Part shown: piece by piece, positions 1-39,311 of the stretch
Layout of the letters: each line of letters begins with the position of its first letter
How positions within the stretch are numbered: position 1 is the stretch's first letter
NCBI GenBank assembly: GCA_030836805.1
Contig: JAUPLS010000174.1
Coordinates: forward strand, 1 to 39,311
DNA length: 39,311 nt
From: Campylobacterota bacterium
Lineage (GTDB): Bacteria; Campylobacterota; Campylobacteria; Campylobacterales; Sulfurovaceae
Direction of reading: 5' to 3'
Program-made: the position numbers and the translations under genes
Notes under the pieces: generated by a model
Database searches by the model: none
What the model was told of the DNA's origin: nothing
What the model saw: only the letters and a program-made list of their open reading frames with translations

Positions 1-121
1 ATTATTGTTGCGAATATGTTAAATAAGAAAATACAGAATAGAGCAAAGTTTATTGCTGTCAACTGTTGCACGATAATCATATCCAAAACAGTGAAGCCGA
101 AAAAAATTAAATTCAATATAA
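1..121. repeat. Exact 121-bp direct terminal repeat (identical to 39191-39311); circular-assembly overlap
   Basis: Sequence attattgttgcgaatatg...attcaatataa is identical at both window ends. Confidence 0.97.
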
Positions 122-152
122 ACATATAATCCATTAAATCACTTGTTTTCAT
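1..152 (-). CDS. Small membrane protein MKTSDLMDYMFILNLIFFGFTVLDMII... (5' part; continues across the circular join to about 39133)
   Basis: ATG at 152 on the minus strand; frame open through position 1 and on via 39190 to TAA at 39135-39133. Confidence 0.55.
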   Translation of the reverse strand, partial: MKTSDLMDYMFILNLIFFGFTVLDMIIVQQLTAINFALFCIFLFNIFATI

Positions 153-153
153 A

Positions 154-321
154 TTATTCTTCCTCGTTTATAATTACAAAAAACATAATTAAGTTAAACA
201 TAAATACTAAAAAAAATGTAAAGTTTGAAAAGTTTATATCATTTTTTTCAATCATATTTGCAATTGAGCCAACAAAAAAAACTAAATTAATAAACATAAA
301 TATAATCTTTAAACCAGTCAT
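154..321 (-). CDS. Small hydrophobic membrane protein (55 aa, MTGLKIIFMFINLVFFVGSIANMIEKN...FVIINEEE)
   Basis: Minus-strand ORF translated by hand (below ORF-track cutoff); two hydrophobic segments; GGAG upstream. Confidence 0.55.
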   Translation of the reverse strand: MTGLKIIFMFINLVFFVGSIANMIEKNDINFSNFTFFLVFMFNLIMFFVIINEEE

Positions 322-384
322 ATTATTCTCCTATTAAAATAATTATAACAGAAATTTATTGAAAGTAAATAGGTAGCACAAAAT

Positions 385-412
385 AAAAAACCCAGCTTTT
401 TAAGGCTGGGCT
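385..412 (-). terminator. Rho-independent terminator downstream of major tail protein
   Basis: CCCAGC-ttttt-aag-GCTGGG stem; T-run on the minus strand. Confidence 0.75.
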
Positions 413-431
413 ATTATTTAAAAACTTATTA

Positions 432-1205
432 TTATTCGCTTGTTGACCAAGTTGCAACTCTTCCAATATCGTCACTGAATGCTTGGAATTCAAATTCTGG
501 CATTGTGAAGTCATCTAATTTTGTGCCAAAAGAAAGCTTGCCACTAATACACTTATGAAGAGTAAAGATCATTGACTTACCATTGTATGGCAAGTATAAA
601 TCTACACTGAAAGTTGGAGAGTAGCCCATTGGAACGGCAATCATAGTTGATTGTTTTGCACCAACAACAACACCATTATTATAACTATAGTTAATCAATA
701 CAGTATCGCCAGCATCAGCAGATGCGAAAGTATACACACCTAAAGCAGACACAGCATATTCGCCAGTTGCAGGGGCAGAGGCTACACGCTTGAATTGCTT
801 TAATGTTGCTTTATCAATAACGCCCAAATCTGCAACAAAGTCGCCAGAAACAGGTGGTGTTACAGTTACTTCAAATGGTGTCGTTGGAATTACTGTACCA
901 ACTGTGTCATACTTAACAGAGGTTAAACCATCCGTTGCAGCTTGACCAAAGAATAAAGACGAAAAGATCTCACCTTTAACAGTTCCCATTTTTGCTTTGC
1001 CAGAAATCTTTGCTTTTCCGCCAGCCACAAACTTTGCGTACTGAGAATCAGATCCAAATAATTCTTTTAATTCAACGCCCATGTCGAGTGATACTTCTTG
1101 CAAAGTACCAATCATTATTGGGGTTGGATTGGCAATGGGTGTGCCGTCAAACTCTTGAAGTGGTGTTGCCCACATTAGTCCTGCGCCGAAAATTGCTTGT
1201 GCCAT
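432..1205 (-). CDS. Major tail protein
   Basis: 257 aa, position between tail-completion genes and tail chaperones; beta-rich tail-tube-like composition. Confidence 0.65.
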   Translation of the reverse strand: MAQAIFGAGLMWATPLQEFDGTPIANPTPIMIGTLQEVSLDMGVELKELFGSDSQYAKFVAGGKAKISGKAKMGTVKGEIFSSLFFGQAATDGLTSVKYDTVGTVIPTTPFEVTVTPPVSGDFVADLGVIDKATLKQFKRVASAPATGEYAVSALGVYTFASADAGDTVLINYSYNNGVVVGAKQSTMIAVPMGYSPTFSVDLYLPYNGKSMIFTLHKCISGKLSFGTKLDDFTMPEFEFQAFSDDIGRVATWSTSE

Positions 1206-1228
1206 ATTATTTTCCTTTTAAAAATTTG

Positions 1229-1663
1229 TTAAATATTTGTTATTATTTCAATTGGTATGATTGCAACAGCGACAGTGCCAAGCACCCCTCCATCCGTTTC
1301 AACACCACCAACCATTTTGCAACTGTGAACTAATCCATCCAATGTTTGCACCCCGCCGATCAATTTGCTGCTATTAAATAAATCAGTCACTTTGTCAAGT
1401 ATCGGATTGAGTATCGCATATGGATTTGCATTCTGGTCATTGCCAACACTTACATATATGTATAGCTCTGGTCTAAATGTCCATTTTATATCCATTCCTC
1501 GCACCGTCTCTGCCATTTCATTCTGTTGCAATAAAAAAATTGCTGGCATATCGGCTGGTGCAACATCTGTCCACAATTTTAATCGTCTTGACTTCGTGTT
1601 AAACTCAGCAACACTTGAGACTAAATTTAATAATGCACTATATATTTGTTCTCTTGTGCTCAT
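1229..1663 (-). CDS. Tail terminator/completion-like protein
   Basis: 144 aa, synteny between gp10-like and major tail protein. Confidence 0.5.
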   Translation of the reverse strand: MSTREQIYSALLNLVSSVAEFNTKSRRLKLWTDVAPADMPAIFLLQQNEMAETVRGMDIKWTFRPELYIYVSVGNDQNANPYAILNPILDKVTDLFNSSKLIGGVQTLDGLVHSCKMVGGVETDGGVLGTVAVAIIPIEIITNI

Positions 1664-2133
1664 TTTTTAATAGCCCGCCCAATTGCTTTATTCACATCAT
1701 TCAATACATCATTTCTAATCTCTGCAAGTGCTGTTCTCATAAATGAGCGTTGTGGATAATTAGCATTTCTTGTATATGCATTTACCGTTATGGTTTTGGG
1801 CGATATACTCTTGCCAAACGCTTGCTTTATAGTCCTCATATGTGATTTAACACTTACTGCACCACTAAAACCATATTCGTGAACCGCTGCATACTTTACA
1901 TTAGTTCGCACTACACTTTTAAAATTATCATTGCTTTCATAGTCAATTTTATGTATACTATTTCGCAATCTTCCAGTTCTTACTTTTAGTACTTGTCCTG
2001 TCAGTTTACCACTTTTTATGTTGTTTGTCAATTTGACAGCGTTCAACTTTATAGCCGCAATAATTTCTTCTCTTACGCTCTTACTTATTTTTTTAAAATT
2101 GACATTAACACTTACTTTTGTTTTTAATTCCAT
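1660..2133 (-). CDS. HK97 gp10-like / minor head-tail joining protein
   Basis: Residues resembling the HK97 gp10 family (VRTGRLRNSI...YAAVHEYG); synteny; 4-nt overlap with next gene. Confidence 0.65.
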   Translation of the reverse strand: MELKTKVSVNVNFKKISKSVREEIIAAIKLNAVKLTNNIKSGKLTGQVLKVRTGRLRNSIHKIDYESNDNFKSVVRTNVKYAAVHEYGFSGAVSVKSHMRTIKQAFGKSISPKTITVNAYTRNANYPQRSFMRTALAEIRNDVLNDVNKAIGRAIKK

Positions 2134-2145
2134 AGCACCGCCCGA

Positions 2146-2667
2146 TTAAAAAATATTGACACTACGATACTGTTGCAATACAACCTTAACGAAGTCAGGC
2201 ATTTCATTAACTATAAAACTTGTTGTTTCCCCGGCAATTGCTTTTGATGAAAGATTAAGCGTCTCAATTTGCTTATACTTTATGCCAACCAACTCAATGC
2301 AAGCTTGTTCGATGTCTGCTGGAATAACATCATAGCCTGCATTATATGAAATCTCACAATTGATGCGCCCAGATTTAAAAGTGTTTGATATAACAATCAT
2401 TTCTTCGTTGTAGTTTAATACTTCTTCGTTTATATTATTCACTTTTACATATACTAAAGAATTGAGCGGCGTATGCTTGACAAAATGATAATCTCTATTT
2501 GTTCCGTTAAACTTTTCAACATAATCAGCGGCAGAAAATGAACGACCACACCACGATTCAATAAATTTTGAAGCGGAAGAAACGAGAGAACCAATCAATG
2601 CGTCATCTGTTGCGCTGTTAATTCTTAAATATTTTTTTACATCTGCGACACTTGTTAAGTCTGCCAT
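2146..2667 (-). CDS. Head-tail connector (gp6-like)
   Basis: VADVKKYLRIN..DDALIGSLVSSASKFIESWCGRSF typical of phage head-tail connector family. Confidence 0.75.
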   Translation of the reverse strand: MADLTSVADVKKYLRINSATDDALIGSLVSSASKFIESWCGRSFSAADYVEKFNGTNRDYHFVKHTPLNSLVYVKVNNINEEVLNYNEEMIVISNTFKSGRINCEISYNAGYDVIPADIEQACIELVGIKYKQIETLNLSSKAIAGETTSFIVNEMPDFVKVVLQQYRSVNIF

Positions 2668-2682
2668 TTTATTATCCCAATA

Positions 2683-2931
2683 TTATTTTTTTGCTCTTGT
2701 TTTTTTAGTTGGCGCAACTGGTGCATCTTCAACAACCTCAACAACTTCTTGAATTTCAACCTCTGGAACAACTTCAATGACTGTCTCAATATATAATTCA
2801 AAGCCATACCCAATCAATTTGTTTGAGTGTTGCTCATCAATTTCAAGTATTTCATTTTTGCACTTATACTCTTTGCCATCAATCGACACTGATGTAGTAT
2901 TGTTATTTGTTTTTAATTTAATCATTGCCAT
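2683..2931 (-). CDS. Small hypothetical head/connector-region protein with acidic C-terminal region and K-rich end
   Basis: 82 aa; RBS; operonic position. Confidence 0.45.
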   Translation of the reverse strand: MAMIKLKTNNNTTSVSIDGKEYKCKNEILEIDEQHSNKLIGYGFELYIETVIEVVPEVEIQEVVEVVEDAPVAPTKKTRAKK

Positions 2932-2991
2932 AACTTATTCCTTATCAATAAAATTATTATAGTTTTTTTTATAAAAAAAGCAAAAAACCCC

Positions 2992-3020
2992 TTTATAAAT
3001 GATAAAAGATTTATTATAAT
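2992..3020 (+). promoter_or_regulatory. Sigma70-like promoter for ncRNA copy 1
   Basis: TTTATA (2992-2997) - 17 nt - TATAAT (3015-3020). Confidence 0.6.
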
Positions 3021-3026
3021 TGAATT

Positions 3027-3377
3027 GTAAGTGGTAAAAAGTTATTGCTATATATGCAATAGGTTGAGCAAAGAGTAGGGAGGGGAAACCGCCGAACGGC
3101 TTTGCAAGTCCTTAAAAACAGCGCAAGAAAGAGAGCAGGCGCAACGGTGGGTGAATGATAGATCCGGCTCGGGAGCATAGAAATATGCCATAAGTCTGTC
3201 ATCGTCCATTTCGGTCCATACGGTAGTGACCAGTTGGTAAAACGCAAAAAAACATGGGAGGGTTTCGTCTTTTAATCCTCCGGTAGTATATAAAGATCTT
3301 AAGTAACTCAGAAGCATAAGTATATCAAAGAATGTTTTGCGGCTCGGTTTTCTATTTCAAGGTTTTGGTTTTGGTGG
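3027..3377 (+). ncRNA. Large structured ncRNA, copy 1 (candidate omega-RNA/HEARO-like; family unverified)
   Basis: Homologous to 17232-17586; less AT-rich than flanks; conserved hairpins with compensatory changes (3043-3048/3056-3061; 3068-3073/3100-3105; 3121-3124/3139-3142; 3155-3162/3195-3202; 3175-3179/3184-3188; 3213-3216/3228-3231; 3257-3261/3277-3281). Confidence 0.85.
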
Positions 3378-3457
3378 TTTTATTTTTGTATCTCGTATTT
3401 GATTTTGCTATTGTATTTTGTTATTAATGTGTTATAATAAAAATAAAGGAGTTGAAT

Positions 3458-3898
3458 ATGAAGAAAACAAATGTGCGTTATGTTAATCGCTGCAATTTAA
3501 CTCTTGTTAATCAGTTGAATGATTTGCTCAAAAATTCTGGCTATAGATTTGAATATGAATATGTTTATAACAGACACGAGCAAATTATCAAGCGTGAATA
3601 TATAATCAAAGTTTTGGAAGAGAACAGCGATACAAACATCACTGAGCCGCTTTTTTGGTATAGTGAGAATGGTCAAAGATGTGTCAAAAAAATAACTTAT
3701 GATGATGTTATTGCAAAAATAAACAACTATATGACAGCATACAAAGAAACAGGATATGCACTCCATCAGCCAGCATTTGAATATTTTGTGCAATGCTTTG
3801 ATGATATTAAAAACATTCTTGAAGTAAACAAAACATATAATAGTATTAACAGTAAACTAAAAACAACGACTAAATGTATTAAGACTTTAAAAGTATGA
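3458..3898 (+). CDS. Hypothetical protein; ends in shared C-terminal tail (...TTKCIKTLKV)
   Basis: GGAG RBS before ATG 3458; TATAAT upstream; ATGA overlap with next gene. Confidence 0.7.
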   Translation: MKKTNVRYVNRCNLTLVNQLNDLLKNSGYRFEYEYVYNRHEQIIKREYIIKVLEENSDTNITEPLFWYSENGQRCVKKITYDDVIAKINNYMTAYKETGYALHQPAFEYFVQCFDDIKNILEVNKTYNSINSKLKTTTKCIKTLKV

Positions 3899-4179
3899 GC
3901 GACGACGATTTTAATAAACTGAATGACTATTTAATTAAAAGAGATTATTTTTTTAAAATTCAATCTGGGATAATACAATTTTATTATTACTCAAACTGTC
4001 GTTCGTATTTTACTGTTAAAATTAAAAAGTCAAACGATTTTTTTAAAACATTTTTAGAAGGATTGGAAGTAAATAACGACAAGAGATTATATGATATTGT
4101 GCAAGACTATTATTTGAATGAAGTGTTATCCAAAAAAATTGCTATTCCAGATAAAGAAATAAAGAGGATGAAAATATGA
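3895..4179 (+). CDS. Hypothetical protein; shared C-terminal tail (...AIPDKEIKRMKI)
   Basis: ATGA translational coupling with both neighbours. Confidence 0.65.
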   Translation: MSDDDFNKLNDYLIKRDYFFKIQSGIIQFYYYSNCRSYFTVKIKKSNDFFKTFLEGLEVNNDKRLYDIVQDYYLNEVLSKKIAIPDKEIKRMKI

Positions 4180-4370
4180 ATAACCATTTGCCAATAAAAT
4201 CAAGAAAAGCAATTGAAAAATTGAGTAAAAAAGAGCTTGAAAAGGAAATAAATATGTATGAAGATATGCTTGAAAATTGGATGTTTGCACCAAACAATAG
4301 GGCGAGATTGACTATGATTTATTGTTTTAATAGTTTCAATTATTGCAAATTTATTTATAGTAAACTTTAA
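4176..4370 (+). CDS. Hypothetical small protein
   Basis: ATGA coupling to upstream ORF. Confidence 0.5.
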   Translation: MNNHLPIKSRKAIEKLSKKELEKEINMYEDMLENWMFAPNNRARLTMIYCFNSFNYCKFIYSKL

Positions 4371-4427
4371 AAACCCCTTTACTTTCAATGATCTTCTGTT
4401 ATAATTTATAGAAATAGGAGATGAAAT

Positions 4428-4688
4428 ATGAAAAGAGAAGATGTTGAAAAGTTTCTAAATTATTTAAACGATCAAATAAAAGTTTTAAAAACCCATAAAT
4501 TTGAATACTGTGAAAACAATACTTATTATTTTGTTTTGATTTATAATAAATTGCCAAACGAATGCCCATATATGTTTTTTAGATTTAATTACAATGAGAA
4601 TTTTGATGTTGGCTCTGTTTATAAAACAATTATGAATGATGAAAAATTAAAAACTTTGGCTTTTGTGATGGGGTTAAATAATGAATAA
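4428..4688 (+). CDS. Hypothetical protein
   Basis: RBS aggagatgaaat before ATG; TATAAT upstream near 4400; overlaps next ORF. Confidence 0.6.
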   Translation: MKREDVEKFLNYLNDQIKVLKTHKFEYCENNTYYFVLIYNKLPNECPYMFFRFNYNENFDVGSVYKTIMNDEKLKTLAFVMGLNNE

Positions 4689-5664
4689 AATAACTAAGCA
4701 AGACCTTGTAAAAAAAATAAAAGAATTGCAATCGTTTGGGGAAGTGGCAAGACATTTTGGGGTTGATAGAAAAATTATTTATAAGAAGCGTAAAGAATAT
4801 AATATTTTTGAGTTGGTGTGCGGCGAGCAATTTCAATTGACATATGAGCAAGTTGATAGCATTAACGAAGCAGCGCCAAAAGATATGCAAATAATTAGCA
4901 GTTTAGATGATATTAAAAAAGAAGTCAACCATTTTATTATAAGTGATATGCAGATATCGCAAGGTGTAGATTTAAAACACTTGACAGCAATTGCAAAAGA
5001 AGTTATTGATCGCAAGCCAGATGTGTTGATTTTTTTAGGTGACTTCTGGGATATGAAATCACTTTATAACATAACAAAAGATCAGTTTGATGGCAAGAAA
5101 TATAAAAGCGATGTGCGTGTTGGAATTGAAGCGATGCGCATTTTAATGGAATTGATTATTGCTGAGGAGAAGAAAACGGGCTGGAAATTGCGAAAAGTTT
5201 TTTGTTTGGGAAATCACGAGCATAGAATAAATAAAATAGCAAACAGTTATAAAGCCCTTAATGGTTTAGTTTCAATCGATGACTTAGAGTTGAGCCAATT
5301 TAATTTTGAAGTTGTTGAATTTTTAAAGCCAATCATTATTGATGATATAGCATATTGCCATTATTTTACTAATGGACTGATGAACACTCCAATACAATCA
5401 ACAAGGCTTTTAGTGCAAAGAAAATTGATGAATTGCGTTATGGGTCATAAGCAAGCGTTTAGCATACATAGAGAAGTAAAAGCAAGCGGAGAGCCTGTGT
5501 ACGCAATTTTTGCGGGTAGCTCATATTTACACGATGAAGAATATTTGACGGAACAGGGCAACCATTACAGCCGCCAAGTTTGGGCATTGAACAATGTTGG
5601 GGAGAAGACTTTTGAGCCAGAAATTTTATTTTTAAATCGTTTGATGAAAAAATGGGGTTGCTAA
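4681..5664 (+). CDS. Calcineurin-like metallophosphoesterase with N-terminal helix-turn-helix
   Basis: Metallophosphoesterase motifs (LGDFWD, LGNHEH, GHKQ); N-term FGEVARHFGVDRKIIYKKRKEY HTH-like. Confidence 0.75.
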   Translation: MNKITKQDLVKKIKELQSFGEVARHFGVDRKIIYKKRKEYNIFELVCGEQFQLTYEQVDSINEAAPKDMQIISSLDDIKKEVNHFIISDMQISQGVDLKHLTAIAKEVIDRKPDVLIFLGDFWDMKSLYNITKDQFDGKKYKSDVRVGIEAMRILMELIIAEEKKTGWKLRKVFCLGNHEHRINKIANSYKALNGLVSIDDLELSQFNFEVVEFLKPIIIDDIAYCHYFTNGLMNTPIQSTRLLVQRKLMNCVMGHKQAFSIHREVKASGEPVYAIFAGSSYLHDEEYLTEQGNHYSRQVWALNNVGEKTFEPEILFLNRLMKKWGC

Positions 5665-5665
5665 T

Positions 5666-5943
5666 ATGTTAAAAAATGATGTTTTAAAAGCAATTAAAGA
5701 TGATTCAAATATGTTGAATAATATGTTGCATTCACTGGGCAAGAGTTTGACACAGTAAATACATATAATTTATTCGCTTTAGAATTAGAAGAAGAAGCAA
5801 AGAACAACAACAGATATGAATAACAGAAGTTTGATTTTTTCGTTAAGTCATACAGATGGAATGCTCAACAAGCTTTAATCAATAAGAAAATGAATGCAAG
5901 AGAATTATGTAAAATGGTATATAATAGTTTTAATAGCAAATAA
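5666..5943 (+). pseudogene. Decayed small ORF (one frameshift plus one in-frame TAA)
   Basis: MLKNDVLKAIKDDSNMLNNMLHSLGKSLTQ* then shifted frame EFDTVNTYNLFALELEEEAKNNNRYE*QKFDFFVKSYRWNAQQALINKKMNARELCKMVYNSFNSK*. Confidence 0.55.
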
Positions 5944-5972
5944 AAAAAGCGAGGTGTCTCCCCTCAATTTTC

Positions 5973-6008
5973 AAAAACCAAGAATGTGAACCTTGGTTTT
6001 TGTTTTTT
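5973..6008 (+). terminator. Rho-independent terminator (possibly bidirectional)
   Basis: AAAAACCAAG / CTTGGTTTTT 10-bp stem followed by T-run. Confidence 0.8.
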
Positions 6009-6052
6009 ATATGTGCGTTATGATAAAAATTAAAATTAGGCAACACATTTTT

Positions 6053-8152
6053 TTATTCCTCCACAGCTAAAATAGTGCAACGACAATTTGGATGACAAGG
6101 AGGGGCATAATCGCCAGATGGGAAGTCATCATCGATATCTATTGCGCCAGCCTCTTCATTTTTTTGACAGTCTTCACTCACCAAATCATCTTGAGCAGTC
6201 AACCATTGTTTTTTCTTTATGCCAACTTCTTTGTATGTGTCAACTGTTATATTATTATCTGCCATATTTGTTTCAGTTCGTGCAATCATAGATGCTCTTT
6301 CTTTTGAAAACATATGAGCGTCTTGAATTTGTTTTGCTATTTCCTGATTGCTTAAACCATCTTGCATTGCTTTATTGATTAAAATTTTGAGGTCTGCTCG
6401 TGTGGTTTCATTGATAACATATGACGCATTAGGATTGTCAATAAGCTTTCCTCCGCTTGTGAATTTCTTGCCAACTAATTCCGCCGCCCTGCGTTGTATG
6501 TATTCGTCAGTGACTTTCAATGCTTTACTGTATTTAGTTTTGCTATTTATTCCGAGAAACGAAAACACTGATTCAATAACTTGTTCGCCAATTGATTTTA
6601 AATATTCAGTCAATTTTTTTATAATTGAAAGTGTCTCAGTTGCATCAATTTCAATATCAAGGTCATAATCTTTTTTAATTAGTATTGACTTATCTATGTT
6701 ATTTAATTGAGATAAAACCTTTTCTTTTTGGGCGTTTAGATATTGCTCAATGATTTTTTCAATGCCTTTTTGCGCTGCTATAACCTTTTTAGATAGTTTA
6801 ATATCCTTCTTTAAACTTTTTTTTTTGGCTATTTTTTCGGCTGGCGTGTCAGTCTCCTCGCCTTCTTCTTCGTCATTGACAAGTGTATCCTCAAAAGGTT
6901 TTTCCTCAATTTCTTCAACTTCTGGAAATGGATCAAGTCCAAGCTCTTGCCTTACTTCGTTTACAGTTAGTACACCGCTTGCAACATATGAGTTATTGAT
7001 TTGTGCTTTAATTAATGGATCGGTTGCTTCTTCTATATCCCAATTAAATTCGACATCTTCATAGCCAAATTGCGTTAATATAATGAAGTTAATAAGATTT
7101 TTAACATAGTCAAGCAATGGTGACAAGCCTTCCTCTTTCGCAAGTGTGGCGGTTGTATTTGCTGTTGCTCTGTTTGTATCTGTTATAAAAGCGGTAGGCG
7201 GAAGAGAAAACGCAAACATAACAATACGGGTCAACCATTCATCAAAAACATCTTTTAATGGCTCAGGTTTTGTGTTATATGGTGTCACGCCATTTGGAAC
7301 CATTTTTGCGTGTGTCTTACTCATACCCATATTTTGTTCATCCCAATATGCTTGAAACTTACGAATTTGATCTGGGTTCCATTCTGCTGGTGCTGTAAAA
7401 AGAAGGTTTGGCGTGTTGCCATTTGTGTAATATTCTAATTGATTGACTGTCTTTCGTAGTAAAATATTGACCGTTCCAATAACTTGCTCAACTGGACTAT
7501 ACCCATAAATTTTATTAGAACGAATATTGCGTGGCTTATATATTAACTCATTATAAGTGTAATCGACTGCTGGCATACCCTTTATATTTTGCTGATAGGC
7601 TGGGCTTACTCCATCTTTTGGAGTGCGTCCAGTGCGGTCTATAACTCTTTTAATTGTTCCACCATCTATAACTTCCAATGAATGCAATGCCCCGCCTAAA
7701 GTTTTACGAGGGTAAATTGTTGGCGCATCAATAACGAGTAGATCTTCTATAAGCATACGTAACCACTCATCAAAGTTATGCTCTTTATCTGGCATTAAAA
7801 AAAATTTATCAAGTTCTTTTGTGCGTATATTAGTTGTCTTATTTTTATTATTTTTGACAACGAATTTATAATTGAAGCGTGAAATTTGGTCTTTACGAGT
7901 CTCAATTGCAAGTCTTAATATGTCACAATTATCAGATAATGCACGCAATTGATTAAAAGAAATTGGCTCACTGCCTCTGGGTGTAGTTTGAATATTAAAG
8001 CCAACAGGATAATCGAATGCCCTTCCTGCCTCTTGTTGTGCGACTGGTTGCAATGGTTGTTGTGGCGACATATACACACCACGGTCGACATCTTTAACCG
8101 CAAACAATGCTTTGCCTAATTTTTTAAAATAACCGTCTTTGTTTTCGCTCAT
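6053..8152 (-). CDS. Portal protein fused to C-terminal MuF/SPP1 gp7-like head morphogenesis domain
   Basis: Portal N-terminus; C-term ARTETNMADN...CHPNCRCTILAVEE MuF-type signature. Confidence 0.8.
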   Translation of the reverse strand: MSENKDGYFKKLGKALFAVKDVDRGVYMSPQQPLQPVAQQEAGRAFDYPVGFNIQTTPRGSEPISFNQLRALSDNCDILRLAIETRKDQISRFNYKFVVKNNKNKTTNIRTKELDKFFLMPDKEHNFDEWLRMLIEDLLVIDAPTIYPRKTLGGALHSLEVIDGGTIKRVIDRTGRTPKDGVSPAYQQNIKGMPAVDYTYNELIYKPRNIRSNKIYGYSPVEQVIGTVNILLRKTVNQLEYYTNGNTPNLLFTAPAEWNPDQIRKFQAYWDEQNMGMSKTHAKMVPNGVTPYNTKPEPLKDVFDEWLTRIVMFAFSLPPTAFITDTNRATANTTATLAKEEGLSPLLDYVKNLINFIILTQFGYEDVEFNWDIEEATDPLIKAQINNSYVASGVLTVNEVRQELGLDPFPEVEEIEEKPFEDTLVNDEEEGEETDTPAEKIAKKKSLKKDIKLSKKVIAAQKGIEKIIEQYLNAQKEKVLSQLNNIDKSILIKKDYDLDIEIDATETLSIIKKLTEYLKSIGEQVIESVFSFLGINSKTKYSKALKVTDEYIQRRAAELVGKKFTSGGKLIDNPNASYVINETTRADLKILINKAMQDGLSNQEIAKQIQDAHMFSKERASMIARTETNMADNNITVDTYKEVGIKKKQWLTAQDDLVSEDCQKNEEAGAIDIDDDFPSGDYAPPCHPNCRCTILAVEE

Positions 8153-8159
8153 ATTGTTT

Positions 8160-8239
8160 AATTCCTTAATATTTTTATATTATAGTTTTTTTATAAAAAA
8201 AAGCAAAAAACACTTTACACGACCAAAAAACAGTATAAT
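8160..8239. promoter_or_regulatory. Divergent promoter cassette A
   Basis: Plus: TTTACA (8214)-14 nt-TATAAT (8234). Minus: TTGCTT-16 nt-TATAAT. Confidence 0.6.
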
Positions 8240-8275
8240 ATATATAGTGTAGCACATAATAAAAAGGAGAATAAA

Positions 8276-8716
8276 ATGAATAAATACTTAATGGAAGAAA
8301 TTAAAAACATAGCTGGGGGTATAATGGATCAGCTTGCATATGATTGGATATATTTTGATATAAAAGATTTAAAAGAGTTTATTGAAAATGTAGGATGTAA
8401 TCCTGAGGGTGTATTTGTTGAATGGTGTGACTCTTATTTTCCAAATCATGAAGATGCAATTGAAGTTTTAAGACAAGATGAAGCCGCAGTTTATGCTGCA
8501 TTTAATGGATTTATTAAAGTAAAAGATGCTGCTCATATTATATCATATAGGAACGATTGTATATATGATATTTACGATTTAAAAGACTTTGAAAAAATTG
8601 ATGAGTTAAAATATTTGATTGAAAATATTGATGAGTTTATTATTAAAAAAGAGAAAGAAGAACTTGAAAATGCTATTCCAGAAGTAAAAACAGAAAGCAA
8701 AAAATTGAAAATTTAA
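8276..8716 (+). CDS. Hypothetical protein; shared C-terminal tail (...NAIPEVKTESKKLKI)
   Basis: Promoter cassette A plus AAGGAG RBS. Confidence 0.7.
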   Translation: MNKYLMEEIKNIAGGIMDQLAYDWIYFDIKDLKEFIENVGCNPEGVFVEWCDSYFPNHEDAIEVLRQDEAAVYAAFNGFIKVKDAAHIISYRNDCIYDIYDLKDFEKIDELKYLIENIDEFIIKKEKEELENAIPEVKTESKKLKI

Positions 8717-10065
8717 AACCATCCGCCAGAACTTCTGGCGGTTTCTTCTTTTTTCTTTGTATTTTCTTCGTCTATAAAATCAATCCATCCGCCATTCTTG
8801 TTTTCGCTTAATTCAGTTAATGCCCAAACTAAAGCATCAAGGCGGTCTGGTGACTTCTGTTTTGTATCGCCAGTGTAGTTGACCATTTGATCTTCTAACT
8901 TGCCAAACATTCCGATATGGTGTACTTTTCCCTGCTCGTATAATGCACTTATTGGCTCGGCTCTCAATATCTTTCCTCTTGTTGCCGTAACTTTTTTATA
9001 CGACACATTGCCATCTAAATTTCGTATAATGTCTTCAATCATATCGCCGCCATTGTTTGTTTCTGCTATTATTCTATCGGCTTTATAATCATAATAAGCA
9101 TTGATTGCAACTCGTGCCCAATCAGCAGGTTTGGCAAGCACTGTCAAATCTTTTATGATATAATAATGCCCGTCCTCACCTTTTCCAGCCACAACAATAC
9201 CAGTAAAGTCAGCCTCGGCGGAAGAAGTTACAGCGGGGTCAATAGCTACAACGATACGAGAAAAACTGTCATAATTTTCAACACGTAAGTCATCAATTTG
9301 TTTTAATGTCCATAATGCGTTCTCGTTTTCTTCTAAAACTTCCGCATATATTTCTTGTCTTCCAAGTCTTGTGCCTTCATACTTATCAATAATTTTATTT
9401 AAAAATGAAGGTGCTAAATTATTTTTATTGTCAAAAGTTGAGCCTCTCGTTATAATTGTTGATTTTTCTTTTATTAGATCTTTTATTAGTTTGGTTGGGC
9501 GTGGTGTAGTTGTTATACACGCCTGAGGATTCTTTCCTAAGCGCAAACCTAAAAATACTTGATCCCAAGCGTCAGGATAACGCCAAGCCGCAAGCTCATC
9601 AGCCCACAATTTCATGTGTTGTTTTCCGCGCATACGATCTGGTTCTTCTGCTGAGAAAATTAAACTAATAGCACCATTAGGCCAGTATAGTTGCCCATTC
9701 TTAAATGTTGGTCGATCCCACCTATCACAAACGCTTAAAATTCCACTCTCACCCTGAACCATAATTTGTTTAGCATCGTCACTCGTTGCACCTATCAAAT
9801 TAACATACTTATTTGTTTTAACTTGCTCTTTAATCCACTCAGCGCCAACCCTTGTTTTTCCAAATCCACGCCCAGCCATAACCAACCAAATCATCCAATC
9901 TCCATCAGGTGTTCTTTGTTGTGGTCGTGCATTCCAATCCCAATCATAAAAAAGTTTTTCAGCCTCGTCGTCGCTCATTTTCATAATGCGGCGGATCTGT
10001 TCTTCTTTGCTTAACTGTTGGAATAGTTGTCTTTTACTTAATATTGACATAATAATATTATCCAT
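8713..10065 (-). CDS. terL: Terminase large subunit
   Basis: Walker A-like MAGRGFGKTRVGAEW, LWADELAAW (Walker B), VVAIDPAVTS...DFTGIVVAG nuclease motif. Confidence 0.92.
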   Translation of the reverse strand: MDNIIMSILSKRQLFQQLSKEEQIRRIMKMSDDEAEKLFYDWDWNARPQQRTPDGDWMIWLVMAGRGFGKTRVGAEWIKEQVKTNKYVNLIGATSDDAKQIMVQGESGILSVCDRWDRPTFKNGQLYWPNGAISLIFSAEEPDRMRGKQHMKLWADELAAWRYPDAWDQVFLGLRLGKNPQACITTTPRPTKLIKDLIKEKSTIITRGSTFDNKNNLAPSFLNKIIDKYEGTRLGRQEIYAEVLEENENALWTLKQIDDLRVENYDSFSRIVVAIDPAVTSSAEADFTGIVVAGKGEDGHYYIIKDLTVLAKPADWARVAINAYYDYKADRIIAETNNGGDMIEDIIRNLDGNVSYKKVTATRGKILRAEPISALYEQGKVHHIGMFGKLEDQMVNYTGDTKQKSPDRLDALVWALTELSENKNGGWIDFIDEENTKKKEETARSSGGWF

Positions 10066-10079
10066 ATAATAAAATATAT

Positions 10080-10140
10080 TATAAATTATTTTAAAAAAAG
10101 AGCAAAAAACACTTTACACGATATAAAAATGTTAAATAAA
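10080..10140. promoter_or_regulatory. Degenerate divergent promoter cassette D
   Basis: aaaaaacactttacacgatataaaaat matches cassette C, but plus-strand -10 is lost; minus TTGCTC-16-TATAAT retained. Confidence 0.45.
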
Positions 10141-10192
10141 TGTTTTGATATAGCAAAAGAGATTATACCAAATTTTTGTGGCGAATAAGAAA

Positions 10193-10217
10193 AACCCCGC
10201 TTTTTAAGGCGGGGCAA
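10193..10217 (-). terminator. Rho-independent terminator downstream of major capsid gene
   Basis: CCCCGC-tttttaag-GCGGGG; T-run on minus strand. Confidence 0.8.
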
Positions 10218-10236
10218 TTCTTTTTACTTTTTGCGA

Positions 10237-11709
10237 TTAGGCGTTGATGTTATAAATCAATCCAAAAGCAGGTGGGAAGTAGTTTTGTAATACGCCATCA
10301 AAATAAACGCCAAACTCATACTTTCTATTTCTTAGTGGCCATTCAATTTGGTAGTAGTCACGTCTTAAGTTTTTCACCAAAACATTACCAACTTCAGAAA
10401 CAGGGTAAGGAACACCACTTGAGTAGAACATAACAGTGCCCGGTGCTGCATTTGGATGCACTTCAATTTTAACACTGTTTCCAGTGATTTTATTTAAGTA
10501 AGAGCTAACAACGGCACCAGCTTGGAAACCACTTGAACCATTGATATCGCCATTGAAACGAATTAGAGGAGCGCCACCATTTGCAATGATTAACTTGTTC
10601 ATATGCTTTAATACTGAAGCGGATACATACATTTTATCTGGAGACAAACGATACATATTATAGAAGTTTTCTAATGCTTCGTCAATCTCAACAATTCCAC
10701 CAGCACCATCAGAAGTCATTCCAGTGTTTCCAGTTGCCAATGCTTTAACATAAGAACCAGAGCCAGATTTTACGATCTGAGTTAATAAACCGTCATACAC
10801 ATTGGAATCGGTTGATTTATCAGCAGTGAAAGCAGAAGCAGCAACAGATCCGGTTCCTGCGGCGGTCTTAATGGTCAAGCTATTAACAGAAGTTACAGCG
10901 CCTAATACTTCAGAGCCAGAAGCACCCCAGAACCAAGCAAATCCGAAAGCTCCGGCAATATTTGCAACAGTAGCGGTAACGCTTGAAGAAGCAGCGGCAG
11001 TCGTTACAGTAGCAGCAGCAGACTTTTGAGCAGTACCAGCATTTACAACATTAGAAGAACCATCACCCTTATCAATAAGCGTAACAGTTGGAACAAGCGT
11101 TGCACTTGCGATGTTTAAAGACTGACCAGTTACGCCGTTGTTGAAACCAGCAACTTGTTGATATCCTTTTTGTGATAAAGCAACACATATAACAGATACT
11201 TGAGTTGCATCTGGAATAGAACCACCAGAACCAACAGCAGCCAACACAGGAGTACCAGTTGTGCCCAAAGCGTGGGAAGCATTACCAGCATAATCCAAAA
11301 ACTCTTCTTGAATCATAACGGCTTGTAGCAAATCTTTAGCAGCACGAGCACGGATATTATCAAAACCTTGCGCAGCCAATTCAGCTTCAAAAGTAACCGA
11401 GTTGTTTAAACCCAAAAAAGCAAACTTTGCCAAATAGTCTTGAGTGCTTTGTGCAATCTCATAACCCCTTTGACCTTCAGCTAATCCAAGACCCAAATTT
11501 GCAGTATTAATACCAGTCACCGCTCTCCAGTTTGCTTGTATACCCATTCCACCAACCACACGAGCGATTTCATTTCTCAATGGGGTATTAACTGGGTATA
11601 AAGTTTTTGCTGGTGCTTCTAAGTCATACATCGTTAAGCCAGAGGTTGCAGATCCAGACTGGCTATATGCTTTTGCTAATAGGTCAAGCGTTTCTTGTGT
11701 GTTATTCAT
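10237..11709 (-). CDS. Major capsid protein
   Basis: 490 aa directly after protease-scaffold gene; strong RBS; own terminator. Confidence 0.75.
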   Translation of the reverse strand: MNNTQETLDLLAKAYSQSGSATSGLTMYDLEAPAKTLYPVNTPLRNEIARVVGGMGIQANWRAVTGINTANLGLGLAEGQRGYEIAQSTQDYLAKFAFLGLNNSVTFEAELAAQGFDNIRARAAKDLLQAVMIQEEFLDYAGNASHALGTTGTPVLAAVGSGGSIPDATQVSVICVALSQKGYQQVAGFNNGVTGQSLNIASATLVPTVTLIDKGDGSSNVVNAGTAQKSAAATVTTAAASSSVTATVANIAGAFGFAWFWGASGSEVLGAVTSVNSLTIKTAAGTGSVAASAFTADKSTDSNVYDGLLTQIVKSGSGSYVKALATGNTGMTSDGAGGIVEIDEALENFYNMYRLSPDKMYVSASVLKHMNKLIIANGGAPLIRFNGDINGSSGFQAGAVVSSYLNKITGNSVKIEVHPNAAPGTVMFYSSGVPYPVSEVGNVLVKNLRRDYYQIEWPLRNRKYEFGVYFDGVLQNYFPPAFGLIYNINA

Positions 11710-11730
11710 CTTTTTTTTCCTTATTAAAAA

Positions 11731-12897
11731 TTAAAATTTAATTACTTTTGCATTTGTTTGTGCTTGCTTTATCAGCGTTGCCACATCGTCAATTTTGTTT
11801 GTGCCCACTTTATAAACTGGTTCAACTGTCTTCACTTCTATTTCTTCACTATCTCCGCCCTTGCCAATAACTTTGAGAATTGCTTTTGGTTCTGCTGGCA
11901 TTGCTTCTAATTCTTTAACTCTTTTTGATAGTGCTTCGTTTTCTTGTGTTAACTGTGCAGCTTTTGCAATTGCATCATTAAGCTCAGCCTTATTCAAATC
12001 ATCCGATTTCTTTAAATCATTATTGTCAATATTAACAGATTTAGTTTCCATTGTCAATTCTTGCTCTTGAATTTCTTCTATTGCTTCCGCTGCTCTCATT
12101 GCTTGTTCTTCATTTTCTTTTTCTGTTAACTCTTCAACTTCTTTATTAGTCATTGCAACTAATACAGCGCCAAGGTTTTTGATAGTGTTTTCCAACTCAG
12201 TGATTAAAGTCATATCTTCATTTTTCCAATTCGCTTCATCTTCTGCACACTCTTCTAAATAGTGTAAGTCTTCTAAAATTCTGGAGAGCCACGCCACATT
12301 GTTGAATGACTTCTCAATAGTCTTGACTTCATCTTTAATTTCTTCTATTACTTCAACAGTTTCAACGATTGGCTCAACTATTACAGTATCAGCCTTTTCA
12401 ATTTCAACTTCTTTATTTTCTATTTCCATATTACTATCCTCATTTTTATTTTCTATAGTGTCAGCCTTAAACAATTCAAACAAGGCTTCTGGATTGGCAG
12501 GTCTATCAACCAAACTAATCTCTAATAAGTTTATAGCGTGTATAATGCTTTTATTTAATTCATCACGCTTTAATATTCTTCCGCCAATGCTAAAACCTTT
12601 ATATACACCTGTTAATACTTTCTTTACTGCTATTGGATCAACAATATGAGCGCCAAACCAAGTCTTGCCATCATCTTTGACATCAATCTCAATGGCTGTT
12701 CCTGCCGCTATATTGCCATGCATTTCCCTTACTGCGCCAAACTTCATATAATCAACAACAGCATTTTTCATTGCTTGTGCTGTTATAGTCTCGCCATCGC
12801 TGTCAACATTACCAGATGAAGCCCACCCCCAGACTTTAATTGTGCCATCGTCTTGTTTTTCGTTTTTAGTTATCTCGCCAAATAGAATTTTTTTCAT
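11731..12897 (-). CDS. Prohead protease fused to scaffold-like C-terminal region
   Basis: GWASSGNVDSDGETI...REMHGNIAAGTA...GFSIGGRI...LLEISLVDRPANP (XkdF/HK97-type protease); Glu-rich coiled C-terminus. Confidence 0.75.
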   Translation of the reverse strand: MKKILFGEITKNEKQDDGTIKVWGWASSGNVDSDGETITAQAMKNAVVDYMKFGAVREMHGNIAAGTAIEIDVKDDGKTWFGAHIVDPIAVKKVLTGVYKGFSIGGRILKRDELNKSIIHAINLLEISLVDRPANPEALFELFKADTIENKNEDSNMEIENKEVEIEKADTVIVEPIVETVEVIEEIKDEVKTIEKSFNNVAWLSRILEDLHYLEECAEDEANWKNEDMTLITELENTIKNLGAVLVAMTNKEVEELTEKENEEQAMRAAEAIEEIQEQELTMETKSVNIDNNDLKKSDDLNKAELNDAIAKAAQLTQENEALSKRVKELEAMPAEPKAILKVIGKGGDSEEIEVKTVEPVYKVGTNKIDDVATLIKQAQTNAKVIKF

Positions 12898-12945
12898 TGT
12901 TGTGCCCTTAAATATTTTTATATTATATAATAAAACGATTAAAAA

Positions 12946-13200
12946 TCAATTTTGTAGTTGTTCAATAAACTTTTTCTTTGCTTCATTCTGGCTATTACAT
13001 AACTCATATATTTTTTTGTTATCCACTAATGCTTGGATAAAAGAAGAGAATTGCCCGTCTTTTGGTTTAACAAATTCATCGCACGCCTTCATAATTTCAA
13101 TCGATGGCATTACTTTTAATGGCTCAATAAACTGTTCGTCTCTCGTAGTAGCACAGCCAGACAAAACCAATAACATAGATATAACTATTATTTTATTCAT
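12946..13200 (-). CDS. Rz1-like outer-membrane spanin lipoprotein
   Basis: Signal peptide plus lipobox LSGC; directly downstream of Rz-like gene. Confidence 0.6.
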   Translation of the reverse strand: MNKIIVISMLLVLSGCATTRDEQFIEPLKVMPSIEIMKACDEFVKPKDGQFSSFIQALVDNKKIYELCNSQNEAKKKFIEQLQN

Positions 13201-13604
13201 TTTATATCATCCAATATTTTATTCAACTTTTTAAAGTCTTCGGTTGGCAAGACGCAATCTTTAATCTTTGGGTTGTTCTTAATCTTTTCAACTTCAACGA
13301 TTTTCTCTTTGTAAACAGTCACAATTTGAATCTCTTTTTTTGCAGTCTCTCTTGCATTCTTCACTGCTATGTCTTGATCTTCTTTTGCTTTAGCCAGAGC
13401 CTTGCTCAATTTTATATTGTATTCTTTCGTTGCTTCTGCTCGTTCTTTTTTAACCCCAGAATCAAAACCTTTTGAATGAGAGAACCAGAGCGCACCAAGC
13501 GCCAATAAAATAACAAGAATAATCTGTCCAACCTTTGTTGAAAAGAAAGCGATTACATTGTTTATAAATGTTTTTAAAAAACTTAATATGACAGTAAAAA
13601 TCAT
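13197..13604 (-). CDS. Rz-like inner-membrane spanin
   Basis: N-terminal TM followed by charged coiled coil; lysis-cassette position. Confidence 0.6.
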   Translation of the reverse strand: MIFTVILSFLKTFINNVIAFFSTKVGQIILVILLALGALWFSHSKGFDSGVKKERAEATKEYNIKLSKALAKAKEDQDIAVKNARETAKKEIQIVTVYKEKIVEVEKIKNNPKIKDCVLPTEDFKKLNKILDDIK

Positions 13605-13813
13605 TTTATCGTGTCCTTATCTTTCAAGCTCTCAGTGGTCATCGTTCTCAATATAAAGTTCATAGCAGTCACGCCTATAACAATATACATATACTTATCA
13701 GGGTGTTGCCCCATAATAAAATTAAAGTTTGCTTCAATTACTGTAAGCAATGCAATCAATAAATTGAACATAATTGTTCTACTCTTTACAAATCTGGTCA
13801 TCCATATTTTCAT
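13601..13813 (-). CDS. Putative holin
   Basis: 70 aa with two TM segments between endolysin and spanins. Confidence 0.6.
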   Translation of the reverse strand: MKIWMTRFVKSRTIMFNLLIALLTVIEANFNFIMGQHPDKYMYIVIGVTAMNFILRTMTTESLKDKDTIK

Positions 13814-14441
13814 AATATCTCCTAATCGTGTTTACTTTCTTAATTCTTTCTTGTAAGCCATTATACCCGCCATTTACTAATTTTGTTATAATAGTCGTTG
13901 TTTCTTTTATATCAGCATCAGCAACTCTATTGCCATTTATCATATTCCAATACTCGCCAGCGGATAGGGCGGCATATAAAGGTTCTTCTAAAAGTTGAGG
14001 TTGTGCCATTAAATCTATATTTAAAGCCTTGCCAATTTTTAAATAATTATCTCGCCCCGTTATTTGTTTCAAGCCCCTGCCCAAAAACTTATAACCATCA
14101 CCCGGATTGATATTGCCCATTCTATTACTGTATACCATATTGGCAAGGGCTTGAGGATTACGCACGAATGGCATTGCTTGTTCTATTGTTTTAAATCTGG
14201 AAGGCCAGACATTCATCAATCGTTGCGGCGTGGTATATGTTAAGTTTTCTCTCACTGTTGACAAATTACCACTTTCAATAAATACCTGCCCCAAAAAATT
14301 TGATACCCTTTGCAAGTTCTCATTTATTTTATAGTGTGTCATTGTTTTATTTAACACATCACAATATATATTTGCGTGTGTCTTCGTTGCGCCAAATAAA
14401 ACCAGTGCATTGACATCAACATATATTCTATTATTTGTCAT
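13779..14441 (-). CDS. GH19-type endolysin (chitinase-like lysozyme)
   Basis: FIESGNLSTVRENLTYTTPQRLMNVWPSRF...GDGYKFLGRGLKQITGRDNY. Confidence 0.88.
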   Translation of the reverse strand: MTNNRIYVDVNALVLFGATKTHANIYCDVLNKTMTHYKINENLQRVSNFLGQVFIESGNLSTVRENLTYTTPQRLMNVWPSRFKTIEQAMPFVRNPQALANMVYSNRMGNINPGDGYKFLGRGLKQITGRDNYLKIGKALNIDLMAQPQLLEEPLYAALSAGEYWNMINGNRVADADIKETTTIITKLVNGGYNGLQERIKKVNTIRRYYENMDDQICKE

Positions 14442-14829
14442 TTATTAGCCCAGCCAATAACTTTTGTTTGGCATCACTTATTTCAACAGGTCCGTCATCC
14501 TTACCAGTGATTTCCAATTTGTCAGTCTCTTTCCATCTCATTTGAGTTTTAGCCCAGAAGATAAGTGCTGTTGTGTCTCCTCCGGTTGCTTTATTAAATA
14601 AAGTTTGTGCAATTTTGGCGTTAGCTTTAGCCTTCCCCTTAACCAATTCATCAGAAAAATACTTGCGGAGGGTATCGTCATTTATATTAATGTATGCGCA
14701 TAATTGTTCAATTGGAATGCCAAATCCGGAAAGAGTTTCGACTTGTTTGCGTTGCTCTTCCGTTGGTTCAAAGTTAGGGCGACCTACCTTTTTTTTATTT
14801 TTTTCATTAGCCATTTTTATACACGCCAA
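14431..14829 (-). CDS. Terminase small subunit-like DNA-binding protein
   Basis: VGRPNFEPTEEQRKQVETLSGFGIPIEQLCAYININDDTLRKYF HTH; ...KWKETDK-type C-terminus (ALIFWAKTQMRWKE). Confidence 0.65.
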   Translation of the reverse strand: MACIKMANEKNKKKVGRPNFEPTEEQRKQVETLSGFGIPIEQLCAYININDDTLRKYFSDELVKGKAKANAKIAQTLFNKATGGDTTALIFWAKTQMRWKETDKLEITGKDDGPVEISDAKQKLLAGLINDK

Positions 14830-14879
14830 AAATTATAGTTATAAATTTAGTATAAAGGTTTTGGCGTGTAAATCAAATT

Positions 14880-16097
14880 TTAAAGAGAATCAAATTCTTG
14901 ACCTGTGCTTTCAAGTATTGCTTTTTTATCTGTAAACTCTTGCCAACGACGAATTATAACATCAACATAAATAGGATCAAATTCTAATCCATAACATTTT
15001 CTATTGTTTTTTTCACAAGCAATAATTGTCGTTCCAGATCCTAAAAAACTATCTAATACAATATCACCTTTTTTAGAACTATTTAAGATTTGATATTCAA
15101 ATAATTCAACTGGTTTCATTGTTGGATGTTCTCCATTTCTTGTTGGTTTTTTAAATTCAAGAACAGTTGTTTGTTTTCTATCTGAATACCAATTATGAGA
15201 AGCTCCATCTTTCCAACCGTATAAGCAAGGTTCATGCTTCCAATGATAATCTTGTCTCCCTATCACAAATTGGCTTTTATTCCAAATTAAACATTCTCTA
15301 ACTTTCCATCCCACATCTTTTGCAGCCGATCTAAAATTATAACCCTCTGAATCTGCATGCCAAATATAAAATACAGCACCTTCTTTCATTACTGAATCTG
15401 CATTTGAATATGAATCAATAAGAAATTGTTTAAAATTTTCATCTTCCATACTATCATTTTTAATTGAAAGTGAATCTTTTGTTTTTCCAGTATATGAAAC
15501 ATTATAAGGTGGATCTGTAATCCATAAATCAGCTTTATTGTCATTCATAAGTTTTTCAACATCTGACAAAACAGTTGAATCACCACACATTAATCTATGA
15601 TTGCCTAATATAAAAATATCACCAAGTTTTGATTTAGCTTCTTTTTTAACTTCTGGCACACTATTTTCATCTGATTGAGGTATAAAATCAGGTTCATTTT
15701 CCAATAATTCAATATCATCAAAACCAAGCAACTGCATATCAAAATTATTGTCTTTCAATTCGCTTAATTCAATTTTTAACAATTCTTCATCCCATCCAGA
15801 GTTTAATGCCAATTTATTATCAGCAATAATATATGCCTTTTTTTGTAATTCAGTAAGCCCGACTAATTTAATTGTTGGCACTGTATCAAGTTTTAATTTC
15901 TCAGCCGCCATCAATCTTCCATGTCCAGCAATTATTCCATTATTTTCATCAATTAAAATTGGATTAGTAAAACCCCACTCCTTAATTGAAGATGCAATTT
16001 GCTGTACTTGCTTATCACTATGTGTGCGACTGTTATTAACATATGGTATCAGTTCTTTTGTATTCTTATAAACAACTTGCAATTCTTTATTTTTCAT
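14880..16097 (-). CDS. ParB-domain DNA methyltransferase
   Basis: N-term ParB-like (PYVNNSRTHSDKQVQQIASSIKEWGFTNPILID..IIAGHGRLMAA); MTase motifs TDPPYNVSYTG and DSFLGSGTT. Confidence 0.88.
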   Translation of the reverse strand: MKNKELQVVYKNTKELIPYVNNSRTHSDKQVQQIASSIKEWGFTNPILIDENNGIIAGHGRLMAAEKLKLDTVPTIKLVGLTELQKKAYIIADNKLALNSGWDEELLKIELSELKDNNFDMQLLGFDDIELLENEPDFIPQSDENSVPEVKKEAKSKLGDIFILGNHRLMCGDSTVLSDVEKLMNDNKADLWITDPPYNVSYTGKTKDSLSIKNDSMEDENFKQFLIDSYSNADSVMKEGAVFYIWHADSEGYNFRSAAKDVGWKVRECLIWNKSQFVIGRQDYHWKHEPCLYGWKDGASHNWYSDRKQTTVLEFKKPTRNGEHPTMKPVELFEYQILNSSKKGDIVLDSFLGSGTTIIACEKNNRKCYGLEFDPIYVDVIIRRWQEFTDKKAILESTGQEFDSL

Positions 16098-16207
16098 TTA
16101 AATTCCTTTTGTCATACTATATATTATAACAGTTATTTATTAAAAGTAAATAGCCAAACTAAATTTTAAAAAGTTTTTTTGTATCTCCAGTTTCTTTTAT
16201 ATTAAAG

Positions 16208-17128
16208 TCAATCCAATCTTTTTTTGGCTATATCAAAAAACTTTTCATCCATTTCAATACCTACAAACCTTCTATTAGTATTTTTACAAGCAACGCCAGT
16301 ACTTCCGCTTCCCATAGTCAAATCAACAACCAAATCATTCTCATTGCTAAATGTCTTTATTAAATCTTCTAATAATAGAACTGGTTTTTGCGTTGGGTGA
16401 AATCCATCATAATCTTTTTTATATTTAAAAATATTTGATTTAGATTTTTTACCTTCCCATAAGTTAAAAATAGAATTAAAAACAGAATTAAAAACAGAAT
16501 TAATATTTTCTAATTCATAAAATTCTTTAAATCCTTCCATTTTATTAATGTTAAATACTTCTATTAATTCGTTGTATGTTTTTTCTGTGCATAATCCAAA
16601 TTGTGTACTATCAACATAAAAAGTATGCTCCGCTCTTCTATGTCCTAACTTTGTATTTATTTGTTTTAGATTTAACCCAATAAAATTAATTACATTTTTA
16701 AAATATGATCTTAATGGATGTAATTCTTCGTTGTCATGAGTTTTACTAAATACTAATATATCTTCGTAATAATTTACAGGCGCTTTTTTAGCAATTAAAC
16801 AATTAGCAAAGTGGTCTTTTTCCCAAATCATACTATAACAAAAAGGTAAATTTGGAATAGCTTTATTTATTAATTCATTAGTAAAAGGATTTTGAGAAAA
16901 TAAAACCATTTTTCCGTTTTTTCTTAATATTCTGTTTGCTATTTGCATTATTTTATTTGTATCAATAACTACATCCCAATTATTAACTTTTTCTTTTGAA
17001 ACACCCCAATTCTTTGGTGCGTTTTTTATCGTTCCATAAGGTAAATCTGTTAAAATTAAATCAACAGAACCATCTTCTATATGTTCGCTCTCAGTTAAAC
17101 AATTACCATTAATTATTTTATATTCCAT
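16208..17128 (-). CDS. DNA methyltransferase (N4/N6 type)
   Basis: LTDLPYG catalytic motif; DLTMGSGSTGVAC SAM motif. Confidence 0.85.
   Translation of the reverse strand: MEYKIINGNCLTESEHIEDGSVDLILTDLPYGTIKNAPKNWGVSKEKVNNWDVVIDTNKIMQIANRILRKNGKMVLFSQNPFTNELINKAIPNLPFCYSMIWEKDHFANCLIAKKAPVNYYEDILVFSKTHDNEELHPLRSYFKNVINFIGLNLKQINTKLGHRRAEHTFYVDSTQFGLCTEKTYNELIEVFNINKMEGFKEFYELENINSVFNSVFNSIFNLWEGKKSKSNIFKYKKDYDGFHPTQKPVLLLEDLIKTFSNENDLVVDLTMGSGSTGVACKNTNRRFVGIEMDEKFFDIAKKRLD
16466..16501. repeat. Three tandem 12-bp units aaaaa(t/c)agaatt inside the methyltransferase
   Basis: Seen directly; encodes NSVFNSVFNSIFN. Confidence 0.85.
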
Positions 17129-17197
17129 TAACTTTCCTTATCAAGTATATGATTTAATTATAACATAAAATAATTTATTTACAATAGTAAAAAGCAC

Positions 17198-17225
17198 TTG
17201 ATTTTTGTTTTTTTTTAAGTATAAT
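17198..17225 (+). promoter_or_regulatory. Sigma70-like promoter for ncRNA copy 2
   Basis: TTGATT (17198-17203) - 16 nt - TATAAT (17220-17225). Confidence 0.6.
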
Positions 17226-17231
17226 TAAATC

Positions 17232-17586
17232 ATAAGAAGTTTTTATTAATGGACGTGAGTAACGTCCGGTGCAAAAGAGTATGGAGGGGAAACCGCCGAA
17301 CGGCTTTTGCTAACTTATAACGCACAAGAACGAGCGCAGGTGCAACAGAGGGTGGATTATAGATCTGGCGTGGGGGATAGTAAAATATCTGTAAGTCTGT
17401 AATCGTCTTGTTTCGGTCCATACGGCAGTGACCAGAATACGGAGATAAACGAAATCACTATGGGAGGGTTTCGTCCTTTAATCCTCCGGCAGTATATAAA
17501 GATCTTAAAACATAGTAACTCAAAAGCATAAGTATATCAAGAAGGTTTTGCGGCTCGGTTTTCTATTCAGGGGTTTGGGTTTGGTG
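17232..17586 (+). ncRNA. Large structured ncRNA, copy 2 (same family as 3027-3377)
   Basis: Same ordered hairpins with compensatory changes: 17251-17256/17262-17267; 17271-17277/17304-17310; 17322-17325/17340-17343; 17355-17363/17396-17404. Confidence 0.85.
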
Positions 17587-17608
17587 AGCGATAGCGGAAA
17601 AGGTTTTA

Positions 17609-17866
17609 TTATAATTCAGCATTAAAAATAAATGCGTTAATTCTATCCAAACAATTTTGGTCAATTACATTCATTGAAAATAAAAGTGGTATCATTTGCG
17701 TTTGAATTAATGGACTTTTCAAATTTATATCGTTTAAATTGTCAAACATAAATCGTATTGCCTTTTGTTCTGGCTCAACACCATTTAAAAACATACTAAA
17801 CATAAAAGCTTTATCGCCTAATAACTCAAAAAGTTCACCTTTTGAAATCATACATTCAGTTCTCAT
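17609..17866 (-). CDS. Hypothetical small protein downstream of putative fibre gene
   Basis: 85 aa, adjacent to upstream ORF. Confidence 0.45.
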   Translation of the reverse strand: MRTECMISKGELFELLGDKAFMFSMFLNGVEPEQKAIRFMFDNLNDINLKSPLIQTQMIPLLFSMNVIDQNCLDRINAFIFNAEL

Positions 17867-17867
17867 T

Positions 17868-19085
17868 TTAATGATACTCCTTTATTGCCATAGCACTATA
17901 TATTCCAGTACTTCCTGTTCCCAAATTGTAGCCAACAATTGTCATTGTATCTGCTGCATCGCCATCGATATTTAAACTTAAAAAAGCTTTTTGCAATGAT
18001 TCAGTTACAGTTGCGCCGCCAGAATTCACAGGTATATATTCGCTATAAATTTTTGATGCATTTGTTGTGTTAAATGCTGTTGCTGTAATATTATATTCTG
18101 TTGCGCTCTCTGCGCTTATTTCAGTCCACGCCCCTCCGGTAACCGTTCCACCAACCCAAATCTCAACAAGCACAGCCTTTCCGCTTGAATCGACATAGTG
18201 GTTCATTTGTGATGGCAATATATTTGCTCTATTTTCTTTTCCTTGATAAATCAATTTAGGTCTTATACTTAAAATGTGACTTATAGTTGTTGCTATTGTT
18301 CTCGTTGTTCTTCCCAAACTAATAGTATTTAAATCGTGATCTAAATTAACATTATTTTCAACCGCTAAAAAGCTTGTAAAATGTGTCATAGTTCCAATAT
18401 TTGTCACGCCCAATTGCTCAATTTCATATCGTATAGGAAGCGTTAAAGTACCCAAAAAAGTATTGGATAATTCAAATTTATCAAATTGATGAAATAACAC
18501 TTGTCCATTTGCTGTTGCAATATAACATCTTATCTTGCCCGTGCAAAAACAATTGAAGTCAAAAAAGAAATAATAAATTTTAGTTAAATCTAAAGTTAAT
18601 CCGCTTTCACCTGTGCCGTCTAATTTATCAATATTAAAATTTGCTTGTGTTATATTTTCCTCTATAATGCTTCCGCTGCTTTTGCTTCTTAAATTTAAGC
18701 TAAACACGCCATTTTGAAGTTTTAAATAAACACCGTTATTATTATCGTAGTATCCAGCAGATTTTTTTATATCTGTTTGATTACCGTTAAAATTTAAAGA
18801 AAAACCAACCATTAAACTATTGCCAACTTGTTTTTTAAAGTATTGTTTTGTTTGTCGTATTGCTTTACTGCTGAGTGTTGTACTTGTATTTAGTGTTATT
18901 CCAGAATTGTTTTGATTAAGTGTTATACTTGCACCATTAACAACTTTTTCGTTCCATTTGTCTAAATTTTTTGAGTATTCGCTAATATCTTCAAAAATAA
19001 TAGAATGGTTTGATACACGCAACTTTCCAGTTGCATCCATCTGTAAATCATTTCTATGCCAAACTTCTCCGGGTATAAAGCTCAT
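17868..19085 (-). CDS. Putative tail/receptor-binding structural protein
   Basis: 405 aa beta-rich; phage structural-gene position. Confidence 0.5.
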   Translation of the reverse strand: MSFIPGEVWHRNDLQMDATGKLRVSNHSIIFEDISEYSKNLDKWNEKVVNGASITLNQNNSGITLNTSTTLSSKAIRQTKQYFKKQVGNSLMVGFSLNFNGNQTDIKKSAGYYDNNNGVYLKLQNGVFSLNLRSKSSGSIIEENITQANFNIDKLDGTGESGLTLDLTKIYYFFFDFNCFCTGKIRCYIATANGQVLFHQFDKFELSNTFLGTLTLPIRYEIEQLGVTNIGTMTHFTSFLAVENNVNLDHDLNTISLGRTTRTIATTISHILSIRPKLIYQGKENRANILPSQMNHYVDSSGKAVLVEIWVGGTVTGGAWTEISAESATEYNITATAFNTTNASKIYSEYIPVNSGGATVTESLQKAFLSLNIDGDAADTMTIVGYNLGTGSTGIYSAMAIKEYH

Positions 19086-19095
19086 ATTTTTTCTC

Positions 19096-19560
19096 TTAAA
19101 TTATAATAAATTTTTTGTTTAATTCGTCAATAAGTTTTACAGTTATACTTGTATTTTTTACTTTTATTTTTATAGTGTTTTGACCATCAAAAGTAAATAG
19201 TCCACCATTTATATATAATGTATTTTTGTCAACTGATTTTTTAAATGTAAATTCTTTTCCAAATTTTATCGATGTTGGCAAGCTTAAAATTATATTATTG
19301 TTTGTTGTATCAGCTAAAATTATGCTATCATTTTGTGTTAATGTGTAATCACTTGTTTTAATTTGTGTAGTGTTAACTTGCTCATTAACCACAACCCATT
19401 GCCCAGACAAATATTTATATACCTCTCCAGAAGTTTTATAGTATATACAATTTTCTTGCGCAGCAAAAATAGGAGTATCATCGCCAGCCAATAATTGCTG
19501 CTTATCATCGAGTGATAAACCATTTTCATCCAATACAAAATTTTTAGTTAAATCAACCAT
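19096..19560 (-). CDS. Putative tail fibre-associated protein
   Basis: 154 aa, beta-rich; operonic. Confidence 0.4.
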   Translation of the reverse strand: MVDLTKNFVLDENGLSLDDKQQLLAGDDTPIFAAQENCIYYKTSGEVYKYLSGQWVVVNEQVNTTQIKTSDYTLTQNDSIILADTTNNNIILSLPTSIKFGKEFTFKKSVDKNTLYINGGLFTFDGQNTIKIKVKNTSITVKLIDELNKKFIII

Positions 19561-19596
19561 TTTTTAATTCCTTATTAAACTATTATACAAAAAAAA

Positions 19597-19621
19597 ACGG
19601 GGCAATCAATTTTGCGCCCGT
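19597..19621 (-). terminator. Rho-independent terminator
   Basis: ACGGGGC...GCGCCCGT stem with A-run on plus (T-run on minus). Confidence 0.7.
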
Positions 19622-19643
19622 CTTAATTTTTTATATTAAAAAA

Positions 19644-20384
19644 TTATACTAAAAATGAACTAATTCTCTTCATATATATAGTATTACCAACTGATGTCAC
19701 TGTTGCCTCAATTGTTTTATTTGTTACATTATAATTAAAAGAAATAGTGTAAGAAACGCCCACTCCTATTTTCAATTTTGTATGTTTAACATAGTCAAAA
19801 TTACCATATGACCAAATTAAAGAATATGTATCTTTACTCATATTTGCAACAGTATCATCAATAATTATATCAAAATGAATATCTGCAAAAATTGGTGTTG
19901 TGTTTGCTATTACATCTGCTACATTTCTTTGTGCTATAACCATAGCCGAACCGCTCGCAGTAACACCCAATATGTCATTAAATGTTAAATCTTCAACTGC
20001 TGTTGCGGTTAATTGCAAAGCTATATCAAGTTTATCAATTGCTAATTCTAAACTGTCACCTGTTGCTATTGCATTATTTTCTGTAAAAACCGGCATTTCA
20101 ACGCCATCAGCACCCTTGCCAATAAACGCTTGAATATTTGCGTCATCATCAGCAGGAATTACTATCCCCGCAATTGCAGCGTCGACGTAATCTTGGCTTG
20201 CTTGAGCTTCCCAGCCTGTTGCTTCTTTACGATACATTGTACCGTTTGTTTCATCTGTCCAGAACGAACCAATAGCCGCAGCCGTAGCATCAGCACCAGC
20301 AGGAACACCAGCACCAGAAAGCCATACAACTGCACCTAATTTATAACCCTTTTCTACTTCAAAAAAATGTTGATTTGTTGCCAT
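19644..20384 (-). CDS. Putative tail fibre/structural protein
   Basis: 246 aa; phage fibre-like N-terminal composition. Confidence 0.45.
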   Translation of the reverse strand: MATNQHFFEVEKGYKLGAVVWLSGAGVPAGADATAAAIGSFWTDETNGTMYRKEATGWEAQASQDYVDAAIAGIVIPADDDANIQAFIGKGADGVEMPVFTENNAIATGDSLELAIDKLDIALQLTATAVEDLTFNDILGVTASGSAMVIAQRNVADVIANTTPIFADIHFDIIIDDTVANMSKDTYSLIWSYGNFDYVKHTKLKIGVGVSYTISFNYNVTNKTIEATVTSVGNTIYMKRISSFLV

Positions 20385-20396
20385 TTTACTCTCCTC

Positions 20397-20906
20397 TTAA
20401 ATTATTATTTTATACCCGTTTATTGTCAAATCAAAACCGCTATTATTATTTATCACTATTTGTATAACGCTATTGACTTCAATTATATCAATTTGTATGT
20501 TTCCAATATTTCCAAACACTCCAAAAATTTGATAATTAAAAAGACCGTTCGCATTTACTATGCTCAACTCATAATTTTTGAAATGTCCGCCATTTTTTAA
20601 AACTATGCCATACTTTAAAAAAGTTGTTGTATTTATTTGTTCATCAATTATTATGCTATCATTATTTAAAACTGAACCACTTAATTGCCCATAGCCGCCA
20701 GTATTATTATTTATGATTGTTAGATTGTCAATTGCGTTGTCAATCTTTAAATCTATAGTGTTCTCTTGAGTGACTAAATCAATGTTGTTTGTTTCTGTTT
20801 TTACATCTATATTGTTTTGGTTTATTTCAAAATTTAAACTATTTACTTCATTGACATAAAGATCTATACTATTTTGATTTATCTCAAAGCTTATCTCTGT
20901 ATTCAT
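20397..20906 (-). CDS. Hypothetical structural protein with short N-terminal NxxIDL repeats
   Basis: NQNSIDLYV/NQNNIDVKT/ETNNIDLVT/QENTIDLKI tandem units. Confidence 0.5.
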   Translation of the reverse strand: MNTEISFEINQNSIDLYVNEVNSLNFEINQNNIDVKTETNNIDLVTQENTIDLKIDNAIDNLTIINNNTGGYGQLSGSVLNNDSIIIDEQINTTTFLKYGIVLKNGGHFKNYELSIVNANGLFNYQIFGVFGNIGNIQIDIIEVNSVIQIVINNNSGFDLTINGYKIII

Positions 20907-20918
20907 AAGCTTGCCCCA

Positions 20919-21272
20919 TTAATTTTTTATCAGGTCTTGAATTACTGACATTTTAAAAATTTCAGTTGATTGCACAACATCAACATCTATAATGCTAAAC
21001 TCGCAATAATATTCTTTAGCATCAATATTCATCTCTATCGATGTTAAAACCAAATTATAAATACCGGCTTGAGTTTCTGTGTTGTCTGGAACATCGAAAG
21101 ATTTTAATAAAACAGCTTCATTATTTGCGTCTAAAACTTTATTGAAAATACCAAATTTTAAAACCTTATTTGCAATATTTAAAGGTGTGGTTGTTCCATT
21201 TGCCTTGCTAAAAAAATTTAGTCTGGATATAAATGTGTCACCTTTTTTTGCTGTCAAAGTCTTATAGCTCAT
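20919..21272 (-). CDS. Putative baseplate/fibre-region protein
   Basis: 117 aa; operonic with structural genes. Confidence 0.4.
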   Translation of the reverse strand: MSYKTLTAKKGDTFISRLNFFSKANGTTTPLNIANKVLKFGIFNKVLDANNEAVLLKSFDVPDNTETQAGIYNLVLTSIEMNIDAKEYYCEFSIIDVDVVQSTEIFKMSVIQDLIKN

Positions 21273-21318
21273 TTTTAAATTCCTATATTGTTTTATTTTA
21301 CACTAAAAAGTTAAAAGA

Positions 21319-21753
21319 TCAATTTTTAAATCTTTCAACTATCTGTTTTGTATCTGCGACTTTTCCAATTATGTTTTTCTTGAAGATTTTTGCACGGATG
21401 TTGTTATTATACCACAAGTGACTCTCCAGAACGCCAAACTCAAATTGCAATTTTTCTTCGGTATAATTCAATGCACTTTTACTATTGCAAAAAACTAATA
21501 TCTCACGCTTGAAATTTTCCTTGCCAAATTTTTCCACATCAGCCAAAAGAGTTGGACTCGATGAATAATAGTCCTCCCAGTCGCTTGATTTTCTAATTTT
21601 CTTTTTTACACCGTTTACTTGTTTATATGCTGCTTTTGTTAATAGTTTACGCCCAACATAACGCATTCCATTCAACTCATTAGTAATAATATATACAAAA
21701 CCAATTGCGGATAATGGCGGCTCTATTAGTTGCTCGTTGTGATATATCCACAT
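21319..21753 (-). CDS. GIY-YIG-like endonuclease
   Basis: GFVYIITNELNGMRYVGRK motif; phage Seg-like arrangement. Confidence 0.65.
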   Translation of the reverse strand: MWIYHNEQLIEPPLSAIGFVYIITNELNGMRYVGRKLLTKAAYKQVNGVKKKIRKSSDWEDYYSSSPTLLADVEKFGKENFKREILVFCNSKSALNYTEEKLQFEFGVLESHLWYNNNIRAKIFKKNIIGKVADTKQIVERFKN

Positions 21754-21754
21754 A

Positions 21755-22087
21755 TTATGTCTTTCTGAAGTGTATTGGTCTTTTTCTATTGCAAAATTCG
21801 TTTTTCAATCCATCGCTGTATTTTGAATTTTTTGGCAAGGCATAAATAAATCCAATTTTTTTGATTATAATGGTCTTCACTTCTGGTTGCATCTTGCTAT
21901 CATTAATAAATTTTATAAGATTTTTTTGCTTAACGCCATCATCTCTATTTAACTCAATACTATATACTATGTCAGCAAATCCAAAACAATTTTTGTCAGT
22001 GTATACCTCACCCATGTTTTTTGCGTGGGCAGCATTCTGCGATAATACATAAAGCCAGAAAAACAAAAAAATGACAATAAATTTCAT
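21755..22087 (-). CDS. Small secreted protein (signal peptide)
   Basis: N-terminal MKFIVIFLFFWLYVLSQNAAHA signal-peptide-like. Confidence 0.5.
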   Translation of the reverse strand: MKFIVIFLFFWLYVLSQNAAHAKNMGEVYTDKNCFGFADIVYSIELNRDDGVKQKNLIKFINDSKMQPEVKTIIIKKIGFIYALPKNSKYSDGLKNEFCNRKRPIHFRKT

Positions 22088-22183
22088 TATACTCTCCCAA
22101 TCATAAAATTAGTATAACTATTTTTTTAAATATATCAAAAAAGCCCTTGTTTTTTATTTTTTATCTGTTATAATTATTTATAT

Positions 22184-22267
22184 GGATAGTGAGCGGCATT
22201 GGCGACTGCGGTAGACTGTAAATCTATGTCCTCTGGACACTTGGTTCGACTCCAAGACTATCCACCA
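22184..22267 (+). tRNA. tRNA-Tyr (GTA anticodon), CCA encoded
   Basis: Acceptor GGATAGT/ACTATCC, anticodon loop CTGTAAA, long variable arm GTCC-TCT-GGAC, T arm CTTGG-TTCGACT-CCAAG; promoter TTGTTT-16-TATAAT upstream. Confidence 0.92.
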
Positions 22268-22277
22268 GAATAATTGA

Positions 22278-22646
22278 TTGATAGAAAACTTTAAGGGTTA
22301 TAAAATGATTGTTAAATTGAATAAAGCGGTTTTGTGGGAAATTTTTGAATACTTCACCGAGGGGAAGACATATATAAAAGATATAAAATTGTGGGCAAGT
22401 AATAATAAAATTATTTGTTTTGATACGATGATATATAAGCCACACGACCTTTTTATGGAAGTTGAAAACGAGAAAGAATTGAAAATTTTTTATGATGGTA
22501 ATGAATTGGATATAATTAAAATAGTAGTCATATATGATGAAAAAAGAAGAGAAGAGATGTCAGTTGAAAAGTTTAAGCAATTTTTTATTGAAGAGATAAT
22601 GAACTACATCGCAAAAACAAACAAATTTGAGTGGGAGTATAAATGA
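22278..22646 (+). CDS. Hypothetical protein
   Basis: Follows tRNA; overlaps next ORF (ATGATG). Confidence 0.5.
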   Translation: MIENFKGYKMIVKLNKAVLWEIFEYFTEGKTYIKDIKLWASNNKIICFDTMIYKPHDLFMEVENEKELKIFYDGNELDIIKIVVIYDEKRREEMSVEKFKQFFIEEIMNYIAKTNKFEWEYK

Positions 22647-22900
22647 TGTTAAATATGTTTAAAAAAGAAATATTAAATTTTGTATTTTATATTGTGTTAT
22701 TATTTTGTATTGTTGGAGTGCCAATGTTTATTGGTTGGTCAGTTACAGAAGTGAATAATAAATATGGAAATTTTACATCAGCAATTTATTGGCTGTTGTG
22801 GATGTATGCAGTTTTAAAATTTTTTACAAGTAAAGTGTTATTTAAAATAGTTTTTGAGTGGTTTGAAAAACTATATAGTAAAATAAATAAGGAGAATTAA
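22643..22900 (+). CDS. Small membrane protein
   Basis: Two to three hydrophobic segments. Confidence 0.5.
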   Translation: MMLNMFKKEILNFVFYIVLLFCIVGVPMFIGWSVTEVNNKYGNFTSAIYWLLWMYAVLKFFTSKVLFKIVFEWFEKLYSKINKEN

Positions 22901-22901
22901 A

Positions 22902-23264
22902 ATGAACGAAGATAATAATGGCGGTTATGAAATAGTTGGCGAAAAATTAGAGTTTTATAAAAATTTATTTGATGAGTTAAATAGTGCTCAATCAAAATTT
23001 ATTTTTGAGTTAAGGAGAGACAATAAAGGTTATGTGATAGAAAATGATAAATTCAATTTTTATTCTGCATCGTTTGTTGATAGTGATTCATTTACTGAAG
23101 AATTAGGTTGGCATTGTTCTGAATTTTTAGAGGGTGTACAATTGTTTTTAAATCGTAGACTTGAAATAGAAGAATTTTATTCGGATGATGAAAAACAAGA
23201 ATATGTTGATAGTTGCGAAAACTTGATTGATTTTTTATTTTGCTATCCAAACGATAAAATGTAA
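22902..23264 (+). CDS. Hypothetical acidic protein
   Basis: AAGGAGAATTAAA RBS. Confidence 0.6.
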   Translation: MNEDNNGGYEIVGEKLEFYKNLFDELNSAQSKFIFELRRDNKGYVIENDKFNFYSASFVDSDSFTEELGWHCSEFLEGVQLFLNRRLEIEEFYSDDEKQEYVDSCENLIDFLFCYPNDKM

Positions 23265-23285
23265 TTTAAAATAATTCTCCTCCCC

Positions 23286-23325
23286 ATTGCCCAGCCATAA
23301 AAAAGTTGGGCAAATTTATTTTCAA
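23286..23325 (+). terminator. Putative rho-independent terminator
   Basis: TTGCCCA...TGGGCAA stem followed by T-rich tract. Confidence 0.5.
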
Positions 23326-23405
23326 ATATCTGCTTTTACCTATTTATTTTTGTTTTTTGATGTGTTACAATTATCTCATACAACAAGAAAATAAGGAGAA
23401 TTAAA

Positions 23406-23702
23406 ATGAACGAAGAACTACACGAGATTGAAAAATTAATGAGCACGACAGCAAATAAAAAAGGTGGGTATGTAAGCAATTTTTTAAAATGGGAACAAGA
23501 GTTAAATTTGAAGGAAAGAAGGCATGTACAATTAATTAAACAGCTAATGGTTCGCCAATTTCTTTTCCCAGAGCTTGCCGCTCGTGTGATGGAATATGAA
23601 GAAATTAATAATCTGGAAGACGCAGACATACAATGCATAATTGACAGCTACGAAAAGAGTGAGCAAGACATAACAAATAAATTAGTTGGAGGTGTGAAAT
23701 GA
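23406..23702 (+). CDS. Hypothetical protein
   Basis: AAGGAGAATTAAA RBS; upstream of helicase. Confidence 0.6.
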   Translation: MNEELHEIEKLMSTTANKKGGYVSNFLKWEQELNLKERRHVQLIKQLMVRQFLFPELAARVMEYEEINNLEDADIQCIIDSYEKSEQDITNKLVGGVK

Positions 23703-23785
23703 AAAACAATAGATTATTATACTTGCTTTTTAGTTTTGATTTGTTAATGCATACATATGTTATTTATTTAGTAAGTAAAATTTGA
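23699..23785 (+). CDS. Short hydrophobic peptide (28 aa)
   Basis: ATGA coupling with preceding ORF; hand translation MKNNRLLYLLFSFDLLMHTYVIYLVSKI. Confidence 0.35.
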   Translation: MKNNRLLYLLFSFDLLMHTYVIYLVSKI

Positions 23786-23797
23786 GAGGATAGAAAA

Positions 23798-25297
23798 ATG
23801 AAACACGAATTAAGACAATATCAAAAAGAATGCTTAAAAAATTTAGGAACGGCATACAAACAAGGTTTTAAAAGAATTATGCTAAAGTTGCCCACCGGGG
23901 CTGGGAAGACTTCAATTGCATCAAAGATTTTAGAAAACTGTTATAATAGCGGAAAGCGTGCATTATTCATTTGTGATAGAATTGAGTTGATTAACCAAAC
24001 ATCTGATCGTTTACTGTCTGATGGTATAAAGCACGGGGTTATACAAGCAGACCATATCCGTAAAAATTTGAATTATAATATACAGGTGTGTAGTATTCAA
24101 ACACTTGCCCGCCGTGAAAAAATTAATGCTGATATGATTATAATCGATGAGGCTCACACTTTACATAAAGCACATATTGATATAATAAAAGAAAATCAAA
24201 ATATACCGATTATCGGTTTGAGTGCGACACCATTTGCAAAAGGTTTGGGAAAGCATTTTGACAAAATGATAGTTGGTGCAACAACTAAACAACTTATAGA
24301 ATTAGGTTTTTTATGCAAGCCAAAAGTATATGCACCTTCCGAGCCAGACCTTGAAAAAATTAAAGTTGTTGCTGGTGATTATGATATGCAAGAATTGGAA
24401 GAAAAAACGAACACGCCAAAACTTGTTGGTGATATAGTCGAGCACTGGTTCAAGTTGGGGTTTGGCAAGCCTACGATTGTTTTTGCTGTTAACATTGCAC
24501 ATAGTAAAAATATTGTTGCAGAGTTTGTTAAAGGCGGCGTGAATGCTGTGCATATCGATGCGTATACTGATAACGATGATAGAAAAGAAATTATTGAAAG
24601 TTTTAAGGCTGGGCGCATTAAAGTATTGTCGAGTGTTGATATCCTTTCTAAAGGTTTTGATTATCCGGGTGCTGAGGTTGCAATTTTGGCACGACCAACA
24701 AAATCATTGTCTTTATATATTCAACAAGCTGGAAGGGTTTTGCGTATTAATCCAGAAACAAACAAAACTGACTGCACAATACTCGACCATTCAGGCAATA
24801 CAATGCGCCACGGTTTTGTCACTGACGATACCCCAGAAGATCTTGACACCGGAAAAAAACAAGAAAATACACCAGCAGAGAAAAAAGAGAAGAAAGTTAT
24901 TGAGCCAGTAAAATGTCCACACTGCTCATTTATTAAAACAAAAGTTAAGTGCGAAAACTGCGGACACGAAGACATACCAAAAAATAAAGTTGAAAGCGCT
25001 GAAGGGTATTTAGTTGAATTTGATGAAAACAGTTTGCCAAACAAAAACAGTAAGAGTGCAAAATTTGTAATCACTCAAGACAAGAAAAATCTGTATGGAC
25101 AACTTAAAACATTGAGTCGTTTAAAAGGTTGGAAAGCTGGGCGGGCTTATTATTTATATAAAGAGTTATGCAACGAAGAGCCAACTGAAGAAATTAAAAA
25201 TGTAGGAGAACAAATGGTGACTGAACAAGTAATAAAGTATATAACATACTTAAATATTAAAAAGGCAAAAAGTAAAAATTATTTTACAAAAAGATGA
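23798..25297 (+). CDS. DEAD/DEAH-box superfamily 2 helicase with C-terminal zinc ribbon
   Basis: LPTGAGKTSIA, IIDEAHTLH, GLSATPF, QQAGRVLR; CPHC...CENCGHE. Confidence 0.9.
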   Translation: MKHELRQYQKECLKNLGTAYKQGFKRIMLKLPTGAGKTSIASKILENCYNSGKRALFICDRIELINQTSDRLLSDGIKHGVIQADHIRKNLNYNIQVCSIQTLARREKINADMIIIDEAHTLHKAHIDIIKENQNIPIIGLSATPFAKGLGKHFDKMIVGATTKQLIELGFLCKPKVYAPSEPDLEKIKVVAGDYDMQELEEKTNTPKLVGDIVEHWFKLGFGKPTIVFAVNIAHSKNIVAEFVKGGVNAVHIDAYTDNDDRKEIIESFKAGRIKVLSSVDILSKGFDYPGAEVAILARPTKSLSLYIQQAGRVLRINPETNKTDCTILDHSGNTMRHGFVTDDTPEDLDTGKKQENTPAEKKEKKVIEPVKCPHCSFIKTKVKCENCGHEDIPKNKVESAEGYLVEFDENSLPNKNSKSAKFVITQDKKNLYGQLKTLSRLKGWKAGRAYYLYKELCNEEPTEEIKNVGEQMVTEQVIKYITYLNIKKAKSKNYFTKR

Positions 25298-25304
25298 TAA
25301 AACC

Positions 25305-25330
25305 CTTTACAACATATAAAAATAGTATAA
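25305..25330 (+). promoter_or_regulatory. Repeated promoter cassette B
   Basis: TTTACA-14 nt-TATAAT followed by atatatagtgtagcacata as in cassettes A and C. Confidence 0.6.
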
Positions 25331-25367
25331 TATATATAGTGTAGCACATAAAAACAAGGAGAATAAA

Positions 25368-25649
25368 ATGGAACAATTAGGATTAATAGAATTAGGCGGA
25401 TTTGAAGAAGGTAAATATGAGCAGGGCAAGATTGATTTATACACATACAATTATGACATTTTTACAAAATTGGTTCACTTGCAAAAAGATGTGGCGCTTG
25501 TAGATTATATTGATAGTGTGATTTTTGATAATAAAGAGATTGAATTAACTGATAACGCATTATTCTTTTTAGGTGATTTAAAATATAACCACTTACAAAA
25601 AATGAAGCAGGGCGAAGAGTTTAACTGGGAAATGGATGAATTGGTTTAA
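25368..25649 (+). CDS. Hypothetical protein
   Basis: Cassette B promoter; AAGGAG RBS. Confidence 0.6.
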   Translation: MEQLGLIELGGFEEGKYEQGKIDLYTYNYDIFTKLVHLQKDVALVDYIDSVIFDNKEIELTDNALFFLGDLKYNHLQKMKQGEEFNWEMDELV

Positions 25650-25652
25650 AAG

Positions 25653-25880
25653 GTGAATAATATGTATACATTAAAAACGATATTGACAAAACAAGAGTAT
25701 GGAAATGACATAACTGTTTATAGTTTTAAAATTAAAGAGGATGACTTGATTTATGAAATTATGATTGATTGGTCTGGTGGAATAGATTATGAGATTATAG
25801 TTAATAATGAAAGGGAAGCATTCTTCTCGGAATATGAAAAGTTTGCAAACATAAGCGATTATTTTTTAATGGAAATTTAA
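25653..25880 (+). CDS. Hypothetical protein
   Basis: Operonic; the inner ATG at 25662 is preceded by AAGGTGAATAAT. Confidence 0.5.
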   Translation: MNNMYTLKTILTKQEYGNDITVYSFKIKEDDLIYEIMIDWSGGIDYEIIVNNEREAFFSEYEKFANISDYFLMEI

Positions 25881-25949
25881 AGGGGAAAGAAAATGAATAT
25901 AAAAAAAGAAGTTGGAAAGAGTTAAAAAATACACTTTAGGAGAACAAAA

Positions 25950-26255
25950 ATGACTTATAATGAAATTGATTTGGTTAATGGTAGTCTTGAGCAATTAAAA
26001 TATTTGGTTGCCAAACTAAAAAAAGTAGATGCAAGAGATGTTAATTGTGAATTTAAAGAGAGTTTTTTTGGCTTTAATATGGCAAAGTTAATTATAACAT
26101 ACTATAAAGATAATTACAAGTATTCAATAGAGGGTCGTTCATATGTAACAAATGAAGAGTGCCAGATGGCTGGCATAACTGAGTATGAATTAAAAATAAA
26201 TATGATTAATAGTTTTGTAAAAAAATGCAACAAGGAGGTTGAATATGTCTTCTAA
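25950..26255 (+). CDS. Hypothetical protein
   Basis: AGGAGAACAAAA RBS. Confidence 0.55.
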   Translation: MTYNEIDLVNGSLEQLKYLVAKLKKVDARDVNCEFKESFFGFNMAKLIITYYKDNYKYSIEGRSYVTNEECQMAGITEYELKINMINSFVKKCNKEVEYVF

Positions 26256-26562
26256 TTATAAAGTAAGACCAGATGACGAAGAAATTAGTTATATTGAAAA
26301 ATTACAATACGATGCAAGCAATGATAGTTATTTTATTTTATTCAAGACTTTTATTGATAATGTTCCAGAATTTTTAGAATTTAAAATTGAGCAATGGGAA
26401 GAATTTTTTGATGGCGATGGACTTTATAAAATGGATAGAAAAATAAAGAACTATGAACTGATGAGAGACTTTATAAAAATTAAGAGGGCAGAAAAGATTT
26501 ATAACCACTATGATAAACTGATTGATAAAAAAGAAAATACGACTAAAAGATTGAAAGTATAA
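26239..26562 (+). CDS. Hypothetical protein; shared C-terminal tail (...TTKRLKV)
   Basis: Inner ATG with AAGGAGG RBS (true start likely 26245). Confidence 0.6.
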   Translation: MNMSSNYKVRPDDEEISYIEKLQYDASNDSYFILFKTFIDNVPEFLEFKIEQWEEFFDGDGLYKMDRKIKNYELMRDFIKIKRAEKIYNHYDKLIDKKENTTKRLKV

Positions 26563-26567
26563 AAACA

Positions 26568-26583
26568 CCCCGCCTCGGCGGGG
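26568..26583 (-). terminator. Strong hairpin terminator between convergent genes
   Basis: CCCCGCC-TC-GGCGGGG; T-run on the minus strand. Confidence 0.75.
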
Positions 26584-26590
26584 CATTACT

Positions 26591-26935
26591 TTATGGGTAG
26601 AAATGTTTAATAAAATTATATACGGCGGTAGCACTTGCAACGATAGCAGCAACAACAGACATTATAATTGTAATTGCTTTTTTAGCACCTTTTGATTGAG
26701 TTATTAAATCCTCAATGTTTTTCAATGATGTGCCAAAAGTGTCAAAGCGAGCATCCATCTTTTTTTCTCTCTCGTCCATCTTTTTTTCAAACTCATCAAA
26801 ACGGTTATCTAAATCTTTTTGCAAATCTTTGACATTCAATTTGATTTCAATGTCTTGTTTTTCTAAATGCTCAATTTTAACTTGTAATTTTGCAATTTCT
26901 TTCTCAATGTCTTGTGTGCTCATTCCGTCTCTCAA
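26591..26935 (-). CDS. Coiled-coil protein with C-terminal TM anchor
   Basis: Heptad-like charged region followed by ITIIMSVVAAIVASATAVYNFI. Confidence 0.55.
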   Translation of the reverse strand: MRDGMSTQDIEKEIAKLQVKIEHLEKQDIEIKLNVKDLQKDLDNRFDEFEKKMDEREKKMDARFDTFGTSLKNIEDLITQSKGAKKAITIIMSVVAAIVASATAVYNFIKHFYP

Positions 26936-26982
26936 TGCCTAAAATTTTGGTTATTATACTATAAAATGCTTATTGTGTCAAT

Positions 26983-28023
26983 TTAAATTTCTCTATATCT
27001 TAATATACTTCCAGCGGCAACAGTTGATGTGCTTGCCGCAATTTCAGCAGCAGATTGAATGTTTATCGTTCCGCTTGCTGTTGTTGTAAGTATGCATTTA
27101 ATCATACCAAAAACAGTTGCTTGACTTGTTGTTGTTGTGTGTGTTGGTGTTGTTGCGTTTGTTATAGTCTGTTGAGATGTTGTAGCATTAACACCAACAA
27201 AAAATTTTGTGAATCCAGTTGCAAAAGTTGAAAAATCAGCAATTGCAAGAGTATGACCATCAGCAGCAGCATTTGCCAAATTCATTTTTACTTCTATTTC
27301 ATAAGTCTTTCCAGAACCCACAGCAAAAGAAAAGTCTGTTATATTTGCAAGTGTAGTTGTTGAATTTACTGCATCCGCAGAAAGTTTTATATATGTCCAC
27401 GGGTCTGCACTTCCTCCAGACGGTGGCAAGTTAATCCATTTTGATGTTGCTGTGTCATAAAACAACATATCATTGTTTGCCGGTGCTGTTATATTTATGT
27501 CAATTAATTCGCTCAAATTATCAGTTGTAGTTTGATTTATAACAACCTCAACATCATCGCCCGTATTTGTAGCCGCAACACCATTCCCAGTAAAATTTAT
27601 TGATAGTGGTGATTTTGTTAATAATAAGACTTCATCTTTTATTATAACTGTTTTGCTATAAATTGGATTTGGTCGTCTGTCAGTGTAAGATGTCCAAGTT
27701 GAATTTGATGTCACAACTTCATACATTGAAATATAGCCATTAGTAAATCCTATTTGATTTATACTCACCACCCCGGTTGTGGGGTTGCATTCAATATAAT
27801 TTGTTGTGCTTGCAACTAATTCAACAGTGCCATTTGCTATTGTTAAAACGCTATCGCCATTTAACACGCCTCCATAATATCCAAATGTTCTATTTACAGA
27901 TGTTTTTTCTCTTCTTCCTAAGACCATTTGCGCACTCATAGCATCCGCCGCAGCATTAAAAGTTATCTCTTTTTGCTGTTGTGATGAGCTTATTAAATCT
28001 AAATTTGTTATTGAATCAGACAT
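26983..28023 (-). CDS. Tail fibre paralog 2
   Basis: Homologous along its length to 28023-29066. Confidence 0.6.
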   Translation of the reverse strand: MSDSITNLDLISSSQQQKEITFNAAADAMSAQMVLGRREKTSVNRTFGYYGGVLNGDSVLTIANGTVELVASTTNYIECNPTTGVVSINQIGFTNGYISMYEVVTSNSTWTSYTDRRPNPIYSKTVIIKDEVLLLTKSPLSINFTGNGVAATNTGDDVEVVINQTTTDNLSELIDINITAPANNDMLFYDTATSKWINLPPSGGSADPWTYIKLSADAVNSTTTLANITDFSFAVGSGKTYEIEVKMNLANAAADGHTLAIADFSTFATGFTKFFVGVNATTSQQTITNATTPTHTTTTSQATVFGMIKCILTTTASGTINIQSAAEIAASTSTVAAGSILRYREI

Positions 28024-29066
28024 TATGTCACTTCTCTAAATTTAATAAATGAGCCTGTTAAAATATTTACAGCACTTGCAGCCACTTCGCTTGCAAATTT
28101 AAGTTGAAAAGTTCCATTTGCTGAAGGTATTAGTAACGCTTTGAAGTCAATCATATTCGCTCCCGCTGTGTATCCTGTTGTTGCTGTCACTGCTGAATCG
28201 CTTGCAGTCCAAAATCTTTGAAGCTCTGCTGTTGCTGTTGTTGGTATGCGTAAATAATTTGAGTTTGAACCAGCCGCAAAAGATGATGTCAATTTTATAC
28301 CAGTAGTACTTGCTGCTGTTGAAAATAATAAAACACCTTCAATCTCATAAGTAACGCCAGAAGTCTCAGCAAAAGTCAAGCCCACTATATCGGCAAAGGT
28401 GGTGGTTGTATTTGCTTGATCGGCTGTTAATTTTATATAAGTCCAAGGGTCGCCGCTTGTTGTGTTTACTGTGTTGATCCATTTGCCAAGTGCTGAGCTA
28501 TATTTTAAAATTTGATCGTTGGTTGGCGTAGATATTGCCACATCAAGCAATTCGCTTAACTCATCAATTATAGTAACATTTACAGTGACATCATTTCCAA
28601 CCGCTGTTGCTTGAACAGCGCTTCCTGTAAAATTGATCGATGCTGGCGTTCCGGTGAGTGTCGTTCCTTCATCTTTTATTGCAAGTGTTGATGTTTTAGT
28701 ATATAATGGGTTTGGTCTTTTATCTGTCCAAACAGTTTGCAATCCGCCAGATGTTGTGACTTGATACATTGGAATATAGCCAGAAGTAAATGAGCCAGTC
28801 ACAACGCTCACCACCCCGGTTGCAGGGTTGCATTGTATATAATTAACAGCGTTATCTGTCAATGTTACTGTTCCGTTTGCTATATTAAAAACAGAGTCGC
28901 CATTTAAAACGCCGCCATAATAGCCGAATGTCAAACCTGTTGTTGTGCTTGCTCTGCGTCCAAGCAAAGTTGCAGGACTTGCAGCGTCTATCAATGCATT
29001 AGCTGTTGCTTCTTTAGCCGCTTGAGTTGGATTTATTAAGTCTAAATTTGTTGTTGAGTTTGCCAT
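28023..29066 (-). CDS. Tail fibre paralog 1
   Basis: Shared GYYGGVLNGDSV..IANGTV..NYI.CNP.TGVVS...DPWTYIKL. Confidence 0.6.
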   Translation of the reverse strand: MANSTTNLDLINPTQAAKEATANALIDAASPATLLGRRASTTTGLTFGYYGGVLNGDSVFNIANGTVTLTDNAVNYIQCNPATGVVSVVTGSFTSGYIPMYQVTTSGGLQTVWTDKRPNPLYTKTSTLAIKDEGTTLTGTPASINFTGSAVQATAVGNDVTVNVTIIDELSELLDVAISTPTNDQILKYSSALGKWINTVNTTSGDPWTYIKLTADQANTTTTFADIVGLTFAETSGVTYEIEGVLLFSTAASTTGIKLTSSFAAGSNSNYLRIPTTATAELQRFWTASDSAVTATTGYTAGANMIDFKALLIPSANGTFQLKFASEVAASAVNILTGSFIKFREVT

Positions 29067-29115
29067 TTTTTATTCCATTTTTTATATTATAGTCTTTACT
29101 TTATAAAAATTCAAT

Positions 29116-32100
29116 TTATAATGTAACCGTTACTGTTGTGCCAAACCCTCGCCCACGCAAAGTCGATAATTGATAGACTGCAAACTTTACAGAGTTTTGA
29201 TCGCTTCCAAAATCTGTTACTTGTTGAGCGCTTGAGTAGTTTACTGTTGATGTTGTGCTTATTAATGTGCGAACAACTGTTGAACCGTTATAAATATCAA
29301 TCTCATAATTCTCAGCGTCTTCACCTAATGGCACTTCAATTTTATTATTCCATTCATTTGTTATTCTGGAGCGTCTTGTCCAATTCAATTGTATATTGCC
29401 ATCTTGAGCACGCCCCGCAGACAACTCAACTGGTGCATAGCATTCTTGAGCAACGCCCAAATATGTAAATTTTTTAGTCAATGAGTTTGATAAAGTATCG
29501 CCATAGCTCACTGCCTTATAATAACTTTCAATGTCAAAATCAGCACTTGAAAAGTCTAATAAGTCAATAGTGTTGATGTCTAACAAAATAAATCTATCGC
29601 TTGATGTGTGAGTGTTTATGTATTGCTCTGTGCCTTTTTTTCCTCGTAAAAATCCAGTTAATTTATAAGTGTTTTCAGCGGTCAAAACTGCATTTTTAAA
29701 TTGCAATATCTCGTTGCCAATCAAGCACAAATTGCCCCCGTTCAAAACACTCAACTCATCCAAACTTGATAATAAAGAGCTTGTTTTTACAGTGACAGAA
29801 TTACTCTCATCAAATATATAGCCGCCCAGCCAATTGCCCAGAATTGTTGTTGCATAGCCAATTTTTGCATCTCTGGTCAAAGTTCTCCATTGCGTGTATG
29901 TCTTGCCAGCGTCTTTTGATTCCATTAATGCCGCACCTTTCCAACCCGTGCCAACATAACCAGAGCTTGCAACATAGCATCCTCTTTTGTCATCCATATC
30001 ACGCAATAGTGGAATGTCAAGAAATTCAAGATTTGTCGGTGTTATATAGTCAATAGTTTGGTCACGAGATGGAATGCTTGCGCCCACAGCTTCTTGCTGA
30101 TATTTTGTGATGTCTTCGGTTACTGCTGTTATTTTATAGATATCATTTTGTTGCTCAATATCTGTGATGCGTAAAGAATATAAATCGTTATTTTTCCAAA
30201 CACTTATAACAACTGTTGGCTCAAGATACGCATATTTTTTTGGCAATGAAAAAGTTACGGTATTGCGTGATTGCCACGAATCTTGCAACAATACATCAGT
30301 TATTTGTTTCGCTTCGCTACCTGTGAACGACATTGGAAGCTCGATGCTTATAGCATTTACAGCACTTGTATTCTGGCGGCGTGAATATTGCGTGCCAGTT
30401 TGATAATCTCCGTCGAGGTCTTGATAGCTTATAGTTATTTCTGCTGGCAAGTCAACATCTTGTCTTCTTTCAATTTCTAAATTCTCGCCAGCGTCAGCGC
30501 CATAACTATGCGCCGCAACATCACTCATAGGAATTTCAATAACTGTTGCGCCACCTCTTTCAACATATTTCAATTTTCCATCTGATTCAACACCATCGAT
30601 AAAATATGCTTGTTGTAATGGTTCTAAAATTGAGCGCAAAGAATTGCGACGAGCAACCACATAACCATTAATTGTTTTAGTCACACCTTCAACATTTAAC
30701 AAATCAAGACTTTCTCCACTCTTAACAAATAAATCTTTTATAACATCTTTTAAATAAACAGTTGATGCGGTGACTGGTGATATCATTGCGTGATATTCGA
30801 AATATGGCGTATCTCTGCCAAAGCTAAAAACAGTATTATTTTTTACATCAACCATCGTTGAACTTAAATCATAACCGCTATAATCAAATTGCTCAACTGC
30901 TATTCCATCAATCAACTTATAAATTACATAGCCGCTCAAATATCTATCGCATAAATAAATATCTTCGTCACTGTTAGTGATTAGAGTGTTTACGCTTCCT
31001 CCGCTTCCAGTTGCTCCGCTGTAAATTGTTGATACAAAAACAAAGTCATAGTCGTACTTATCAATGCGCCAATTTGTTGAAACTGCTGTGTCTCTATATG
31101 CTATATAATAGTGATTGTCTGTCAATGCTATATCTTTTACATCATAGCCAACTGGCTCATCAACAATTAAAAAAGTATCATTTTCTAAATTCATTAAACT
31201 TATTTTATTTTCAATTGTTAATGAAACAGGTTGAAAAATAGCAATAGCACGATTATTGACTTTTACACCTTTTGAGATTTGAGTATTTATCCACCCCGCC
31301 AAAATTTCTGTATCTTCCAAAATCGAAGTCACTGGCTCATCAAGCAAATTATTAATGTATTTCTTTGTTCCATCGTTCCACATAATAAAACTTTTATGCA
31401 TTGACAAACGAGGAAATAAATTATAATTATAATCTCCTTTGCCAAACACTGAACCATCATCAGTGTTTGAGTAAATTGGATATGTATCTGCATTATAATA
31501 TGCATCATTATAATAAAATTTGTCAATGGTAAAATTTTCCATTTCGATGAATTCGTCAGCAGTTAAAAAACCATACTTTAATGCATTAACTGAATTTTTA
31601 TAAACTTTTGGACTGTCTGCCAATACTTTTGGCATTATATATGTATTTGCGCCAGAGCTTTCATAAACTTTTGATACTTGCACAAATTGTGGTGCTTCTG
31701 TTCCTTCTTTTATAACTTCAAACTCAATGTTTTGTATATGATTTCCATGATCTGCAAGCTGTAAATTATCAAAAACAACATAAGCTGTTCCGCGATATGC
31801 GCTCGTTTTATCTATACCTTCAAGTGCTTGAATTAAAGGATCTGGCATCTGATCTGATGTGCCTTTGTAAATTCTTAATGGAATTTTTTGCGAGGCGAGT
31901 ATGCTTTCATTTGTTGCACTTGCGCCAACATTATATATAAGAACATTATTGATCCAAATTCTTGCAATATCTTTTATAACACCCTCACATAAAGAAACTG
32001 CCAAACTTTGCGAGTATGAGTATGTAATTTGTGTTTGCTCTGGTCCACCTTTTCCAGCTTCTTGTCTATTTTCTGTTTCAATTTTTGGTGTTGACCATAT

Positions 32101-32307
32101 AACATTGCCTCCTATTCGAGCCTTTTTGTAAACTAATGGAACCATATTTCCATAAGTTGAAACTGTGATTTTTAGATCTGATAATTTTGGGCCAACAGCA
32201 TCAGGCAGTTTTTCTGGAAACAAAAGACTACCAACCAACATTCCAACGACACCACCTATGCCGGGGAAAAAGTAATTACCAACTATTGCAAGTGCTTGTG
32301 CTGCCAT
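29116..32307 (-). CDS. Tail tip / host-specificity protein (GTA gp15-like)
   Basis: 1063 aa; IGGNVIWSTP..., YSYSQSLAVSLCEG; synteny with DUF2460/DUF2163/NlpC. Confidence 0.8.
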   Translation of the reverse strand: MAAQALAIVGNYFFPGIGGVVGMLVGSLLFPEKLPDAVGPKLSDLKITVSTYGNMVPLVYKKARIGGNVIWSTPKIETENRQEAGKGGPEQTQITYSYSQSLAVSLCEGVIKDIARIWINNVLIYNVGASATNESILASQKIPLRIYKGTSDQMPDPLIQALEGIDKTSAYRGTAYVVFDNLQLADHGNHIQNIEFEVIKEGTEAPQFVQVSKVYESSGANTYIMPKVLADSPKVYKNSVNALKYGFLTADEFIEMENFTIDKFYYNDAYYNADTYPIYSNTDDGSVFGKGDYNYNLFPRLSMHKSFIMWNDGTKKYINNLLDEPVTSILEDTEILAGWINTQISKGVKVNNRAIAIFQPVSLTIENKISLMNLENDTFLIVDEPVGYDVKDIALTDNHYYIAYRDTAVSTNWRIDKYDYDFVFVSTIYSGATGSGGSVNTLITNSDEDIYLCDRYLSGYVIYKLIDGIAVEQFDYSGYDLSSTMVDVKNNTVFSFGRDTPYFEYHAMISPVTASTVYLKDVIKDLFVKSGESLDLLNVEGVTKTINGYVVARRNSLRSILEPLQQAYFIDGVESDGKLKYVERGGATVIEIPMSDVAAHSYGADAGENLEIERRQDVDLPAEITISYQDLDGDYQTGTQYSRRQNTSAVNAISIELPMSFTGSEAKQITDVLLQDSWQSRNTVTFSLPKKYAYLEPTVVISVWKNNDLYSLRITDIEQQNDIYKITAVTEDITKYQQEAVGASIPSRDQTIDYITPTNLEFLDIPLLRDMDDKRGCYVASSGYVGTGWKGAALMESKDAGKTYTQWRTLTRDAKIGYATTILGNWLGGYIFDESNSVTVKTSSLLSSLDELSVLNGGNLCLIGNEILQFKNAVLTAENTYKLTGFLRGKKGTEQYINTHTSSDRFILLDINTIDLLDFSSADFDIESYYKAVSYGDTLSNSLTKKFTYLGVAQECYAPVELSAGRAQDGNIQLNWTRRSRITNEWNNKIEVPLGEDAENYEIDIYNGSTVVRTLISTTSTVNYSSAQQVTDFGSDQNSVKFAVYQLSTLRGRGFGTTVTVTL

Positions 32308-32308
32308 A

Positions 32309-32752
32309 TTAATCCTTTAAATTTTTGAAACGATAAGCGCCACGAATTCTCTTTTGCCAAACTTCATCTATGTCGTGCTCTGTAACCTTGCGTGCTGTTG
32401 CGAAACTGTGTATAATACGAATAGGGTTGACATTACTAACCATTGCAATATGCTGTGGGTATTGGTCAAATGCGAATATAAGTAAATCGCCCGCCTTCAA
32501 ATCTTCCATATTGATTTTTACAAGGTATTGTTCTATAGTGTTTTTGAATAAATCTTTATCAGGCATAAAACTATAATTTGTTGCTTCTGGCGTCTCGTAT
32601 TCAAAAGTATTTGCAACACCAATGACGAATCCGGCGCAATCAACACCGCCTTTGTGCTTATCAGTTTTCTTCAATCGACCCTGATGCTGGTACTTTGTAT
32701 CAATCCAAGTGTATGCTTCTTCTAATAAGTTTTTTCTATTAAATTCTTTCAT
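32309..32752 (-). CDS. NlpC/P60-type tail peptidase (GTA gp14-like)
   Basis: GVDCAGFVIGV, AGDLLIFAFDQYPQHIAMV motifs. Confidence 0.85.
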   Translation of the reverse strand: MKEFNRKNLLEEAYTWIDTKYQHQGRLKKTDKHKGGVDCAGFVIGVANTFEYETPEATNYSFMPDKDLFKNTIEQYLVKINMEDLKAGDLLIFAFDQYPQHIAMVSNVNPIRIIHSFATARKVTEHDIDEVWQKRIRGAYRFKNLKD

Positions 32753-32754
32753 TT

Positions 32755-33873
32755 TTATGTTCCAGTTATCATTCTATCGTTGCCCGGAATCAAATTGAAT
32801 CCGTAAAAATTTATTATATTATTAAAGCGTCCGTGGCAAGTGCTTGCTAATTTATCGCAACCCGCTGAAATTTTATAAGTGTCGCCCACCTGAATTTGGA
32901 AAACAGCAGCATCATGAATATGAACATAGTTTGGGCGATATGTTTTTATATCAAATTTAAGTCCTGCATTGTTTCCAGTCAGCCATTCCACCACTCCATC
33001 TTTAAAATATTCCGAAACTATTTTTTTAGTTATAACGCCACCGCTTACATAATCAGTGTAAAGCGTGCCATCTGATGATTGAAGGCTAAAAGTGTTATTT
33101 GTCAAGTAAGTCACTGCAAATGTCTTTCCATTTAATTGTGTCATTCCAATAACTTCTGAGAAGGTCACAAACTCGCCAGTCGACAAGCCGTGGTCTGTGC
33201 AGCTTATAACAATTGGATTTGCTTTTGTTGCTCCAGTTATTGTTTTTTGATATGTGCTATTTGTTTGGTTTAAACTTGTATCAATCCAAGAGTGTTGATC
33301 AATCAATTCTTCAACGCTTCCATTAAAAGTATAAGTTGCCAAATCTATACGGCAATTAGAGTCTCCAAGATTGGCAACACAATTCGGTGTATATATACGC
33401 CCAGTTGATTGTTGCAATGCTTGAGTTATTCCTCGCATTTCTGCGTTATATGTATTTCTTGCTGTTTTAATTTGTCCAAGTCTTCCAGATTTTAAAAATA
33501 GATGACCCATTGACAAATCTTCATAATTTACTTCCATAATTTGAACAAAAGCATAATCCCATAATCCTGCTTGTATGTCTGCGTCTGTCATTTGGTCATT
33601 ATTAATAAATGTCACATCTTTTATTGCTGTTGGAACATTGTTCAATGCAGATGTTAATTCTAAATTATCAACACTAAGTCCAGCCGTATTTTTTATGGCT
33701 GAGATGGTGTAACCTGTTGTTGCTTCGTAAAAAACAGATTGATATTCAAGATCTTTGTTTAAATCAGTAAAGCCATAAATATTTCCATCTTTGCGTGTTA
33801 TCTTCCAAAGCGTGCAAATAGTGGTAGTTTCTTGAGCGTAGTGCGCTTTGAGCGCTGCTGACATATTACGCAT
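32755..33873 (-). CDS. DUF2163-like tail protein (GTA gp13-like)
   Basis: C-terminal CDKLASTCHGRFNNIINFYGFNLIPGNDRM. Confidence 0.82.
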   Translation of the reverse strand: MRNMSAALKAHYAQETTTICTLWKITRKDGNIYGFTDLNKDLEYQSVFYEATTGYTISAIKNTAGLSVDNLELTSALNNVPTAIKDVTFINNDQMTDADIQAGLWDYAFVQIMEVNYEDLSMGHLFLKSGRLGQIKTARNTYNAEMRGITQALQQSTGRIYTPNCVANLGDSNCRIDLATYTFNGSVEELIDQHSWIDTSLNQTNSTYQKTITGATKANPIVISCTDHGLSTGEFVTFSEVIGMTQLNGKTFAVTYLTNNTFSLQSSDGTLYTDYVSGGVITKKIVSEYFKDGVVEWLTGNNAGLKFDIKTYRPNYVHIHDAAVFQIQVGDTYKISAGCDKLASTCHGRFNNIINFYGFNLIPGNDRMITGT

Positions 33874-34741
33874 AAGATTTCATCCTTAACTCAACAATTG
33901 TTATATTATCCAATTCAATTAATCCTGATGTTGTAAATCCTGCATTTAGTGTGTCAATATCAAAACGGCAAGGAATATCAAACTCAAATTCGGCGGTTAA
34001 TACATCAGTTGGCTGAGGGAATAATGAAATAGTGGCAAGAACAGAAGCAATAGAATTGCTCACAATTATATCAAATGTAAATTCTGTTGCGTTGTAAACT
34101 GTAAAATATTTGTTGTTTATCGCTGTATTGCCAGATACTCCAGAGATATAAATTATTTGCCCGTTGGTGTATCCGTGCGCCAAACTTGTTGTTATGGTTG
34201 CAGTTGACCCGCCAGTTGTTATTCCAGAGAGGTTTTTTGTATTGGTTGAAATAAAAGACACAACCCCAGTTGTGTAGTCAATTGTGTAGTGAGTTGTCAA
34301 TGTTTGCAATACAGTATTTTTATAAACTTTTAATGTGGCTGACACTGGTTTATATATATCACGATAGAAATTGAATCCGCTGACAAAATAACGCTTTGTC
34401 AGTTGATATGTCATTTTACCTGTGCCAACGCCCTGCCCAAGTCTTCCTGTTGTTGTGCTTGCTGTGTAGTCGTTGAAGTCTTTAAATCTAAAGCCATAAA
34501 ACTTACCTTGGCAAGCATTGAAAAAGTTTTGCAAATTAACGAAGCTTAATGCACCATCTGGTTGTTTTGTCACTGCCCCGGCGTCGATTGAATATATAGA
34601 TCTTGTTTGCGTCCAATTTCTATTGCGCTGTTCAAAGCCGCCATCGTTCTCAATAATGTTTGTTCTGAATTCCATACCACCTCGTGCAAACACTGACAAA
34701 TCTTCTGGAAATCTTGCATTTTCTATAAAACTCATATCCAC
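33866..34741 (-). CDS. DUF2460-like tail protein (GTA gp12-like)
   Basis: FPEDLSVFARGGMEFRTNII...GFRFKDFNDY. Confidence 0.82.
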   Translation of the reverse strand: MDMSFIENARFPEDLSVFARGGMEFRTNIIENDGGFEQRNRNWTQTRSIYSIDAGAVTKQPDGALSFVNLQNFFNACQGKFYGFRFKDFNDYTASTTTGRLGQGVGTGKMTYQLTKRYFVSGFNFYRDIYKPVSATLKVYKNTVLQTLTTHYTIDYTTGVVSFISTNTKNLSGITTGGSTATITTSLAHGYTNGQIIYISGVSGNTAINNKYFTVYNATEFTFDIIVSNSIASVLATISLFPQPTDVLTAEFEFDIPCRFDIDTLNAGFTTSGLIELDNITIVELRMKSYA

Positions 34742-34744
34742 GCC

Positions 34745-34826
34745 CTTATTTTTTACTATAATTATATTTTAAATTTTTTTAAAAAAAAAGCAAAAAACAC
34801 TTTACACGATATAAAAATAGTATAAT
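34745..34826. promoter_or_regulatory. Divergent promoter cassette C
   Basis: Plus: TTTACA (34801)-14-TATAAT (34821). Minus: TTGCTT...TATAAT. Confidence 0.6.
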
Positions 34827-34860
34827 ATATATAGTGTGATACAATAAAAAGGAGAATAAG

Positions 34861-35082
34861 ATGGATAAAAATTTATTGGATAATATAATTGATGAATACT
34901 TTTTAAAAAATGAAATAGGTCTTATTAATATGTTAAGGGGTAAACAAGCTCCAATGGGTCTTTTAGAACAAATTCTTGAAATGCAAAAACAACAAATAGA
35001 AGAAGATATTTTGAAAGAAAAAGAACATCTTGAGAAAGCTATTCCAGAAGCAAAATCAACAACTAAAAAATTAAAAATTTAA
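34861..35082 (+). CDS. Hypothetical protein; shared C-terminal tail (...KAIPEAKSTTKKLKI)
   Basis: Cassette C promoter, AAGGAG RBS. Confidence 0.65.
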   Translation: MDKNLLDNIIDEYFLKNEIGLINMLRGKQAPMGLLEQILEMQKQQIEEDILKEKEHLEKAIPEAKSTTKKLKI

Positions 35083-35092
35083 GGAGAATAAA

Positions 35093-35260
35093 ATGCAAAA
35101 AGTAAATTGGGATAGAATATATTATATACACGAAGAGATTGAAAACTATTTTTTACTTAAAAAACTATTGAAGAATAGAAAAGAAAATAAAGAGACTATC
35201 AAAAAGACTATTGACAACTTGAGAAAAATTAGGGAGGACATATATTATTATGGATACTAA
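35093..35260 (+). CDS. Small hypothetical protein (55 aa)
   Basis: AAGGAGAATAAA RBS; MQKVNWDRIYYIHEEIENYFLLKKLL...; overlaps next start. Confidence 0.5.
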   Translation: MQKVNWDRIYYIHEEIENYFLLKKLLKNRKENKETIKKTIDNLRKIREDIYYYGY

Positions 35261-35630
35261 AATGCAAAACATTGACATTATAAACGAATATCTAAAAGAT
35301 GTAAACTGTATTTTAAAAGTTAAGCAGAACAGTGAAAGATTCAAAGATTTAAGCTTTGCCAATTATAGTATTCAAGTGAAGTTTGTTGGTGGCGGTGGTT
35401 TTACTTTTACAGTTTACGAAGAATTAAAAAGCAAGACTGTTGAAGATTTAATAAGTGTTATACTTTCAAATTTGGATTACTTGAAAGACTATGACGATTA
35501 TGACAATCGTATGATTGAGTTTGCCAATAAAATAAATGAGGTATATGATTTTTTAGAGTGCTATGAGTATAACACAACTTGCAAATATATAAAAGAAAAT
35601 AATAAAAGTATTGACAGATTAAAAATTTAG
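35250..35630 (+). CDS. Hypothetical protein; shared C-terminal tail (...SIDRLKI)
   Basis: Coupled to upstream ORF; stop overlaps convergent tape-measure stop. Confidence 0.6.
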   Translation: MDTKMQNIDIINEYLKDVNCILKVKQNSERFKDLSFANYSIQVKFVGGGGFTFTVYEELKSKTVEDLISVILSNLDYLKDYDDYDNRMIEFANKINEVYDFLECYEYNTTCKYIKENNKSIDRLKI

Positions 35631-38209
35631 TTATTTCTTCTTATTGCACTATTGACGCCAGCCCCCGCACTCGCAGCGATTTGCATTTGGGTTCTGCGGT
35701 CTGGCGCACTCTGTAAAATAAAGTTATTAACATTATTGACATTGGTTGACTTGCCACCCATTCCTTCAGCATTGTTATATTTTGCTGGAACAACAGCCTC
35801 GCCCTTATGAATATATGCAAGTCCATCTTGAGGAACATAATTTGTTCCAGTATCCAAGAAGCCAAGAAAACCACCAATTGATGACAGTATACCACCCAAA
35901 CCACCACCAGATGAACCTCCAGAGCTTCCGCCAGAAGAACCACCGCCCATATTGAATAATGAACTAAATATGTCACCTAATCCACCGCCGCCACCGCTTG
36001 ATGGTGTGAAAATTTTATCAATTATTTTGTCAGCAGCCATTTGCAACATTTTATTTGTTATCGTATTTAATGCGTTCATCATTGCATCTTTAAAGTTTTT
36101 TGGCGACTTGACAATATCTTGCATCATAGTGCTAAAAGCTTGCTTTGTTGTGTTAACCATTGCAATTTGATCTTTATTCTGTTCCAAATAAATTTTTGAA
36201 TTTTGCTCAGCCAATTTCGTTTTATGATCAATTTCAAGTTTTTCAATCTCGGCGTGTATTTGTGATAATGCTTCAACATCGCCAGCATACAATCCTTTTT
36301 TCTTTTCGTAGTAGTCAAGCGTTGCCAAATATTGAGTGTCGATCATTTGCAATTCACTCTTGAGCATCTGTTCTTGATTAATATTTCCCATTGCCAATTC
36401 TTGATCTAAAAATGTTCTTTTTATATCCAATTTTGCTTCTTCATTTGCTCGTGCTATTTCTAAATTTTGGATGTTGACAGCTTTTTGTCTTCTTTCCAAA
36501 TCTGCATTAAGTTTATCAGCGTTAGCAGCGATATTGTTTGCCCTTTGATTTTCTATGAGCATAAGCTCGCCCTCAAGCTTTATTTGCTCAGCTTGCAACT
36601 TTAAAACATCAGCTTTATTCGTGCCGGGTGCTTTTTGTTCTTTTGCATTTTGTGCAAGTTTTCTTTCAAGTTCTTTCTTTTCAATCTCGGCGTCTTTATT
36701 TATTAACTCAGCTTTTTTGGCATAAAAATTTTCAACTGTTATTATTTTACGATTAAATAAGTCGTCATTTATTTCGCTCTCTCTGTCTTGCTGTTCTTTT
36801 AATAATGCAATCTCTGCTTCTATTCGTGCGTTAATAACAGCAAGCTCAGCATCACCAATTGCTTTTTGTTTTGCTTTTGCATCACTTACACCGCCGCCTC
36901 CAGTTGTTGGTGCTTTATAATCTTTTCCGCCTGCTGGTGGTTTTGGTGGTACTTGTGTTGGTTCATTTTTATATGAGCCTAAATTGTCAATATCTTTCTT
37001 TCCATCGTCAAGAATTTTTTTAATTTCTTTTGTTGTTTTTCTTGCATTGTTTTCAATATCTGACATACTCTTTTTGAAAGCATTTGTCATTGGTGCCATT
37101 GATCCAGAGGCAATTGATTGAATAACACCATTTACAACACGACCAAAACCTGCTACAACAACAAGTGCGCCATTGACATAATTTTCAATAAGTTTGAAAG
37201 CAATTTGAAACGCAACTCGTAAATCTATGACCGCAATTTTAAGAAAACCAAGATAGTTTTGGAATGTTTGCAAATCACTTGTTGCACTTCCGCCGCCACC
37301 AAAAATTGAAGTTATAAGCCCGCCAATTAATTTAAATATTGGACTAACAACCGAAAACATAGCAGAAGCAACATCAGCAATTGCACTCAATACAGTCATA
37401 AAATATTCTAAACCAGCTTTTACAAATTGAACAATGACAGGTCCATTTTCTATAAACCATTCAGACATTTTTGTGAAAACTGGCATTAAATATCTTGCAA
37501 CAGTATTTCCAACGCCTTGCATTACATCACCCAAATCATTTTTTGCATTTTTATATGATTCAATTAATGCTGTATCACCAGCCAAAGTGATTCCTAATTC
37601 ATTATGTTTTTTAGTTTCTTCATCAAGGTTTTCATTCATTGCCTTGCCAATTTTTATAACTTCATCAACATTTTTTCCATACAATTCCATTGCAAGCATG
37701 TCACGATCAATACCAGACTTATGCTCATTCATTACCTTTATTGAATTTTGCATTATCTCTTGAGAACTCAAAAGATTGCCATTATTGTCTCTTGTTGCAA
37801 TTCCTAACTCTTTGAATCTATCCTCATTTCCTTTCAAATTGTTTGTCATTTTTCCAATAACAGACATATAAGAATCTGCACTTGTTCCAGCATCTTCTAA
37901 AATAGTTGATAATGCAGCCGCCTGAATTGCTGTCATTCCAAGTCTTTGACTCATTATTTGTGTTTTATTAGAGCTTTCAACCATATCATTGATTGAATTT
38001 GATATGGTTGAAAAAACCATTTTTACAGCTTCAAGAGCAAGAAAGCCTTTAAATAATGTTCCTAATTTTGAAAACGTCGACGTGAGACTACCCAAGCTCG
38101 ACTCCATCGATTTGGTCGTTTGCTTGACTTTATTATCTGCTTTTTCTAATTCATTGACTAAATCTTTTGAATTACCTGTTATGCCAACGTCGATGTTATC
38201 AGTAGCCAT
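35627..38209 (-). CDS. Tail tape measure protein
   Basis: 860 aa, helical, with hydrophobic segment; downstream of tail chaperones; Gly-rich C-terminal region. Confidence 0.88.
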   Translation of the reverse strand: MATDNIDVGITGNSKDLVNELEKADNKVKQTTKSMESSLGSLTSTFSKLGTLFKGFLALEAVKMVFSTISNSINDMVESSNKTQIMSQRLGMTAIQAAALSTILEDAGTSADSYMSVIGKMTNNLKGNEDRFKELGIATRDNNGNLLSSQEIMQNSIKVMNEHKSGIDRDMLAMELYGKNVDEVIKIGKAMNENLDEETKKHNELGITLAGDTALIESYKNAKNDLGDVMQGVGNTVARYLMPVFTKMSEWFIENGPVIVQFVKAGLEYFMTVLSAIADVASAMFSVVSPIFKLIGGLITSIFGGGGSATSDLQTFQNYLGFLKIAVIDLRVAFQIAFKLIENYVNGALVVVAGFGRVVNGVIQSIASGSMAPMTNAFKKSMSDIENNARKTTKEIKKILDDGKKDIDNLGSYKNEPTQVPPKPPAGGKDYKAPTTGGGGVSDAKAKQKAIGDAELAVINARIEAEIALLKEQQDRESEINDDLFNRKIITVENFYAKKAELINKDAEIEKKELERKLAQNAKEQKAPGTNKADVLKLQAEQIKLEGELMLIENQRANNIAANADKLNADLERRQKAVNIQNLEIARANEEAKLDIKRTFLDQELAMGNINQEQMLKSELQMIDTQYLATLDYYEKKKGLYAGDVEALSQIHAEIEKLEIDHKTKLAEQNSKIYLEQNKDQIAMVNTTKQAFSTMMQDIVKSPKNFKDAMMNALNTITNKMLQMAADKIIDKIFTPSSGGGGGLGDIFSSLFNMGGGSSGGSSGGSSGGGLGGILSSIGGFLGFLDTGTNYVPQDGLAYIHKGEAVVPAKYNNAEGMGGKSTNVNNVNNFILQSAPDRRTQMQIAASAGAGVNSAIRRNN

Positions 38210-38221
38210 CTTATTCCTTTT

Positions 38222-38808
38222 TTAAATCATTCTAATTTTTCTCGCCTCGCCAGTGTGTACACCCGGCATCGCTGGCATTGATTCAACAAACTTTTTATTC
38301 ATCTCTTCAATGTCTTTTGGCTCTTTTTCTGTTTTTCTTTCTATACCCATATACGCAGCAACCAACTGATGGATTGGCGGGTTATCTTTTTGATATTCGT
38401 TAATTTGTTTTAGTTGTATTAGGTCAACATTTTCTTTTATGTATTCAAAAGTCCAACCAAAACAGGTTATGAGGTGAACATATATCTCACCCCAGTTTAT
38501 TTTTTTTTATTACCCTTTGAATTTTCGTCAGCGCTTCCAGACACTAAACCAGACACGCCCATAATTGCACCAACAACTTCTTGCACATTGCTCAAATCAA
38601 GCATTTCCGCAACTTCTTCTCTTGTTATTTTTGGGTAGTTTCTTTTTAGTGATGAGAACGCCAAATCAATTGCAACGCTTGCTTGTTTGTTTGCTTTCAT
38701 CTTTCCAAAGTTTTGAAAGTCTTCCTCAAATCTTTCAACAACACCCAAAGCCAATGGGGGGAATGTGTAAGACTTGCCATTTAATTCAACATCAATTCCT
38801 TTAATCAT
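38222..38808 (-). CDS. Tail assembly chaperone -1 frameshift product (gpGT-like)
   Basis: A9 run 38500-38508; -1 frame continues KINWGEIYVHLITCFGWTFEYIKENVDLIQL... to TAA at 38224-38222. Confidence 0.75.
38497..38808 (-). CDS. Tail assembly chaperone, zero-frame product (gpG-like)
   Basis: Directly upstream of tape measure; ends ...GNKKK* at A9 slippery run. Confidence 0.72.
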   Translation of the reverse strand: MIKGIDVELNGKSYTFPPLALGVVERFEEDFQNFGKMKANKQASVAIDLAFSSLKRNYPKITREEVAEMLDLSNVQEVVGAIMGVSGLVSGSADENSKGNKKK

Positions 38809-38858
38809 TTTTTAAACTCCAATCAATTAATATAATTTTATAACAATTTAAAACAAAA

Positions 38859-39155
38859 TCAATTTACAACTATCAGTGAGAAATCAAAAACAAAGTCAAC
38901 AATTTTTTGTGCTCGCTCAGTATCCTCGCCTAAAATTTTCACAGTAGTTTCAACATTGATGTCATTGTGTTCAATTAGTAAACTTTTGAACGCTAACTCA
39001 ATGAATAAATATGTTTTTTCTTCTTGCGTCATATTTATATAGTTGCCCAACTCTTTTCTGCAATGTGCCAAACTTTCTTGATGCAACTGTGTAAAAGTAT
39101 ATTTTTTGTTATCGTGCTCAACTGTCATTTGTTTAAACATTTTTATTATCCTCAT
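38859..39155 (-). CDS. Second gpG-like tail assembly chaperone paralog (start may be 39140)
   Basis: Shares YTF..L.....................LAF.SL pattern with 38497-38808; RBS GAGG before inner ATG. Confidence 0.55.
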   Translation of the reverse strand: MRIIKMFKQMTVEHDNKKYTFTQLHQESLAHCRKELGNYINMTQEEKTYLFIELAFKSLLIEHNDINVETTVKILGEDTERAQKIVDFVFDFSLIVVN

Positions 39156-39311
39156 TAAAAACTTTATTTTTTACAAAAACCTCATCAACCATTATTGTTG
39201 CGAATATGTTAAATAAGAAAATACAGAATAGAGCAAAGTTTATTGCTGTCAACTGTTGCACGATAATCATATCCAAAACAGTGAAGCCGAAAAAAATTAA
39301 ATTCAATATAA
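39133..39311 (-). CDS. 3' part of junction-spanning small membrane protein
   Basis: Same frame as the ORF beginning at 152 (minus), TAA at 39135-39133. Confidence 0.55.
   Translation of the reverse strand, partial: ILNLIFFGFTVLDMIIVQQLTAINFALFCIFLFNIFATIMVDEVFVKNKVFNEDNKNV
39191..39311. repeat. Second copy of the 121-bp terminal repeat
   Basis: Identical to 1-121. Confidence 0.97.

Follow-up and report, generated by a model that had tools for sequence, protein, structure and literature searches.

Two diverged copies of a structured non-coding RNA in a 39-kb phage genome

Two copies of one RNA unit between phage genes

The window that we analysed, the whole 39,311-nt stretch of DNA, contains two plus-strand copies of an RNA unit, 351 nt (copy 1) and 355 nt (copy 2) in length, each preceded by a σ70-like promoter site (Table 1). 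Copy 1 sits between divergent genes, and a co-directional gene of 146–148 aa starts about 75 nt after it; PHROGs, Pfam, PADLOC and GenBank phages contain no relative of its protein. Copy 2 lies between two minus-strand genes, the next gene downstream being on the strand opposite to the RNA.

The ends of the window are identical, and because of this 121-bp terminal direct repeat (1–121 = 39191–39311) the window appears to be a circular phage genome, complete at 39,190 bp. It carries genes for a small and a large terminase, portal, head, connector, tail and lysis proteins, two DNA methyltransferases, a helicase and a SegE-like GIY-YIG nuclease. Its nearest named relatives are the Brevundimonas phages Strzyga and Polewnik, whose terminase, portal and one head protein share about 44% identity with its own; the RNA was absent from this phage lineage (Strzyga searched whole) and from Acinetobacter phage 5W. 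The phage contig was placed in a 1.73-Mb MAG, and binning alone is the basis of the link between phage and host. No 16S gene was found with which to place the host taxonomically. Since the large terminase was found in none of the 174 other genomes searched from the MAG’s family, the phage may be free rather than a resident prophage, or its contig may have been binned wrongly. Elsewhere in the genome, the SegE-like endonuclease adjoins a small protein weakly similar to the Eco29kI restriction endonuclease, and a 122-aa protein resembles CRISPR type III-A Csm2 weakly in two libraries (E = 0.014 and 0.029).

Table 1 Features of the RNA copies and of the genes discussed. Parts of the RNA are given at their positions in copy 1 unless stated otherwise.
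Feature	Position	Strand	Basis
σ70-like promoter, copy 1: TTTATA-17-TATAAT	2992..3020	+	Consensus scan
RNA unit, copy 1	3027..3377	+	
5′ hairpin TATTGC/GCAATA; GGACGT/ACGTCC instead in copy 2	3043..3061	+	Sequence, folds
Hairpin GCAAAG...CTTTGC; loop contains most of the 25-nt invariant block GGAGGGGAAACCGCCGAACGGCTTT	3068..3105	+	Alignment, folds
Stem GCGC/GCGC; GCAC/GTGC in copy 2	3121..3142	+	Compensatory changes
Long arm GGGTGaATGATAGAT...AAGTCTGTCATCGTC, inner hairpin GCATA/TATGC	3150..3206	+	Consensus fold
Hairpin GGTC/GACC, loop CATACGGyAGT; invariant except one loop base	3213..3231	+	Consensus fold, alignment
8-bp hairpin GGAGGGTT/AATCCTCC, invariant stem	3257..3281	+	Consensus fold, alignment
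Conserved stretch AGTATATAAAGATCTTAA...AAGCATAAGTATATC without conserved local structure; contains palindrome AAGATCTT, a candidate contact between RNA molecules	3285..3326	+	Shuffles, alignment
23-nt invariant 3′ block GTTTTGCGGCTCGGTTTTCTATT; could pair with the 5′ invariant block	3334..3356	+	Alignment, pairing test
G-tract run GGTTTTGGTTTTGGTGG; copy 2 equivalent GGGGTTTGGGTTTGG at 17570–17584	3361..3377	+	Sequence
Co-directional gene after copy 1 (146–148 aa)	3452/3458..3898	+	
Large terminase	8713..10065		
σ70-like promoter, copy 2: TTGATT-16-TATAAT	17198..17225	+	Consensus scan
RNA unit, copy 2	17232..17586	+	
Next gene after copy 2	17609..17866	−	
Small protein weakly similar to Eco29kI	20919..21272		
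SegE-like GIY-YIG endonuclease	21319..21753		
Sole phage tRNA	22184..22267		
122-aa protein weakly similar to Csm2	22278..22646		

Alignment of the two regions (from 2600 and from 16800) with blastn gave a single match of 322 columns at 81% identity (E = 7e-76), and identity was 81% in the core and 73% over the full 351/355-nt unit, in keeping with an earlier reading of the sequence alone that had described the same RNA twice at roughly three-quarters identity. Every near-identical block quoted in that reading was present in both copies, and the unit is indeed less AT-rich than its surroundings (G+C 0.43 vs 0.33 for the window). Similarity begins at a common TATAAT box (3015–3020; 17220–17225) and stops past the G-tract run; the flanks of the two copies are unrelated, sharing nothing above short chance words in blastn. 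Conservation within the unit is patchy, with eleven invariant blocks of 8–25 nt each separated by linkers near chance identity (down to 3–8 of 20 columns matching). Because invariant blocks alternate with near-chance linkers, we infer that the two copies arose long ago and that strong constraint acts on the blocks. The G-tract runs mark the 3′ edge in both copies, and a two-tier G-quadruplex pattern fits copy 1.

The alternative that the region encodes a conserved protein, raised alongside the reading as non-coding, is excluded by stops in all six frames of both copies and by several indels between the copies that are not multiples of three. Each copy had also been credited with its own promoter: a σ70-like site does lie upstream of each, at a distance from −10 box to RNA that is equal in both, although as consensus matches these promoters are predicted ones. 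A scan of either copy’s region found no intrinsic terminator.

The co-directional gene just past copy 1 is what a cis-acting leader, such as a riboswitch or attenuator duplicated together with its downstream gene, would be expected to precede. The gene after copy 2, however, is on the opposite strand, the sequences downstream of the two copies are unrelated and no known riboswitch in Rfam was matched, and we give a leader only a slight chance. As copy 2 is without a co-directional downstream gene, cis regulation cannot account for both copies, and action in trans is favoured. Nor did either copy contain the tandem array of short repeats that precedes a ToxN-like gene in type III toxin-antitoxin systems, and no known family was matched by the protein downstream of copy 1.

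Compensatory changes and a conserved fold

We then compared the consensus fold of the two copies with that of shuffled alignments. The RNAalifold consensus contained pairs with changes on both sides and reached −65.7 kcal/mol, lower than in each of 150 column shuffles (−41.7 ± 4.5), in an alignment whose 5′ hairpins were put in register by hand, a placement that contributes part of the signal. With unadjusted MAFFT columns the consensus fold gave z = −3.3, and with the 5′ hairpin left out z = −3.0 (0 of 100 shuffles as low in each case); across alignments z ranged from about −3 to −5. Doubly changed pairs numbered 11 in the hand-registered alignment vs a shuffle mean of 4.2, a count reached in 4 of 150 shuffles. 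Folded singly, the copies were no better than dinucleotide shuffles (z = −0.5 and +0.6).

All four sets of compensatory changes named in the sequence-only reading proved real: those of the 5′ hairpin and of the GCGC/GCGC stem (Table 1), the closing stem GCAAAG/CTTTGC, which becomes GCAAAAG/CTTTTGC, and tGatagat/gtctgtCa, which becomes tTatagat/gtctgtAa. A further hairpin, not among these sets, carries three double changes (CG>AU, AU>UA, UA>AU), and the long arm carries four double compensatory changes in total and by itself gives z = −3.4. These tests support a structured non-coding RNA in two diverged copies with compensatory changes, the covariation being drawn from two sequences only, as no homologues for wider covariation were found. 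The plus strand had been taken as the RNA, and its consensus energy is the lower (−65.7 vs −50.6 kcal/mol for the minus strand), although the reverse complement, too, folds better than shuffles of itself.

Conserved local structure does not extend over the last 100 columns (z = +1.9). The presence of about 50 nt that are conserved and locally unpaired in the consensus would suit a small antisense RNA using this stretch to pair with phage mRNAs. Against 51 phage start regions, however, the best pairing did not exceed that of shuffles for copy 1 and was about 1.3 sd better for copy 2, and the best targets differed between the two copies, making antisense action on phage mRNAs very unlikely in our estimate.

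A helix of 11–12 bp can form between GGAGGGGAAACCGCCGAACGGCTTT and GTTTTGCGGCTCGGTTTTCTATT, the longest two invariant blocks, and forcing this helix in the nested fold costs only 1.6–3.3 kcal/mol. The support is marginal: pairing as good arose in 115 of 2000 shuffled block pairs, and both strands are invariant, every pair being identical in the two copies. The long-range pairing of GAAACCG with CGGTTTT put forward earlier, and with it the proposed helix between strands GGAAACCGCCG and CGGCUCGGUUUUC, is plausible but for these two reasons unproven. In pseudoknot form, the helix could exist alongside the local GCAAAG/CTTTGC stem.

Searches for relatives and known families

Having described the fold, we compared the RNA with known families. 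The Rfam library includes GOLLD, ROOL, OLE, HEARO, group I and II introns, RNase P, tmRNA, SRP and 6S RNAs. Searching the whole window against Rfam release 15 at gathering thresholds gave no match, and searching each copy at E ≤ 10 returned just unrelated sub-threshold chance matches. This cmsearch comparison had been proposed with the sequence-only reading, and none of the families it listed (HEARO, GOLLD, ROOL, group I/II introns) was matched; the covariance models of bacterial RNase P RNA, tmRNA, SRP RNA and 6S RNA likewise gave no match. Two resemblances noted by eye were set aside: RNase P was considered from GTGCAACAGAG in copy 2, a string not kept in copy 1 and without an Rfam match, and the likeness of GGGGAAACC to 16S helix 45 is that of a short string.

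The long invariant blocks without local pairing, together with GIY-YIG endonuclease genes in the phage such as the SegE-like one, are features that a ribozyme or a self-splicing intron remnant might display. Yet no group I/II intron or other ribozyme family was matched, and the units are intergenic, with promoter-like sites, rather than inside a gene; such an origin has, in our view, a low probability.

To look beyond known families, we scanned IMG/VR with six patterns from the conserved blocks, several of which had 16–28 specified bases. An 18-mer pattern gave 31 matches, none significant by a two-copy profile, three further patterns gave zero matches, and two looser ones gave 14 and 4 chance matches. 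In the GTDB species genomes, a pattern for the 3′ block gave two matches, neither with other parts of the RNA. With several conserved blocks covered in IMG/VR and one in GTDB, both collections probably contain no close relative, while distant relatives without the exact strings could escape such scans. When 175 family genomes, 399 order genomes, 80 terminase-bearing IMG/VR loci and 27 related phage records were searched with a covariance model built from the two copies, no match was credible as a homologue. The weak matches of this model (17–23 bits) were rejected: they omit about 220–230 model positions and cover AT-rich ends only, and their small nominal E-values are rough. Searches with blastn of GenBank phages, PLSDB plasmids and further family, class and phylum genomes gave nothing credible. 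By sequence and fold, the RNA is thus a new family as far as these tools reach.

A proposed trans-acting phage RNA gene

We propose that each copy is an independent, trans-acting phage RNA gene with its own σ70-like promoter and an untranslated transcript of about 350 nt, a reading to which we assign a probability of about 0.68. What the data support well is an RNA gene whose fold is conserved; the transcription and its ends, the pseudoknot, the action in trans, the partner and the effect are what we infer around it. In this scheme, the promoter of each copy would drive an untranslated transcript, which would fold in order into the 5′ hairpin, a second hairpin with the invariant GGAAACCGCCG loop strand, a small stem, the long branched arm and two hairpins, followed by the invariant stretch without local fold. 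The invariant loop strand would then pair with the invariant 3′ block, closing the molecule by a pseudoknot. The alternation of frozen blocks with near-saturated linkers suggests a defined RNA particle or RNA–protein complex, and such a compact particle might engage a host or phage partner (a ribosome, nuclease or defence protein) during infection, in a mode of action that we liken to that of the large phage RNAs GOLLD and ROOL. That the RNA represents a new class of phage RNA, a ribozyme or RNA–protein machine that works in a way not described for any phage RNA, is a more speculative idea that we consider unlikely.

To our knowledge, few large structured RNAs have been described in phages, and most of them lack an explanation. 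The present RNA adds to them from a 39-kb phage and is short enough for in vitro synthesis and probing, and its two diverged copies already tell fixed bases from those that vary in concert. It also illustrates that RNAs of this kind can lack relatives in present databases, where surveys starting from many homologues miss them.

Comparison with known systems

Among phage-encoded structured RNAs, the phi29 packaging RNA (pRNA) differs in that the present phage has ordinary small and large terminase genes and its RNA has no pRNA match in Rfam.

HEARO, the IsrB omega-RNA (RF02033), is about equal in length to this RNA, that of Limnospira maxima being 343 nt (PMC12286853). This length, and a fold that could be closed by a pseudoknot, would accord with a guide or scaffold RNA of an RNA-guided nuclease supplied in trans. 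However, RF02033 matches neither copy, nor the rest of the assembly, in a search in which no control genome matched either; the flanking proteins are without an IscB/IsrB domain, no IscB/IsrB/TnpB/Cas9-like protein was recognised among the phage proteins scanned, and the variable 5′ end forms a hairpin, not a free guide. We therefore accord a guide function a very small likelihood, and return to the trans-acting RNA gene and its nearest counterparts.

GOLLD and ROOL, found in phages and prophages, are large structured RNAs of unknown function whose folds are elaborate and contain pseudoknots (PMC12286853). In contrast to the roughly 650 or more than 800 nt of those RNAs, the present one has about 350 nt; it gives no match to either at E ≤ 10 and occurs in two copies within one phage. 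GOLLD and ROOL assemble into homo-oligomeric RNA cages and often lie near tRNA genes; the only tRNA of this phage is 4.6 kb from copy 2. The RNA described here is likewise large, structured and carried by a phage, and GOLLD and ROOL are its closest counterparts in kind, a likeness that implies no membership.
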